A stretch of 63,000 bases of DNA. Origin: an uncultured Rhodospirillales bacterium (GTDB taxonomy: Bacteria > Pseudomonadota > Alphaproteobacteria > Acetobacterales > Acetobacteraceae). The notes beneath the pieces were generated by a model. That model did not search any database. It saw nothing but the letters and a program-made list of their open reading frames with translations, and was not told the DNA's origin. This document shows, in pieces, positions 1-63,000 of this stretch (the first letter of the stretch is position 1; every line of letters starts with the position of its first letter). A program made the position numbers and the translations under genes. The stretch is from positions 1 to 63,000 of the forward strand of contig CAILMF010000018.1 in assembly GCA_903835235.1 (NCBI GenBank). The letters are read 5' to 3'.

Positions 1-112
1 ATTCCTACGCGTTACTCACCCGTCCGCCGCTGCCATTGCTGACCGCGCGACTTGCATGTGTTAAGCATTCCGCCAGCGTTCGCTCTGAGCCAGGATCAAA
101 CTCTCAGGTTCA
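1..112 (-). rRNA. rrs: 16S rRNA, 5' end (partial)
   Basis: Read on the minus strand this is the conserved start of bacterial 16S rRNA: it contains the universal forward-primer site AGAGTTTGATCCTGGCTCAG, then GAACGCTGGCGG, ACACATGCAAGTCG and GGGTGAGTAACGCG. The gene continues off the left edge, so only about 110 nt are present. The 5' end is placed about 8 nt before the AGAGTTTG motif by analogy with E. coli. The V1 stretch is short and the sequence style fits Acetobacteraceae (inference). Confidence 0.97.
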
Positions 113-545
113 TTCAGCTCAATGCATCAGGTCCGAAAACCCAAAACACCAAACCTACAACCCATGCAGCTCATCTTAACTCCCCAAAGGTGTCCTACCC
201 AGGCAACCGCGAACAACACCCACAACAGCCAAAGCCGCCGCAGCGCCGCCCACGCATCCCACCCACACCAGGAACAAACCCAGCACAAGCAGAACAACAC
301 CCAAGCAACAGCACCAACCAAGCCAGCCATGGCCCAATCAGCACCAACACCCGAACTCATCAAACCAGAACATCCGCCGAAGCAGACACCCCGATCTTCT
401 CAATCGAGACCAGATACAAATGTCAAAGAACACGACCTTCGGCGAAGCCGAAAATCACAACCGCCAATCGGCCGGCCCGCCTCCCTTCCCTTTCGGGTCC
501 GGATGCTGCACCGCCGCTTGGCGATTTCACCGCCGTTTTCGGCGG
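113..545 (-). other. rRNA leader, no protein-coding gene
   Basis: This is the transcribed spacer between the rrn promoter and 16S. It has no convincing ORF. From about 125 to 420 the plus strand is strikingly poor in G and T, so the leader RNA would be rich in G and U and poor in C and A. The translated frames here are low-complexity (P/Q/T/N-rich) and look like composition artefacts. It holds the boxA at 421-432 and a small inverted repeat just upstream of it (cttcggcgaag). Confidence 0.6.
421..432 (-). promoter_or_regulatory. boxA-like antitermination element in the rRNA leader
   Basis: The minus strand reads TGTTCTTTGACA, close to the boxA consensus TGCTCTTTAACA that recruits NusB/NusE for ribosomal antitermination. 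It lies about 310 nt upstream of the 16S 5' end and about 120 nt downstream of the promoter. It could be misread as a -35 box (TTGACA), but no -10 follows at the right distance. Confidence 0.7.
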
Positions 546-552
546 GGGAAAG

Positions 553-581
553 ACTATGACGGCTAAACCGTCCCTCGTCAA
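553..581 (-). promoter_or_regulatory. rrn operon promoter
   Basis: On the minus strand TTGACG (576-581) and CATAGT (553-558) are separated by exactly 17 nt, a good sigma-70-type promoter. Transcription would start near position 545 and give a leader of about 430 nt before 16S. A GC-rich inverted repeat (ccgccg-tttt-cggcgg, about 530-545) sits at the predicted start. Confidence 0.7.
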
Positions 582-659
582 CCCCGCCGTCGCTGCGGTG
601 GCCACGATGTACCCCCAGAGGCCCTGAGGGTCAACACCCCGATTTCAGAAAATCATCAT

Positions 660-678
660 GCGGGAGATTTTTTCCCGC
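660..678 (-). terminator. putative terminator after the Bug-type binding protein
   Basis: Inverted repeat GCGGGA / TCCCGC with a short T-rich loop, lying about 40 nt beyond the stop of the minus-strand gene and followed on that strand by ATGATGATTTTC. Two direct copies of ccccgcggaa lie beside it (682-701). It would separate that gene from the rrn promoter. The weak U-run keeps confidence modest. Confidence 0.4.
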
Positions 679-719
679 CGACCCCGCGGAACCCCGCGGA
701 AAACCGCCAAATTCCCAGC

Positions 720-1688
720 TCAGCTTTCCGCCGTGATGTTGTTCTCGCGGATCACCTTGCCCCAGCGCTCGATCTCGCTGGCCAGGAACCGCCCGCATTC
801 GGCCGGGCTGCTGGCCACCACATCGGCGCCCTGCTCCTCGATCTTCGCGCGCACCACCGGGTCGGCCAGCGCCTGGGCCAGCGCCTCCTGCATCCGCGCC
901 AGAATCGGCTGCGGCGTGCCGGTACGGCCCAGGAAGGCCCACCAGGTCGGCGCCTCGAACCCATGGAAGCCCTGCTGGGCAAAGCTCCTCACCCCCGGCA
1001 CGTGCCGGCTTTCGCCCGCCGTGGTCACCCCCAGCGGCCGCAGCGTGCCCGCCTTGATGTGCTGGCTGATGATGACGACGTTGGACATGAACAGCGGCAC
1101 ATTGCCCGCCACCGCGTCCGAAACCGCCGGCCCGCCGCCGCGATAGGGCACGTGCACCAGGCGGAACCCGCCTTCCTGCTGCAGCAGCGTGGTCGAGACA
1201 TGCGCCAGGCCGCCGACGCCCGAAGACGCATAGGCGATGCTGTCCGGTGCCCGCTTCGCCGCCGCCACCACGTCCTGGAAGCTGCGGTAGGGGGTGGAGT
1301 GGTGCGCCACCATGGCCAGCGGCCCGGTCGCCACCAGGGAAATCGGCACGAAGGCTTCCAGCGCCTTGTAGGGCAGGCGCATCACGGTCTGGTTGGTGGC
1401 CTCGTTGTCGTAGGCCAGCATCCAGGTATAGCCGTCGGCCGGGGCGCGGGCGGCTTCCTGGGCACCCACGGCCCCCGAAGCACCGCCGCGATTGTCGATG
1501 ACAACCTGCCTGCCCAGGATTTCCGACAGCTTCGGCTGGAAAATCCGCGCCACCGTGTCGGTGGACCCGCCGGGCGGCCAGGGCACGATCAGCTTGATCG
1601 GCCGTTCCGGCCAGGCGCCCTGGGCGCGAAGAAGACCTGGCGCGGCCAGGCCGGCAGCGCTGAGGGCAAGCAGATGACGGCGCCGCAT
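720..1688 (-). CDS. Bug/TctC-family tripartite tricarboxylate transporter binding protein
   Basis: Periplasmic solute-binding protein of about 322 residues. The N-terminus MRRRHLLALSAAGLAAPG is a Tat-like signal (RRR then a hydrophobic stretch ending LRAQG). The mature part opens with the Bug-family signature (WPERPIKLIVPWPPGGSTD) and keeps the family's VPYRGGGPA and ADGYTW blocks. Start: ATG at 1688 has GGAGG 8 nt upstream, better than the longer TTG start at 1715. Bug proteins normally feed carboxylates to a TctAB membrane pair, but no TctA or TctB lies nearby, so it is an orphan receptor. The ligand cannot be predicted. Confidence 0.92.
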   Translation of the reverse strand: MRRRHLLALSAAGLAAPGLLRAQGAWPERPIKLIVPWPPGGSTDTVARIFQPKLSEILGRQVVIDNRGGASGAVGAQEAARAPADGYTWMLAYDNEATNQTVMRLPYKALEAFVPISLVATGPLAMVAHHSTPYRSFQDVVAAAKRAPDSIAYASSGVGGLAHVSTTLLQQEGGFRLVHVPYRGGGPAVSDAVAGNVPLFMSNVVIISQHIKAGTLRPLGVTTAGESRHVPGVRSFAQQGFHGFEAPTWWAFLGRTGTPQPILARMQEALAQALADPVVRAKIEEQGADVVASSPAECGRFLASEIERWGKVIRENNITAES

Positions 1689-1785
1689 TCGCGGTTTCCT
1701 CCGGTCAGTGGACAATCTCCGGGGGACATGCCGTCATACGGGGGCCGTCTCAAGGTAAAAAAATAGTCACGAATTGCGGGGTGAC

Positions 1786-2466
1786 CTATTCCGCCGCGTC
1801 CAGCCTGGCCGGTCGCCGGCGCAGCTCCGCCATTTCGGCCCGCAGCGCCGCCACCTCGGCGCGCAGGATCGCCAGTTCCTCCCCCACGGGGTCGCAGGGG
1901 CCGAAGCCCAGGCCATAGCCGGGGCTTTCCGCCTGCACCGGCTTGGCCGGCAGCACCCGATGCTCCTGCGGCGGCCGGGCGGGAATGCCCACCACGGTCT
2001 CCCCGGCCGGCACTTCCGCCACCACCACGGCATTGGCCCCCACCCGGGCGCCGGCGCCGACCAGGATCGGCCCCAGCACCTGTGCCCCGGCACCTATCGC
2101 CACGCCATCCCCGATGGTCGGGTGCCGCTTGCCCGGCTGGCCAGAGAGCCCGCCCAGGGTAACCCCATGATAGATCAGAACATCATCGCCCACCTCGGCG
2201 GTCTCGCCGATCACCACGCCCATGCCGTGGTCGATGAACAGCCGCCGGCCCAGCCTGGCGCCGGGGTGAATCTCAATGCCGGTGACGAAGCGGCCGGTGT
2301 GGGAAACCATGCGCGCCAGTGCCTTCAGCCCCATGCGGTACAGCGCATGCGCCAGCCGGTGGATCAGCACGGCGTGCAGCCCGGCATAGCTGGTCACCGC
2401 CTCCAGCCAGGTCGGCCGGGCCGGGTCCCGGGTGCGGATGGTGCGGACAAGCTCGAACAATTCCAT
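1786..2466 (-). CDS. cysE: Serine O-acetyltransferase
   Basis: Makes O-acetylserine from serine and acetyl-CoA, the first step of cysteine synthesis. The 226-residue protein has a helical N-terminus and then the left-handed beta-helix hexapeptide repeats ([36 protein letters not shown]). The catalytic histidine blocks IDHGMG and IYHGVTLGG are present. The C-terminal tail beyond VVGIPAR is longer than the minimum and Glu/Arg-rich. AGGAGG precedes the ATG. It lies 9 nt downstream of the cysteine synthase gene on the same strand, so the two enzymes of the pathway are probably cotranscribed and may form the cysteine synthase complex. Confidence 0.95.
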
Positions 2467-2475
2467 GCGCGCCTC

Positions 2476-3516
2476 CTACGCCATCCAGGGCGGCACCGGC
2501 AGCCCGCGTTCCCGCAGGAATTCCGGGTTGAACAGCTTGCTCTGGTAGCGCGCCCCGCCATCGCAGAGAATCGTCACCACGGTATGGCCGGGTCCCATCT
2601 GCCGCGCGACCTTGATGGCCCCGGCCACGTTGATGCCGGCCGAACCGCCGATGGAAATCCCCTCATGCACCAGCAGGTCGTAGATCTGCGCCAGCGCCTC
2701 GGGGTCGGCCACCTGCACGGCGTCGTCGATCAATGCGCGCCCCACCTCCAGGTTGCCCGGCACCTGGCTGCCCTGGCCGATCCCCTCGGTAATGGAATTC
2801 CCCGCGGCCGTCAGTTCGCCGGTCTTGACCCAGGAATGCAGCACGCTGCCCATCGGGTCCGCCAGCACGATGCGCACGCCGGGCTTGCGCGCCTTCAACG
2901 CCCGGGCGGTGCCGACCAGCGTGCCGCCGGTGCCGCAGGAACAAGTAAAAGCGTCCACCTGGCCGGCGGTCTGGGCCCAGATTTCCGGCCCGGTGGTCGC
3001 CTCATGCGCCGCGCCATTGGCCAGGTTGCCGAACTGGTTGGCCCACAGCGCCCGCTTGCCCTGGGCCGCCAACTCCTCGGCGATGCGGCGGGAGGTATGG
3101 ACATAATGCCCCGGGCTGCTCAGCGGCGCCGGGTCGATCAGCCTGAGGTCGGCGCCGATCATGCGCAGGAAGTCCAGCTTCTCCCGGCTTTGGGTGCGCG
3201 GCACCACGATGATGGCCTGGTAGCCCCGCGCATTGGCCACCAGCGTCAGGCCGATGCCGGTATTCCCCGCCGTCCCCTCCACGATGATGCCGGGCTGGCC
3301 GGGGATCAGTTGGCCGCGCCGCTCGGCATCCTCGATGATGCCCAGCGCGGTGCGGTCCTTCACGCTGCCGCCGGGGGCCATGAACTCCGCCTTGCCGAGG
3401 ATGGTGCAGCCGGTGGCCTCGCTGGCGCGGGCCAGGCGGATCAGCGGCGTATTGCCGATGGCGCCGGCCAGGCCGTTGGCCACGCCAAAGGCGGTCTTGT
3501 TCGTTTCCAGACTCAC
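2476..3516 (-). CDS. cysK: Cysteine synthase (O-acetylserine sulfhydrylase)
   Basis: PLP-dependent beta-replacement enzyme converting O-acetylserine and sulfide to cysteine. About 346 residues from a GTG at 3516, chosen because GGAG lies 7 nt upstream; an upstream ATG at 3570 would add 18 unconserved residues. Visible family features: IGNTPLIRL near the N-terminus, the PLP lysine in APGGSVKDR (K53), the substrate loop EGTAGNTGIG, and the glycine-rich phosphate loop CGTGGTL. It is first in an operon with cysE. The upstream region shared with the divergent imu genes contains two perfect palindromes. Confidence 0.94.
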   Translation of the reverse strand: MSLETNKTAFGVANGLAGAIGNTPLIRLARASEATGCTILGKAEFMAPGGSVKDRTALGIIEDAERRGQLIPGQPGIIVEGTAGNTGIGLTLVANARGYQAIIVVPRTQSREKLDFLRMIGADLRLIDPAPLSSPGHYVHTSRRIAEELAAQGKRALWANQFGNLANGAAHEATTGPEIWAQTAGQVDAFTCSCGTGGTLVGTARALKARKPGVRIVLADPMGSVLHSWVKTGELTAAGNSITEGIGQGSQVPGNLEVGRALIDDAVQVADPEALAQIYDLLVHEGISIGGSAGINVAGAIKVARQMGPGHTVVTILCDGGARYQSKLFNPEFLRERGLPVPPWMA

Positions 3517-3600
3517 GCGCTCACTCCACGATCCGGTGTGAATGCTTTGCCCTGGCAGGGTTGGTTTCAAGGGCCAGCAGCACCATGCCTAGGATATACC

Positions 3601-3627
3601 ATGCCTGAGGCATGAATCCCGGGATTC
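3601..3627. promoter_or_regulatory. Two abutting palindromes in the cysK/imuA divergent region
   Basis: ATGCCT-g-AGGCAT (3601-3613) is followed immediately by the perfect 14-bp palindrome GAATCCCGGGATTC (3614-3627). They sit between cysK (minus) and the LexA-boxed imuA promoter (plus). On the minus strand TATATC (about 3594-3599) just downstream could be a -10 for cysK. The palindromes look like operator half-sites, but the regulator is unknown. Confidence 0.35.
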
Positions 3628-3656
3628 TGGACGCTTGACTCCGCAGGCCCGTTTCA

Positions 3657-3671
3657 GAACATATGCAGAAC
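3657..3671 (+). promoter_or_regulatory. LexA box (SOS operator) of the imuA-imuB-dnaE2 cassette
   Basis: GAACATATGCAGAAC is an exact match to the alphaproteobacterial LexA direct repeat GAAC-N7-GAAC. It lies 103 nt upstream of the imuA start. A possible -35 TTGACT (3635-3640) precedes it, and any -10 (AACATA/CATATG) would fall inside the box, so LexA binding would block transcription. This architecture is as expected for DNA-damage induction of ImuABC. Confidence 0.85.
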
Positions 3672-3774
3672 GCGCCATGCCCCTGCACCCCACCCTTCCG
3701 CCAGACCCCCAGCGCCCCCGGCGCCGCCCCGCGGGCCGGGGCCGCAGCCTGCCCGGCAACGGGAGGGCCACCAG

Positions 3775-4581
3775 GTGACGCCCGCGCCGGAGGATACCCT
3801 GCCCGACCGGCCGCCGCTCGACCGGCCCGCGGTGCTGGCGGCGCTGCAGGCGCGCATCCGCCGGCTGGAACGCGGCGGCGCCACGGCCGGGGAGGTGGCG
3901 CCGATCCCGCTTTGCGAGGCGATCGACCGGCACCTGCCCGGCGGTGGCCTGGCCCGCGCCGGCGTGCATGAGGTGATGGCCGCCGACCCCGGCGCCGCCG
4001 CCGGCTTCTGCGCCATGGCGCTGGCCCGCACCGAGGGCACCGTGCTGTGGATTGCCGCCGAGCCGGATGCCTGGCCGCCCGGCCTGTCCCGCTTCGGCCT
4101 GGGCGCCGCCAACCTGGTGCTGGTGCAGGCCCGCCGCCCGGCCGATGCGCTCTGGGCCATGGAGGAGGCGCTGCGCTGCCCCGGCGTGGCCGGCGCCCTG
4201 CTGGTGCAGGCCGAGATCGACATGACCGCGGCCCGCCGGCTGCAATTGGCCGCCGAGGCCGGCGGCGCGCTGGGCCTGTTGCTGCGCCCGGATGCCGCGG
4301 CCGAGGCCGGCAGCCCGGCCGATACGCTGCGCCCGCGCGGCAGTGGCCAGGCGGCTTCCGTGGCGCTGACGCGCTGGCGGGTGGGCGCGCTGGCCGGCAG
4401 CGGCGGTGGCCGCCACGCCCTGGGCGACCCACGCTGGCAGTTGGAGCTGCTGCGCTGCCGCGGCGGCCAGCCGAGGGAATGGCAGGCCACCTGGCAGCCG
4501 GCCGCGGGGGAGTTGCGGGTGGAAGGCGCCGAGGAGGCCGAAGCCGAGTCCCGCCCCGCCCGCCGCCGGGTGCCGCGATGA
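3775..4581 (+). CDS. imuA: ImuA, RecA/SulA-like component of the mutasome
   Basis: Partner protein in the ImuA-ImuB-DnaE2 translesion synthesis system. It is 268 residues with the family's N-terminal helix (LAALQARIRRLE), the PL-CEAIDRHLPGGGLARAGVHEV block that precedes a degenerate RecA-like core, and no intact Walker A. Start: GTG at 3775 with GGGAGG 8 nt upstream. The stop overlaps the imuB ATG by 4 nt (ATGA), which implies translational coupling. In other alphaproteobacteria ImuA is needed for damage-induced mutagenesis. Expression is probably under the LexA box upstream. Confidence 0.9.
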   Translation: MTPAPEDTLPDRPPLDRPAVLAALQARIRRLERGGATAGEVAPIPLCEAIDRHLPGGGLARAGVHEVMAADPGAAAGFCAMALARTEGTVLWIAAEPDAWPPGLSRFGLGAANLVLVQARRPADALWAMEEALRCPGVAGALLVQAEIDMTAARRLQLAAEAGGALGLLLRPDAAAEAGSPADTLRPRGSGQAASVALTRWRVGALAGSGGGRHALGDPRWQLELLRCRGGQPREWQATWQPAAGELRVEGAEEAEAESRPARRRVPR

Positions 4582-6872
4582 GGCGCCGCTGCTGCCGCCC
4601 GCCCTCCCTGCTGGACGCGCGGCCGCCCCAGCCGGGGGATTTGTCCGAAACCAACGGCTTTGATTCTGCTGCCTTCATGGCCGGCGCTGCCCCGACCCCG
4701 CTGCCGGGCGCGCCGCCGCCCCAGCCGGGGGATTTGTCCGAAACCGACGGCTTTGATTCTGCTGCCTTCATGGCCGGCGCTGTCTCACCCCCGCTGCCTG
4801 GCGCGCCGCCGCCCCAGCCGGGGGATTTGTCCGAAACCGGCGGCTTTGCTTCCACGGCCTTCATGGCCGGCGCTGTCTCACTCCCGCCCTCACCAGGCCC
4901 GACGCCGGCGGGCCAGATCACCGCCGCCCCGGAGCCCGGCGCCACCTCCCTCGCCCTGGTCATGGCGGGCTACCTCGGCATGCAGCAGCCGGGGCCGGAT
5001 GGCGGCCAACGACCCCCCTTAGCCTTGGCCGGACCGCGCGGCACCCCGCGCCCCACCCCCGGCAGCCACTCTTTCACCGTCATGGCCGGGCCTGTCCCGG
5101 CCATCCACCTCCCCTCGCCCGCACCAACTCTCGTCGAGACCGCCCGCTCCCGCCCAACCCCGGCTTGGCCCGGCCTGCTCCCCGGCCCCCACGACCACCT
5201 CCCCACCGTCATGGCCGGGCCTGTCCCGGCCATCCACGCCCCCTCGCCCGCACCGGCCCCGATCAGAAAGGGCCGCCCCCTCCCAGCGCGCCCAGCCATC
5301 TCCTGGCCAGGCCCGGCCAGCCGCTCCGCTGCGCAACCCAACCTGGCCGGCCTCGCCGCGCCGGCTCACCGCGCGGCCACGCCCGCCGCCCCGCGCCGCA
5401 GCCTGGCGCTGCACCTGCCCTGGCTGGCGGCCGAGCGCCGCCGCATCGCCGGCCCCTGGGCCAGCTGGGAGGCGGAGCGCCAGCAGCGCCGCATCGTCGC
5501 GGTGGATGCCAAGGCCGCCGCCGCCGGCATCAGCCCGGGCCAGACCCTGGCGGATGCCCAGGCCATCCTGCCCGACCTCAGCGTGGAACCGGCCGAGCCG
5601 CTGGCCGACCTGGCCTGGCTGCGCCGCCTGGCGCTGTGGGCCAATACCGTCACGCCGCTGGCCGCGCCCAACCCGCCGGACGGGCTGCTGCTGGACATCA
5701 CCGGCGTGCCGCATCTGCATGGCGGGGAGCAGGCGCTGCTCAACAAGCTGGTGCAGCATCTGGCCCGCCTTGGCCTGACGGTACGCGCCGCCATCGCCGG
5801 CGCGCCCGCCGCCGCCGCCGCCCTGGCCCGCGCCGCGCCCGGCTGCATCGTCCCGCCCGGTGAGGAAGCCGCAGCCCTCACCCCCCTGCCGCTCTCGGCG
5901 CTGCGCTTGCCGCATGGCACCGCGACGGCGCTGCATCGGCTGGGGCTGCGCCAGGTGGGGGATGTACTGCGCCAGCCGCGCGGCCCGCTGGCCCGCCGCT
6001 TCGGCGCCGCGCTGACCCTGGCGCTGGACGCCGCCACCGGCCAGCACCCCACGCCGATCCAGCCGCTGCGCCCGCCCGCCGCCTTCCTCGCCAGCCGCGA
6101 ATTCCTGGAACCGCTGATCACCCGGGAAGCGCTGGATGCGGTGCTGGAGGTGCTGCTGGGCCAGCTCTGCCGCCAGCTGGCCGAGGCCGGCAAGGGCGCC
6201 CGCCGCCTGCTGCTGCTGGGCTTCCGGGTGGATGGCACCCTGCAGGCGCTGCACATCGGCACCGGCCTGCCGGCACGCGACCCGCGCCACTTCGCCCGGC
6301 TGTTCCAGCCCCGCATGGAAAAGCTGGAACCCGGCTTCGGCTTTGAGCGGCTGACGCTGGAGGCCCGCTTCGTCGAGGACCACGCCGCGCCGCAGAACAG
6401 CCTGCCCAGCCAGGGCGGCCCCTCCGCCGAAGCCCGGCAGGAAGCCCTGGCCGCGCTGCTGGACCGGCTTTCCCAGCGCCTGCCGGTCTGGCGGCTGGAG
6501 CCGCGGGAAAGCCACATCCCCGAACGCGCGGTGCTGAAGCGCGACCCCTTCGCGCCCATTGCCGGCGCCGCCTGGTCCGGCCCACCCCGCCCGCTGCGCC
6601 TGCTGCGCCGCCCCCTGGCCTTGCAGGTAACGGCCCCGCTGCCGGACGAACCGCCCATCCAGCTGCGCCATGGCAGCCGGGTATGGCGGGTGCAGCGCGC
6701 CGAGGGGCCGGAGCGGATCGAGCCGGAATGGTGGCGCCCCGGCCCGCACCCGCCCTTCCGCGACTATTATAGGGTGGAGCTGACCAGCGGCGCCCGGCTC
6801 TGGGTTTGCCGCAGCGGCGCGGTGGTGCCGGGCGAAACCGCCCGCTGGTGGCTGCATGGCCGGTTCGAGTGA
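4578..6872 (+). CDS. imuB: ImuB, Y-family polymerase-like protein with a repeat-built N-terminal extension
   Basis: Catalytically dead Y-family homologue that links DnaE2 to the beta clamp and ImuA. The recognisable core starts near residue 273 (SLALHLPWLAAERRR) and shows the ImuB blocks AVDAKAAAAGISPGQTLADA, LLLDITGVPHLHGG (the DITG site) and an LxL-HGTATALHRLGLRQVGDVL helix-hairpin-helix region. The core is about 490 residues, normal for the family. The first ~270 residues are abnormal: three 31-residue tandem repeats (93 bp each) and two 'MAGPVPAIH' segments encoded by half-REP elements, all in frame and Pro/Ala-rich. The start is taken as ATG 4578 because it overlaps the imuA stop; no plausible start lies next to the core. 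The last 17 nt overlap dnaE2. Confidence 0.85.
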   Translation: MRRRCCRPPSLLDARPPQPGDLSETNGFDSAAFMAGAAPTPLPGAPPPQPGDLSETDGFDSAAFMAGAVSPPLPGAPPPQPGDLSETGGFASTAFMAGAVSLPPSPGPTPAGQITAAPEPGATSLALVMAGYLGMQQPGPDGGQRPPLALAGPRGTPRPTPGSHSFTVMAGPVPAIHLPSPAPTLVETARSRPTPAWPGLLPGPHDHLPTVMAGPVPAIHAPSPAPAPIRKGRPLPARPAISWPGPASRSAAQPNLAGLAAPAHRAATPAAPRRSLALHLPWLAAERRRIAGPWASWEAERQQRRIVAVDAKAAAAGISPGQTLADAQAILPDLSVEPAEPLADLAWLRRLALWANTVTPLAAPNPPDGLLLDITGVPHLHGGEQALLNKLVQHLARLGLTVRAAIAGAPAAAAALARAAPGCIVPPGEEAAALTPLPLSALRLPHGTATALHRLGLRQVGDVLRQPRGPLARRFGAALTLALDAATGQHPTPIQPLRPPAAFLASREFLEPLITREALDAVLEVLLGQLCRQLAEAGKGARRLLLLGFRVDGTLQALHIGTGLPARDPRHFARLFQPRMEKLEPGFGFERLTLEARFVEDHAAPQNSLPSQGGPSAEARQEALAALLDRLSQRLPVWRLEPRESHIPERAVLKRDPFAPIAGAAWSGPPRPLRLLRRPLALQVTAPLPDEPPIQLRHGSRVWRVQRAEGPERIEPEWWRPGPHPPFRDYYRVELTSGARLWVCRSGAVVPGETARWWLHGRFE
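4608..4886 (+). repeat. Three tandem 93-bp repeats inside imuB
   Basis: Three copies of a 93-bp unit begin at 4608, 4701 and 4794. Each contains GGGGATTTGTCCGAAACC (4635, 4728, 4821), then a ctttgattctgctgcc-like block and ttcatggccggcgctg. As 93 is a multiple of 3, each unit adds 31 residues (core PPQPGDLSET-GFDSAAFMAGA). Copies 2 and 3 differ at a few positions, so the array is not brand new. The same 18-nt motif recurs upstream of yifB at 41 kb. Confidence 0.93.
5079..5237 (+). repeat. Two half-REP elements inside imuB, 129 nt apart
   Basis: The segment gtcatggccgggcctgtccc and its continuation ggccatccac occur at 5079-5107 and 5208-5236. Each is the reverse complement of the right arm of the REP palindrome at 62757-62837, with about one mismatch over 28 nt. 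In the imuB frame each reads VMAGPVPAIH. The 129-nt spacing (43 codons) keeps the frame open. Such palindromic elements are normally intergenic, so their presence inside a gene is unusual. Confidence 0.85.
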
Positions 6873-9800
6873 CTTCGCCGAACTCGGCGCCCAATCCAAC
6901 TTCAGCTTCCTGGAGGGCGCTTCCCACCCGCAGGAACTGGCCGCCCAGGCCCATGCCCTGGGCCATGCGGCACTGGGCATTGCCGACCGCAACTCCTTCG
7001 CCGGCCTGGTGCGCGGCCATGTCGCGGCCAAGCAGGCGGGGCTGCGCTTCGTCCCCGGCGCCCGGGTTTGCCTGCCGGATGGCAGCGACTACCTGGCCTG
7101 GCCGACCGACCGCACCGCCTATGGCCGGCTCTCGGAATTGCTTTCCCAGGGCCGCATGCACGCGCCGAAGGGGGAATGCCACATTTCCCGGGAAGACCTG
7201 GTGGCCCATGCGGAAGGCCTGGTCCTGGCCCGGCTGCCGCCGGAAGCCCTCGACGACGCCTTCGCCCAACGCCTGCGGCAGGACGCCGCCGCCTTGCGCC
7301 CCCGCCTGGCGCTGCCCCTGTTCTGCGCCGTGCAGCATCGCTTCCGCGGCAACGACCGGGACCGGCTGGACCAGCTGGCCGCCATCGCCGCCGCCGCCCG
7401 CGCCCCGCTGCTGGCCGCCGGGCAATGCCGCTACCACCACCCGGCCCGCCGCCGCCTGGCCGATGTGATCAGCGCCATCCGCCTCGGCCGCACTGTCGAT
7501 ACGCTGGGCCTGGCCGCCCAGGCCAATGCCGAGGCGCATCTGAAGCCGGCCGCCGAGATGCTCCGCCTGTTCCGCGGCCATGAGCAGGCCGTGACCAACA
7601 CGCTGAAGGTCGTGGCCGCCTGCCGCTTCGCCATGACCGACCTGGCCTATGAATACCCGGATGAAATCCTCGACCCCGGCCTGACCCCGCAGCAAACCCT
7701 GGAACGCCGGGTGGAGGAAGCGCTGCGCCAGCGCTGGCCGGAGGGGATCAGCGAGAAGATCCGCGCCACCGTCGGCCATGAACTCGCGCTGGTGGAGCAG
7801 CTCGGCTACGCGCCCTATTTCCTGACGGTGCATGAGATCGTGCGCTTCGCCGCCAGCGTCGGCATCCTCTGCCAGGGGCGCGGCTCGGCGGCCAACTCGG
7901 CGCTCTGCTACATCCTCGGCATCACCGCGGTGCCGCCGGACAAGCACGACATGCTGTTCGCCCGCTTCATCAGCGCGGCGCGGGACGAGCCCCCCGACAT
8001 CGACGTGGATTTCGAGCATGAGCGCCGCGAGGAGGTGATCCAGCACATCTACCAGCGCTATGGCCGGGACCGCGCCGCCATCGCCGCCACCGTCATCCGT
8101 TACCGGGAACGCAGCGCCATCCGCGAGGTCGGCAAGGCGATGGGGCTGAGTGAGGACATCACCGCCCGCCTGGCCAAATCGGTCTGGAGCGCCGGGCAGC
8201 GCAGCCTGGCCGAGATGGCCGCCGAGCAGGGGCTGGACCTCAACGACCCCCGCCTGGCGATGACCTGCGAGTTGACCGAGGACCTCGTCGGCTTCCCGCG
8301 CCACCTGGCCACCCATGTCGGCGGCTTCGTGATCACCCGCGGCAAGCTGACGCAGCTGGCCATCGTCACCAAGGCGGCGATGCAGGACCGCCACACCATT
8401 GAATGGGACAAGGACGATATCGAGGCGCTGAAGATCCTGAAGGTGGATGTGCTGGGCCTGGGGATGCTCAGCTGCATCCGCCGCTGCTTTGGCCTGCTGG
8501 ATCAGGGGCTTGCGCTGGCCAGCGTGCCGCAGGACGACCGCGCCACCTATGCCATGCTGCGCCGAGCCGACAGCCTGGGCGTCTTCCAGGTGGAAAGCCG
8601 GGCGCAGATGAACATGCTGCCGCGGCTGCAACCCACCTGCTTCCGCGACCTCTGCGTGGAGGTCGCCATCGTCCGCCCCGGCCCGATCCAGGGCGACATG
8701 GTCCACCCCTATCTGCGCCGCAAGAATGGCGAGGAGGAGGTCACCTACCCCTCCCCGGAACTGAAGCGCGTGCTGGAAAAGACGCTGGGCGTGCCGCTGT
8801 TCCAGGAACAGGCCATGCAAATCGCCATCGTCGGCGCCGGCTTCAGCCCGGAGCGCGCGGACCAGTTGCGCCGCGCCATGGCCACCTTCCGCAACACCGG
8901 CACCATCTGGAATTTCCAGCAGGATTTTGTCGGAGGCATGCTGGCCAATGGCTACACCGCCGAATTCGCCGAGCGCTGCTTCAAACAAATAGAGGGCTTC
9001 GGCACCTATGGCTTCCCCGAGAGCCACGCCATCGCCTTCGCCTACCTGGTCTATGTCTCGGCCTGGCTGAAATGCCACTACCCCGGCGCCTTCGCCTGCG
9101 CGCTGCTGAACAGCCAGCCCATGGGTTTCTACGCCCCGGCCCAGATCATCCGCGACGCCCGCGACCACGGCGTGACGGTGCTGCCGGCGGATGCCCGGTA
9201 CAGCGACTGGGACAGCACGTTGGAGAACGGCGCGCTGCGGCTGGGGCTGCGGCTGGTGCAGGGGCTTTCCGCTGATGCCGGCGCCCGCATCATGGCGGCA
9301 CGCCCGGCCACGTCACTGGAAGACCTGGCCCGCCGCGCCGGGCTGGACCGCGGCAGCCTGAGCCAGTTGGCGGAAGCCGATGCCTGCCGCGGCTTCGGCC
9401 TCAACCGCCGCGCCGCGCTATGGGCTGCCGCCGCCTTCGAGGCGCCGGCGCCGCTGGCAGCCGAGGTGGTGGAACCCGGGGCGGCGCTGCCCCGCGCCAC
9501 CGCCGGCGAACAGACCGTGCTGGACTACACCAGCACCGGCCTGACCCTGCGCCACCATCCGCTGGCGCTGCTGCGCCCGCGGTTGGGGCCGACCGACACG
9601 CGCACCCTTGCCCGCGCGCCGCAAGGAAAATGGCTGCGCCTGCCCGGCCTGGTGCTGGTGCGCCAGCGCCCCGGCAGCGCCAAGGGCGTGGTGTTCTTTA
9701 CCGTGGAGGATGAATGGGGCACCGCCAACCTGGTGCTCTACCCCAGCGTCGCCCAGGAATTCCGCGCCGTGGTGGTGACGGCCCGGCTGGTGATCGCGGA

Positions 9801-10014
9801 AGGCCGGGTGGAGCGGCACCAGGCTGCGATTCCGATCATCCACCTGCTGGTGCGCAAGCTGCACGATGCGTCGGGCCTGCTGGCCAGCCTGCACGCCACC
9901 GAGGCCGACCCGCTGCTCCGCAGCCTGGCCCGCGCGGACGAGGTCAACCGGCCGGTCCTGCGCAGCGAACCCGGCGTGCGACTGAACCTGCCGCCCAGCC
10001 GGGATTTTCATTAG
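6856..10014 (+). CDS. dnaE2: DnaE2 (ImuC), error-prone DNA polymerase III alpha
   Basis: C-family polymerase that copies past lesions in the SOS mutasome. The 1052-residue protein has an N-terminal PHP domain (AELGAQSNFSFLEGASHPQEL), the palm with catalytic carboxylates in PPDIDVDFEH (near residues 380-382) and KVDVLGL (near 530), the nucleotide-binding block CQGRGSAANS, the VRPGPIQGDMVHPYL motif, and a C-terminal OB-fold (VVFFTVEDEWGTANLVLYP). It lacks the tau-binding tail of replicative DnaE1, as usual for DnaE2. It overlaps imuB by 17 nt and is the last gene of the LexA-controlled cassette. Confidence 0.95.
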   Translation: MAGSSDFAELGAQSNFSFLEGASHPQELAAQAHALGHAALGIADRNSFAGLVRGHVAAKQAGLRFVPGARVCLPDGSDYLAWPTDRTAYGRLSELLSQGRMHAPKGECHISREDLVAHAEGLVLARLPPEALDDAFAQRLRQDAAALRPRLALPLFCAVQHRFRGNDRDRLDQLAAIAAAARAPLLAAGQCRYHHPARRRLADVISAIRLGRTVDTLGLAAQANAEAHLKPAAEMLRLFRGHEQAVTNTLKVVAACRFAMTDLAYEYPDEILDPGLTPQQTLERRVEEALRQRWPEGISEKIRATVGHELALVEQLGYAPYFLTVHEIVRFAASVGILCQGRGSAANSALCYILGITAVPPDKHDMLFARFISAARDEPPDIDVDFEHERREEVIQHIYQRYGRDRAAIAATVIRYRERSAIREVGKAMGLSEDITARLAKSVWSAGQRSLAEMAAEQGLDLNDPRLAMTCELTEDLVGFPRHLATHVGGFVITRGKLTQLAIVTKAAMQDRHTIEWDKDDIEALKILKVDVLGLGMLSCIRRCFGLLDQGLALASVPQDDRATYAMLRRADSLGVFQVESRAQMNMLPRLQPTCFRDLCVEVAIVRPGPIQGDMVHPYLRRKNGEEEVTYPSPELKRVLEKTLGVPLFQEQAMQIAIVGAGFSPERADQLRRAMATFRNTGTIWNFQQDFVGGMLANGYTAEFAERCFKQIEGFGTYGFPESHAIAFAYLVYVSAWLKCHYPGAFACALLNSQPMGFYAPAQIIRDARDHGVTVLPADARYSDWDSTLENGALRLGLRLVQGLSADAGARIMAARPATSLEDLARRAGLDRGSLSQLAEADACRGFGLNRRAALWAAAAFEAPAPLAAEVVEPGAALPRATAGEQTVLDYTSTGLTLRHHPLALLRPRLGPTDTRTLARAPQGKWLRLPGLVLVRQRPGSAKGVVFFTVEDEWGTANLVLYPSVAQEFRAVVVTARLVIAEGRVERHQAAIPIIHLLVRKLHDASGLLASLHATEADPLLRSLARADEVNRPVLRSEPGVRLNLPPSRDFH

Positions 10015-10029
10015 CTGGCTGATCCGCGT

Positions 10030-10073
10030 GGGGTGCCCTGCTCGCGCACCCCCTTGGGGCGGGTCCGCGCCCC
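10030..10073 (+). terminator. Tandem hairpins after dnaE2
   Basis: GGGGTGC (10030-10036) pairs with GCACCCC (10046-10052), followed by ctt; a second hairpin GGGGCG/CGCCCC occupies 10056-10073. They lie between the convergent ends of dnaE2 and the small membrane-protein gene and could terminate from both sides. No long U-run follows. Confidence 0.4.
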
Positions 10074-10092
10074 CATGAAACCGGACCAGGCT

Positions 10093-10377
10093 TCAGGGCG
10101 AGCCCTGGTCCTTCGGCCCGCGCCGGCGCAGGCTGCCGAACAGCCAGACGCCCAGCATCATCGCCAGCAGAGTCAGGGCCATCGGCAGCAGCGCCTGCAT
10201 CACCAGCTTTTGCAGGTCGCCAAGCAGCAGCGAGAAGATGAAGACCCGATCCATCTCGTTGGATTTCGCGTCCAGCCAGGTCCGCGCGTAGAAACCCAGC
10301 CGCTCCCGGTGCTCGAAGCCCCAGTAGCCGACCCAGCCCAGGCTGCCCAGGATCCAAAGACGCAGCAGCAGCCGCAC
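10093..10377 (-). CDS. Small two-pass membrane protein, function unknown
   Basis: 94 residues with two hydrophobic segments, about residues 3-20 (LLLRLWILGSLGWVGYWG) and 60-83 (MQALLPMALTLLAMMLGVWLF), joined by a charged stretch (HRERLGFYARTWLDAKSNE), and a basic C-terminus. The start is a GTG at 10377 with AAGGG about 6 nt upstream. It is convergent with dnaE2. I do not recognise a family. The clear membrane topology and ribosome site argue that it is a real gene. Confidence 0.6.
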   Translation of the reverse strand: MRLLLRLWILGSLGWVGYWGFEHRERLGFYARTWLDAKSNEMDRVFIFSLLLGDLQKLVMQALLPMALTLLAMMLGVWLFGSLRRRGPKDQGSP

Positions 10378-10803
10378 GGTCCACCCTTCCTCCGCGGCGG
10401 GCCAACCCCGCGCGGGCCGACGCTAGCCATCAACCGCCGGTCGCAGCAAGCGCTACAGCAGCATCCGCCCGCACTGAATCGGCATGAGCGGATTTCATGC
10501 CGTGGTTTCAATGTGTTGCCGCGAAGGATAGTGCGCCTGCCTGGCCACCGCACGGGATGGCCCAGCACCAGGGCCGCCCGCGCCGCCACAAGGCGCAGCG
10601 CCCCCGGTTCATGTCGTGCAGGGTCTGCGCCTGGTTGTCGGCAGCCCGGCGCGGCGCTGCCGCCGCCAGCATAGCGTCGGTGGAGCCGTCATCGACGCAG
10701 CCATACTGCGCCTGGAAGCCACCGCACGGCCCGACCAGCCCTGCCACAGGCAGCGCACCTTGCGGTACGGCGTGGCGACGCAGCCAACCGCAGCCGCCGC
10801 GGC
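10378..10803. other. Gene-poor stretch, about 425 bp
   Basis: No convincing intact gene. It holds a hairpin with an 8-bp perfect stem, CGGCATGA (10480-10487) / TCATGCCG (10495-10502), and the possible glycosyltransferase remnant on the minus strand. Frames on both strands are Arg/Pro/Ala-rich artefacts. It separates the small membrane protein from the end of the liv/acyl-CoA operon. Confidence 0.5.
10508..10747 (-). pseudogene. Possible remnant of a GT2-type glycosyltransferase
   Basis: The minus-strand frame contains CVDDGSTDAMLAAAA and, about 20 residues later, TLHDMNRGRCALWR. These resemble the GT2 nucleotide-binding motif (VVDDGSTD) and the following NxGKGAAL-type block, but the rest is Trp/Arg-rich and unlike a folded domain. 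No intact ORF continues it. This is a weak visual match; it may be chance in GC-rich DNA. A translated search against glycosyltransferase families would settle it. Confidence 0.22.
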
Positions 10804-11976
10804 TCAGGCGGTCTCGCGGAACAGCTCGCGGCCGATCAGCATGCGGCGGATCTCGCTGGTGCCGGCGCCGATCTCATACAGCTTGGCGTCGCGCAGCAGC
10901 CGACCGGTCGGGCTTTCATTGATGTAGCCCATGCCGCCGAGGATCTGGATGGCGTCCAGCGCCGCCTTGGTCGCGGCTTCGGCGGCGAACAGGATGGCGC
11001 CGGCGGCGTCCTTGCGCGTGGTCAGCCCGCGGTCGCAGGCGCGGGCCACGGCATACACGTAGGCGCGGCTGGCATTCAGCTGGGTGTACATGTCCGCCAC
11101 CTTGGCCTGGATCAGCTGGAACTCGCCGATGGCCTGGCCGAATTGCTTGCGTTCATGAACATAGGGCAGCACCACGTCCAGCGCCGCCTGCATGATGCCG
11201 ATGGGGCCGGCCGCCAGCACCGCGCGTTCATAGTCCAGGCCGGACATCAATACGCGCACGCCCTCGTTCAGCGGCCCGAGGATGTTCTCCTCCGGCACCT
11301 CGCACTCCTCGAACACCAGCTCGCTGGTGGGAGAGCCGCGCATGCCCAGCTTGTCCAGCTTCTGCGCCGGGCGGAAACCCTTGAAGTTCTTTTCCACCAG
11401 GAAGGCGGTGATGCCGCGCGGCCCGGCCTCCGGCGCGGTCTTGGCGTAGACCACCAGCGTATCGGCGTAGTGCGCGTTGGTGATCCACATCTTGGTGCCG
11501 TTCAACACGTAGCGGTCGCCGCGCTTGTCGGCGCGCAGCCGCATGCTGACCACGTCGCTACCGGCTCCCGGCTCGCTCATCGCCAGCGCACCCAGGTGCT
11601 CGCCACTGACCAGCTTCGGCAGGTAGCGCTGCTTCTGCGCCGTGGTGCCGTTGCGGCGGATCTGGTTGACGCAGAGGTTGCTGTGCGCGCCGTAGCTCAA
11701 CCCGACCGAGGCGCTGCCACGGCTGACTTCCTCCATGGCGACGCAATGGGCCAGGTAGCCCATGTTGCTGCCGCCGTATTCTTCCTCCACCGTGATGCCG
11801 TGCAGGCCGATGCCGCCCATCTCCGGCCACAGCGCATGCGGAAAGGCGTCGTCGCGGTCGATGCTGGCGGCGATCGGTGCGATCTTCTCCGCGGTAAAGG
11901 CGCGCACCGTGTCGCGCAGCATGTCGATATCAGCGCCCAGGTCGTGGTCCAGGGTGGGGAAGCCGATATTGCTCAT
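10804..11976 (-). CDS. ivd: Isovaleryl-CoA dehydrogenase-type acyl-CoA dehydrogenase
   Basis: FAD enzyme that oxidises a short branched acyl-CoA (isovaleryl-CoA in leucine breakdown) to the enoyl-CoA. 390 residues. The IVD-typical [17 protein letters not shown] block, [15 protein letters not shown], the FAD motif [15 protein letters not shown] and the catalytic glutamate in [10 protein letters not shown] are present, as is the C-terminal QILGGMGY and [16 protein letters not shown]. It is the last gene of the operon and overlaps the upstream acyl-CoA ligase by 4 nt. No methylcrotonyl-CoA carboxylase genes follow, so the usual leucine cluster is incomplete here and the true substrate may be another branched acid. 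Confidence 0.88.
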
Positions 11977-13637
11977 GGTCCTCGCTCCGTCAGTTGGCGC
12001 CGCAGCACGCCGCGCATCACCTTGCCCGTGGTGGTCAGCGGCAAGGCTTCGACGAAATGCACCTGCCGCGGATAGGCATGCGCCGCCAGCCTGGTTTTCA
12101 CCAGCGCCTGGATTTCCGCCGCCAGCGCCGGGCCGGGCGTGGCGCCCGCGGCCGGGACCACCACGGCGGTGACAACCTCGGTCCGCAGCGCATCCGGCAG
12201 GCCGATGACGGCGGCCATGGCCACGCCGGGGTGGCGCAGCAGGCAATCCTCGATCTCGCCGGGGCCGATACGATAACCGGCCGAGGTGATCACATCGTCA
12301 TCGCGGCCGACGAAGCGGAACCAGCCATCCTCGCTCATCACGCCCTGGTCGCCGGTGAGCAGCCAGTCGCCGATGAATTTTTGCGCGGTCTCCGCCGGCT
12401 TGTTCCAGTAGCCCAGGAACATCACGGGGTCGGGCCGCTTCACCGCGATGCCGCCCTGTTCGCCCGGCGCGCATGCGCTGCCATCCGGGTTGAGCACGGC
12501 CACCTGGTGCCCCGGCACCGCGCGGCCCATCCAGCCCGGGCGCAGCGGCTCCAGCGCGCTGCACCCGGAGAGCACCAGGTTGCATTCGGTCTGGCCGTAG
12601 AACTCGTTGATCTCCACGCCAAAGCTGGCGCGGCCCCAGTCCAGCAGTTCCGCGCCCAGCGTCTCGCCGCCGCTGCCGATGCTGCGCAGACGGGCGCCAA
12701 AGCGCTGCGGGTCCGGCACCGCGCGCAGCATCTTCAGCGCGGTCGGCGGCAGAAAGCTGTTGCGCACGCCGTGTTCGGCCATCAGCCGCAGCGCGAATTC
12801 CGGCTCGAACTTCTGCATGCGATGCGCCAGCACCGGCATGCCGTGGTGCAGGCTGGGCAGCAGCACGTCCAGCAACCCGCCAATCCAGGCCCAATCCGCC
12901 GGCGTCCACATAAGGTCGCCCGGCTGCGGGAACAGGTTGTGCGGCAACTCCACCCCGGGCAGGTGACCCAGCAGAACCCGATGCGCGTGCAGCGCGCCCT
13001 TGGGGCTGCCGGTGGTGCCGGAGGTGTAGATGATCAGCGCGGGATCATCGGCGGCGGTGTCCACCGGCGCGAACGCGTCGCGGGCGCGGGCCATCTCGGC
13101 GTGAAGGTCCAGCGCATCGCCGCTCGCGGCGCCTAATCGGCTACCGCTTGCGGCGTGGGATGAAGCGCCGCCATCCGCGCTCAGCACCAGGCGCAGCGCC
13201 GGCAGGCGCGAGCGCAGCGCGGCGATCTTGCCGAGGCCGAGCTGGTCCGTCACCAGCACCGCCGCGCCGCAATCCGCCAGCCGGTATTCCAGCGCTTCCT
13301 CGCCGAACAACTGGAACAGCGGCACCGCGATGCAGCCCAGCTTGTAGGCCGCGATATGCGCGATGGCCGCTTCCGGCACCTGCGGCAGCAATATCGCCAC
13401 GCGCTCGCCGGCCTGCACGCCATGGCCGCGCAGCACATTGGCCAGGCGGTTGCTGGCGGCCTTCAGCGCGTCGAAGCTGATGCGCGTGGTGCGGCCTTCC
13501 GCCATATGCAGCAGCGCCAGGCGGCCAGAGCCATCGGCCCATTTGTCGCAGGCATCCACGCCCATGTTGAAGCGCGCGGGAATGCGCCAGCGGAATGCGG
13601 CTGAAATCTCGGCGTGGCTGGCGCCGGCGGGCAGCAT
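11973..13637 (-). CDS. AMP-forming acyl-CoA synthetase (acetyl/medium-chain type)
   Basis: Activates a carboxylic acid to its CoA thioester through an acyl-AMP. 554 residues with the P-loop [18 protein letters not shown], the [10 protein letters not shown] block, [14 protein letters not shown] and the C-terminal hinge and lysine region. The C-terminus reads [11 protein letters not shown], which carries the catalytic lysine (K539) in a PX4GK context recognised by Pat-type acetyltransferases; a Pat-like enzyme is encoded at 57955-60618. The [15 protein letters not shown] stretch is typical of short/medium-chain acyl-CoA synthetases. Start and stop overlap both neighbours in the operon. Confidence 0.9.
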
Positions 13638-14859
13638 CAGCCAGGCACCGGGCGGGTGTCGTCGATCACCTTGCCATCATTCGGCAGCGTGCCCGGCGGC
13701 ACCACCTCCACCGCGCCGCGCAGCTTGGTGACGCTGGCCAGCGCTTCCGTCAGCCGCGCGGCATCGGCAGGCGCCTCCACGCGCAGCAGCATCGCATCGC
13801 GCTCGCCTTCCAGCGCAACCACCAGCCGGGCACGGCCGCTGACACCGGCGGAGGCCAGCACCTGCGCCACCTGTTCCGGCCGCACGAACAGCCCGCGCAC
13901 CTTGGCGGATTGGTCGGCGCGGCCCATCCAGCCGCGCATCCGCGTGTTGGTGCGCCCGCAGGGGGAAGCGCCCGGCAGCACGGCGGAAAGGTCGCCGGTG
14001 GCGAAGCGCAGCAGCGGGTAGTCGGGGGAGAGCGTGGTCACCAGTACCTCGCCGACCTCGCCAATCGGCACCGGCTCCCCGGTGCCCGGCCGCACGATTT
14101 CCAGCACGACGCCTTCATCCAAAATCAGCCCTTCGCGCGCCGCGCTTTCATACGCCACCAGGCCGAGATCGGCGGTGCCGTAGCTTTGCAGCACGGTCAG
14201 GCCGCGCGCCGCGTACCATTGCCGCAGCGAAGGCAGATAGGCGCCGCCGGTCACATGGCCCAGTTGCAGCGAGGACAGGTCGAGCCCGAGTTCGTCGCCC
14301 TTCTCCAGGATGGTTTTGAGGAAGTCCGGCGTGCCCGAATAGCAGCGCGGTCGCAGTTGCGCCGCCGCGCGGGCCTGCAATTCGGTGTTGCCGGTGCCGG
14401 CGGGAAACACCGGGCAATCCAGCGCGCGGGCGCCGCTTTCCAGCATGCTGCCGGCGGGGGTGAAGTGATAGGCGAAGCAGTTGTGCAGCAACTCGCCGGG
14501 CCGCAGCCCGGTGGCAAACAGCGCGCGGGCGAAGCGCCAGTAATCCGGGCCGGTGCCTTCGGGTTCATAGATCGCGCCCGGCGAGGCGAAGACGCGCGCG
14601 AGCCGTCGCGTCTCCGTCGCTGCCAGCCCGCCGAAGGGCGGCTGCGCCGCCTGGCGCTCCATCAGCACGGATTTGCGCGTCACCGGCAGCCGCGCCAGCG
14701 CCGCCAGGTCCGTCACCGCGGCTGCATCAACGCCAGCCAGGGCTTCGGCGTAGTAGGGCGCGGACCGCTGCGCATGCGCCACCTGGGTGGCCAGCCGGCG
14801 CGCAATGTCGGCCGCGCGCTCATCCGCGCTGCGGGTTTCCAGCCGGTCGAAATGCTCGC

Positions 14860-14863
<4 letters not shown>
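13637..14863 (-). CDS. Phenylacetate-CoA ligase-like (PaaK family) enzyme
   Basis: About 408 residues of the PaaK/adenylate-forming family. It begins AAPYY-like (AQRSAPYYAEALAGVD), keeps LPVTRKSVLMERQ, a motif for AMP binding (LQSYGTADLGLVAYE in place of the usual YG-SE), and LLRFATGDLSAVLPG followed by GRADQSAKVRGLFVRPEQV. Residues around the P-loop (FASPGAIYEPEG) differ from the classical SSGTTG, so the chemistry may differ from true phenylacetate activation. The start is ATG 14863, which overlaps the livF stop (ATGA); a GTG at 14869 is also possible. It sits between ABC transporter and acyl-CoA ligase genes, suggesting activation of an imported acid. Confidence 0.8.
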
Positions 14864-15672
<809 letters not shown>

Positions 15673-15676
15673 CGCC

Positions 15677-16966
15677 CTACCAGCCCAGCCACTCGCGCTT
15701 GCGGTCCAGCTCGATGGTCGCCACCGGCTCCACCTTCATCGTGCCGGCGCGCATCAGCTCGGCCACACTGCCCTGGCTGGTGTCGCCGGTCACGCGTGCG
15801 CGGTACAGGCCGACGCGCAGCGTGCCGCGATGGTCATCCGGCGCGTAGTTGGAGGGGTTGCACACGCCCTCCATGCCGCGCGGCACCCAGTTGCGCCGGG
15901 CGTAGAAGCCCTCGCGGATGCGCTCGCCATTCACCGCACCGTTGTTCTGCGCCGCGTGCTCCATGGCTTCCACCATCAGCAGCGCGGAGCAGACGCCGGC
16001 CACGTAGTGCACCGGGCGATACGCCGTGCCCGCGGTATCCGACATGCGGCTGATCGCCTGCACATTCGCCATGCCCGGCGCTTCCTGGCCCCAGACCACG
16101 GCTGTACGCACCGGGAAGACCACGCCATTCGCCGCGGCGCCGGCGGTCTTCATCGCGTTCTCGTCCATGCCCCAGACATTGCCGAGGAACTGCACCTGCA
16201 CCCCCGCCGTCTGGCAGGCGCGCAGCACCGAGATGTTGGAACCCGCGGTGTTGCCCAGGTACGCGTAGTTGGCGCCCTGGCTCTTCAGCGTCAGGCATTG
16301 CGCGGTGTAGTCGCCCGGCGTAAGCGCGAAGACGATGGCGGGCAGCACGTCGAAGCCGAGTTCTGCCGCCAGCGCCTCACCGGCCGCCTTGGGGCTGTTC
16401 GGGTAGGGGTGGTTGCCGCCCATGTGGACATACTTGGGCTTGCCGGTCCGGCCGCTGGCATCCCAGTCCCGCTTGGCCCAGATCAGCATGGCGCGCAGCG
16501 CATCCGAATAGGACGGGCCGTAGAAGAAGTTGAACGGCGTCGCCTCGGCGCCCTGGCGGCCACTGGCGGCGGCAGCATCGGTCAGCGCGGCGGAGTAGGA
16601 GCCCGACACATAGGGCGTGCGGTCGCGGGTGACGAAGCGGGTCAGCGCCTCGGTATCCGCGGTGCCCCAGCCCATGATGGCGACCACGCGCTCGCGGCTC
16701 CAGGCCTGGTACTGGCTGACGGCGCGCGGCGCCTGGTAGCCGTAGTCGAAGGCCAGCACGTTCACCGGCCGCCCGGCCACGCCGCGCCGGGTCTGGTTCA
16801 CCCAGGCCAGCGTATCGTTGACGCCCTGGCCATAGGGCAGGCCGACATCGGACGTGGCGCCCGAATTGTCCATCAGGTGGCCCAGGTTGATCCGCTGCTG
16901 CGCCACCGCCGGCAAGGTCAGTCCAGCGGCCAGCGCCAGGCCCAGCATCATGCGTTTCATGGTCAT
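15677..16966 (-). CDS. LivJ-like periplasmic binding protein of the ABC importer
   Basis: 429 residues of the type I periplasmic-binding fold used by branched-chain amino acid and aromatic acid importers. A signal peptide (MKRMMLGLALAAGLTLPAVAQQ) is followed by INLGHLMDNSGATSDVG. The start at 16966 has AAGGAGG 5 nt upstream. It belongs to the larger, Leu/Ile/Val-binding subfamily found beside acyl-CoA ligases rather than to classical LivJ. The neighbouring ligases argue for an organic acid ligand (inference). Confidence 0.9.
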   Translation of the reverse strand: MTMKRMMLGLALAAGLTLPAVAQQRINLGHLMDNSGATSDVGLPYGQGVNDTLAWVNQTRRGVAGRPVNVLAFDYGYQAPRAVSQYQAWSRERVVAIMGWGTADTEALTRFVTRDRTPYVSGSYSAALTDAAAASGRQGAEATPFNFFYGPSYSDALRAMLIWAKRDWDASGRTGKPKYVHMGGNHPYPNSPKAAGEALAAELGFDVLPAIVFALTPGDYTAQCLTLKSQGANYAYLGNTAGSNISVLRACQTAGVQVQFLGNVWGMDENAMKTAGAAANGVVFPVRTAVVWGQEAPGMANVQAISRMSDTAGTAYRPVHYVAGVCSALLMVEAMEHAAQNNGAVNGERIREGFYARRNWVPRGMEGVCNPSNYAPDDHRGTLRVGLYRARVTGDTSQGSVAELMRAGTMKVEPVATIELDRKREWLGW

Positions 16967-16988
16967 TGTTGCCTCCTTGGTTTCTTGT

Positions 16989-18128
16989 TCAGTGGGAGTA
17001 GGGGTACAGCTTCCAATACGCCTTGATCAGCCGCCACCGGTGCGCCAGCCCGTCGGGCTCGAACACCAGGAACAGGATGATGACGGCGCCGACGACCATG
17101 TCGCGCAGGAAGCTGATATTGGCGCCGAGCTTCAGCGCCTGGTCCACCGGGCCGCCGGCGATGGCATCGGCGCCCAGCTGCACCACCTCCGGCAGCAGCA
17201 CCATGAAGGCCGCGCCCATCAGGCTGCCGGAAATGCTGCCCAGGCCGCCGATGATGACCATGCCGAGGAACTGGATGGAGAAGCCGATATTGAACGCCTC
17301 GACGCTGACGAATTGCAGGTAGTGCGCATACAACGCGCCACCGATGCCGGCGTAGAAGCTGGCGATGCCGAAGCTGAGCGTGCGGTAATAGGCCAGGTTG
17401 ATGCCCATCATCTCCGCGCTCAGGTAGTGGTCGCGCACCGCGATCAGCGCGCGGCCGTCACGCGTGCGCATCAGGTTGGCGGCGGCCACGAACATCAGCA
17501 CCACGGCCACCAGCACCACGTAGAAATAGGTCTCCTCGCGGTCGAAGCTGAAGCCCAGCAGCGCCGGCGGCTCGGTGCCGCGGCCGGCGACACCACCGGT
17601 GAACCACTGCGCGCGGGCGAAGAAATCCTCGATGATGAACTGCGCCGCCAGGGTGGCGATGGCCAGGTACAGCCCCTTCAGCCGCGCCGCCGGCAGGCCG
17701 AAGACGATGCCGACCACCGTCGTCATCAGCCCCGCCAAGGGAATGCAGAGCAGCACGGGAATGCCGTGCTCATGCAGCCAGGCCGAGGAGAAGGCGCCGA
17801 CGCCAAAGAAGGCCGCATGGCCAATGCTGATCTGCCCGGTGAAACCGACCAGGATGTTCAGCCCCAGGGCGGCGACCCCCAGAAAACCGATCTGGATCAG
17901 CAGCCCCAGCCCGTAGCGGCCGATATCGAACAGCGCCAGGAAGTCGTCATAGCTCTGCGCCAGGCTGCCGCCATTCTCCAGGTATTGCCTGGCCACCGAA
18001 GGCAGCGGCAGCAGGGCCAGCAGCGCCACACCGGCAATCACCGCCAGCCGGGTGTTGCGCGTGGCGAACAGCGACATGTCCGCGCGGTAGCTGGTGCGGA
18101 AATCGCCCGCGGGGGTCATCGCCGTCAT
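16989..18128 (-). CDS. livM: Branched-chain-type ABC transporter permease LivM
   Basis: 379-residue inner-membrane permease with about ten hydrophobic segments and the LivM hallmark GHAAFFGVGAFSSAWL (GxxAFxxxGAYxxA motif) near residue 110, plus the EAA-like stretch around GLGSISGSLMGAAF. The N-terminus (MTAMTPAGDFRTSYRADMSLF) is soluble. It follows livH by 4 nt and precedes the binding-protein gene by 22 nt in the operon. Confidence 0.93.
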   Translation of the reverse strand: MTAMTPAGDFRTSYRADMSLFATRNTRLAVIAGVALLALLPLPSVARQYLENGGSLAQSYDDFLALFDIGRYGLGLLIQIGFLGVAALGLNILVGFTGQISIGHAAFFGVGAFSSAWLHEHGIPVLLCIPLAGLMTTVVGIVFGLPAARLKGLYLAIATLAAQFIIEDFFARAQWFTGGVAGRGTEPPALLGFSFDREETYFYVVLVAVVLMFVAAANLMRTRDGRALIAVRDHYLSAEMMGINLAYYRTLSFGIASFYAGIGGALYAHYLQFVSVEAFNIGFSIQFLGMVIIGGLGSISGSLMGAAFMVLLPEVVQLGADAIAGGPVDQALKLGANISFLRDMVVGAVIILFLVFEPDGLAHRWRLIKAYWKLYPYSH

Positions 18129-18132
18129 CGCG

Positions 18133-19026
18133 CTACACCCGCTCGATGTTCTTGGTGCCGAACAAGCCGTAGGGCTTGATCAGCAGGATCAGGATCAGCG
18201 CGTAGAAGGGCGCGATGGCGTAGAGGTTGCCGATATGCAGCCATTCGGCGTCGACATACTGCGCCAGGTTCTCCAGCACGCCGACGATGATGCCGCCGAG
18301 CACCGCGCCCACCACGCTGTCCAACCCGCCCAGGATCACCGCGGGGAAGACCTTGATGCCATAGAAGGACAGCGCCGAGGAGACGCCATTCACCACGCCC
18401 ACCACCACCCCGGCCACCGAGGAGACCAGCGCCGAGATGGCCCAGGACATCGCGAAGACCTTGGGCACGGAAATGCCGAGCGACTGCGCCACCTGCTGGT
18501 CGAAGGCCGTCGCCCGCATGGCCAGGCCGTGCTTGCTGGCGGTGAAGAACCAGGCGAAGGCGCCCATGATGACGACCGAGATGGCCAGCGACAGCAGGTA
18601 GACCGGCTGCACCTGCAACCCCAGCAAATCCACCCGCTCGGCCGCGAAAATGGGCGGGAAGGGCCGGGCAAATACCCCAAAAATCCACTTCATCAACGCC
18701 TGGAAGAAGATGCCGAGGCCGATGGTGGCCATGATCACGCTGATCACCGGCTCGCCGATCAGCGGCCGCAGCACCACCACCTGCAGGATGATGCCGAACA
18801 GCGTCATGAACACCATGGTGAACAGGAAGCCGGCCCAGAACGGCAATTGCCATTCGGTCAGGAAGTACCAGCACACCCAGGCGCCCACCAACAGGAACTC
18901 GCCCTGGGCGAAGTTCACCACCTGGCTGGCCTTGTAGATCAGCACGAAGCTCATCGCGACCACGCCGTACAGCGCGCCGACGATGAAGCCGTTCAGCAGC
19001 AATGGCAGCAGCAGGTTCCAGTCCAT
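18133..19026 (-). CDS. livH: Branched-chain-type ABC transporter permease LivH
   Basis: 297 residues, polytopic. The N-terminus NGFIVGALYGVVAMSFVLIYKASQVVNFAQGEFLLVGA is the LivH signature, and GGLDSVVGAVLGGIIVG is the C-terminal permease motif contacting the ATPases. It lies 3 nt from the fadD stop and forms the translocation pore with LivM. Confidence 0.94.
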   Translation of the reverse strand: MDWNLLLPLLLNGFIVGALYGVVAMSFVLIYKASQVVNFAQGEFLLVGAWVCWYFLTEWQLPFWAGFLFTMVFMTLFGIILQVVVLRPLIGEPVISVIMATIGLGIFFQALMKWIFGVFARPFPPIFAAERVDLLGLQVQPVYLLSLAISVVIMGAFAWFFTASKHGLAMRATAFDQQVAQSLGISVPKVFAMSWAISALVSSVAGVVVGVVNGVSSALSFYGIKVFPAVILGGLDSVVGAVLGGIIVGVLENLAQYVDAEWLHIGNLYAIAPFYALILILLIKPYGLFGTKNIERV

Positions 19027-19029
19027 CCC

Positions 19030-20901
19030 TCAGGCCTCCACAACCTGCAACGTCGTCCGCACCCGCTGGCGCGTGCCATCCTGGAAGGCGATGGTGGTGT
19101 CCACCGGAATGGCGGCGTCGCCACGATACATCGCCTCGATGATCTCGCCGTATTTCTGGTTGATCACGCCGCGCCGCACCTTTCGCGTGCGGGTCAGCTC
19201 CTCGTCATCCGCGTCCAGCTCCTTGTACAGCAGCACGAACTTCTGGATGCGCTGGGCCGGCGGCAGGGTCTCGTTCACCCGCTGCACCTCCGCGGCCATC
19301 AGCCGCAGCACCTCCGGCCGGCCGGAGAGGTCGGTATAGGTGGTGAAGGCGATGCGGCTGCGCTCCGCCCATTTGGACACGATGGGGAAGCGGATGCAGA
19401 GCAGCGCGGTCAGCCCCGGCTTGCCGTCGCCCAGCACCACGGCTTCGGCGACGTAGGGGCTGAACTTCAGCTTGTTCTCGATGTATTGCGGGCTGAAGCG
19501 GTCGCCGCGACTGGTGACCGCGATGTCCTTGATGCGGTCGATCACCACCAGGTGGCCGGCCTGGTTGAAGTAGCCGGCATCGCCGCTGTGCAGCCAGCCG
19601 TCGCGCAGGTCGGCATTCTCGCCCATGCCGAAATAGCCGCTGAACATGTGCGGGTGCTTGGTCAAAATCTCGCCGACGCCGTTGTGGTCCGGCTGGTCGA
19701 TGCTGATCTGCACCTGGTCGTTGAAGGCCACGCCGACCGTGTCGAAATCCACATCCTCGGGCCGATGCACGGTGAAGGCGCCCAGCGTTTCGGTCTGGCC
19801 GTATAGTTGCCGCAGCGGCACGCCCATGGCCAGGAAGAAGCGGAAGGTATCCGGCCCCAGCGCCGCGCCGCCGGTGGCCGCGCTGCGCAGCCTGGTGAAG
19901 CCGAGCCGGTCGCGCAGCGCGCGGAACAGCAGCACCTCCGCCAGCACGGAGCGCCTACCCTTCGCCAGCGCCGCCAGCCCCAGCTTCATGCCCAGGCCGA
20001 ACATCCAGCGCTTCAGCGCCGAGGCTTCCAGCACCCGCGCCCGCACCTCCGCCGCAATGCTCTCCCACAGCCGGGGCGCGAACAGCACGAAGCTCGGGCC
20101 GATCTCGCGCATGTCGGCCATCATCGTCTCGGGTTCCTCGACGAAGTTGACGCGCATGCGCGACAGCAACCCCCAGCCGAGCACGTAGATCTGCTCCATG
20201 ATCCAGGGCAGCGGCAGGACGGAGACGTATTCATCCGTCGGCCCGCGCGGGTCGGCCTCAAGATAGGCGCGGCAATGGTTCACGATGGCGCCGCCGGTCA
20301 GCATGGCCAGCTTCGGCCGCGCCGTGGTGCCGGAGGTGGTGCAGAGCACCGCGACATCCTCGGCCCGGGTCGCGTCCACCAGCATGTCCCAGGTGCCCGG
20401 CGCCGCCACATGCGCCGCCTCGCCCAGGCGCAGCACCTCGGCCAGCGGCACCAGGCGCGGGTCCTCGTGCTTGCGCATGCCGCGGGGGTCGCAATAGACG
20501 ATGTGGCGCAGGCCCGGCAGTTGGTCGCCCACGTTCAGCAGCTTGTCGACCTGCTCCTCATCCTCGGCGATGACCACGCTGGCCCCCGCGAAGTCCAGCA
20601 GATAGGCAACCTCCTCATCCAGCGCGTCGCGGTACAGCCCCAGCGACCGGGCGCCCAGCGCATGCGCGGCGATCTCGCCCATCACCCAGTCCGGCCGGTT
20701 GTCGCCGATCAGCCCGACCACCTCGCCCGCGGCCACGCCCAGCGCGCGCAGGCCGAGCGCGATCGCGCGGGTGCGGGCCTGGTAGGCGCCCCAGGTGATG
20801 CTGCGCCAGATGCCCAGCTCCTTCTCGCGCAGCGCAATCTCGTCCGCATGGCCGGCGGCGTTGTGGCGCAACAGCCGGGGCAACGTGTCCAGGCCGCTCA
20901 C
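19030..20901 (-). CDS. Long-chain fatty acid-CoA ligase-like AMP-binding protein
   Basis: 623 residues, of the larger AMP-binding subfamily (FadD15/ACSL-like) that is often embedded in liv-type operons. Motifs: LCTTSGTTARPKLAMLT (P-loop; GTTARPK variant), YGQTETLGAF, GWLHSGDAGYFNQAGHL and DRIKDIAVTSRGDRFSPQYIENKLK. The start is a GTG (20901) overlapping the livG stop. Encoded between the ATPase LivG and permease LivH, it is probably dedicated to activating the imported acid. The chain length specificity cannot be read from sequence alone. Confidence 0.88.
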   Translation of the reverse strand: MSGLDTLPRLLRHNAAGHADEIALREKELGIWRSITWGAYQARTRAIALGLRALGVAAGEVVGLIGDNRPDWVMGEIAAHALGARSLGLYRDALDEEVAYLLDFAGASVVIAEDEEQVDKLLNVGDQLPGLRHIVYCDPRGMRKHEDPRLVPLAEVLRLGEAAHVAAPGTWDMLVDATRAEDVAVLCTTSGTTARPKLAMLTGGAIVNHCRAYLEADPRGPTDEYVSVLPLPWIMEQIYVLGWGLLSRMRVNFVEEPETMMADMREIGPSFVLFAPRLWESIAAEVRARVLEASALKRWMFGLGMKLGLAALAKGRRSVLAEVLLFRALRDRLGFTRLRSAATGGAALGPDTFRFFLAMGVPLRQLYGQTETLGAFTVHRPEDVDFDTVGVAFNDQVQISIDQPDHNGVGEILTKHPHMFSGYFGMGENADLRDGWLHSGDAGYFNQAGHLVVIDRIKDIAVTSRGDRFSPQYIENKLKFSPYVAEAVVLGDGKPGLTALLCIRFPIVSKWAERSRIAFTTYTDLSGRPEVLRLMAAEVQRVNETLPPAQRIQKFVLLYKELDADDEELTRTRKVRRGVINQKYGEIIEAMYRGDAAIPVDTTIAFQDGTRQRVRTTLQVVEA

Positions 20902-21707
20902 GCCGCCGGCTCCGCCACGGCTTCGTCCACCTCGCCCAGATAGGCGCGCTTCACGTGTTCATTGGCCATCACCACCTCCGGCGTGCCGGTGGCGATGCAG
21001 CGGCCGAAATCCAGCACGGCAACGCGGTGGCTGATATCCATCACCACGCCCATGTCGTGCTCGATCATCAGCACGGTCATGCCCCATTCCTCGTTGAGGT
21101 CGAGGATGTAGCGGGCCATGTCCTCCTTCTCCTCCAGGTTCATGCCGGCCATCGGCTCGTCCAGCAAAATCAGCCGCGGTTGCAGCGCCATGGCGCGCGC
21201 CAGTTCCACCCGCTTGCGCAGGCCGTAGGGCAGTTGGCCCGCAATGGCCTTGCGGACGTGCTGGATTTCCAGGAAGTCGATGATCTTCTCGACCTCCTCG
21301 CGGTGGCGCAGCTCCTCCGCCTCGGCCCCCGCGCCCCACCAGGCCATACCGGCCAGGAAGTTCCGCTTCAGCAGGTGGTGCCGGCCGACCATGATGTTCT
21401 CCAGCACCGTCATGTGGCCGAACAGCGCCAGGTTCTGGAAGGTGCGGCCAATGCCGGCGGCGGCGCGCCGGTTGGTGCGCATCCGCGTGATGTCCTGCCC
21501 CTCGAACAGGATGCGCCCGGAGGTCGGGCTGTAGCGGCCGGAGACGCAATTGACGAAGCTGGTCTTGCCGGCGCCGTTGGGCCCGATGATCGAAAAGATT
21601 TCACCGGGACTGACCGAAAGCGACACCTCGGTCAGCGCGCGGACACCGCCGAAACGCAAGCTGATATTGTCCGCCTGCAGAATAGGCGCAGCCTCACGCA
21701 AATTCAT
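20898..21707 (-). CDS. livG: Branched-chain-type ABC transporter ATPase LivG
   Basis: 269 residues from the ATG at 21707. Walker A GPNGAGKTS, signature in QLPYGLRKRVELARAMA (degenerate LSGGQ as YGLRKR, typical of LivG), Walker B LILLDEPMAGMN and IEHDMGVVMDISHRV. The LivG-specific insertion after Walker A (ENIMVGRHHLLKRNFLAG) is present. First transporter gene of the operon, 38 nt after the phosphodiesterase gene. Confidence 0.93.
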   Translation of the reverse strand: MNLREAAPILQADNISLRFGGVRALTEVSLSVSPGEIFSIIGPNGAGKTSFVNCVSGRYSPTSGRILFEGQDITRMRTNRRAAAGIGRTFQNLALFGHMTVLENIMVGRHHLLKRNFLAGMAWWGAGAEAEELRHREEVEKIIDFLEIQHVRKAIAGQLPYGLRKRVELARAMALQPRLILLDEPMAGMNLEEKEDMARYILDLNEEWGMTVLMIEHDMGVVMDISHRVAVLDFGRCIATGTPEVVMANEHVKRAYLGEVDEAVAEPAA

Positions 21708-21745
21708 GCCCAGCGTTCCCCCGTTGCGGCAACATACCCCCCTCC

Positions 21746-22501
21746 TCAGCGCCGGAGCAACCATTCCCCGCGCATCCGCAGCGCCCGCACCGGGTCGTCG
21801 CTGGTCATCGCGTCCAGGTCCAATTCCAGGGCACGGGCGATATCCGCGGCCCGGTTGGCGCCCCAGGCGCTGACCGCCAGCCCGGCCTGGCGCAATCCTG
21901 CCACGGCGGCCTGGTCCAGCTCGGCCAACGGCAGGCCGATCTCGGTCGCGCCGCAACTCCGCGCCAGCGCCACGGCGGCGGGCAGGCCCATGCCGCGCCA
22001 GGGCCGGCCTTCCAGCAGCAGCACCAGGCCGGCGAAACCGCCCAGCCCGGCCGCGGCTGTCACGTCGCTGGGCTGGAAGGCCATCAGCAGCGTGCGGCCC
22101 CGCAGCCCCAGGGCATCCAGCACCGCGGCGCTGCGCGCCACCAGGCCGGGATAGGGGCGGCCCTCGGCATCGGCCTTCACCTCCAGCCGTAGCCCCTGCG
22201 CCGAGCCGGCCAGCAACGCGGCGACATCGGCCAGCAGCGGCACCGGCTCGCCGCCCGTGCCGCGCACCCGCACCGCGCCCAGCGCCGCGGCGCTCAGCGC
22301 CCGCACCGGGCCGGCCGTGTCGGTCATGCGGTCCAGGGTCGCGTCATGCATCACCACCGGCTCGCCATCGGCCGCGGCATGCACGTCGATCTCCAGCTGC
22401 TCCACTCCCAGGGCCAGGGTCTGGCGGCAGGCCAGCAGGCTGTTCTCGGGCCACAGGTAGGACCCGCCTCGATGGCTGGCGATCATCGGTGTCATCGGCA
22501 T
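21746..22501 (-). CDS. Glycerophosphodiester phosphodiesterase
   Basis: 251-residue GDPD-family enzyme that hydrolyses glycerophosphodiesters to glycerol-3-phosphate and an alcohol. Catalytic motifs: SHRGGSYLWPENS (His-Arg), QLEIDVHAAADGEPVVMHD (metal ligands E, D and His) and TLDRMTDTAGPV; later LEVKADAEG supplies the third metal ligand. AGGAGGG precedes the ATG by 4 nt. No signal peptide, so it is cytoplasmic. It lies directly upstream of livG on the same strand and may be the first gene of that transcript; it is divergent from the flagellin gene. Confidence 0.9.
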   Translation of the reverse strand: MPMTPMIASHRGGSYLWPENSLLACRQTLALGVEQLEIDVHAAADGEPVVMHDATLDRMTDTAGPVRALSAAALGAVRVRGTGGEPVPLLADVAALLAGSAQGLRLEVKADAEGRPYPGLVARSAAVLDALGLRGRTLLMAFQPSDVTAAAGLGGFAGLVLLLEGRPWRGMGLPAAVALARSCGATEIGLPLAELDQAAVAGLRQAGLAVSAWGANRAADIARALELDLDAMTSDDPVRALRMRGEWLLRR

Positions 22502-22693
22502 GCGGCCCTCCTGCGGCGCGGCCGGCCTCTCGGTCCGGCGGCATCGCAAGGCTAGGGCAATATGCGCCGGCGGCCCACCGCGGGCCGGAGCGGGGGCGAA
22601 AATCTCCGGCCGGTTTAACCCCGAATTCACCGAAAGGCGGGATCGTGCTGGTGGACCCGGATGACCTGGGTCCATCGAGCGAAGGAAAAACCA

Positions 22694-23524
22694 ATGCCCT
22701 TCTCAGTGAACACCAATGTCGGCTCCATGGTCGCCCTGGAGTCCCTGACCAACACCACCGCTGATCTGACGGCCACGCAGAAGCGCATCGCCACCGGCTA
22801 TCGCGTCGCCGACGCGAAGGACGATGGCGCCGCCTATGCCGTGGCCGAACGCGTCCGCGGCGACATCGCCGCGACCACCTCGGCCAATGACCAGCTCGGC
22901 AATGCCAAGGGCATGATCGCCGTCACCAACACCGCCCTCAGCAATGTCGACAGCACGCTGAGCGACCTGAAGGCGCTGACGGTGAAGCTGGCCGATGGCA
23001 CGCTGACCACCAGCCAGCGCACCCAGTACCAGGCGCAGGCGAAGGAGCTGACCAACAACATCAACTCCTTCATCAAGAGCGCCAGCTACAACGGCATCAA
23101 CATCCTGAACGACCCGGCGAATACGGCCAACAACATCGTCCAGGACGGCAGCGGCACGGTCTATACCATCAACGGCTACAAGGCGGTCACCAACGTCTAC
23201 AACGTGGTCTCCGGCGCCAATGCCTTCACCGCCGGCGACGCCGCCGCCGCGCTGACCGCGACCGGCGCCATCACCAAGGCGATCGACGCCACGCTGAGCC
23301 AGCTGAACCAGTTCGGCAGCTACTCGAAGTACGTCGATGCGCAGATCACCTACAACAACAACGTCATGGACGCGCAGAACACCGGCCTTGGCGCGCTGGT
23401 GGACGCCGACATGGCGAAGGAATCCGCCAACCTGCAGGCCCTGCAGATCCGCCAGCAGTTGGGCACCCAGGCGCTGAGCATCGCCAACCAGGCACCGCAG
23501 TCGCTGCTGAGCCTGTTCCGCTGA
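22694..23524 (+). CDS. Flagellin
   Basis: 276-residue filament subunit. The N-terminal D0/D1 helices (MPFSVNTNVGSMVALESL, then TQKRIATGYRVADAKDDGAAYAVAERVRG) and the C-terminal helix (QALQIRQQLGTQALSIANQAPQSLLSLFR) are canonical; the surface D2/D3 domain is replaced by about 60 Ala/Thr/Asn-rich residues, as in alphaproteobacterial flagellins. Start at the ATG preceding PFSVNTN, with AAGGAAAAA upstream. It is followed by flaF and two modification genes. The abundant Ser/Thr in the central region are candidate O-glycosylation sites. Confidence 0.96.
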   Translation: MPFSVNTNVGSMVALESLTNTTADLTATQKRIATGYRVADAKDDGAAYAVAERVRGDIAATTSANDQLGNAKGMIAVTNTALSNVDSTLSDLKALTVKLADGTLTTSQRTQYQAQAKELTNNINSFIKSASYNGINILNDPANTANNIVQDGSGTVYTINGYKAVTNVYNVVSGANAFTAGDAAAALTATGAITKAIDATLSQLNQFGSYSKYVDAQITYNNNVMDAQNTGLGALVDADMAKESANLQALQIRQQLGTQALSIANQAPQSLLSLFR

Positions 23525-23578
23525 AGGCCGGCGCCGCTGGTGGGCAACCGCAGGCGGCACAGGCCATCGCTTCGGCAC

Positions 23579-23597
23579 GGCCGTCAGGATGACGGCC
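23579..23597 (+). terminator. Hairpin between flagellin and flaF
   Basis: Perfect 7-bp stem GGCCGTC / GACGGCC with a 5-nt loop, about 55 nt after the flagellin stop. No U-run follows, so it may be a stabilising or attenuating hairpin that leaves flagellin mRNA in excess over the downstream genes rather than a full terminator. Confidence 0.4.
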
Positions 23598-23661
23598 GCA
23601 GCCAGCCTGCCGCAAGGCCGCAGAATTCCGCACCGCCCGCCGCAACAGGATGTTGGCCGAC

Positions 23662-24003
23662 ATGTCAATCGAGACCCTCAACGCGCAACGCGCTGCCGCC
23701 TATCGTCGTCGGCTCACCAACAAGCAGCTGGAAGCCGAGGTCTTCGCCCAGGCCACCCGGTCGATCAAGCTGGCCGAATCAGGGTCGCCGATGGACCGCG
23801 TCCGCGCCGTGGCCGACAATCGTCGCCTCTGGACCGCGGTGCATGCTTCCGTCATCGACCCGACCAATGCGTTGCCGACGGAATTGCGCGGCAAGATCGC
23901 CAGCGTCGCGCTGACCGTGGTGCGCGAATGCGAGGCGAAGGAGCCCGACCTGGCCTTCGTCGCCGGCATCAACGAGCAATTCGCCTCCGGCCTGTGGTCC
24001 TGA
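23662..24003 (+). CDS. flaF: Flagellar biosynthesis regulator FlaF
   Basis: About 113 residues. It matches the FlaF family in order: an EAEVFAQATRSIKLAE helix, the DNRRLWTAVHASVIDPTNALP block, LRGKIASVALTVVRE and the ending DLAFVAGINEQFASGL. In Caulobacter FlaF is needed for flagellin synthesis or secretion and acts opposite to FlbT. An upstream ATG at 23650 would add four residues; neither start has a strong ribosome site. FlbT, the usual partner, is not encoded beside it. Confidence 0.85.
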   Translation: MSIETLNAQRAAAYRRRLTNKQLEAEVFAQATRSIKLAESGSPMDRVRAVADNRRLWTAVHASVIDPTNALPTELRGKIASVALTVVRECEAKEPDLAFVAGINEQFASGLWS

Positions 24004-24010
24004 GCGCGCC

Positions 24011-25447
24011 ATGTCAGGCCAGGTCGCCGGCACCGAGCAGGTCATCTCCGAACGGCTGATGGCGAAGGCCAGGCTGCTGCTGGAAGGCCGGCGCCCGGCG
24101 GAAGCCCTGCCGTTGCTGGAACGGCTGCACCATCTGGACCACGTCCCCGCCCCCGCGCGCGAAGCCCGCGCCATCGCGCTGCTGGCCATGGGCCGCTTCG
24201 GCGATGCCGCCGACGCCGCCGGGGAGGCGCTGGCATGCCTGCCCGGCTCGGCCGCGCTGTTGCAGTTGCGGGGCCGCGCCCGGCTGGCGATGGGCCACGA
24301 CATCGAGGCGCTGGACGATGCCGCCGCCGCCGTGATGGCGGATTCCGGCAGCAACGACGCCAAGGGCCTGATGGCCGAGGCGCTGATGAAGCTCGGCAAG
24401 GCGGATGAGGCGATCTTCCTCGCCTGGCGCGTCGCCGAGGCGCTGCCGCAGGACATGCACGCGCAGCTGCGCCTGGCCCAGGCCTTCATCATGGCCGGCC
24501 GCCACGCCGCCGCCGATGAATTGCTGGCCGCGCTGGAAGCCCGCGCCCCGCAGTTGGCGCTGCCGATTGCGCTGCGGGCGCAGAACAAGCTGCTGATGCA
24601 CGACGCCGCCGAGGCGGAGCGCATGACCCGCGCCGCGCTGGACCGCGGCATGGTCGAGGTTTCCCTGCACAGCGTGCTGGCGCATGCGCTGGTGGCGCAG
24701 CAGCGCCTGCACGAAGCCGGTGCGCATTTCCGCGCCGCGTCCCGCCTGGCGCCGCACGACGCCTACCTGGCCCATCTCGCCGATGCCTCGGCCGGCGGCA
24801 CGCCCGAGCGCGCCACCGACGCCTATGTCTCCGCGGTATTCGACGGCTATGCCGGCCGCTTCGAGGCGGAATTGCTGGGCATGGGCTACCGCGTGCCCGG
24901 GTTGATCCGCCTGGCGGTGGACCGCTGGCTGGCCGAGGCCGGGCAGGCGACCATTCCCGGCCCGGTGCTGGACCTCGGCTGCGGCACCGGGCTGGTCGGC
25001 GTCGCCCTGCTCGGCCTGACCGGGGCCGGCCTTTGCGGCGTCGACCTGTCGCGCAACATGATCGCGCAGACCCTCGCCAAGGGCATCTACACCGAGCTCC
25101 ACCAGGCCGAGTTCTCCGCCGCGCTGGCCGCGATCCAGACCCGCTACGCCCTGGTCGCCGCTGCCGACCTGTTCTGCTACTTCGGCGACCTGGAGGACGC
25201 CCTGCTGGCCGCCGCCGCACGGCTGGCGGATGCCGGGCTGATGATGTTCAGCGTCGAGCTTTCGGCCGAACCAGGCGGCTGGCAACTCGGCGAAAGCGGC
25301 CGCTACCGGCATAGCCTGGCCTATGTCACCTCGGCGCTGCAGCAGTCGGGCCTCACCGCGCTCAGCATCGCGCCGGAAACCCTGCGGCAGAATGGCGGCG
25401 AGCCGGTCGAGGGCCTCTTCGTCATCGCCCGCCGGCAGGTCTGCTAG
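24011..25447 (+). CDS. TPR-repeat protein with SAM-dependent methyltransferase domain
   Basis: 478 residues in two parts. Residues ~10-270 are tetratricopeptide-type helical repeats (ARLLLEGRRPAEALPLLERL; AEALMKLGKADEAIFLA). Residues ~275-478 are a class I methyltransferase: motif I VLDLGCGTGLVGVAL, then GVDLSRNMIAQ, and a conserved AADLFCYFGDLEDAL. This is the TPR-methyltransferase type of COG4976. It starts 7 nt after flaF and ends 1 nt before the GT41 gene, so the three are an operon. A role in methylating flagellin or its glycan is a reasonable inference from position only. Confidence 0.8.
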   Translation: MSGQVAGTEQVISERLMAKARLLLEGRRPAEALPLLERLHHLDHVPAPAREARAIALLAMGRFGDAADAAGEALACLPGSAALLQLRGRARLAMGHDIEALDDAAAAVMADSGSNDAKGLMAEALMKLGKADEAIFLAWRVAEALPQDMHAQLRLAQAFIMAGRHAAADELLAALEARAPQLALPIALRAQNKLLMHDAAEAERMTRAALDRGMVEVSLHSVLAHALVAQQRLHEAGAHFRAASRLAPHDAYLAHLADASAGGTPERATDAYVSAVFDGYAGRFEAELLGMGYRVPGLIRLAVDRWLAEAGQATIPGPVLDLGCGTGLVGVALLGLTGAGLCGVDLSRNMIAQTLAKGIYTELHQAEFSAALAAIQTRYALVAAADLFCYFGDLEDALLAAAARLADAGLMMFSVELSAEPGGWQLGESGRYRHSLAYVTSALQQSGLTALSIAPETLRQNGGEPVEGLFVIARRQVC

Positions 25448-25448
25448 C

Positions 25449-27707
25449 ATGTCCGCCGCGCTGCAATCGGCCTTCGCAGCGGGTATCGAAGCACTGTCCC
25501 GCGACGATCCCGCCGCCGCGGTGCCGCTGCTGGAACAGGCGCTGGCCTCCGGCGAGGGCGGCGCCTACGCCGCGCTGAACCTGGGCATGGCGCTGACCGC
25601 GCTGGCGCGGTTCAACGCCGCCGAACCGCATCTGCGCGCCGCCCTGCTGGCCCTGCCGGAGCTGCCGGAACCCGGCATTCGGCTGGGCGTCATCGCGGCC
25701 ACGCGGGGCGATGCGGCGGCGGCCCGCGCCTGCTACGAGACGGTGCTGCGCCGGCATCCGCAGCATGTTCCCGCCCTGGCCGGGCTGGCCGCCCTGGCCG
25801 AGCAGGCCGGCCAGCTGGCTCAGGCATCCGCCCTGGTCGCCCGCGCCCGCCTGGTGGAACCGGACGAACCGGAGCTGGATGCTGTCGCCGCCCGCCTGGC
25901 GCTTGCCGGCAACAGCGCGGCCGGCGCCGTGCTCCTGGCCGAAGCCGTGCTGCATCGCCGGCCCGCCCATGTCGCCGCGGCGCAGTTGCTGGCACGGGCG
26001 CTGCTGCGAGACCTGTCGCCGCCGGAAGCGTTGGCCCGCTTGGCCGCACACGCCGCCGCCGCGCCGCTCTCACCCGCCTGGGCGCTGGCGCAGGGCTATG
26101 CGCATGTGGAGCTGGACCAGCTGGCGCCGGCCATCGCCGCCTTCCAGCTGGCCGATGCGCTGGAGCCGGAAAACCCCGACATCCTCGGCGAATTCGGCCG
26201 CCTGCTGGCGCAGCAGGACCGGCCGGAGGAAGCGCTGCCGGCGCTGCTGCCGGCGCTGGCCGCCCGCCCGGCCAACCTGGACTACCGCAACCTGGCTTCC
26301 ACGCTGATGTGGCGGCGGCATCGCTACGCCGAGATGGTGGCGCTGCTGCAGGAAGGCATCGCCGAATTCGGCCCGCACCCGACGCTGAACCTGAACCTGG
26401 CGCTGGTGCTGAACGCCCAGGGCCGCCAGCAGGAAGCGCTGGCAGCGGCCGAGGCCTCGGTTGCCCATGCGCCCGGCAACATCCCGGCGCTGGTCAACCG
26501 CATCGCCGTGCTGCCCTACCATGAGACGCAGGGCACCGCGGCGAAGCTGGCCGCCGCCGCCGCCGAGATCGCCGCCGCGCTGCCGGCCACGCCGCCGCTG
26601 CCTGCCGTGGCGCGCGCGCCGAAGCCGCGCCTGAAGCTGGGCCTGCTCTCCGGTGGCTTCGGCATCCACCCCGTGGGGTGGCTGACCCTGGCCGGGCTGG
26701 AAGCGCTGCCGGAAGACCGCTTCGAGGTCACCGCCTACAGCCTGAAGCCGCGCCGCGACGCGCTGAACGCCCGCTTCCGCGCCCGCGCCGCCCGCTGGCG
26801 TGAGGTGACCGACCCCGACGACGCCGCGCTGGCGCAGCAGATCCGCGCCGACGAGATCGACATCCTGATCGACATGGGCGGCTATGGCGACACCGGCCGG
26901 CCCTTCGTGCTGACGCATCGCCCGGCGGCGTTGCAGCTGAAATGGGTCGGCTCCCAGTTCAGCACCACCGGCCTGCCGGGCGTGGACTTCATGCTGACCG
27001 ACCGCTGGGAGACGCCGGCGGGGTTCGAGCCCCTCTACTCCGAACGCCTGCTGCGCCTGCCGGATGGCTACATCTGCTACCTGCCGCCCAGCTATGCGCC
27101 ACCGGTCTCCGCGCTGCCGGCGCTGCGCAATGGCCATGTCACCTTCGGCTGCTTCAACAACCTGGCCAAGCTGACACCGGCGGTGCTGCGGCTATGGGCG
27201 CGACTGCTGCGGGAGATGCCCAGCGCCCGCCTGGTCATCCGCACCCATGCGCTGAGCGACCCTGGCACGCGCGCCCTGACGCGGGACCGCTTCGCCGCCG
27301 CCGGCCTGCCGCTGGACCGCATGGAGCTGCACGGCGGCTGCCCGCATACCGAGATGCTGGCCGGCTACACTGCCATCGATGTCGCGCTGGACCCCTTCCC
27401 CTATACCGGCGGGCTGACGGTGTGCGAGGCGCTGTACATGGGCGTGCCCGTGGTGACGCTGACGGGCGACAGCTTCGCCAGCCGCCACGCACTGAGCCAC
27501 CTGAGCAATGTCGGCCTGCCCGACTGGGTGGCGACCGACGCCGAGGGCTACCTGGCCCGCGCCCACCAGGCCGCCGCCGACCTGCCGGCGCTGGCCGCGC
27601 TGCGCGCGGGGTTGCGGCAGCGGGTCAGCGCCTCGCCGCTCTGCGACGCCCCGCGCTTCGGCGCCAACCTGGCCGCCGCGCTGGAAGCCGCCTGGGCCGC
27701 AGCGTAG
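25449..27707 (+). CDS. TPR-containing GT41 (O-GlcNAc transferase/SPINDLY-type) glycosyltransferase
   Basis: 752 residues. Residues ~1-380 are TPR-like repeats (AAVPLLEQALASGEGGAYAALNLGMAL and others). Residues ~390-750 are the GT41 catalytic region: GLLSGGFGIHPVGWLTLAGLE (H-containing acceptor-side motif), DILIDMGGYGDTGRPFVLTHRPAALQLKWVG, FGCFNNLAKLTPAVL, and the UDP-sugar block DPFPYTGGLTVCEALYMGVPVVTLTG followed by SRHALSHL. The family transfers sugars to Ser/Thr of proteins; position next to flagellin suggests flagellin as substrate, like Caulobacter FlmG. The sugar donor is unknown. Confidence 0.88.
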   Translation: MSAALQSAFAAGIEALSRDDPAAAVPLLEQALASGEGGAYAALNLGMALTALARFNAAEPHLRAALLALPELPEPGIRLGVIAATRGDAAAARACYETVLRRHPQHVPALAGLAALAEQAGQLAQASALVARARLVEPDEPELDAVAARLALAGNSAAGAVLLAEAVLHRRPAHVAAAQLLARALLRDLSPPEALARLAAHAAAAPLSPAWALAQGYAHVELDQLAPAIAAFQLADALEPENPDILGEFGRLLAQQDRPEEALPALLPALAARPANLDYRNLASTLMWRRHRYAEMVALLQEGIAEFGPHPTLNLNLALVLNAQGRQQEALAAAEASVAHAPGNIPALVNRIAVLPYHETQGTAAKLAAAAAEIAAALPATPPLPAVARAPKPRLKLGLLSGGFGIHPVGWLTLAGLEALPEDRFEVTAYSLKPRRDALNARFRARAARWREVTDPDDAALAQQIRADEIDILIDMGGYGDTGRPFVLTHRPAALQLKWVGSQFSTTGLPGVDFMLTDRWETPAGFEPLYSERLLRLPDGYICYLPPSYAPPVSALPALRNGHVTFGCFNNLAKLTPAVLRLWARLLREMPSARLVIRTHALSDPGTRALTRDRFAAAGLPLDRMELHGGCPHTEMLAGYTAIDVALDPFPYTGGLTVCEALYMGVPVVTLTGDSFASRHALSHLSNVGLPDWVATDAEGYLARAHQAAADLPALAALRAGLRQRVSASPLCDAPRFGANLAAALEAAWAAA

Positions 27708-27708
27708 C

Positions 27709-27820
27709 GTGTGATCGTCGCTGGCGGAATCGCCGGAGACGTGAATCAAGCGACAAAACGAAGCGCTGGCGTCTGGTCGCCGGAGGGGCGAAGGCCCCGG
27801 CGGCATGAATCAGCCGCTCA
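27709..27820 (+). repeat. Dispersed intergenic repeat, copy 1 (two tandem cores)
   Basis: Lies between the GT41 gene and the convergent GMC gene. The first core (gtgatcgtcgctggcgg then aatcgccggagacgtgaatca) matches the reverse complement of 39371-39410 at 39 of 40 positions. A second, more diverged core (gcgtctggtcgcc ... ggcggcatgaatcagccgctc) follows directly and matches parts of the copies at 54.7 and 62.7 kb. No coding potential is seen. Confidence 0.8.
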
Positions 27821-29392
27821 GGCGCCCGCCCGCATCCGCCGCGCCAGCATCTCGCCGATCATCACGCAGGTCAGGTGCAGGTTGGCGCGGCAATCCGCCG
27901 GCATCACCGAGGCATCCGCCACCCGCAGACCCGTCACGCCGCGCACCCGCAGGTCCGGGTCCACCACGCCGCGCGGGTCCTCATAGGCGGTCATGCGGCA
28001 ACTGCCGGCGGCATGCTGGCCGTCGCCGGCCTCGGCCAGCATCAGCGCGTCCAGTTCGGCATCCGGCAGCGTTGCCGCCACGGCCATCGGCACGCCGCTT
28101 TCCCCCAGCGTCGCCGCGGTGCTGATCCGCGCCAGCGGCGGCAGCGCCGCCAGCCGGGCCATGCGGCGCACGCCATCGCGCATGCGCAGCAGGTCGCGCG
28201 GGTCGGCCAGCATGTTCTCGTCCACCTCGGGCTGTACCTCGGGGTCGGCGCTGACCAGCCGGACCTCGCCGCGGGAGAAGGCGTCGTACAGCGCCACGCC
28301 CAGCGCGCCGGTGCCGGTCGGCAGCCCCTCGGCGCCCAGGCCACGATGATTGTACGCCACCATGATCATGTCGCGCTCGCCGCCACCGCCGAGGCCACTG
28401 CTGTAGGTGACGCAGAGGTTGGTATGCCGCGCATCCCGCCCCTGCGCCGCGTATTCCGGCCGCAGCGGCAGCGTGGCGCGCAGCACGGGATGGTCCATGA
28501 AGTGCTGCCCCACCGCCGGCAGGTCGTGCCGCACCGCAATGCCCAAGCGGCGCAGCGCCGCCGCCGGGCCGATGCCGGAGCGCAGCAGGATGCAGGGGCT
28601 ATGGATGGCGCCGGCTGAGAGCACCACCTCGCGCGCCGCGATCTCCTCCCACACCTCGCCGAAGCGTACCCGCACGCCGCAGGCCCGCGCACCGTCGAAC
28701 AGCACCCGGTCCACCAGCGCGCCGCCGCGGATGTCCAGGTTGGCCCGGCCGCGCGCCGGTTCCAGATAGCCGTCATTCGTCGTCACCCGCAGGCCGTCGC
28801 GGATGTTCATGGCGTTGCAGGAAATGCCCTCGCCTTCCGGCGCGTTCAGGTCGGCCTTCCAGGGGTGGCCGGCGGCCAGCGCGGCATCGCGCAGCGCCAG
28901 GTCCACCGCGCCCCATTCGGCCTGGGGCATCCGGTACACCGGCAGCGGGCCGCCCTGGCGCAGGCCGGGCACGCCGAAATCGGCGTCGTCCTCGATGCTG
29001 TCGAAGATCGGCATCACCTCGGCCGCGCCCCAGCCCTGGCAACCCGCCTCGGCCCAAGCGTCGAAGGCCGCGGGCACGCCGCGGATGGCGATTTGCGCGT
29101 TGACGGCGGAAGAGCCGCCGAGCGCCTTGCCGCGCCAGTAGAACTTGGCCTCCTGCGCCGCGGTGCGCCTGGTCAGCAGCCCCGGCCATTGCCATTCGGC
29201 CTGGTGCGCGGGGTCGTGCATGAAGGGGATGATGTTCTTGCTGCGCAGCGCGTGCGGCGCCTCGGCCGGGCGCCAGTCGCGGCCGGCTTCCAGCAGCAGC
29301 ACGCGGCGGCTGCTGTCCTCCGAAAGCCGGGCCGCCAGCGCCGCACCGGCAGACCCCGCGCCGACCACAACCACGTCGTACATCGGCGTCAA
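27818..29392 (-). CDS. GMC-family FAD oxidoreductase
   Basis: 524-residue flavoprotein of the glucose-methanol-choline family (choline/alcohol dehydrogenase type). FAD motif YDVVVVGAGSAGAALAARLSED at the N-terminus, GKALGGSSAVNAQIAIRG (GMC signature 1), LSAGAIHSPCILLRSGIGP (signature 2), and the active site HAAGSCRM followed by RANLHLTCVMIGE. The start at 29392 overlaps the amidase stop by 4 nt. It is paired with the amidase upstream, which suggests processing of one compound. The natural substrate is unknown; annotation as choline dehydrogenase would be too specific. Confidence 0.9.
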   Translation of the reverse strand: MTPMYDVVVVGAGSAGAALAARLSEDSSRRVLLLEAGRDWRPAEAPHALRSKNIIPFMHDPAHQAEWQWPGLLTRRTAAQEAKFYWRGKALGGSSAVNAQIAIRGVPAAFDAWAEAGCQGWGAAEVMPIFDSIEDDADFGVPGLRQGGPLPVYRMPQAEWGAVDLALRDAALAAGHPWKADLNAPEGEGISCNAMNIRDGLRVTTNDGYLEPARGRANLDIRGGALVDRVLFDGARACGVRVRFGEVWEEIAAREVVLSAGAIHSPCILLRSGIGPAAALRRLGIAVRHDLPAVGQHFMDHPVLRATLPLRPEYAAQGRDARHTNLCVTYSSGLGGGGERDMIMVAYNHRGLGAEGLPTGTGALGVALYDAFSRGEVRLVSADPEVQPEVDENMLADPRDLLRMRDGVRRMARLAALPPLARISTAATLGESGVPMAVAATLPDAELDALMLAEAGDGQHAAGSCRMTAYEDPRGVVDPDLRVRGVTGLRVADASVMPADCRANLHLTCVMIGEMLARRMRAGA

Positions 29393-30780
29393 ACCTCGCT
29401 GGCCAAAGCGGGCCAGCGGCCGGCCCAGGGGTTGGCCACTTCCAGCCGGCGCGCCAGTTCCAGCACCACGGCATCACCGCCGAAGGGCGCCACCAGTTGC
29501 ACGCCAATGGGCCTTCCGTCCGGGTGCGGCAGGCCGGGCACGCTGATGGCGGCCAGCCCCGCCGCATTGACCCAGCCGCAGAACATGCCCTGCGTCGCCG
29601 GGGTCAGGCCGGGCGGCGCTTCGTCCTCGGCGCGCCAGGCCGGGGCGGCGCCGGTGGGGATCAGCAGCGCGTCGTAGTCGCCCCAGGTGGCGGTCACGTC
29701 GCAGCGCCAGGCCTGCAGGGCGTCCAGCGCCTCCACATGCTCGGCGGCGGTCAGCGCCAGGCCGCGTTCCGCCGTGGCGCGAATGGTGTCCGTCACCTCT
29801 GCCCGCCAGCGGTCCGGGAAGCGCGCCGCCATGCGCGCGGCGCCGGCCGCGGTCAGCGTGCCCCAGGCGCGGCGCAGCCCCGCGAGGTCGTAGGGTGCCG
29901 CCACCTCCACCAGCTCGCAGCCCATGCCGGCCAGGTCCGCCGCCGCGCGGGCGACGCTGGCGCAGACCTCCGGCGTTGCGCCCTCCGCCCCGATGCTGGT
30001 GAACCAGCCGACGCGCAGCCGCTTGCCCGGCGGCACCGCGGCTTCCGCCGGAAAGCGGCGGGAATAGGGGTCGCGCGCATCCGGCCCGGCCAGCACGCCA
30101 TACAGCAGCGCCATGTCGCGCATCGTTCGCGCAAACGGGCCGATGGCCTGGAAATCGATCGCCATAGGCGGAAAGCCGAAGCGCCGCGCCAACCGGCCGG
30201 TGCTGGGACGCATGCCCACCAGCCCGGTATAGCCGGCGGGCTGGCGCGTGCTGCCGCCGGCATCCGTGCCCACCGCCAGCGTGGTGATGCCCGCCGCCAC
30301 GGAGGCCACCGCCCCGCCGGATGAGCCGCCAGGCGTCAGCGCCAGGTTCCAGGGGTTGCGGGTAATGCCGGAAAGCCGGCTTTCGGTCCGCCCCAGCAGC
30401 GCGAATTCCGGCGTGGTGGTCTTGCCGATGATGACCGCGCCGGCAGCCCGCAGCCGCTCCACGCAGATATCGTCCTGCGCGGGCACGTGGTCCGCGAACA
30501 GCAGGCTGCCCCAGCGCGCCGGCATGCCCTTGACGAACAGGTTGTCCTTCACCGAGACCGGCACGCCATCCAGCGGCCCAAGGCGGGTGCCGGCGCGCTG
30601 CCGGGCGGTGGCGGCCTCGGCCGCAGCGGTGGCGCCGGCGGCGTCCACATAGGTGAAGGCGTTCAGCTGCGGCTCCAGCGCCGCCAGCCGGCGCAGGCTG
30701 AGTTCCAGCAGCGCCAGCGGCGTCACTTCGCCATTGGCCAGCAGGCCGGAAAGCCCCGTCGCATCCATCCGCCAGACCAT
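29389..30780 (-). CDS. Amidase-signature family hydrolase
   Basis: 463 residues. The Ser-cisSer-Lys triad motifs are visible: VSVKDNLFVKGMP (lysine), LTPGGSSGGAVASVAAGI and GTDAGGSTRQPAGYTGLVG (serines). Start at ATG 30780 with AAGGA upstream; an ATG at 30789 would add three residues. No signal peptide. The family covers amidases, allophanate hydrolases and Asp/Glu-tRNA amidotransferase subunits, but there is no GatB/GatC context, so a catabolic amidase is likely. Cotranscribed with the GMC oxidoreductase. Confidence 0.9.
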   Translation of the reverse strand: MVWRMDATGLSGLLANGEVTPLALLELSLRRLAALEPQLNAFTYVDAAGATAAAEAATARQRAGTRLGPLDGVPVSVKDNLFVKGMPARWGSLLFADHVPAQDDICVERLRAAGAVIIGKTTTPEFALLGRTESRLSGITRNPWNLALTPGGSSGGAVASVAAGITTLAVGTDAGGSTRQPAGYTGLVGMRPSTGRLARRFGFPPMAIDFQAIGPFARTMRDMALLYGVLAGPDARDPYSRRFPAEAAVPPGKRLRVGWFTSIGAEGATPEVCASVARAAADLAGMGCELVEVAAPYDLAGLRRAWGTLTAAGAARMAARFPDRWRAEVTDTIRATAERGLALTAAEHVEALDALQAWRCDVTATWGDYDALLIPTGAAPAWRAEDEAPPGLTPATQGMFCGWVNAAGLAAISVPGLPHPDGRPIGVQLVAPFGGDAVVLELARRLEVANPWAGRWPALASEV

Positions 30781-30912
30781 TGCCGCCATCCTTGCCCGAA
30801 GCCGCCAGCCTGCCGCCGCCCTGCGCCGGGGTCCAGCGGCTTCGCTACCTTGCGCGCCCGGCGCGCTTGCGGGCAGGCTGCGGCCCCGCCAGCGCCCAGA
30901 GGAAACACCTGC

Positions 30913-31533
30913 ATGACCCACCCGCTGCTGCCGGTGCTGCGCCAGGCCCGCCTGGTGCCGGTGGTGCGCACCAGCACCGCCGCCCTGGCCGAACGCGCCT
31001 GCCTCTGGCTGCGCGAGGCCGGCTGCACCATCGTCGAGATCACTCTGACCATCCCGGACGCGATCCCGCTGATCCGCACGCTGGCGGCGGAGCCTGGCCT
31101 GATCGTCGGTGCCGGCACGGTGCCGGATGCCGCCACCGCCGAGGCCTGCCTGCACGCCGGCGCGCGCTTTCTGGTGACGCCCTGGGTGGATCCTGCCGTC
31201 ATCCATGCCGCCCGCCAGGCCGGCGCCGCCGCGCTGCCCGGCGCGCTGACGCCGACCGAAGTGCGCGCCGCCCTGGCCGCCGGCGCCGATGCGGTGAAGA
31301 TTTTTCCTGCCAATTCCGCCGGCGGCCCCGCGCATATCAAGGCGCTGTGCAGCGTCTTTCCCGGCGTTGCCTTCTGCCCCACCGGCGGCGTGGATGCGAC
31401 GACGCTGCCGGCCTACCTGGCGGCCGGCGCCGCCTTTGTCGGCATCGGCGGCAAGCTGGTGGACGAGGCGACACTCGTCGCCGGCGACAAGGCGGCGATC
31501 CTGGCCGCCGCCCGCGCGGTGATGGCGGCATGA
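30913..31533 (+). CDS. eda: 2-keto-3-deoxy-6-phosphogluconate aldolase
   Basis: 206-residue class I aldolase that splits KDPG into pyruvate and glyceraldehyde-3-phosphate. Family features: LVPVVRTSTAALAE, catalytic Glu in CTIVEITLTIPDA, IVGAGTVPDAATAEACLHAGARFLVTP, and the Schiff-base lysine in GADAVKIFPANSAGGP. AGAGGAAA lies upstream of the ATG. Its stop overlaps the kinase start (ATGA). Together they make a two-step 2-keto-3-deoxygluconate route into Entner-Doudoroff metabolism. Confidence 0.93.
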   Translation: MTHPLLPVLRQARLVPVVRTSTAALAERACLWLREAGCTIVEITLTIPDAIPLIRTLAAEPGLIVGAGTVPDAATAEACLHAGARFLVTPWVDPAVIHAARQAGAAALPGALTPTEVRAALAAGADAVKIFPANSAGGPAHIKALCSVFPGVAFCPTGGVDATTLPAYLAAGAAFVGIGGKLVDEATLVAGDKAAILAAARAVMAA

Positions 31534-32453
31534 CGATGCCCGCCCTGCTGTGCATGGGCGAGCCGATGCAGGAGTTCAACCAGCAGCCGGGCACTGAAAC
31601 CTTCCTGCGCGGCCATGGCGGCGATACCTCCAACGCCGCCGTCGCCGCGGCGCGCCAGGGCGCCAGCGTCGGCTACATCACCGCCATCGGCCAGGACGCA
31701 CCGGGCGAGAGTTTTTTGCAGCTTTGGGCGCGGGAAGGCGTGGACAGCACCACGGTGAAGCGCGACCCCAGCGCGCCGACAGCCGTGTACTTCGTGACGC
31801 ACGGGCCGCAGGGGCACAGCTTCAGCTTCCACCGCGCCGGCAGCGCCGCCAGCCGCTATGCGCCGGCCGACGTGCCGGAAGCCGCCATTCGTGCCGCGCG
31901 GGTGCTGCACCTGTCCGGCATCAGCCAGGCCATTTCCGCCAGCGCCTGCGATGCCTGCTTCCACGCCATGCACATCGCGCGGGAAGCCGGCGTCGCGATC
32001 AGCTACGACACCAACCTGCGCCTGAAGCTGTGGCCGCGCGCCCGCGCCGCCGCGGTGATGCAGGCCGCCATCGGCATGGCGGATTTCTGCCTGCCCTCGC
32101 TGGACGACGCCTCCGCGCTGACCGGTTTGGAAGACCCCGACGCCGTGGCCGATTTCTACCTGAAGCTCTGCCCGGTGGTGCTGCTGAAGCTGGGCCGTGA
32201 CGGTGCCATGCTGGCCACGCGCGGCACCCGCCTGCGCATTGCGCCGCACCAGGTGCAGGCGGTGGATGCCACCGGCGCCGGCGATACCTTCGCGGGCAGC
32301 TTCCTGGCCCGGCACCTGGCCGGCGATACGCTGGAAGCCGCCGCGCGCTACGCCAATGCCGCCGCCGCGCTTTCCACCACCGGCTATGGCGCCGTCGCGC
32401 CGATTCCGCGGCCCGCGGACATCGCCGCTTTGCTGCGCCGCAGCATGAGCTGA
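31530..32453 (+). CDS. kdgK: PfkB-family carbohydrate kinase, probably 2-keto-3-deoxygluconate kinase
   Basis: 307 residues of the ribokinase/PfkB family. N-terminal LCMGEPMQEFNQQPG and GGDTSNAAVAAARQGASVGYITAIGQD; ATP/catalytic motif DATGAGDTFAGSFLARHL with the base aspartate. KDG kinase is inferred mainly from the tight coupling to eda (4-nt overlap); ribokinase- or fructokinase-like activity is possible. No sugar-acid dehydratase is nearby, so the upstream part of the pathway is elsewhere. Confidence 0.82.
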   Translation: MTMPALLCMGEPMQEFNQQPGTETFLRGHGGDTSNAAVAAARQGASVGYITAIGQDAPGESFLQLWAREGVDSTTVKRDPSAPTAVYFVTHGPQGHSFSFHRAGSAASRYAPADVPEAAIRAARVLHLSGISQAISASACDACFHAMHIAREAGVAISYDTNLRLKLWPRARAAAVMQAAIGMADFCLPSLDDASALTGLEDPDAVADFYLKLCPVVLLKLGRDGAMLATRGTRLRIAPHQVQAVDATGAGDTFAGSFLARHLAGDTLEAAARYANAAAALSTTGYGAVAPIPRPADIAALLRRSMS

Positions 32454-32500
32454 CGCAACCGCGGGTTTATTTCCCCACGTTACCGCGCTATGCCTTGGGC

Positions 32501-32941
32501 ATGCGCCATCCTGCCCTGCCTGCCCTGCTGATGACCCTCTCCCTCGCCGCCTGTGGCGGCGGTGGTGGCGGCGCGCCGCAACCCACACGCAGCACGCAGC
32601 TGGACGTGGACCAGGTGAAGGCCAGCGCCCCCGTGGTGGGCGAGCTGGTCCGCGCCGCCTCGGTCTGCGGCGTGCCCGTTTCCATCACCGCGCAGGACCG
32701 CGCCGCGCGCATCGAGGCCGCGGCACTGGACATCGCGGTGCGCGAAGGCGGCATGGCCGCGCGCGACACCTATCTGCGCAGCGTGCAGCCGCCGAGCTTC
32801 GAGCCGCGCCGCCGCGGCCAGGACCGCGCGCAGTACTGCAACCCGAAGCGCCTGGACGTGGAGCGGATGGACGGCTTCCTCTCCGGCCCCGACGGCGCCG
32901 CGCTGACCCAGCGCGCCGAGGCGATCCGCGCCGGGCGGTAA
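32501..32941 (+). CDS. Predicted small lipoprotein, function unknown
   Basis: 146 residues. The signal LPALLMTLSLAACGGGGGG has a lipobox (LAAC), so the mature protein is probably lipid-anchored, followed by a Gly/Pro linker. The mature domain is soluble and Arg/Ala-rich with two cysteines (ASVCGVP and QYCNPK) that could form a disulfide. A TTG at 32495 is an alternative start. No family is recognised. It lies 47 nt after the kinase gene but looks unrelated to it. Confidence 0.7.
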   Translation: MRHPALPALLMTLSLAACGGGGGGAPQPTRSTQLDVDQVKASAPVVGELVRAASVCGVPVSITAQDRAARIEAAALDIAVREGGMAARDTYLRSVQPPSFEPRRRGQDRAQYCNPKRLDVERMDGFLSGPDGAALTQRAEAIRAGR

Positions 32942-32954
32942 CGCCCGCCTGAAC

Positions 32955-32991
32955 AAGCAGCGCTGAGGCCGGCGCGCCTCGGCGCCTGCTT
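32955..32991. terminator. Bidirectional hairpin between convergent genes
   Basis: AAGCAG-CGCTGAGGC (32955-32969) pairs with GCCTCGGCGCCTGCTT (32976-32991), a stem of about 15 bp with one bulge and a G-U pair, loop of 6 nt. It lies between the lipoprotein gene and the M81 peptidase gene, whose ends face each other, and can serve both strands. Confidence 0.6.
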
Positions 32992-33015
32992 CACACCAGC
33001 AGCGACGATCAGCCG

Positions 33016-34505
33016 CTACCGGTTCGCCCCAGGCCGCAGCCGCAGCCCCGGCCGCAGATTGGTGAAGGGCAGCGTCGCCGGGTCCGCCACCACCGGCCCG
33101 GGCGCCGCCACCACCAGCACGGCGCTGCTGATCGGCTGGAAATCCGCACGGAAATGCACGCTGGACTTCAGCGCCAGGATCTTCTGCGCGGCGGGCTCCA
33201 CGCCGATATGCGTCAGGATCGCCTGGTCCAGCGCCTGCATCTTGCGCGTCACCACCACCACGCGCACGCCGGATGACACCCGGATCAGCGCTGATGGCCC
33301 GAGGTTGGCGGGGTTGCCCTTGCCCATCGGCCCGGTGCAGGTGAAGCGGCCATCGGTCAGCTTTTCCACCACGGCCTGCACCGCCAGCGGCGCGCCGTCG
33401 CTCTTGCCGCCGAGTGAAAGCGAGAGCGTCGCGCCCTCCCCCGCCGCATGGCAGGCGGCGGCGCTTTCGGCGTCGTTGATCAGGCAGAGCACCGCGCCCT
33501 GCGCGTCCTGGCGGATCAGCTCGGCCAGCAGGCCCGTCGTGTCGCCATGGCCGCCGCCGCCGGGGTTGTCCTGCGTGTCCGCCAGCACCACTGAGGCGCT
33601 GGCACTGCGCGCCAGTCCGATCGCCTGGGCCACGCCATCGGCGGCTTCCAGCACATTGCCGTTGAAGTCCGGCTCATGCGCGTTCAGGTACGCACACAGC
33701 CCCTCGGCCGCCGCATCCGCCGCTTCCTGCGTTTCGGCATAGGCGGTCACGGCCACGCCGCAGCCGGGGAAATCGGCGTAGGGGAAGCCGAAGCAATAGG
33801 CCACCTCGTGCACGCCCTCGGCGGCTTCCAGGCTGGCGCGTTCGTCCAGCACCAGCGACATCGGCGGCACCATGGTGCACTGCATGGTCAGCGGGATCAG
33901 GAAATCCACCTGGCGAAACGCCTTGGCGAAAGGCTTGCCGCTGCGGATGCGCGTGACCAGCAACTCCGTCGCGCGGCCACCGGCAAACGCCTGGTCCACA
34001 TGCGGATAGGTGCGATAGGGCACCAGCACATCGGCCAGCTCGGTCATCTCGGCGGTCAGGTTGCAATGCGGGTCCAGGCTGGCGGCAATCGGCACATCCG
34101 GCCCCACCACGGCACGCACGCGGCGCAGCACCTCGGCCTCGGCATCGTCATGCCCCACCGCCACCATGGCACCGTGCAGTTCCAGGAACACGCCGTCGAT
34201 CGGCCCGCGTTCCAGCGCATCGGAAAGCTCGGCCACCAGCAGCGCGGTGATGCGCTCGAAGGCTTCGGCCGTCACCGGCCCGGCCGGGTTGGCCATGCAC
34301 CAGACCAGCGGCACGATCTCGGCACCCGCGGCTTCTGCGGCACGGATGGCGCCGCTGCTGGGCAGGCTGGTCGGACGCAGCGCTTCCACCAGCGTGGCGG
34401 CGCGTTGCAGCGCCGGAAAGCCGCCGGGGGTCAGAAACTGCTCCCACCCCGTCGGCAGCGGCGCGAAGGAATGGCTTTCGTGCTGGAAGCCGCCAATGGC
34501 AATTT

Positions 34506-34509
<4 letters not shown>
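33016..34509 (-). CDS. M81-family metallopeptidase (MlrC/microcystinase C-like)
   Basis: 497 residues. The N-terminal VKIAIGGFQHESHSFAPLPTGWEQF is the MlrC signature; the zinc-binding stretches include GVFLELHGAMVAVGHDDAEAEVLRRVR and AASLDPHCNLTAEM, and the C-terminal half has DTQDNPGGGGHGDTTGLL. The start is a GTG overlapping the upstream hydrolase stop (GTGA). MlrC opens the linear peptide in microcystin breakdown, but homologues are common in bacteria that use modified amino acids. Here it is the last gene of a three-hydrolase operon, so a role in degrading an amide or N-carbamoyl compound is inferred. Confidence 0.9.
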
Positions 34510-37069
<2,560 letters not shown>

Positions 37070-37123
37070 CTATCCGCCACCGCCACGCCTGGACACCCCC
37101 GCTGGCGCGCGTACCATCATCCG

Positions 37124-38158
37124 ATGCGAAGCTTCCACGACCCGGGCAATGCCCAGCACGCCCCGCAATTCTTCCTGATCCGCGGCCAGGTGCGCGCGAA
37201 TTACGAAGTCCCCGCCCGGGCCGAGAGCCTGCTGGCCGGGCTGCACGCGCTGGGCCTGCCGCCAGAGCTGGCGCCGCCCGCCACCGCGGCGCAGTTGCAA
37301 ACCGTGCATGCGCCGGACTACCTGGCCTTCCTGGAAGCCATCGGCCCCGCCTGGGCGGCGCTGCCGAATGCGGGCGCCGAGGCCGTGGGCAATACCTTCC
37401 CGACCATCGACGCGCTGGCCAGCGGTGGCCGCCGCCCGGCCGGGGTGGTCGGCCAGGTCGGTTGGTACACCGCCGACGCCGCCTGCCCGATCGGCGCCCA
37501 TACCTGGGAAGCCAGCCTGGGCGCGGCGGGCGTGGCGCTGGCCGCCGCCGCCGAGGCCGCCGCCGGGCGCCAGGCCTATGCGCTGTGCCGCCCTCCGGGC
37601 CACCACACCTACGCCGCCCGCGCCGGCGGGCATTGCTACCTGAACAACGCGGCGCTTGCGGTGGAAGCCCTGCGCGCCGCCGGGGCGCGGAAAGTGGCGG
37701 TGCTGGATATCGACAGCCACCACGGCAACGGCACCCAGGGCATCTTCTGGAACCGGGCGGAGGTGCTGACCGTCTCGGTCCATGGCGACCCCGGCAGCTA
37801 CTACCCTTGGTTCACCGGCTATGCCGAGGAAACCGGCGGCGCCGGGGCCGAGGGCGCCAACCTGAACATTCCGCTGCCCTTCGGCAGCCCGGATGCCGCC
37901 TGGCTGGCCGCCGTGCAGCATGGCATCGCCGCGGTGCAGGCCTTCAAGGCGGAAGCCCTGGTGGTCTCGCTCGGCTTCGATGCCTCCGAGCATGAGCCGC
38001 TGAACGCGCTGAACGTCACCGCCGAGGGCTTCGCCCGGGCCGGCGCCCTGATCGGCGCGCTGAAGCTGCCCAGCGCCATCGTCCAGGAAGGTGGCTACAA
38101 CGTGGACCTGCTCGGCCCGCTGTTGCAACGCTTCCTCACCGGCTGGAGCGAGGCATGA
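37124..38158 (+). CDS. Acetylpolyamine amidohydrolase/histone deacetylase-like protein
   Basis: 344 residues of the arginase/deacetylase fold. Typical landmarks: MRSFHDPGNAQHAPQFFLIRGQ, CRPPGHHTYAARAGGHCYLNNAA, the zinc ligands in VLDIDSHHGNGTQGIFW and LGFDASEHEP, and the catalytic tyrosine loop QEGGYNVDLLG. The bacterial AphA group removes acetyl groups from polyamines. It precedes a membrane-dipeptidase-like gene (46 nt) on the same strand and is divergent from the deacylase operon, so this block collects hydrolases of amide bonds. Confidence 0.9.
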   Translation: MRSFHDPGNAQHAPQFFLIRGQVRANYEVPARAESLLAGLHALGLPPELAPPATAAQLQTVHAPDYLAFLEAIGPAWAALPNAGAEAVGNTFPTIDALASGGRRPAGVVGQVGWYTADAACPIGAHTWEASLGAAGVALAAAAEAAAGRQAYALCRPPGHHTYAARAGGHCYLNNAALAVEALRAAGARKVAVLDIDSHHGNGTQGIFWNRAEVLTVSVHGDPGSYYPWFTGYAEETGGAGAEGANLNIPLPFGSPDAAWLAAVQHGIAAVQAFKAEALVVSLGFDASEHEPLNALNVTAEGFARAGALIGALKLPSAIVQEGGYNVDLLGPLLQRFLTGWSEA

Positions 38159-38204
38159 GCGCCGCCGCTTCACGCCGCTGGCCCTACAACGGGGGGAGGC
38201 ACGC

Positions 38205-39194
38205 ATGAGCGACCTGCCGACGCTCGACACCCATATCGACATCCGCTGGCCCAACCCGCCGGACCCCGTGGCGGAAACCGCCATGCGGGTGGACTTCCCG
38301 AAGATGCAGAAGGGTGGCCTGCGCGCCGCCGTCTTCATCGCCTACCTGCCCCAGGGCAAGCGCGACGCCGAAGGCCACGCCGCCGCCGCCGAGCGCGCGG
38401 ACGCCATGCTGGCGCATATCCGCGGCCGTGCGGATGGCAAGGCGCGCCGCTTCTGCGCCACCGCCGCCGAGCTTGAGGCGCTGTACGAGACGGATGCCTT
38501 GGGGGTGCTCTCCGCGGTGGAGAACGGCTACGCCATGGGCCGCGACCTCTCGGCCCCCGCGCGCTGGAAGGCCCAGGGCGCCTGCTACCTGACCCTGACC
38601 CATAACGGCCACAACGAGATCGCCGACGCCGCCATCCCCCGCCCGGAACTTGGCGACGCCGAGAGCGAGCATGGCGGCCTCTCCGCCTTCGGCCGCCAGG
38701 CCATCGGCGCGCTGAACCAGGCCGGGGTGATGGTGGATGTCAGCCATGTCGCCAAGCCCGGCATGATGCAGGCGGCGGAACTCTCGCACAGCCCCGTCGT
38801 CGCCACCCATGCCTGCTGCCGCGCGCTGTGCGACCACCCGCGCAACCTGGATGACGAACAGCTGGACATGCTGAAGCAGACCGGCGGGCTGATCCAGATC
38901 ACCGCCATGATGTCCTTCCTGAACAAGACCCCGCCGAATGGCCGCTACCACGGCTCGGTGGAGGACATGGCCCGCCATGTCGAATACGCCGTCGCCCGCA
39001 TCGGGCTGGAGCATGTCGGGCTGAGCTCCGACTTCGATGGCGGTGGCGGCGTGCAGGGCTGGAAGGACGCCAGCGAGACGCCCAACCTGACCCGGGCGCT
39101 GCGCGACCGCGGCTACGACGAAGCGGCGCTGCGCCTGCTGTGGAGCGGCAATTTCCTCCGGGTTTGGCGCGCGGCGGAGGCCGTGGCCGGCTGA
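38205..39194 (+). CDS. M19-family dipeptidase (membrane/renal dipeptidase type)
   Basis: 329 residues. LDTHIDIRW gives the first metal ligands (H-x-D), then AVENGYAMG (bridging Glu), VDVSHVAKPGMM (His), VATHACCRALCDHPRNL (His) and HVGLSSDFDGGGG (Asp), all in M19 order. GGGGGGAGG precedes the ATG. No signal peptide is evident, so it is likely cytoplasmic. M19 enzymes cleave dipeptides, including D-residue and N-modified ones, which fits the neighbouring amidohydrolases. Confidence 0.92.
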   Translation: MSDLPTLDTHIDIRWPNPPDPVAETAMRVDFPKMQKGGLRAAVFIAYLPQGKRDAEGHAAAAERADAMLAHIRGRADGKARRFCATAAELEALYETDALGVLSAVENGYAMGRDLSAPARWKAQGACYLTLTHNGHNEIADAAIPRPELGDAESEHGGLSAFGRQAIGALNQAGVMVDVSHVAKPGMMQAAELSHSPVVATHACCRALCDHPRNLDDEQLDMLKQTGGLIQITAMMSFLNKTPPNGRYHGSVEDMARHVEYAVARIGLEHVGLSSDFDGGGGVQGWKDASETPNLTRALRDRGYDEAALRLLWSGNFLRVWRAAEAVAG

Positions 39195-39303
39195 CACCAG
39201 GCGCCTGCCCAAACCACGCGCAGGCACCGCCCGGCGCGGCGGCAGGTGGCGCCGCAATGGCCCAGCCGGCCCCACCTTTACCGCTGCATCGCCCGGGGCT
39301 TCC

Positions 39304-39412
39304 GCGCTAGGGTCAGTCAGGCGCAGACAGAAGCGCCTGACAGACTCTAGCGCCTTGTTTTGTCGTGTGATTCACGTCTCCGGCGATTCCGCCTGCGACG
39401 ATCACACTCTAG
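39304..39412 (-). repeat. Dispersed intergenic repeat, copy 2, with a 9-bp-stem hairpin
   Basis: About 108 bp. The part at 39371-39410 is the near-exact inverse of the repeat at 27.7 kb. The other half contains a perfect hairpin, GTCAGGCGC (39316-39324) / GCGCCTGAC (39333-39341), whose sequence recurs, inverted, at 54.75-54.79 kb. It fills the gap between the dipeptidase gene and the oligopeptide-binding protein gene. Confidence 0.82.
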
Positions 39413-39438
39413 CCTGACTGCGTCCGGAGACCCGCCGC

Positions 39439-41013
39439 ATGCTGACCCGCCGCCATCTTCTCGCCGCCGCCGGCACCGCCCTGGCCGCCCCCGCCGCCCA
39501 GGCCCAGCGCGCCCAGGTGCTGCGCTTCGTGCCGCATGCCAACCTGACCAGCCTGGACCCGGTCTGGACCACCGCCTGGATCACCCGCTACCACGGCTAT
39601 GCGGTGTACGACACGCTGTACAGCATCGGCGCCGACCTGGTGCCGAAGCCGCAGATGTGCGCCGGCCACCGGGTGGAGGATGACGGCCGCCGCTGGGTCT
39701 TCACCCTGCGCGACGGCCTGCGCTTCCACGACGACACGCCCGTGCTGGCGCGGGACTGCGTCGCCAGCATCAGGCGCTGGGCGCGGCGGGACAGCTTCGG
39801 CTCAACCATGATGCAATCGGTCGCCGAGATCGCGGCGCTGGACGACCGCCGCTTTGAAATCCGGCTGACAAAGCCCTTCCCGCTGCTGATCGACGCCATG
39901 GCCAAGCTGGCGCCGGTCTTCGTCATGCCGGAACGCCTGGCCAATACGGACCCCTTCACCGCCATCACGGATGCCACCGGCTCCGGCCCCTTCCGCTTCA
40001 GGCGCGACGAATGGGTGCCCGGCTCGCGCTCGGTCTATGAGAAATTCGCCGGCTACCAGCCGCGCCAGGAAGCGCCGGACCTGCTCGGCGGCGGCAAGCA
40101 GGTGCATGTCGACCGCTTCGAATGGCACATCATGCCAGACCCCGGCACCGCCGCCGCGGCGCTGCAATCCGGCGAGGTGGATTGGTGGGAGAATCCGCCC
40201 AACGACCTGCTGCCGCCGCTCAAGCGCAACCGCAACGTTGTCATCCAGGAACTGGACCCCTTCGGCTACGTCACGGTGCTGCGGCCGAACCACCTGCACC
40301 CGCCCTTCGACAACCCGGCGCTGCGCCGCGCGATCTGGCCGGCGCTGTCGCAAACCGACCTGATGACCGCGGTGAACGGCACCGACAACAGCACCTGGAC
40401 CGACCGGATGGGCTTCTTCACCCCCGGCACACCGCTGGCCAGCGATGCCGGCATGCAGCACATCACCACGCCCCGCAGCATCGAGGCCGGGCGCCGGCTG
40501 GTGGCTGCCAGCGGCTACAAGGGCGAAAAGATCGTGCTGCTGATGGCCAGCGACAATCCGGCGCAGCTGGCCACCGGCGCTGTCATCTACGACATGCTGC
40601 AGAAGCTGGGCCTGAATGCCGAGCTGATCTCCACCGACTGGGGCACCGTGGTGCAGCGCCGCGCCAGCCGGGAGCCGCTGGAGAAGGGCGGCTGGAGCCT
40701 GTTCATGTCCAACATCACCGGCGCCGACACGCTGAACCCCGCCAGCAACCATGTGCTGCGCAGTTCCGGCTTGGAAGGCACCTGGTTCGGCTGGCCGCGC
40801 AGCGACAAGCTGGAAGCCCTGCGCACCGCCTGGTTCGAGGCACCCGACCTGGCCACCCAGCAGCGCCTGTGCCGCGAAACCCAGCTGCAGGCCTTCGAGG
40901 ACACGCCGTACTGGCCGCTGGGCCACTACCGCCAACCCGCCGCCTTCCGCCGCGACCTGGCCGGCCTGAACCGCGCGCCGGTGCCGCTGGCCTGGGGCGT
41001 CCGCCGCAGCTGA
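39439..41013 (+). CDS. Periplasmic binding protein of a dipeptide/oligopeptide-type ABC transporter
   Basis: 524 residues of SBP family 5. Tat-like signal (MLTRRHLLAAAGTALAAPAAQAQ), then LRFVPHANLTSLDPVWTT, GRRWVFTLRDGLRFHDDTPVLARD and DATGSGPFRFRRDEWVPGSR. The interior shows MPDPGTAAAALQSGEVDWWE, typical of the cluster C fold. GGAGA precedes the ATG. No permease or ATPase is adjacent; the nearest compatible transporter is the dppBCDF-like operon at 46.8-50.7 kb on the other strand, which has no binding protein. The pairing is an inference. Confidence 0.92.
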   Translation: MLTRRHLLAAAGTALAAPAAQAQRAQVLRFVPHANLTSLDPVWTTAWITRYHGYAVYDTLYSIGADLVPKPQMCAGHRVEDDGRRWVFTLRDGLRFHDDTPVLARDCVASIRRWARRDSFGSTMMQSVAEIAALDDRRFEIRLTKPFPLLIDAMAKLAPVFVMPERLANTDPFTAITDATGSGPFRFRRDEWVPGSRSVYEKFAGYQPRQEAPDLLGGGKQVHVDRFEWHIMPDPGTAAAALQSGEVDWWENPPNDLLPPLKRNRNVVIQELDPFGYVTVLRPNHLHPPFDNPALRRAIWPALSQTDLMTAVNGTDNSTWTDRMGFFTPGTPLASDAGMQHITTPRSIEAGRRLVAASGYKGEKIVLLMASDNPAQLATGAVIYDMLQKLGLNAELISTDWGTVVQRRASREPLEKGGWSLFMSNITGADTLNPASNHVLRSSGLEGTWFGWPRSDKLEALRTAWFEAPDLATQQRLCRETQLQAFEDTPYWPLGHYRQPAAFRRDLAGLNRAPVPLAWGVRRS

Positions 41014-41043
41014 TCGCGCTGGCGATTCCTTATATATAGGACT

Positions 41044-41071
41044 ATGGTCCTGACATCATCGCCAGGACCAT
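41044..41071 (+). terminator. Hairpin after the binding-protein gene
   Basis: ATGGTCCTG (41044-41052) pairs perfectly with CAGGACCAT (41063-41071), loop 10 nt, 31 nt after the stop codon. It follows an AT-rich stretch (ttatatatag) that is rare in this genome and may carry a promoter for yifB. There is no U-run, so termination is uncertain. Confidence 0.4.
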
Positions 41072-41073
41072 CC

Positions 41074-41113
41074 ATTTGTCCGAAACCGGCGGGCCGGGGA
41101 TTTGTCCGAAACC
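41074..41113 (+). repeat. Two copies of the 14-18-nt imuB motif upstream of yifB
   Basis: ATTTGTCCGAAACC occurs at 41074-41087 and, as the full GGGGATTTGTCCGAAACC, at 41096-41113. The 18-mer is identical to the one in each 93-bp unit of imuB, more than 36 kb away. It lies in the 157-nt gap before yifB, just ahead of the start. It may be a protein-binding site or a mobile short repeat. Confidence 0.8.
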
Positions 41114-41170
41114 GACCGCCATAAGCAATGGTTGCCGCAACGCCTGCTTGCCGCCAGGGTTGCCCTGCCC

Positions 41171-42730
41171 ATGACCCTCGCCCGAATCGCCACCTTTGCA
41201 TTCGCCGGCATCGAAGCCGTCCCGGTGGAAGTGCAGGTACAGATCAGCTCCGGCCTGCCGGCCTTCTTGATGGTCGGCCTGCCGGACAAGGCCGTTGCCG
41301 AAAGCCGCGAGCGGGTGCGCGCGGCGCTGTCGGGGCTTGGCCTGTCACTGCCGCCCAAGCGGGTGCTGGTCAACCTGGCGCCGGCCGATATCACCAAGGA
41401 AGGCAGCCACTTCGACCTGCCCATCGCGCTGGCGGTGCTGGCGGCGATGGACCTGCTGCCGCGGGAGGACCTGGCGCAATTCGCAGCACTCGGCGAACTC
41501 TCGCTGGATGGCTCCATCAAGCCGGTCGCGGGCGTGCTGCCGGCGGCGCTCGGGGCTTCCGCCCTGGGGCTGGGCCTGATCTGCCCGGCCGCGCAGGGCA
41601 GCGAGGCCGCCTGGGCCGGCGCAATCGAGGTGCTGGCCGCGCCCGACATATTGGCGCTGCTGAACCATTTTCGGGGTACCCAGGTGCTGGCGCCGCCGAG
41701 CCCGCCGCCGGTCGGCCGCCACCCCTCCTTCGGGCCGGACCTGCTGGACGTGAAGGGCCAGGAAAGCGCCCGCCGCGCGCTGGAAGTAGCCGCGGCCGGC
41801 GGCCACAACCTGCTGATGATCGGCCCGCCCGGCGCCGGGAAATCCATGCTCGCGGCCCGGCTGCCCGGGCTGCTGCCGGACCTGACCCCGCGCGAGGCGC
41901 TGGAGGTCAGCATGGTGCATTCGCTGGCCGGGCTGCTGCAGGACGGCAACCTGGTGGTCCGCCCGCCCTTCCGGGAACCGCATCACTCCGCCAGCCAGGC
42001 GGCACTGGCCGGGGGCGGCGCCCGGGCCAAGCCGGGCGAGATCAGCCTGGCGCATCACGGCGTGCTGTTTTTGGATGAATGGCCGGAGTTTCCGCGCTCC
42101 GCCCTGGAAGCCCTGCGCCAGCCGATGGAAACCGGGCGCAGCACCGTCAGCCGCGCCAACCACCACTACACCTATCCAGCCCGCTTCCAATGCGTGGCGG
42201 CGATGAACCCCTGCCGCTGCGGCTACCTGGGCGACGCCCCGCGCGAATGCGGCCGTGCCCCCCGCTGCGGGGAGGACTACCAGGCCAAGTTGAGCGGCCC
42301 GCTGCTGGACCGCATGGACCTGACCATAGAAGTGCTGCCGGTGCCGCCGGCGGAACTCAGCCGCGCCCCGGCCGGGGAGCCGACCGCGGAGGTGGCCGCC
42401 CGCGTGCAGCTCGCGCGGCAGCGCCAGCGCGACCGCTATGGCGAGGATGGCCCGCGCTGCAATGCCGAAGCCGATGGCGCCGTGCTGGAAACCACGGTGC
42501 AGGCCGAACCGGCGGCGCGGGAGCTGCTGGAACTGGCCGCCACGCGCCTCGGCCTCTCGCCCCGCGGCTTCATCCGCACGCTGCGGGTGGCCCGCACCAT
42601 CGCCGACCTGGCGGGGGCGGAGACGGTCAAGCGCGCCCATATCGCGGAGGCGCTGGCCTTCCGCCGCCGCCCACCCGGCGGCCCGCGCCCCAACGCCAAT
42701 ACCGGCAGCCTGGCCAGCGACCGTGCCTGA
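41171..42730 (+). CDS. YifB/ComM-family Mg-chelatase-like AAA+ ATPase
   Basis: 519 residues from ATG 41171; a longer frame would translate the upstream repeat. The N-terminal Lon-protease-like domain ([41 protein letters not shown]) is followed by the AAA+ module: [21 protein letters not shown] (Walker A), [17 protein letters not shown] (Walker B), and the zinc-like [19 protein letters not shown] stretch, ending with the Mg-chelatase C domain ([22 protein letters not shown]). ComM acts as a helicase in branch migration during natural transformation. The next gene begins 10 nt later. Confidence 0.92.
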
Positions 42731-42740
42731 GGCGCGCGGC

Positions 42741-44507
42741 GTGACCCGCTGGCTGCTGGCGCTGCTGCTGCTGGCGCTGCCCGCGGCGGCGCAGCAACGG
42801 CTGGATGCCGGCGAGGCGCGAACGGCTCACCCCCAGGCGACGGCCCAGGCGACGGCCCAGGCGACGGCCCAGGCGCCGGCCTCGCCGCGGGGCGCGCGAA
42901 AAATGGTCGCCGCCGCGCACCCCCTGGCGGCCGAGGCCGGGCGCCACATCCTGCGGGAAGGCGGCAGCGCCGTGGATGCCGCCATCGCGGTGCAGGCGGT
43001 GCTGAGCCTGGTGGAGCCGCAGTCCAGCGGCATCGGTGGCGGCGCGTTGCTGCTGCACTGGGACGCGGCGGCGCATCGGGTCAGCGCCTGGGACGGCCGC
43101 GAAACCGCCCCGGCCGCCGCCACGCCGGACCTGTTCCTGCGGGATGGCCGGCCGCTGGCCTTCCACGCGGCGGCGGTAGGTGGCCGCGCGGTCGGCGTGC
43201 CCGGCGTGATGCGGATGCTGGAAGCGGCGCATCGCGCCCATGGCCGGCTGCCCTGGGCGGCGCTGTTGGCCCCGGCCATCGCACTGGCCGAGCAGGGCTT
43301 TCCGGTCAGCGCCCGGCTGGCGCGGCAGATCGCCGCCGACCAGGCCAGGCTGGCGACCGACCCCGCCGCCCGCGCGCTGTTCTTCACCGCCGAGGGCGGC
43401 CCGCTGCCGCCCGGCGCCACGCTGCGCAACCCGGCCCTGGCGGCCACGCTGCGCGCCCTGGCAACCCGCGGCGCCGATGCGCTGCACGAGGGCGAGATCG
43501 CCACGGCCATCGCCGCCGCGGTGCAGACCCACCCCACCAACCCCGGCGGCATGACCATCGCCGACCTGGCCGGCTACCGGCCGCGGCAGCGGGATGCGGT
43601 GTGCACACCCTACCGGGTGTACGTGGTCTGCGGCTTCCCGCCGCCGTCTTCCGGTGGCGCCACGGTGGCGATGACGCTGGCGCTGCTGGCGCCGCATGAT
43701 ATCCCGGCGCTGGCGCCCGAGAGCCTGCAGGCCGCGCACTGGATCGGCCAGGCCGGGCGCCTCGCCTTTGCCGACCGCAACCGCTGGCTCGCCGATGCCG
43801 ACTTTGTCCCGGTGCCGCTGGCCGGGCTGCTGGCGCCGGACTACCTGGCCGCCCGCGCCCGGCTGCTGCGCGCCGACCAGGCCCTGGCCGCCCCGGCCCC
43901 GGGCGAGCCGCCGGACGCGCCGCCCGCCCTGGCCAGCCAGCCGCCGCAGCGGGAGGGCGGGACCAGCCACATGAGCATCGTGGATGCCGCGGGCAATGCG
44001 GTGGCGATGACCACCACGGTGGAGGATGTGTTCGGCGCCCGGCTGATGGTCGGCGGCTTCCTGCTGAACAACCAGCTGACCGATTTTTCCTTCCTGCCGG
44101 AGATCGAGGGCCGGCCGGTGGCGAACCGGGTGCAGCCGGGCAAGCGGCCGCGCTCCAGCATGTCGCCGACCCTGGTGTTTTCCCGCGACGGCCGGCTGGA
44201 AGCGGTGCTGGGCAGCGCCGGCGGCGGGCGCATCATCGGCCATGTGACCCAGGCGCTGCTGGCGCTGCTGGACTGGGGGCTGACGCCGCAGCAGGCCGCC
44301 GACCTGCCGCATGTGGCCGCGCTGGACAACAGGGTGGAACTGGAAGCCGGCACCCCGGCAGCCGCCCTGGCCCCGGCGCTGCGCGACCGCGGCTTTCCGG
44401 TGGAGGTACGGCCGAATTTCTCGGGGTTGCAGATCATCCGCGTCACGCCGCAGGGGCTGCTGGGCGGCGCGGACCCGCGGCGGGAAGGCGTGGCGCTGGG
44501 GGATTGA
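42741..44507 (+). CDS. ggt: Gamma-glutamyltransferase
   Basis: 588-residue precursor of a periplasmic N-terminal-nucleophile enzyme that hydrolyses or transfers the gamma-glutamyl group of glutathione. The signal peptide [20 protein letters not shown] is followed by a linker with four 12-bp repeats ([16 protein letters not shown]). Family features: [37 protein letters not shown] and the autocleavage site before Thr408 in [14 protein letters not shown]. Start: GTG at 42741 with GAGG 8 nt upstream; a GTG at 42723 is possible. It is convergent with egtD (9 nt gap). Confidence 0.92.
42834..42881 (+). repeat. 12-bp tandem repeat in ggt
   Basis: Unit caggcgacggcc occurs three times exactly and a fourth time with changes, encoding QATA x3 plus QAPA in the linker between signal peptide and catalytic domain. 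The length is a multiple of 3, so copy-number changes would not shift the frame. It is a candidate variable-number repeat. Confidence 0.85.
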
Positions 44508-44516
44508 AGCCTGCGC

Positions 44517-45455
44517 TCAGGCCGCTTCCAGCAGCCACACGGAAAACAGCCCGGCCGGGTCGGTCCACATCGCCAGGTCGCGCCAGCCGCCGGCCTCGGC
44601 CAACTCGCGCAGTCGCTCCGGCCGATACTTGTGGCTGTTCTCGGTGTGGATGCTCTCGCCCTCGGCGAAGCTGATTTGTTGGCCGCCCAACCGCACCACC
44701 TGCTCGCGGCGCGAGACCAGGTGCATCTCCACCCGTTCCAGCGCCGGGTTCCAGCGGGCTTCGTGGCGGAAGCCATCCGGCAGAAAATCGGCGCCGGCCT
44801 CGCGGTTCAGCCGCGCCAGCAGGTTCAGGTTGAAGGCGGCGGTGACGCCCTGCGCGTCGTCATAGGCGGCTTCCAGCACCACCGGGGACTTCACCAGGTC
44901 GGCGCCCAGCACCATGCGGGCACCATGGCCCAGCACGTCCCGCGCCCGGCGCAGGAAGCCCACCGCTTCATCCGGGGTAAAGTTGCCGATGGTGCTGCCC
45001 GGGAAGAAGCCCAGGCGCGGGCCGTCCGGCAGTTCGGCCGGCAGCGGGAAAAGCTGGGTGAAGTCGGCCACCACCGGCAGCACGGCCAGGCCGGGTTGCT
45101 CGGCCGCCACCCGGGCGGCGGCGGCCTCCAGCCATTCGGCGGCGATGTCCACCGGCACATAGGCGCTGGGCCGCTCCAGCGCCGAGAGCAGCACCGAGAC
45201 CTTGCTGCCATCGCCCGAGCCGAATTCCACCACCGCCACCCCCGGCCCGCAGGCCGCGGCGATGGCCGCCGAGGCGCGCGGCAGGATCAGCATCTCGGTT
45301 CGGGTCGGGTAGTATTCCGGCAGCCGGGTGATGTCCTCGAACAGCCGGGCGCCCTCGGCATCATACAGCCATTTGCACGGCAGCGTCTTCGGGCTGGCGG
45401 TCAGTCCGGCCAGCGCATCAACCAGCAAGGGGGCGGCGATCGGGGCGTCCAACAT
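44517..45455 (-). CDS. egtD: EgtD, L-histidine N-alpha-methyltransferase
   Basis: 312 residues. Trimethylates histidine to hercynine for ergothioneine. EgtD-family landmarks: PKTLPCKWLYDAEGARLFEDITRLPEYYPTRTE at the N-terminus, the SAM motif VVEFGSGDGSKVSVLL, FFPGSTIGNFTPDEAVGFL and the C-terminal SIHTENSHKYRPERL (including the histidine-binding region). It starts directly after the egtB stop, with no gap, so the two are translated from one transcript. Confidence 0.95.
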   Translation of the reverse strand: MLDAPIAAPLLVDALAGLTASPKTLPCKWLYDAEGARLFEDITRLPEYYPTRTEMLILPRASAAIAAACGPGVAVVEFGSGDGSKVSVLLSALERPSAYVPVDIAAEWLEAAAARVAAEQPGLAVLPVVADFTQLFPLPAELPDGPRLGFFPGSTIGNFTPDEAVGFLRRARDVLGHGARMVLGADLVKSPVVLEAAYDDAQGVTAAFNLNLLARLNREAGADFLPDGFRHEARWNPALERVEMHLVSRREQVVRLGGQQISFAEGESIHTENSHKYRPERLRELAEAGGWRDLAMWTDPAGLFSVWLLEAA

Positions 45456-46658
45456 TCAAACATCCTCCGCCAGGCGCAGCCCGGTGAACTGCCAGCGTTT
45501 CTCGGGGCCGAAGAAGTTGCGGTAGCCCGGCCGTGCGTGGCCCGGCGGCGAGGCCTGGGAGCCGCCGCGCAGCACCATGACATTGATCATGAACTTGCCA
45601 TTGTATTCACCCACCGCCCCCGGCGCCGCGACGAAGCCGGGATAGGGCCGGTAGGCGCTGCCGCTCCATTGCCACGCGGTATCTGTGGCCTGTTGCACGC
45701 CTGGCAAGGCCAGGCCGGCGTCCAGCTCGGGTTCGGTCGGCAGCCGGCGGCCGGCCCAGCGGGCGAAGGCATCGGCCTCGTACCAGCTGATGTGCCGCAC
45801 CGGCGCCGCCGGGTCCGGGCCGCGCGGGCCGGCCAGGGTGAACTGCTCCCAGCCATCGGCGGTGCGGTCCCAGTACAGCGGCGCCTGCCAGCCCTCGGCC
45901 TCGCGCTGCGCCCAGCCGTCGCTCATCCACAGGGTGGGGGTGGTGTAGCCGCCATCGGCCATGAAGCCCTGCCATTCGGCATTGGTCACCAGCCGGTCCG
46001 CCAGCCGATGCGGCGCCAGCCAGTTGGTGTGAACCGGGGCCTCGTTGTCGAAGGCGAAGCCCTGGCCCTGATGGCCCATCTGCATCGCGCCTGCCGCACC
46101 GGCCAGCCAGCGCGGCTCGCCCACGGCATTGGCCGGTTCGCGCCAGCCCAAACTGTAGGCCGGGCGCAGCGGGTTCTCGGCCAGCAGGTGCAGAATGTCG
46201 GTCAGCAGCAATTCCTGGTGCTGTTCCTCGTGCTGCAGGCCCAACTCCACCAGGGCATCCAGCCCCTCCGGCGGGTCGGCCAGCAGGCGCTCCATCGCGG
46301 CGTCCACATGGGCGCGATAGGCGCCGACCTCATCGGAGGAGGGCCGCGTCAGCATGCCGCGTCGCGGCCGGGCGTGCCGCGGGCCGTGGCTGACGTAGTA
46401 GCTGTTGAACAGGTAGCCGTAGCGCGGGTGGAACTCCCGGTAGCCCGGCCAGTGCGGCACCAGCAAAAAAGTCTCGAAGAACCAGGTGGTGTGGGCGCGG
46501 TGCCACTTGGCCGGGCTGGCATCCGGCATGGACTGCACGCACTGGTCTTCCGGCGAAAGCGGCGCGGCCAGGGCTTCGGTGCGGGCGCGAACGGCGGCGA
46601 AGCGCGCAGCCAGGGAGCCTACGGCCTGGGCCGTGGCGGCGGGGGGCAGGCAGTCCAA
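45456..46658 (-). CDS. egtB: EgtB, ergothioneine sulfoxide synthase
   Basis: Non-haem iron enzyme that joins a thiol donor (gamma-glutamylcysteine or cysteine) to hercynine with O2. About 400 residues: N-terminal DinB-like domain with KWHRAHTTWFFETF and the iron-binding histidines in ELGLQHEEQHQELLL, and a C-terminal formylglycine-generating-like domain (VRHISWYEADAFARWAGRRLPTEPELDAG, VLRGGSQASPPGHARPGYRNFF). Start: TTG at 46658 has GGAG 7 nt upstream; a frame extending to 46745 has a poor N-terminus. EgtC and EgtE are not encoded nearby. EgtB is upstream of egtD. Confidence 0.93.
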   Translation of the reverse strand: MDCLPPAATAQAVGSLAARFAAVRARTEALAAPLSPEDQCVQSMPDASPAKWHRAHTTWFFETFLLVPHWPGYREFHPRYGYLFNSYYVSHGPRHARPRRGMLTRPSSDEVGAYRAHVDAAMERLLADPPEGLDALVELGLQHEEQHQELLLTDILHLLAENPLRPAYSLGWREPANAVGEPRWLAGAAGAMQMGHQGQGFAFDNEAPVHTNWLAPHRLADRLVTNAEWQGFMADGGYTTPTLWMSDGWAQREAEGWQAPLYWDRTADGWEQFTLAGPRGPDPAAPVRHISWYEADAFARWAGRRLPTEPELDAGLALPGVQQATDTAWQWSGSAYRPYPGFVAAPGAVGEYNGKFMINVMVLRGGSQASPPGHARPGYRNFFGPEKRWQFTGLRLAEDV

Positions 46659-46817
46659 GGGCCGTCTCCGTTCGGGTACCGGGTATGTCGGGCCAAACCC
46701 GCGCTGGTTACAAGCGCCGAGCCGCGCCGGTCGGTGCAACTTCATCCGGGGGCAACGCCAACCCCTGGCCCGGGTTCAGCCCGTGCGGATGGGCGTGGCT
46801 GGCCCGGCCGGGCGGGT

Positions 46818-47780
46818 TCAGTCCCGGCCTTCCTGCACCGCGTGGCAGGCCACGCCGTCCAGCATCGCCGGCGCCTCGGCCCGGCAGCGGTCATTCGCCA
46901 GCGGGCAGCGCGGATGGAAGGCGCAGCCGGAGGGCGGGGAGATCGGGCTGGGCACCTCGCCGCCCACCGGCGTGCGGCTGCGCCCGGTCATCTCCAGGTC
47001 CGGAATCGCCTCCATCAGGGCGCGCGTATAGGGGTGGCGCGGGCGGGTGAACAGGCTTTCGCTTTCGGCCAGTTCCACGATCCGGCCCAGATACATCACC
47101 CCGATCCGGTCGCTGACCTGGCGCACCACGGCCAGGTTGTGGCTGATGAACAGGAAGGTCAGGCCGAGGTCGCGCTGCAACTGCTTCATCAGGTTCAGGA
47201 TCTGCGCCTGCACGGAGACATCCAGCGCGCTGGTGGGTTCATCGCAGACCAGGAATTCCGGGTTGGAGGACAGTGCCCGGGCGATGCTGATGCGCTGGCG
47301 CTGGCCGCCGCTGAACTCATGCGGGTACTTGCCGCCATCCAGCGGCGAGAGGCCGACCTGGCGCAGCAGTTCCGCCACGCGCTCGCGCTGCTGGGCGGGG
47401 TCGGGCACCAGGTTGAAGGCGCGGATCGGCTCGGCGACGATGTCGTGCACGCGCCAGCGCGGGTTCAGGCTGGCATAGGGGTCCTGGAAGATCATCTGCA
47501 TCCGCCGGCGCATCTCTGGTTGCGCGCGGGCGGCGGCCAGGTCCTTGCCCTCGAACCGCACCTGGCCGGCGGTGGGCGGGTAGAGCCCCACCACCAGCCG
47601 GGCCACGGTGGACTTGCCGCAGCCGCTTTCCCCAACGAGCGAGAGGGTGGTGCCCTTGGGAATGTCGAAGGTGATGCCATCCACCGCGCGCAGGATGCGC
47701 CGGGGCTCCCCGGCCAGGGTGCGTTGCAGCCAGGGCTTCGAGACGTCGAAGTAGCGCGTCAGCTCGCGGGCCTCGATCAT
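46818..47780 (-). CDS. Dipeptide/oligopeptide ABC transporter ATPase (DppF/OppF type)
   Basis: 320 residues. Walker A GESGCGKSTVARLVVG, signature FSGGQRQRISIARAL, Walker B FLVCDEPTSALD, and the C-terminal oligopeptide-type iron-sulfur-like block CAFHPRCPLANDRCRAE. The start at 47780 overlaps the DppD-type stop (ATGA). Together with the DppD ATPase and the two permeases it forms a complete importer core lacking only the binding protein. Confidence 0.93.
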   Translation of the reverse strand: MIEARELTRYFDVSKPWLQRTLAGEPRRILRAVDGITFDIPKGTTLSLVGESGCGKSTVARLVVGLYPPTAGQVRFEGKDLAAARAQPEMRRRMQMIFQDPYASLNPRWRVHDIVAEPIRAFNLVPDPAQQRERVAELLRQVGLSPLDGGKYPHEFSGGQRQRISIARALSSNPEFLVCDEPTSALDVSVQAQILNLMKQLQRDLGLTFLFISHNLAVVRQVSDRIGVMYLGRIVELAESESLFTRPRHPYTRALMEAIPDLEMTGRSRTPVGGEVPSPISPPSGCAFHPRCPLANDRCRAEAPAMLDGVACHAVQEGRD

Positions 47781-48748
47781 GCCGAGGCTCCCGGCTGGTC
47801 GTGCAGCCAGCAGGCAGCGTCCGTCGCGCCGGCCGGCATCAGTTCCGGCCGCGCCACGCGGCATCGCTCGAACACGTGCGGGCAACGCGGGCTGAACGGG
47901 CAACCCGGCGGGATGGCGTTGAGCCGGGGCATCGAGCCATCGATCTGCGCCAGGCGCTCCACCTTGCGGTCCAGCGGCGGAATGCTGGCCATCAGCCCCG
48001 CGGTGTAGGGGTGCTGGGCGTGGCGCACCACGTCCCGCACCGGGCCGATCTCGATGATGCGTCCGGCATACATCACCGCCACGCGGTCGGCGGTCTCGGC
48101 GATCACGCCCATGTCGTGCGTCACCAGCATGATCGCGGTGCGCTGCTCCCGCGCCAGGCGCTTCAGCAGCGCGATGATCTGGGCCTGGATGCTGACGTCG
48201 AGCGCGGTGGTGGGTTCGTCCGCCACCACCAGCTGCGGTTCGGCGCAGAGCGCCAGCGCGATGACCACGCGCTGGCGCATGCCGCCGCTGAACTGGTGCG
48301 GATAGGCGTCAATGCGCTGCGCCGCGGCGGGGATGCCGACCTGCTCCAGCCAACCGATGGCGCGCTGCCGCGCTTCCGCGTCGGACAGCGGCAGATGCGC
48401 CTGCATCGTCTCCACCAGCTGGCGGCCCACGGTGTAGAGCGGGTTCAGCGTGGTCAGCGGGTCCTGGAAGATGGCGCCGATGCGCTTGCCGCGGATCTTC
48501 CGCATTTCCGCCAGCGGCAGGTTGTCGATGCGGCGGCCTTCCAGCCGGATTTCGCCGCCGGCGATGCGGCCAGGTGGTTCCAGCAGGCCGATGATCGCGG
48601 CCCCGGTCATGGATTTGCCGGCGCCGCTTTCGCCGACCACGCCCAGCACCTCGCCGGGGGCGATGCTGAAGGAAACGCCGTTCAGCGCGGTCAGCACACC
48701 GCGGCGCGTCGGGAATTCCACCCGAAGGTCCTTCACCTCCAGCAGCAT
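47777..48748 (-). CDS. Dipeptide/oligopeptide ABC transporter ATPase (DppD/OppD type)
   Basis: 323 residues. Walker A GESGAGKSMTGAAIIGL, signature FSGGMRQRVVIALAL, Walker B LVVADEPTTALD, and the C-terminal FSPRCPHVFERCR cluster of the family. It is separated from the upstream permease gene by 54 nt containing a small hairpin, then overlaps the DppF-type gene. Confidence 0.93.
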   Translation of the reverse strand: MLLEVKDLRVEFPTRRGVLTALNGVSFSIAPGEVLGVVGESGAGKSMTGAAIIGLLEPPGRIAGGEIRLEGRRIDNLPLAEMRKIRGKRIGAIFQDPLTTLNPLYTVGRQLVETMQAHLPLSDAEARQRAIGWLEQVGIPAAAQRIDAYPHQFSGGMRQRVVIALALCAEPQLVVADEPTTALDVSIQAQIIALLKRLAREQRTAIMLVTHDMGVIAETADRVAVMYAGRIIEIGPVRDVVRHAQHPYTAGLMASIPPLDRKVERLAQIDGSMPRLNAIPPGCPFSPRCPHVFERCRVARPELMPAGATDAACWLHDQPGASA

Positions 48749-48766
48749 CTAGAGCATTTCTCCGAA

Positions 48767-48780
48767 GGGCGGCTTCGCCC
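48767..48780 (-). other. Small hairpin in the dppC-dppD gap
   Basis: GGGCG (48767-48771) and CGCCC (48776-48780) with loop GCTT. It is the only notable element in the 54-nt space between the two transporter genes. It may set the ratio of permease to ATPase, or be a trace of a repeat; there is no direct evidence. Confidence 0.3.
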
Positions 48781-48802
48781 GTAGGGGTAAAATGTCGACC
48801 AA

Positions 48803-49702
48803 CTAGCGCAGCCTCGGGTTGAGGGCGTCGCGCAACCAGTCGCCCAGCAGGTTGACCGACAGCACCATCGCCACCAGCGCGATTCCCGGAAAAATCGCGA
48901 TCCACCATTCGCCGGACATCAGGAAGTCATTGCCGATTCTTATAAGCGTGCCGAGCGAGGGCTGGGTCGGCGGCACGCCGACCCCCAGAAAACTCAGCGT
49001 GGCCTCGGTGATGATGGCCAGCCCCAGGTTCAGCGTGGCGATGACCAGCACCGGCCCCAGCACGTTGGGCAGCACATGCGTCGCCATGATCCGCAGGTTG
49101 CCCAGCCCGATGACGCGGGCCGCCAGCACATATTCCTTGTTGCGCTCCACCAGGGTGGAACCGCGCACGGTGCGGGCGATCTGCGGCCAGGTGGAAATGC
49201 CGATGGCGAAGACCACCACGCCCAGCGCGATGCGCTCATGCACCTCCTGCGGCAGGGCGGCGCGGGCGATGCCGTCCACCAGCAGCGCCACCAGGAAGGC
49301 CGGGAAGGTCAGCTGCACATCGGCCATGCGCATCAGCAGCGCATCCACCGTGCCGCCGAGATAGCCGGCGGTCAGCCCCAGGGTCACGCCGACCACGGTG
49401 GAGAACAGCACGGCGCAGATGCCGACCAGCAAGGAGGTGCGCCCGCCGAACATGATGGCGGAGAGCACGTCGCGGCCCTGGTCGTCGCTGCCCAGGGTCC
49501 AGCCGGCCTCGGTGAAGGGCGGCTTGAAGGCGTCCATCAGGTCCACGCTGGCCAGGTCCAGCACGTTGTGCGGCGCCAGCCACGGCGCCAGCACCGCGCC
49601 GAGGATGCAGACCAGCGCCACCAACGCACTGGCCACGGCGACCGGGGAGGTGCGGAACGACCACCAGAGGTCGCTGTCGAGGAAGCGGGCCACGCGGTTC
49701 AC
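48803..49702 (-). CDS. Dipeptide/oligopeptide ABC transporter permease (DppC type)
   Basis: 299 residues with about six transmembrane segments. GSDDQGRDVLSAIMFGGRTSLLVG is the DppC/OppC N-terminal signature, and the EAA loop is seen in EYVLAARVIGLGNLRIMATHVLPN. GTG start at 49702 overlapping the DppB-type stop (GTGA). Confidence 0.92.
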   Translation of the reverse strand: MNRVARFLDSDLWWSFRTSPVAVASALVALVCILGAVLAPWLAPHNVLDLASVDLMDAFKPPFTEAGWTLGSDDQGRDVLSAIMFGGRTSLLVGICAVLFSTVVGVTLGLTAGYLGGTVDALLMRMADVQLTFPAFLVALLVDGIARAALPQEVHERIALGVVVFAIGISTWPQIARTVRGSTLVERNKEYVLAARVIGLGNLRIMATHVLPNVLGPVLVIATLNLGLAIITEATLSFLGVGVPPTQPSLGTLIRIGNDFLMSGEWWIAIFPGIALVAMVLSVNLLGDWLRDALNPRLR

Positions 49703-50667
49703 CGCTGCGCCCTCAGCCGCGGGTCGACCAGATAGTACAGCAGGTCCACGCCCAGGTTGATGACCACGAAGACCAGGGAGATCAGCAGCAGGTAGGCAGC
49801 CATGACCGGGATGTCGGCGGCGCCCACGCTCTGGATGAACAGGAAGCCCATGCCTGGCCACTGGAACACCGTCTCGGTGACGATGGCGAAGGCGATGATG
49901 CCGCCCAGCTGCAACCCGGCGATGGTGATGACCGGCACCAGCGTGTTCTTCAGCGCATGGCCAAAGTTGATGCTGCGGTTGCTCAGCCCGCGGGCGCGGG
50001 CGAATTTGATGTAGTCGGTGCGCAGCACCTCCAGCATCTCGGCCCGCACCAGCCGGGTGATCAACGTCAGCTGGAACACCGCCAGGGTGATGGCGGGCAG
50101 GATCAGCGCCTTGAGGCCGGAAACGGTCAGCAGGCCAGAGGACCACCAGCCCAGTTGCACGGTCTCGCCCCGGCCGAAGCTGGGCAGCCAGCCCAGATGC
50201 ACCGCGAAGACCAGGATCAGCAGCATCCCCAGCACGAAGATGGGCAGCGAGACGCCGACCAGCGAGACGGTCAGCAGCAGGCGGGAAACCCAGCTGTCCT
50301 TGTAGATACCGGTGAAGATGCCCAGCGGCACGCCGATGCACAGCGTCATGGCGGCGGCGCAGAAGGCCAGTTCCAGCGTCGCCGGCGCGCGTTCCGCGAT
50401 CAACGCGGAGACCGGGCGGCTCAGCCGGTAGCTCAGCCCGAACTCGCCCTGCACCGCGTTGCCGACGAACTTCCAGAACTGCACGTACCAGGGCTGGTCC
50501 AGCCCCAGCAGGCGGATCAGGTTCTCCCGGTCCGCCAGGCTGGCGTCCTGGCTCAGCATGGCCGCCACGGGGTCGCCGACGAAGGTGAACAGCGCGAAGC
50601 TGATCAGCGCCACCACCAGCAGCACGGGCAGCGCCTGCAACAGGCGTGAGATGACAAACGCGACCAA
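49699..50667 (-). CDS. Dipeptide/oligopeptide ABC transporter permease (DppB type)
   Basis: 322 residues, about six transmembrane segments. FGLSYRLSRPVSALIAERAPATLELA and the EAA loop DYIKFARARGLSNRSINFGHALKN are DppB/OppB landmarks; the conserved ETVFQWPGMGFLF follows. First gene of the operon; upstream 175 nt separate it from the divergent GT2 gene and probably hold both promoters. No binding-protein gene precedes it, unlike most dpp operons. Confidence 0.92.
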   Translation of the reverse strand: MVAFVISRLLQALPVLLVVALISFALFTFVGDPVAAMLSQDASLADRENLIRLLGLDQPWYVQFWKFVGNAVQGEFGLSYRLSRPVSALIAERAPATLELAFCAAAMTLCIGVPLGIFTGIYKDSWVSRLLLTVSLVGVSLPIFVLGMLLILVFAVHLGWLPSFGRGETVQLGWWSSGLLTVSGLKALILPAITLAVFQLTLITRLVRAEMLEVLRTDYIKFARARGLSNRSINFGHALKNTLVPVITIAGLQLGGIIAFAIVTETVFQWPGMGFLFIQSVGAADIPVMAAYLLLISLVFVVINLGVDLLYYLVDPRLRAQR

Positions 50668-50842
50668 TGCCTCGCGGCCTCCAGTTCAGAACGGACCAGC
50701 CTGCCCCCGGCGGCCCGGTTGCCCCGCGCCTGCCAGACCCATGGTTACGGCGCCGGCCCGGGCAGTGCAACGGCGATCAAGCGGGAACGCACGGCTCAGC
50801 CAGCCGTTACCCGTGTACGAAACTCCACCCAAGGCGCGCCGC

Positions 50843-51901
50843 ATGACCCCGCCCTGCCAACCCCGCGTGTCCATCGTTACGCCCTGCTTCAACGAGGCGG
50901 AGTGCCTGGCGGAGTTCCACGCCCGCGCCAGTGCCGCCGCCCAGGCCGCGGCCGGGGATGCGCATGAGATCGTCATCGTCGATGACGGGTCCTCCGATGG
51001 CGGCTGGGAGATCATGACCGCCCTGGCCCAGCGCGACCCGCATGTGGTGGCGGTGCGGCTGATGCGGAACCACGGCCACCAGCTGGCCGCAACCGCCGGG
51101 CTTTCCCTGGCCCGCGGCGACCGGGTGATGCTGATCGACGCCGACCTGCAGGACCCGCCGGAGCTGCTGCTGCCGATGATGGCGGCGATGGATGCCGGCG
51201 CAGAGGTGGTCTACGGCCAGCGCACCCGGCGGGAGGCCGAGACCTGGTTCAAGCGGGTCACCGCCGCGGCCTTCTACCGGCTGCTGGGCCGCATGTCCGG
51301 CACGCCCATTCCGCGCGACACCGGCGATTTCCGGCTGATGAGCCGGCGCGTGGTGGAGGTGCTGGGCGCCATGCCGGAACGCCAGCGCTTCCTGCGCGGC
51401 ATGGTCAGCTGGGTGGGCGGCCGCCAGGTGGCGCTGCCCTATGAACGCCGGGCACGGCATGCCGGCACCAGCAAGTACCCGCTGGCCAAGATGATCCGCT
51501 TTGCCGCGGATGCGCTGACCAGCTTTTCCACCAGCCCGCTCAGGGTGGCCACCTGGTTCGGGCTGGGCGCGGCGGCGCTGGCGGTGCTGCTGCTGGGCTA
51601 TTCCCTGCTGCGCTGGGTGCAGGGCGGCACCGTCTCCGGCTGGTCCAGCCTGATGGCGGCCATGGCAGGCTTCTCCGCGGTGCAGCTGATCGTGCTGGGG
51701 ATCATCGGCGAATACCTGGGCCGGCTGTTCCAGGAGGTGAAGGGCCGGCCGCTGTTCATCGTGGACCAGGTGGTGGCGGGCCAAGCGGCGCATGCGCTGC
51801 CGACCGACTTCGCCCGGCTGCCGCCGCAGGCGCGCCAGGCCACCTGGGAAGCGATCCGCGAGGCGGCCAATACCAACCGCGCCGCGGAGCACGCCGCCTG
51901 A
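50843..51901 (+). CDS. GT2-family glycosyltransferase (polyprenyl-phosphate type)
   Basis: 352 residues. N-terminal GT-A fold: VSIVTPCFNEAECL, IVIVDDGSSDGGWEIM, RNHGHQLAATAGLSLARGD, the DxD equivalent MLIDADLQDPPELL, and GDFRLMSRRVVEVL. Two C-terminal transmembrane segments (VATWFGLGAAALAVLLLGYSLL and FSAVQLIVLGIIGEYLGRL) match the DpmA/GtrB/ArnC group that loads a sugar onto undecaprenyl phosphate. Convergent with the membrane protein gene, 4 nt apart. Confidence 0.9.
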   Translation: MTPPCQPRVSIVTPCFNEAECLAEFHARASAAAQAAAGDAHEIVIVDDGSSDGGWEIMTALAQRDPHVVAVRLMRNHGHQLAATAGLSLARGDRVMLIDADLQDPPELLLPMMAAMDAGAEVVYGQRTRREAETWFKRVTAAAFYRLLGRMSGTPIPRDTGDFRLMSRRVVEVLGAMPERQRFLRGMVSWVGGRQVALPYERRARHAGTSKYPLAKMIRFAADALTSFSTSPLRVATWFGLGAAALAVLLLGYSLLRWVQGGTVSGWSSLMAAMAGFSAVQLIVLGIIGEYLGRLFQEVKGRPLFIVDQVVAGQAAHALPTDFARLPPQARQATWEAIREAANTNRAAEHAA

Positions 51902-51905
51902 ACCG

Positions 51906-53489
51906 CTACCGCCCCGCCACCCCGGCGTGGCGGATGCGCCAGAGCTGGGCGAAGCCTTCGTCGCGCACCAGCTCGAAGGCCGCGGGCAGGCTGGCCGGGC
52001 CATAGAGGTCCGGCATGTCCGCATTCAGCACCAGCGCGTAGTCGAAGCGCTGCCACTGCGCCAGATAGGGCGCGGTGGCGCGGTACCAGTCCAGCCGGTC
52101 CAGATGCTCCACCGCATTCACGCTGGCCAGCGGCCCTTCCGCCACCGCCAGCGCCTGCCAGGCCGGGCGCACCGCCAGCGGCTGCTTGCCGCGCGCGGTG
52201 AACAGCGTGGGGATGAAGGCCTGACGCCGCAGCACCGCCAGCGCGGCCAGGTGGTAATAGGTCGGGAAGCCGTCGATGAAGACCCGCCCCAGCGGCACCT
52301 GGTCGGCGATGGGCGAATGCTCCAGCGGCAGCACCAGGGCGCCGGCGGGCACCGGCTCCAGCGCGCGTTCCACCGCCGCGACATCGCCGCTGCGCTGCCA
52401 CCAGACCCAGCCGACCCAGCCGGTGCGGGCGCTGACCATCAGCACCATCGCCGCCGCCAGCGCCGAGACAAAGCGCGCCGGCAGGCTGGGGCGCAGCGCC
52501 ACCAGGGCCAGGATGAAGCCCAACTGCGCAAAGCGCCGGTCCAGCCAGCCGGTGCCCACGGCGAAATCCGGGAAGACCAGGAACAGCAACCCCATGCCCG
52601 CCACTGCCACGAACAGCCCGGCATGGCAGCGCAGCCAGCCGCGCGCGGCAGCCCAGCCCAGCGGCACCAGTACAAACAGCAGCGCCAGCAGGTCCGGCTT
52701 CAGCCGCCAGGTCTGGATGGCGGCCAGCCCGTTGCGCAGCTTGCGGCCGGGGTCGCCCAGCAGGGCCAGGCTCTCCCGCCAGGGGCTCCGCGCCGAGCCC
52801 AGGGTTTCATGCGCGCCGGGCAGCGCCGGGGCCAGCAGCACCAGCATCGCCACCGCCACCACCGCAGGCACCACCGCCCAGGCCACCGCCCGCAGCCGCG
52901 GCCAGGTGAACCAGCCCCGCGCCGCCGGCCCCAGCGCCAGCGCCCCCAGCAGGGCGGCATGGAGGAACAGCGCGAAGGCGTGCATCACCCCCAGCAGGAA
53001 GCCGCAGCCCAGCCGCAGCGCGAAGCCCAGCCAGGCCGGCTGCCGCGCCAGCCAGGGCTCCGCCGCCACCGCCAGCAGCGCCAGGCCGATGCCGATGTTG
53101 AAGTTCAGGAAGCCCGCCAGCAGGGTCAGGTTCCAGGCGAAGATACCGAAGCCCAGCTGCCACCATGACCAGCCGCCGAACAGCTGCCGGTTCAGCAGCG
53201 CCGCCCCCAGCACCGGCAAGGCCGCGCCCAGCCACAGGTAGACGGCGCCCTGGACCTCCGCCGGGATGAAGCGGCCCGGCCCCCAGGCCAGCAGGTCGAT
53301 GCCGATATTGGTCAGCGCCGCCCAGTCCAGTTCGTAGAAGGCGGCCATCGGCCCCTGGTCCAGCCCGCCGGAGAGCAGCCAGATCCGCGCGACATGGTTG
53401 GGGTAGTCCAGCAGCATGGGCATCGGCACCGCCAGGATCGGCAGCGCCAGGCAGGCCAGGCAGCAGCCCAGCAGCAGGCGGATCGGCAT
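51906..53489 (-). CDS. Polytopic membrane protein, possibly a GT-C-like transferase
   Basis: 527 residues with at least ten hydrophobic segments. The N-terminus LPILAVPMPMLLDYPNHVARIWLL places a short acidic motif (LDYPNH) after the first membrane span, as seen in GT-C glycosyltransferases, and the C-terminal ~130 residues are soluble. This, and the adjacent lipid-linked-sugar GT2 gene, suggest a partner that uses the lipid-linked sugar. No catalytic motif is decisive, so it stays a hypothetical membrane protein. Confidence 0.65.
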   Translation of the reverse strand: MPIRLLLGCCLACLALPILAVPMPMLLDYPNHVARIWLLSGGLDQGPMAAFYELDWAALTNIGIDLLAWGPGRFIPAEVQGAVYLWLGAALPVLGAALLNRQLFGGWSWWQLGFGIFAWNLTLLAGFLNFNIGIGLALLAVAAEPWLARQPAWLGFALRLGCGFLLGVMHAFALFLHAALLGALALGPAARGWFTWPRLRAVAWAVVPAVVAVAMLVLLAPALPGAHETLGSARSPWRESLALLGDPGRKLRNGLAAIQTWRLKPDLLALLFVLVPLGWAAARGWLRCHAGLFVAVAGMGLLFLVFPDFAVGTGWLDRRFAQLGFILALVALRPSLPARFVSALAAAMVLMVSARTGWVGWVWWQRSGDVAAVERALEPVPAGALVLPLEHSPIADQVPLGRVFIDGFPTYYHLAALAVLRRQAFIPTLFTARGKQPLAVRPAWQALAVAEGPLASVNAVEHLDRLDWYRATAPYLAQWQRFDYALVLNADMPDLYGPASLPAAFELVRDEGFAQLWRIRHAGVAGR

Positions 53490-53558
53490 GGGGCAGCGGT
53501 TCCCGCAGGTGTACCGCGGTGCACAACGGCGCCCCGCCGCTGCGGTTGCCGCCGCCGG

Positions 53559-54656
53559 TCAGCCGGGGTCGCGGTCGCCCGCGGGTTCCGCCGGGGCCGG
53601 GTTGTCGGCCCAGTCCTGCACCAGGGTGAAGCCGACCGCCAGCAGCACCGGCCCCAGGAACAACCCCAGGAAGCCGAAGGCGAAGACCCCGCCCAGCGCG
53701 CCCAGCAGCGTCAGCAGCAGCGGCAGGTCGGCGCCGCGGGCAATCAGCCAGGGGCGGATCACGTTGTCGACGCTGCTGATGCCGAGCGCGCCGTAGAGGC
53801 CGAGGAAGATGCCCCAGCCATTCTGCCCCTGGGTGAACAGCCACAGCGTCGCGGGTATCCACACCACCGGCGCGCCCACCGGCAGCACGGAAATGCAGCC
53901 GGCTACCACGCCCAGCAGGACCGGCTGCGGCACCCCGGCGATCCACATCCCGAAGGCGGTCAGCACGCCCTGCGCCACCGCGGTGCCGAGCAGGCCATAG
54001 ACCACGCCGCGGGTCACGTTGCCGGTCAGTTGCACCAGGCGGGCGGCGCGGCTGCCGGCGAATTGCCGCAGCACCGCCTCGCAGCGGGCCGCAATGGCGC
54101 GGCCGTCCCGGTACAGGAAGAAGGCCAGCACCAGGGCCAGCAGCACCTCCGCCAGGCCCGACAGCACCGCCAGCAACACCGAAAGCGCGCCCTGGGCAAT
54201 ATCCCCGGCATAGGGTCGCAGCAGTTCCGTCATGCCGGCGAAGCCGGCGCTCAGGCCGCCGAGCTTCTCGCCAAGGTATTCGCCGACCACCGGCAGCCTG
54301 GCCAGCCAGTCGCCCAGGCCCGGCAGGCCATCGGTCAGCAGCGCCTGCACGCTGCCGCGCAGCCGGTCCACGTCGTCGCGCCGGGTGGGCGCCACATAGA
54401 CCAGCGGCAGGCCGAGCAGCAGGAACTCCACCAGCACCATGGCCAGCGCCGCGAGCGAGGCCGGCATGCGCGCCCTTTCCCGCAGGAAGCGGTAGGCCGG
54501 CCAGGTGGAGAACACCAGGATGGCGGCCCAGAGCAGCGCCGAGAGGAAGGGCCGCAGCACCAACAGGCAGCCCACGGCCAGCCCGAGCATGGCCAGCAGG
54601 CCAACCGCGCGGGCCGGTCTCAGCAGGCTGTCCTGGGCGGGGGGGTCGGCGGGCAT
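53559..54656 (-). CDS. AI-2E family transporter (PerM/UPF0118)
   Basis: 365 residues with about eight membrane segments. Two N-terminal spans (GLLAMLGLAVGCLLVLRPF and ALLWAAILVFSTWPAY), a periplasmic or cytoplasmic helical domain (residues ~100-170), and the C-terminal conserved LPVGAPVVWIPATLWLF, IDNVIRP-like SVDNVIRPWLIARGADLPLLLTLLGALGGVFAFG block are family hallmarks. AAGGAG precedes the ATG. Function varies (permease, Na+/H+ antiport); the AI-2 name should not be over-read. Confidence 0.88.
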   Translation of the reverse strand: MPADPPAQDSLLRPARAVGLLAMLGLAVGCLLVLRPFLSALLWAAILVFSTWPAYRFLRERARMPASLAALAMVLVEFLLLGLPLVYVAPTRRDDVDRLRGSVQALLTDGLPGLGDWLARLPVVGEYLGEKLGGLSAGFAGMTELLRPYAGDIAQGALSVLLAVLSGLAEVLLALVLAFFLYRDGRAIAARCEAVLRQFAGSRAARLVQLTGNVTRGVVYGLLGTAVAQGVLTAFGMWIAGVPQPVLLGVVAGCISVLPVGAPVVWIPATLWLFTQGQNGWGIFLGLYGALGISSVDNVIRPWLIARGADLPLLLTLLGALGGVFAFGFLGLFLGPVLLAVGFTLVQDWADNPAPAEPAGDRDPG

Positions 54657-54689
54657 CCGTCAGCTCCTTGAGATTCCAGCCTTGTTAGC

Positions 54690-54792
54690 GTCTGACCGGC
54701 GCCGGTGGAATCACCGGCGGCGTGAATCAGCCGCTCCACCAACAGCCAGGGTCCGGCAGGCACTTCTGTCCGCGCCTGACAGACCCTAGACC
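54690..54792 (+). repeat. Dispersed intergenic repeat, copy 3
   Basis: The block gcgtctgaccggcgcc-(t)ggaatcaccggcggcgtgaatcagccgctcc matches the second core of the 27.7-kb copy, and the tail ggcaggcacttctgtccgcgcctgacagaccctag matches the hairpin half of the 39.3-kb copy in inverse orientation. It lies between the AI-2E transporter and hydroxypyruvate isomerase genes, which are divergent. Confidence 0.75.
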
Positions 54793-54891
54793 GTGACGCC
54801 CCCCGCGGGAAACCACGCCGTCACCGCTGGCCAGGGCGGGCCCCGGCGGCTAGCTTGCGGCCCCCAAGCAGAAGCCAGAGGAAGGCCGCCC

Positions 54892-55668
54892 ATGCCGCGC
54901 TTCGCCGCCAATATCTCGATGATGTTCAACGAGGTGCCGTTCCTGGACCGTTTCGAGCGTGCGGCGAAGGCCGGCTTCAAGGCGGTGGAGTTCCTGTTCC
55001 CCTATGAGTTCCCGGCCGCCGAGATTGCGCTGCGCCTGAAGGATAACGGCCTGCAGCAGGTTTTGTTCAACGGCCCGCCCGGCGACTGGACCAAAGGTGA
55101 GCGCGGCATCGCCGCCCTGCCCGGCCGCCAGCAGGAATTCCGCGAGGGCATCAAGCAGGCGCTGGAATACAGCGTGGCGCTGGGCTGCCCGCTGCTGCAC
55201 GTGATGGCCGGCCTCAAGCCGGAGGGCATGCCCTATGACAGCATGCTCGCGACCTATGCCGCCAACCTGGCCTGGGCCAGCCGCGAAGCCGCCAAGGTGG
55301 GCGTCAAGCCGATCATCGAGCCGATCAACCACATCGACATCCCCGGCTTCTTCCTGAACACCACGGACCAGGGCGCCGCCATCATCCAGGGCCTGGGGCC
55401 GGACCGGGTGGGCCTGCAGTTCGACCTCTACCACTGCGCCATCACCCAGGGTGACATCAGCCGCCGGGTGGAGAAGCACCTGCCGCTGATCAGCCACATG
55501 CAGGTGGCCGACAACCCCGGCCGCAACGAGCCCGGCACAGGCGAGGTCAACTGGCCCTTCGTGTTCAAGCGGATCGACGAGCTGGGCTTCCAGGGCTGGA
55601 TCGGCTGCGAGTATCGCCCGGCCGGCAATACCGAGGCCGGGCTGGGCTGGTTCCAACCCTATAAGTGA
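54892..55668 (+). CDS. hyi: Hydroxypyruvate isomerase
   Basis: 258-residue TIM-barrel enzyme interconverting hydroxypyruvate and tartronate semialdehyde. MPRFAANISMMFNEVPFLDRFERAAKAGFKAVEFLFPY is the family N-terminus; the metal-binding glutamate and histidine occur in IIEPINHIDIPGFFL and QFDLYHCAITQGD, and the ending GWIGCEYRPAG is typical. AGAGGAAGG lies upstream of ATG 54892; an earlier frame start at 54793 is in unconserved sequence. Followed by the reductase that uses its product. Confidence 0.95.
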   Translation: MPRFAANISMMFNEVPFLDRFERAAKAGFKAVEFLFPYEFPAAEIALRLKDNGLQQVLFNGPPGDWTKGERGIAALPGRQQEFREGIKQALEYSVALGCPLLHVMAGLKPEGMPYDSMLATYAANLAWASREAAKVGVKPIIEPINHIDIPGFFLNTTDQGAAIIQGLGPDRVGLQFDLYHCAITQGDISRRVEKHLPLISHMQVADNPGRNEPGTGEVNWPFVFKRIDELGFQGWIGCEYRPAGNTEAGLGWFQPYK

Positions 55669-55752
55669 GCGCCAGGCGCCGTCGTGCCGGAGGCACGCCT
55701 TGGGCGTGACGGCATCCGCCACGTTGGCTTTCGCGGGTATCGGTCCGGCTCG

Positions 55753-55798
55753 GGCCAGGGGCATGCCTGCGGTGCCACGGCCATGCGGCCTCCTGGCC
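55753..55798. repeat. Inverted repeat between hyi and the reductase gene
   Basis: GGCCAGG (55753-55759) and CCTGGCC (55792-55798) bracket a GC-rich segment that also contains gcatgc and ccatgc. The 207-nt gap between the two genes is unusually long for this window, and this palindrome may fold as a hairpin in the mRNA or be a relic REP. A shorter hairpin, GTGCC/GGCAC, lies at about 55684-55696. Confidence 0.4.
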
Positions 55799-55875
55799 CT
55801 TTCGGCGCACGTGACTCAGCTTTTGCAGCCTTCGCATTCCCGTACAGCAAGCCTGACATCAAACGGAGCAACCCA

Positions 55876-56766
55876 ATGAAGATCGGATTCATCGGCCTCG
55901 GCATCATGGGCAAGCCCATGGCGCTGCACCTGAAGGCGGCCGGGCATGAGGTGGTGGTGCCCGAGCGCGCCAGCCTGGATGCCGAGTCGCGCGGCGCCTT
56001 CACCGTGGTGGCCAATGCCACCGCCGTGGCCCAGGCCGCCGAGGTCATCATCCTGATGGTGCCGGACACGCCCGATGTGGACGCCGTGCTGTTCGGCGCC
56101 GTGGGCGTCGCCGCCGGGCTTTCGGCCGGCAAGCTGGTCATCGACATGTCGTCGATCAGCCCGACCGCCACCAAGACCTTCGCCGGCAAGATCAACGCGC
56201 TGGGCTGCGACTACCTGGACGCCCCGGTCTCCGGCGGCGAGGTCGGCGCCAAGCAGGCCAGCCTGACCATCATGGTTGGCGGCCCGCAGGCGGCCTTCGA
56301 CCGCGCCACGCCGCTGTTCCAGCTGATGGGCAAGAACATCACCCTGGTCGGCGAGAGCAACGGCACCGGGCAGACCTGCAAGGTGGCCAACCAGATCATC
56401 GTCGCCCTGACCATCGAGGCGGTGGGCGAGGCGATGGTCTTCGCCAGCAAGGCCGGCGCCGACCCGGCCAAGGTGCGCCAGGCGCTGACCGGCGGGTTGG
56501 CGACCTCTCGGATTCTTGAACTGCACGGCGAACGGATGATCAAGCGCACCTTCGCGCCGGGCTTCCGCATTGTGCTGCACCAGAAGGACCTCAACCTGGC
56601 GTTGCAGTCGGCCAAGGAACTGGGGGTGGCGCTGCCGAACACCGCCTCCACGCAGCAACTGTTTTCCGCCAGCATCGCCAGCGGCAACGGCCAGCTGGAC
56701 CATTCCGGCCTGGTCAAGGCGCTGGAGACCCTGGCCAACCACAAGGTTGCACCCGACGAGGCTTGA
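55876..56766 (+). CDS. 2-hydroxy-3-oxopropionate (tartronate semialdehyde) reductase
   Basis: 296-residue beta-hydroxyacid dehydrogenase reducing tartronate semialdehyde to glycerate. NAD(P) motif IGFIGLGIMGKPMALHLKAAGH at the N-terminus, VIDMSSISPTATK, substrate loop DAPVSGGEVGAKQASLTIMVGG, and the catalytic lysine in GQTCKVANQIIV (K in the GxxxKxxN motif). GlxR/GarR cannot be told apart by eye. With hyi this forms the last two steps of glyoxylate carboligase or hydroxypyruvate assimilation; no gcl is in the window. Confidence 0.93.
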   Translation: MKIGFIGLGIMGKPMALHLKAAGHEVVVPERASLDAESRGAFTVVANATAVAQAAEVIILMVPDTPDVDAVLFGAVGVAAGLSAGKLVIDMSSISPTATKTFAGKINALGCDYLDAPVSGGEVGAKQASLTIMVGGPQAAFDRATPLFQLMGKNITLVGESNGTGQTCKVANQIIVALTIEAVGEAMVFASKAGADPAKVRQALTGGLATSRILELHGERMIKRTFAPGFRIVLHQKDLNLALQSAKELGVALPNTASTQQLFSASIASGNGQLDHSGLVKALETLANHKVAPDEA

Positions 56767-56778
56767 CAACCGGAGCGT

Positions 56779-56800
56779 GGGGCGGTTCGTTCCGCCGCCC
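56779..56800 (+). terminator. Terminator-like hairpin after the reductase gene
   Basis: GGGGCGG and CCGCCGCCC (7 bp stem with one shift), loop TTCGTT, followed by ttgag. It lies 13 nt after the stop codon and would end the hyi-reductase transcript before the XRE gene. Confidence 0.55.
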
Positions 56801-56824
56801 TTGAGACAGGGACGCGTCATCACA

Positions 56825-56850
56825 CGGTTGCATTCAACCGTTGCAATTGC
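56825..56850 (+). promoter_or_regulatory. Palindromic candidate operator upstream of the XRE regulator
   Basis: Perfect inverted repeat CGGTTG-catt-CAACCG (56825-56840) abuts TTGCAATTGC, which contains the palindrome GCAATTGC. A possible promoter follows: TTGCGG (56847-56852), 18 nt, TATCGT (56871-56876). The region between the reductase and the XRE gene is AT-richer than its surroundings. Autoregulation by the XRE protein is a plausible guess. Confidence 0.4.
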
Positions 56851-56948
56851 GGGCGATGTGTAGCATTTTCTATCGTCTCTCTCGTGCTGACACACCTGTC
56901 TCACTTCGCTATGTTTCGTCTCTAAGACTCAGGCCACCGGAGGTTTCC

Positions 56949-57827
56949 ATGCGGTTTGCTGATATCGGGCAGCAGTTGCGAGCCTACCGCTTGGAATCCG
57001 GCCTGCGTGCCGAAGAGATCGCCGCGCGTCTCGGTGTCTCGCGCGCGGCGCTCTACCGGTATGAGAAGGGCGAGGTCATCAAGCTGGACACGATCCGGCG
57101 CCTTGCTGAACTGCTGAAGATCTCGCCGCTGTCGCTGCTGGGCATCGGCGTGGAGTATTTCGCCCGGCCCGTGGCCTTCCTGGAACGGTTGCGCCAGGTG
57201 GAGGAGCAGGCCGACCAGCTGCTGCTGGTGGGCGGCGCCTTCTGCTACCAGACCAGCACGGAAGCCGTGGAAGGCGCGATTGCGGAGGCCTGGACCGAGG
57301 CTGCCGACGCCGCCGGGGACCGCGCCCAGGCGCGCGCCGGCGCCGACCAGGCGCTGGGCCTGCTGGCCGCCCGCCGCAAGCTGCACCAGCAGCGCCGGCC
57401 GAACATCATCGGGATTTTGTCCGAAGGCGCCATGCGCCGCTTCCTCAGCGAGGGCGTGGCCGCCGGGCTGAACCTGCCGGAGCGCACCCGCGCCCGCTGC
57501 CGCGTGGCCGCGGCGAATGAGTGCGAGAGCATTGCCCAGCAGATGGAGAGCGTGCCGATCGGCCTGCAGCTGGGTCTGACCAGCGGCGCCGACCCCAGCG
57601 GCAACTTCATGGTGCTGCGCGGGCGGGAGCGTGCCCATGTCATCGGCGCCCCCTTCCCGGCCGACACCGCGCCGAATGGCGGCCTCGGCGTGGCGATGAT
57701 CACCTCGGCCGATGAAGCCGTGGCGGTGCACCAGCGCGTGGCCGAAACCGCCTGGCGCGACGCGCTGAAGGGCGCCGCCGCCGCCGCCCGGGTGCGCGAA
57801 CTGATCAAGCTGTACCGGGTGGATTGA
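56949..57827 (+). CDS. XRE-family transcriptional regulator
   Basis: 292 residues. N-terminal Cro/C1 helix-turn-helix (QQLRAYRLESGLRAEEIAARLGVSRAALYRYEKGEVIKLDTIRRLAELLKISPLSLLG), residues ~5-65. The rest is a helical domain without a recognised ligand-binding or peptidase motif. CGGAGG precedes the ATG. It follows the hydroxypyruvate/tartronate genes, so it may regulate them; an inverted repeat lies upstream of its start. It is convergent with the acetyltransferase gene. Confidence 0.9.
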   Translation: MRFADIGQQLRAYRLESGLRAEEIAARLGVSRAALYRYEKGEVIKLDTIRRLAELLKISPLSLLGIGVEYFARPVAFLERLRQVEEQADQLLLVGGAFCYQTSTEAVEGAIAEAWTEAADAAGDRAQARAGADQALGLLAARRKLHQQRRPNIIGILSEGAMRRFLSEGVAAGLNLPERTRARCRVAAANECESIAQQMESVPIGLQLGLTSGADPSGNFMVLRGRERAHVIGAPFPADTAPNGGLGVAMITSADEAVAVHQRVAETAWRDALKGAAAAARVRELIKLYRVD

Positions 57828-57904
57828 GCCACGATGCGGCGGGGGCGCCCTGCCGCCACCGTCATCACCGGGTCAGGTCTGATGATCCCGCCGCTGCGGC
57901 TGCG

Positions 57905-57932
57905 TGGGTGCCCGGATCAAGTCCGGGCATGA
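57905..57932. repeat. REP-type palindrome between convergent genes
   Basis: tgcccgga (57909-57916) pairs perfectly with tccgggca (57922-57929) around tcaag, with flanking gtg..atgac. This resembles common alphaproteobacterial REP elements and related to the larger REP at 62.8 kb by the cccgg..ccggg..atgac pattern. It may act as a terminator for both the XRE gene and the acetyltransferase gene. Confidence 0.7.
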
Positions 57933-57954
57933 CGTCCAGGCAGGCAAGGCTGCC

Positions 57955-60618
57955 TCAAAGCGCCAGCCGCGCCTCATAGACCTCGTCATCCTCCAGGCTG
58001 CGCCGCACCTTGAAGCCAAGGGTGCGGACGAAGGCCAGCATCGGCGCATTGTCCGCCAGCACCTGGCCGACCACCTCGGCCATGCCTTGTTCGCGCGCCC
58101 ATTCGAACAGCCGCTGCATCAGGTGGCTGCCCACCCCCTGGCCCTTCATGTCCGGCACGGTGATGACCGCGAACTCGCCACTGCCGCCGCCCAGCAGCCC
58201 GCCGGACTCCCGGATCAACCGGGCGATGCCGACAATCTCCTCATGCCCATCCCCGCGCCGATGGGTGGCGACGAAGGCCATCTCCCGGTCGTAGTCGATC
58301 TGCGTCAGCCGGGCGATCATCTGCGGCGACAGCTCCCGCATCGGCGAGAAGAAGCGCCAGCGGATATCCTCCGGCCGCAGCTTGCCGAAGGCCTCTGCAT
58401 GCGCGGCGGCGTCCTCGGGCCGTATCGGGCGCACCAGCAGCGGCACGCCGGATTTGGTGCGGAACGGCCGCGTCAGCTCCGCCGGATAGGGTGGCACCGC
58501 CAGCTGGCTCGCCTCCCCCACCGGGCGCAGCGTCAGCGCGGCATCGGCGGCCAGCACGCCGGCACTGTCGACGAACAGCGGGTTGATGGTCAGGCTGGCG
58601 ATCTCGGGGAAGTCGATGGCGATCTGCGACAGCCGCACCAGCGCATCCGCCACCGCCGGCACATTGGCCGGTGGGTGATCGCGAAAACCCTCCAGCAGCC
58701 GGGCGATGCGGCTGCGCTGGACCAGTTGCCCGGCCAGCGCCAGGTTCAGCGGCGGCAGGTCGAAGGCCTCGTCGCCCGCCAGGTCCGCCGCGGTGCCGCC
58801 TGAGCCGAAGCCGATCCAGGGGCCGAACATGGCGTCGTCGCCCAGGCGCAGGCGCAACTCGGTGGCGCGGGCGGCCATGCGCTCCACCACGAAGCCTTCC
58901 ACCCGCGCATCCGGCCGCAGCCGGGCGACGCGCTCCTGCATCATGGTGGCGGCCTTGAACACGCCCTCGGCGCTGCCCAGGCCCAGCACCACGCCGCCGA
59001 TCTCGGACTTCCAGACAATGTCGGGGCTGCGCACCTTCAGCGCCACCGGGAAGCCCAGCATGGTGGCGGCGGCGCCGGCCTCGGCCGGGCCGGCGGCACG
59101 GCGATGCGGCACCACCGGCAGGCCATAGGCTGCCAGAACCCCCAGCGCGGCATCCTCGGTCAGGGCAAGCCGGCCGGCGGCGCGGGTTTCGTCCAGGATG
59201 CGGCGCACCAAGGCACGGTCCGGCGCCAGTTCCAGCACCTCCCGCGCCGGCAGTTCCACCGCGGCCAGGCGGTTGCGGCGGTCCTGCACCAGGTGCATGG
59301 CGCCGCGCACCGCGGCTTCCGGCGTGGCGAAGACCGCCAGCCCGGCCTTGGCCAGCGCCTGGCGCTGCCGCCCCGCGGTTTCCTGCCCCAGCCAGGCGGC
59401 CAGGATCGGCGCGCTGCGGCGGCCAGCGCGGGTGGCGGCGACCAGCGCCTCGGCGGCGACCTCGCCGGCCTCGGCCGGGGCCGGGGCGTGCAGGGCGACC
59501 ACGGCATCCAGCTCCGGCAGGCTGGCCAGGATCGCGGCTGCCTCGCCCAGCCGGGTGCCGGCATTGGGGCCGAGGGACAGCGGATTGCCCGGCGACCAGC
59601 CCAGCGGCAGCAGCGCCGCCAGCATGGCAAGGGCTTCCGGCGAGAGGGTGGCCAGGTGGCCGCCGCTGCCGACAATGGCATCTGCGGCCAGTTCGCCCAG
59701 GCCAATGCCGTTGGTGACCACCGCAATGCGGTCCCCCCGGGCCGAGCCGCCACCGGGGCGGGAACGCACGCGCGCCAGGGTCTCGGCGGCTGACAGAAGG
59801 TCCTCCAGCCCATCCACCCGCAGCACGCCGGCGCGGCGCAGCGCCGCTTCCATGACGGCATCGGGGATGTGGCCGCCTTCACCACCACTGCGGCCACCGG
59901 CGCGGATCGCCACCACCGGGCGGTTCTTCGCCACCGCGCGGGCGGCGCTGATGAAGGCGCGGCGGTTGCGGATGCGGCGCAGGTCCAGCAGCACGGCCGA
60001 GGTGGCGGCGTCGCGGGACAGCCAGTCCAGCGCCATGGCGAAGCCGACCGCGGCATTGCCGCCGATGCCGATGACATGGCTGAAGCCGACCGCTTCGGCG
60101 GCGGCCCAGTCCAGCACCGCCCGCGCCAGGGCCGAGGATTGGGTGACCAGCGCCAGCTTGCCCGGCAGCGGCGCGATATGGCTGAGGCTGGCATTGAGGC
60201 CAATGCTGGGGACGCAAAGCCCGAAGCTGCCCTGGCCCAGCGCCCGCACCCCGGTGCGGACGCAGATTTCGGTCAGGTCCGGTGCCGCCCCGGTGACCAC
60301 GGCGGCCAGGCAGCCGCGCGCGGCCAGGGCCTGCATGGCGGCCTCCAGCCCGGCCGGGGCCAGGTTCAGCACCGCCAGGTCGGGCGTGATGGGCAGGTCG
60401 GCGATGCTGGCCACCGCCTCGAACCCCGGCAGCGCCGACCCCACGGTGAAAGCGCGGCCCTGGAAGCCGCCGGCGGCGATGTTGCCGGCCAGCACGGCGC
60501 TTTCCGGCAGGCCGCGGTCGGCCACCAGCACCAGGCTGCGCGGGTGGTACAGCGCGGTGTCGCGGAAGCCTGGGGCGGCGCGGGCGAAGGGGTCAGGGGT
60601 CATTGTGCAGTGCAACAT
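57955..60618 (-). CDS. Pat-type protein acetyltransferase (ADP-forming acyl-CoA synthetase-like plus GNAT)
   Basis: 887 residues in the order CoA-binding/succinyl-CoA-ligase-like domain (YHPRSLVLVADRGLPESAVLAGNIAAGGFQGRAFTVGS), ligase-CoA domain, ATP-grasp domain (LTEDAALGVLAAYGLPVVPHRRA, GFPVALKVRSPDIVWKSEIGGVVLGL; ~480-700), and C-terminal GNAT domain (VRPIRPEDAAAHAEAFG, ITVPDMKGQGVGSHLMQRLFEWAREQGM; ~715-885). This matches Pat/PatZ enzymes that acetylate and switch off acyl-CoA synthetases. The first-domain catalytic histidine of true ADP-forming synthetases is not evident. An alternative start is ATG 60603; neither has a strong ribosome site. It is divergent from the P1 peptidase gene. 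Confidence 0.9.
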   Translation of the reverse strand: MLHCTMTPDPFARAAPGFRDTALYHPRSLVLVADRGLPESAVLAGNIAAGGFQGRAFTVGSALPGFEAVASIADLPITPDLAVLNLAPAGLEAAMQALAARGCLAAVVTGAAPDLTEICVRTGVRALGQGSFGLCVPSIGLNASLSHIAPLPGKLALVTQSSALARAVLDWAAAEAVGFSHVIGIGGNAAVGFAMALDWLSRDAATSAVLLDLRRIRNRRAFISAARAVAKNRPVVAIRAGGRSGGEGGHIPDAVMEAALRRAGVLRVDGLEDLLSAAETLARVRSRPGGGSARGDRIAVVTNGIGLGELAADAIVGSGGHLATLSPEALAMLAALLPLGWSPGNPLSLGPNAGTRLGEAAAILASLPELDAVVALHAPAPAEAGEVAAEALVAATRAGRRSAPILAAWLGQETAGRQRQALAKAGLAVFATPEAAVRGAMHLVQDRRNRLAAVELPAREVLELAPDRALVRRILDETRAAGRLALTEDAALGVLAAYGLPVVPHRRAAGPAEAGAAATMLGFPVALKVRSPDIVWKSEIGGVVLGLGSAEGVFKAATMMQERVARLRPDARVEGFVVERMAARATELRLRLGDDAMFGPWIGFGSGGTAADLAGDEAFDLPPLNLALAGQLVQRSRIARLLEGFRDHPPANVPAVADALVRLSQIAIDFPEIASLTINPLFVDSAGVLAADAALTLRPVGEASQLAVPPYPAELTRPFRTKSGVPLLVRPIRPEDAAAHAEAFGKLRPEDIRWRFFSPMRELSPQMIARLTQIDYDREMAFVATHRRGDGHEEIVGIARLIRESGGLLGGGSGEFAVITVPDMKGQGVGSHLMQRLFEWAREQGMAEVVGQVLADNAPMLAFVRTLGFKVRRSLEDDEVYEARLAL

Positions 60619-60684
60619 GGGCCTGACGGGGTGCCGGAAGCAACCTCACTTGTACGACGACCCCGGTGAAGGGAAGCTGGTGGC

Positions 60685-61713
60685 ATGCTGACCCCCGGAC
60701 CGCGCAACCTGATCACCGATGTCGAGGGCATCCTCGTCGGCAATGCCGAGGAGCATGCGGTGCGCACCGGCACCACCGTGATCTTTCCGGTGCAGCGCTG
60801 CACCGCGGCGGCCGATGTCCGCGGTGGCGCCCCGGGCACGCGGGATATCCACGCGCTGGACCCCACGGCCATCAGGGGGGAGGCGGATGCCATCGTGCTC
60901 TCGGGCGGCTCCATGTACGGCGCCGATGCCGCCAGTGGCGTGGTGGCGGAGTTGGGCGCGCGGGGGCGGGGCGTCAGCTTCGGCGGCGCGACCATTCCGG
61001 TGGTGCCCAGCGCCATCCTGTTCGACCTGATGAATGGCGGCGACAAGGGCTGGGGGGTGGACCCGCCCTACAACCGGCTGGGCCGGCAGGCGCTGGCAGC
61101 GGTGGGGACTGAGTTCGCCCTGGGCAATGTCGGCGCCGGGCTGGGGGCGCGGAGTAGCGCGTTGAAGGGCGGCCTGGGCAGCGCCAGCCTGTGGAGCGAT
61201 GACGGCGTGCAGGTGGGCGCGCTGGTGGCCGTGAACAGTTTTGGCAGCGTGGTGATGCCCGGGACGGACCGGTTCTGGGCCGGGCCGCTGGAGATTGGCG
61301 ACGAGTTCGGCGGGCTGGGGCCGCCCCCGCCGGAATGGCGCGGTGAGCCGGAGATGCCGACCCCGCCCGGCTTTGCGCTGAACCCCCTTTATGAAAGCGG
61401 TGGGGCGAATACCACCATCGCCGTGGTGGCGGTGAACGCGGCGCTGGACAAGGCGCAGGCGCAGCGCCTGGCGATCATGGCGCAGGACGGGCTGGCGCGG
61501 GCGATCCGGCCGATCCACACGCCGTTCGATGGCGATACCGTCTTCGTGCTGGCCACCGGCGCCGTGCCGCTGACCGGGCCGGCCATGCTGGCGCGGCTGG
61601 GCCACCTGGCGGCCGATACCCTTTCCCGCGCCGTGGCGCGCGGGGTGTTCCATGCCCAAAGCCTGGGCGACCGGCCCGGCTGGGCCGATTGGCGAAAGAC
61701 GATGCACCCATGA
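60685..61713 (+). CDS. P1-family (DmpA-like, S58) peptidase
   Basis: 342 residues. N-terminal-nucleophile aminopeptidase family. GPRNLITDVEGILVGNAEE is the conserved N-terminus; the acidic/glycine core (IVLSGGSMYGADAASGVVAELGARG) and NTTIAVVAVNAALDKAQAQRLA, where self-cleavage would expose Thr243, are visible. DmpA/BapA enzymes cleave beta- or D-amino acid peptides; most homologues are uncharacterised. The stop overlaps the next gene start (ATGA). Confidence 0.9.
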   Translation: MLTPGPRNLITDVEGILVGNAEEHAVRTGTTVIFPVQRCTAAADVRGGAPGTRDIHALDPTAIRGEADAIVLSGGSMYGADAASGVVAELGARGRGVSFGGATIPVVPSAILFDLMNGGDKGWGVDPPYNRLGRQALAAVGTEFALGNVGAGLGARSSALKGGLGSASLWSDDGVQVGALVAVNSFGSVVMPGTDRFWAGPLEIGDEFGGLGPPPPEWRGEPEMPTPPGFALNPLYESGGANTTIAVVAVNAALDKAQAQRLAIMAQDGLARAIRPIHTPFDGDTVFVLATGAVPLTGPAMLARLGHLAADTLSRAVARGVFHAQSLGDRPGWADWRKTMHP

Positions 61714-62660
61714 GCGACCCGCGCCTTGACCCCGAGATGGCCGCCTTCAACGCCCATATGGAGCAGGTGGCCGCGCGCTACCCGACGCCCAGGCTGGCCC
61801 TGCCCTTCGACGAAGCGCGCGCGATAACCGAGGCGGTGAACCTCCCGCTGGCCGAGGGCGGCCCGGTGATGGCGGAGAGCCGCGACGCCTGGGTTTCCGT
61901 GCGCGGCCGGCGCATCCAATGCCGGGTGCATCGGCCGGTGACCGACCGGCCCCTGCCGGTGCTGCTCTACCTGCATGGCGGCGGCTGGGTGTGGAACAGC
62001 ATCGACACCAACGACCGGATCATGCGCGAATACGCCGCCGCCACCGGCTGCGCCGTGGTCGGGCCGGACTACGCGCTGTCACCGGAAGCGGTATTCCCGC
62101 AGGCGCTGGAGGAGTGCCTTGGCGTGCTGCGCTGGCTGGCGAAGCACGGCGCGGAATGGGGGCTGGATGCGTCGCGGATGGTGGTCGGCGGCGATTCGGC
62201 CGGCGCCAACCTGACCATGGGCCTGGCGCTGATGCTGCGCGAGGCCGGCGACGCCATTCCGCTGCGGGGCCTGCTGCTGCACTACGGCGTCTATGATTCG
62301 CGGCTGGATACGCCGAGCTACCGCGAATTCGCCGAAGGCTATGGGCTGAACATCCCGCGAATGAGCTTCTATTGGCAGCACTACGCCCCGGCCGAGGCGA
62401 CCCGGCTGCACCCCTTCGCCGCGCCGCTGCGCGCCCGGCTGGAAGGGCTGCCGCCCTGCCTGATGCATGTGGCCGAGTTGGACGTGCTGCGGAGCGAGAA
62501 CGACGCGATGGAAGCGGCGCTGCGCGCGGCCGGCGTGCAAGTGGAGAGCGAGTTGTTCCCCGGCACGGTGCACGGCTTTTTGCGCGCGGTCGGACGGGTG
62601 GGGGCGGCGGACCGGTCGGTGGCGAAGGCGAGCGCCTGGATGCGGGCGCGGTTGGCGTAG
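61710..62660 (+). CDS. Alpha/beta-hydrolase of the hormone-sensitive-lipase family
   Basis: 316 residues. Oxyanion motif LYLHGGGWVWNS (HGGGW), nucleophile elbow GGDSAGANL (Ser163), and the acid/histidine near LDVLRSEND and GTVHGF. The family hydrolyses esters of small carboxylic acids. Cotranscribed with the P1 peptidase; both could act on a shared substrate, which is not identifiable. No signal peptide. Confidence 0.92.
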   Translation: MSDPRLDPEMAAFNAHMEQVAARYPTPRLALPFDEARAITEAVNLPLAEGGPVMAESRDAWVSVRGRRIQCRVHRPVTDRPLPVLLYLHGGGWVWNSIDTNDRIMREYAAATGCAVVGPDYALSPEAVFPQALEECLGVLRWLAKHGAEWGLDASRMVVGGDSAGANLTMGLALMLREAGDAIPLRGLLLHYGVYDSRLDTPSYREFAEGYGLNIPRMSFYWQHYAPAEATRLHPFAAPLRARLEGLPPCLMHVAELDVLRSENDAMEAALRAAGVQVESELFPGTVHGFLRAVGRVGAADRSVAKASAWMRARLA

Positions 62661-62699
62661 GGCGCTGGCGGGCGCGGAGGCGCCTGCAAGACCGTAAGC

Positions 62700-62752
62700 T
62701 GTTTGAGCGGCGGATCCACGTCGCCGATGAGGCGATCAGACGCCAGGGCCAC
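62700..62752 (-). repeat. Dispersed intergenic repeat, copy 4 (partial)
   Basis: The minus strand reads ctggcgtctgatcgcc ... ggcgacgtggatccgccgctc, which lines up with the second core of the 27.7-kb copy (ctggcgtctggtcgcc ... ggcggcatgaatcagccgctc). Several mismatches and a short gap show it is diverged. It follows the esterase gene and precedes the REP palindrome. Confidence 0.55.
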
Positions 62753-62756
62753 AAAC

Positions 62757-62837
62757 GTCATGCGCGGGCTTGTCCCGCGTATCCACGCCTGCCCCGCTTG
62801 GCACGGCGTGGATGGCCGGGACAAGCCCGGCCATGAC
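62757..62837. repeat. REP palindrome, about 81 bp
   Basis: A long inverted repeat: GTCATG...GGCTTGTCCCG...ATCCACGCC on the left pairs with GGCGTGGAT...CGGGACAAGCC...CATGAC on the right around about 15 nt of loop. The right arm is nearly identical (inverted) to the two half-elements inside imuB at 5.1-5.2 kb. Such elements are typical intergenic REP sequences; several fragments of one type within a window suggest a multicopy family. Confidence 0.88.
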
Positions 62838-62850
62838 GGGTTTGAAGGGC

Positions 62851-63000
62851 GTGCGCTATCCGCGCCGATAGACTCGTGCGCTATCCGCGGCGATAGACCC
62901 GTGCGCTATCCGCGGCGATAGACCCGTGCGCTATCCGCGGCGATAGACCCGTGCGCTATCCGCGGCGATAGACCCGTGCGCTATCCGCGGCGATAGACCC
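62851..63000 (+). repeat. 25-bp tandem palindromic repeat array, at least six copies
   Basis: Units begin at 62851, 62876, 62901, 62926, 62951 and 62976 and are identical except the first, which differs at two positions. Each unit contains CTATC (6-10), CGCGGC (11-16) and GATAG (17-21), an inverted repeat around CCGCGG. There are no spacers, so it is not CRISPR-like. It runs to the window edge and its true length is unknown. The period of 25 rules out coding use as an in-frame repeat. The remaining part of 62661-63000 has no gene. Confidence 0.92.

Follow-up and report, generated by a model that had tools for sequence, protein, structure and literature searches.

Dispersed repeats within the probably translated N-terminal leader of ImuB in an uncultured Rhodospirillales bacterium

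Results

The imuA-imuB-dnaE2 Locus and the Layout of the imuB Leader

The window (the whole stretch of 63,000 nt that was analyzed) harbors imuA, imuB and dnaE2 as consecutive genes (Table 1), and the second gene was assigned to ImuB by its homologous core within this operon. The Pfam IMS domain matched ImuB residues 304-413 (E 6e-07). A GAAC-N7-GAAC motif is present upstream of imuA, and we take it to be an SOS box, the consensus being known for alphaproteobacterial LexA. It is the single match in the window, a count to be read with the finding that shuffling the window 100 times gave at least one match in 31 cases. An equivalent box lies 5' of imuA in two congeners (at 3171 in locus L031 and at 3508 in locus L032).

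Table 1. Features of the imuA-imuB-dnaE2 region. Positions refer to the window.
Feature	Position	Strand	Basis or remark
SOS (LexA) box GAAC-N7-GAAC	3657..3671	+	upstream of imuA
imuA	3775..4581	+	open reading frame; tblastn matches at the same position in relatives
imuB	4578..6872	+	open reading frame; start overlaps the imuA stop (ATGA)
Leader cap MRRRCCRPPSL	4578..4610	+	first 11 codons; comparison with other genera
Tandem array, 3 x 93 bp	4598..4876	+	Tandem Repeats Finder and repeat finder
Dispersed 13-mer TTTGTCCGAAACC, copy 1	4640..4652	+	read LSET
Dispersed 13-mer TTTGTCCGAAACC, copy 2	4733..4745	+	
Dispersed 13-mer TTTGTCCGAAACC, copy 3	4826..4838	+	
Leader stretch without strong repeats	4877..5077	+	
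CGTC-type REP 1	5078..5107	+	read VMAGPVPAIH
CGTC-type REP 2	5207..5236	+	read VMAGPVPAIH
Spacer from REP 2 to core	5237..5396	+	no in-frame ATG, GTG or TTG
Conserved ImuB core	5397..6869	+	comparison with relatives
Position of clamp-binding motif, QNSLPS (degenerate)	6393..6410	+	placed by position relative to PMC11791113
dnaE2	6856..10014	+	open reading frame; named from sequence and gene order

Between its start codon and the conserved core, imuB has 273 codons (819 nt). The initial annotation had described repeats and an open frame in this part of the gene, and both were confirmed; what it had called inverted half-REPs are whole REPs in the same orientation. Its view of the extension as built from repeats holds for the repeats themselves but not for the first 11 codons, which form a cap common to other genera. 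We rejected one clean insertion as the source of the extension, since the cap is common to other genera and the first repeat unit is common to congeners. The frame from the start to the core is free of stop codons. Of 2000 dinucleotide-shuffled versions of these 819 nt, 20% likewise have no stop in that frame, and the open frame by itself is weak evidence for coding. With 22% P, 17% A and 11% G, the composition of the extension agrees with its earlier description as Pro/Ala-rich and likely disordered, as far as composition goes.

The 93-bp Array and a Dispersed 13-mer Family

Compared with unit 1 of the array (Tandem Repeats Finder score 454), unit 2 shows 91% identity and unit 3 shows 84%; the assembly may misstate the size of the array. 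Each pair of units differs at codon positions 1/2/3 by 3/4/1, 4/6/5 and 3/2/4 nucleotides, and no synonymous excess was found between the units. The repeat-derived residues are therefore under no visible constraint, and spans in multiples of three, which had been read as a sign of selection, carry little weight. PPQPGDLSET and AFMAGA are identical across the three units, and unit 1 reads RPPQPGDLSET.

The units share the 13-mer TTTGTCCGAAACC, which has 38 exact copies in the genome including the three in imuB (reversed control, 0). A looser motif, TT[T/C]GTCCGAAA, gave 62 copies in imuB and in 20 places outside it: 52 copies lie outside called genes, three in imuB and seven in five other genes. 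This survey leaves out one 13-mer pair on contig 58, and the gene calls came from a simple codon-score caller, which is crude and missed the first 63 nt of imuB. Most copies outside called genes belong to arrays in which the spacing is irregular and at least 26 nt. Those in the five other genes are all at least 138 nt from another copy, so that among the genes found with copies imuB alone contains a closely spaced array. The window also holds an intergenic 13-mer pair at 41075-41113. The 93-bp unit as a whole has nine further partial matches in the genome outside the array, and contig 1 carries, between genes, a match of 86% to 50 nt of it.

The six genomes of the genus contain 38, 20, 16, 10, 5 and 3 exact copies of the 13-mer, and five genomes outside the genus contain 12 to 27. 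Among 397 genomes drawn from the family the exact 13-mer was present in 92, where small counts mean little, as the reversed control reaches four occurrences in single genomes of this list. A limited literature search on the exact strings returned no description of the family. The exact 13-mer string itself appears in biosensor papers.

Two Complete CGTC-Type REPs

Farther down the leader, two identical palindromes of 23 nt (5082-5104 and 5211-5233) lie 129 nt apart in the same orientation. REPs with a CGTC tag are defined by this tag, a stem of 8-9 bp, a loop of 4-5 nt and a CCA tail in the survey of Di Nocera et al. (2013, PMC3733652). Each palindrome is part of a complete element of this type, with CGTC (5078-5081 and 5207-5210), a 9-bp stem, a 5-nt loop and the CCA tail. 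Folding of REP 1 with its flanks (5072-5110) gave z = -3.3 compared with shuffles. The REP pattern, allowing up to 2 mismatches, has 20 copies in the genome (reversed control, 0), and all 18 copies outside imuB are not in called genes, for example the one at 164-189 of locus L119. The elements thus share tag, structure and a dispersed, mainly intergenic distribution with the CGTC family. No Y1 (RAYT-type) transposase was found in the genome; CGTC REPs are apparently without a transposase of their own, as stated in PMC3733652.

The initial annotation had also considered an in-frame duplication of 129 bp. The two REPs have 15 nt of downstream flank in common and no significant likeness upstream; a duplication is thus not clear, and origin of the pair from a full 129-bp duplication is not supported, as the flanks do not match. 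A congener (G005) has one REP in its leader; that it is the same insertion as a REP of the window is not supported, as the flanks are unlike. Both window REPs lie wholly inside the open frame and an orthologue without the insertion exists (L032, with a leader of 43 residues), which would place them among intragenic insertions of the REP or RPE type.

Leaders in Relatives

The ImuB core was matched in 43 of 60 relatives, in five of the six genomes of the genus and in 284 of 397 genomes of the family. We kept 80 of 131 named loci and read the part upstream of the core in 18 of these 80, and also in 54 best-match loci and in 40 more matches.

Within the genus, congener G003 (L032) has a leader of 43 residues with one 13-mer, and congener G005 (L031) has a leader of 133 residues with an altered unit (LSESRG) and its single REP. 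Both have the cap and the first unit in common with the window, and the first 73 nt of the leader are 97% alike between window and G005. The cores of this series with leaders of 43, 133 and 273 residues are about 92% identical. In G001 the core is preceded by just three residues, imuB of G004 is cut by the contig end, and G002 gave no match to the ImuB core.

In other genera the opening RRRx[C/A]xPP was found in leaders of 33-106 residues, cap included. When the 24 distinct leaders that read R-[RHQ]-R at residues 2-4 were compared, all 24 had C6, 22 had P8 and 23 had P9, and the third positions of codons 3, 4 and 9 varied. This count omits two of 26 leaders, MSRRRAAHPP and MTRRRAAHPP, both without Cys; AGG as codon 2 and R2-R4 are partly imposed by the search pattern and were not counted as conserved. 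We rejected the Cys as a general feature of the cap because of RRRAAxPP leaders without it (L038, L041, L197, L199, L210). A clamp-like LPLF-type motif in leaders of a Neoroseomonas and of Roseococcus was set aside as not general. Nine of the 40 further ImuB loci are capped, with leaders of 34-106 residues. In the other 31 the core follows after 2 to 28 residues, and a narrow REP pattern matched none of the 40. Capped leaders occur in congeners and in other genera, and the 273 residues of the window form the longest capped leader among those read. Judged from these comparisons, the leader is older than its repeats and not wholly new.

In a survey of 79 loci with imuB, the repeat motif turned up in the window and G003 copies alone. 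Seven of the nine capped loci mentioned above have no near-copy of the motif in 1.15 kb, L197 has one and L210 has two. Genome G103 (locus L141), from a different genus, carries related units as an array in the imuA-imuB gap, 5' of the imuB ATG. The repeat finder gave nine copies, spaced 38-41 or 78-80 nt, and the last unit contains the imuB ATG. This suggests that the imuA-imuB junction attracts or tolerates such arrays on either side of the start.

Translation of the Leader

No ATG, GTG or TTG is in frame between 5211 and 5502 of the window, while rarer starts such as CTG exist there. At least REP 2 should consequently be inside ImuB, unless a CTG-like start is used, and a start of imuB near 5395, the earlier counter-hypothesis, is unlikely with the same exception. 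The 43-residue leader of L032 offers as starts only the overlapping ATG and one TTG. The cap with its varying third positions, the short congener leader and the lack of ordinary starts near the core together make translation of the leader from the ATG at 4578 likely.

The ImuB Core and the Sites of Its Partners

Among three congeners the core showed a dN of 0.05 and a dS of 0.18-0.20. The low ratio indicates that the core is under purifying selection and ImuB is kept, and suggests that the function of the REP-bearing ImuB is kept as well. In mycobacterial ImuB the sites for the clamp and for ImuA' are C-terminal (PMC11791113), and the corresponding positions are present in the core of the window. 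At the clamp position the sequence of the motif is degenerate; its Gln is identical in 13 of 13 aligned sequences, and a Leu/Arg-rich stretch then follows at the place expected for a RecA-NT motif. An effect of the leader on binding of the clamp or of ImuA, as initially proposed, found no support, since these sites are C-terminal in mycobacteria and their positions lie in the core here.

M. smegmatis ImuB with an N-terminal EGFP tag retained induced mutagenesis and gave wild-type-like UV survival, but mitomycin tolerance was not restored (PMC10421592). With C-terminal partner sites, no synonymous excess and this result for EGFP-ImuB, the leader would be an enlarged tether at a permissive end of the protein, near neutral for mutagenesis. 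Near-neutrality is doubtful in one respect, the failure of EGFP-ImuB to restore mitomycin tolerance, and an effect of the leader on damage tolerance is possible.

Discussion

Proposed Origin of the Leader

We consider it probable that repeats enlarged, nearly neutrally, a permissive and probably disordered N-terminal tether of a translated ImuB. In many ImuBs of the family the leader starts with a short cap, RRRx[C/A]xPP; between it and the first core strand lies a spacer that varies freely. This spacer may have gained, already in the ancestor of the genus, a single unit of a repeat that is dispersed and mostly intergenic, with the 13-mer read as LSET. In the species of the window the unit would then have been amplified to three copies of 93 bp, and REPs of the CGTC type would have entered farther down, resulting in 273 residues. 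The site is tolerant and the elements bring no stop in the frame used, so that in-frame insertions and in-frame slippage may have persisted. The leader would be made together with ImuB, and its most likely role is that of a lengthened flexible tether that is almost neutral to the mutasome. The repeats, their families, the open frame, the relatives with short leaders and the absence of other ordinary starts close to the core were observed directly, and we infer translation, disorder, near-neutrality and this order of events. The earlier idea of a repeat invasion turned into protein gained support, as both repeats occur genome-wide and mostly between genes and the congener with the short leader likely represents the earlier state.

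It is unlikely that translation mostly or usually skips the extension and that an internal codon, for instance the ATG at 5082 or at 5211, serves as the start of functional ImuB. There are seven in-frame ATGs inside the extension and its codon score is low (about 0 versus 0.45 for the core, the frame of the extension being the best of six), and the survey in PMC3733652 cautions that a REP close to an N-terminus frequently falls outside the real coding sequence. However, the congener with 43 residues has no such internal ATG, the cap with its varying third positions is common to several genera, and by eye no evident ribosome-binding site is present in the 20 nt before 5082 or 5211. A start at 5211 would still leave the REP 2 peptide in the protein. 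The units of the extension may also have been co-opted, either as short linear motifs for binding of a partner or to shift the balance of mutagenesis and damage tolerance. The stretches identical in all three units would fit such a role, as would the separation of mutagenesis from mitomycin tolerance by N-terminal bulk on M. smegmatis ImuB (PMC10421592). We regard co-option as improbable, given units without synonymous excess, the altered unit of G005 and the restriction of the motif to the window and G003 copies.

The array of G103, with related units spaced by about 40 nt in the gap 5' of the imuB ATG, would also fit a DNA or RNA element of the imuA-imuB junction, acting for example in translation coupling, with passage into protein being incidental. 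In folding, neither strand of the 93-bp unit nor any of three stretches of the array did better than shuffles (z = 1.2, 1.3, 0.3, -0.9 and 1.4), which led us to reject the array as structured RNA, and most capped loci of the further 40 have no near-copy of the motif. We regard this explanation, too, as improbable. The most speculative possibility, to which we assign very little probability, is that the junction is a hot spot where the dispersed repeat TTTGTCCGAAACC settles 5' or 3' of the start depending on the genus. In the latter case slippage, possibly in the error-prone synthesis of the mutasome itself, would alter leader length in frame and so tune mutagenesis.

If repeats enlarged a tolerated tether, as we favor, the leader series of 43, 133 and 273 residues shows, for a gene of induced mutagenesis, how intergenic repeats can become protein. 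ImuB would then join the repair proteins already published as tagged by REPs, and the series would provide a natural test of N-terminal bulk on the mutasome, a question raised by the EGFP-ImuB result. It also points to the family of TTTGTCCGAAACC as a dispersed repeat for which we found no description.

Comparison with Known Systems

The ImuB of the window has the operon order, the core, the SOS box and the positions of C-terminal partner sites in common with the ImuB of the ImuA/ImuA'-ImuB-DnaE2 mutasome, and differs from it by the capped N-terminal leader. The REPs resemble the CGTC-tagged REPs of Di Nocera et al. (2013, PMC3733652), as described there, in tag, stem, loop, tail and mostly intergenic location, and differ in that one gene has two copies, oriented alike.

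PMC3733652 also reports REPs located within genes, of which many serve replication or repair (DnaE2, UvrA and RecBCD among them), and discusses neutral insertion in linkers as well as a mutator effect of intragenic REPs. ImuB is absent from its main text. A limited literature search found no paper on ImuB and an N-terminal extension, and PMC3733652 alone for palindromic intragenic repeats and DnaE2. As in the cases described there, REPs of the window are inside a gene for error-prone repair, and only the two copies in imuB, of 20 in the genome, lie in a gene. The imuB case adds a second, unrelated repeat family and the congener leaders of 43, 133 and 273 residues, and by these it differs from the published REP cases. 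Repeats becoming protein are thus an event type already known; the ImuB case and the 13-mer family may be new.

Rickettsia palindromic elements (RPEs) are in-frame insertions in proteins and decorate many genes. They are also mentioned in PMC3733652 as in-frame palindromic DNA read as protein. The REPs of imuB are like RPEs in being palindromic DNA that is in frame and would be read as protein, whereas the window case concerns one gene and an N-terminal leader and RPEs are found in many genes.

Repeats Inside and Outside imuB

About 15 intergenic spots with the dispersed TTTGTCCGAAACC 13-mer family were seen, among them the pair listed in the table. A description of this family was not found in the literature searched by its exact strings. 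A related repeat array was present in G103, a genome of another genus, and the start ATG of its imuB (L141 1396) was located inside the last array copy (TTCGTCCGA-ATG).

The ImuB leader of the congener G005, that is, the residues preceding the conserved core, comprised 133 aa with one REP. It contained the look-alike peptide stretches AMLGHSGASRPD and VMAAHHGASRAD, which were different from the array of the window, and the DNA repeat finder reported no repeat at these stretches.

Coordinates of repeats and other features in the window and related loci
Feature	Location	Strand	Remarks
13-mer pair TTTGTCCGAAACC	window 41075-41113		spacing 26 nt; between two genes
Related repeat array, G103	L141 934-1407		imuA-imuB gap; nine copies reported, spacing ~40 or 80 nt
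ImuB leader, G005	L031 3989-4387
REP-like palindromes, inverted pair, then 25-bp tandem repeat	window 62756-63000
25-bp tandem repeat	window 62850-63000		six copies; reaches contig end
16S rRNA fragment	window 1-111	(-)	Rfam; at contig end

Occurrence of the ImuB Leader

The leader was nearly absent from the ImuBs of loci L007, L008, L009, L010, L012, L150, L161, and L162, and also from 31 of the 40 further ImuB loci (L193-L232). Both kinds of ImuB, nearly leaderless and capped (with the RRRx[C/A]xPP opening), occur within one family, the Acetobacteraceae. Sometimes a single genome has both, as in G008, where L006 is capped, whereas L216 is uncapped.
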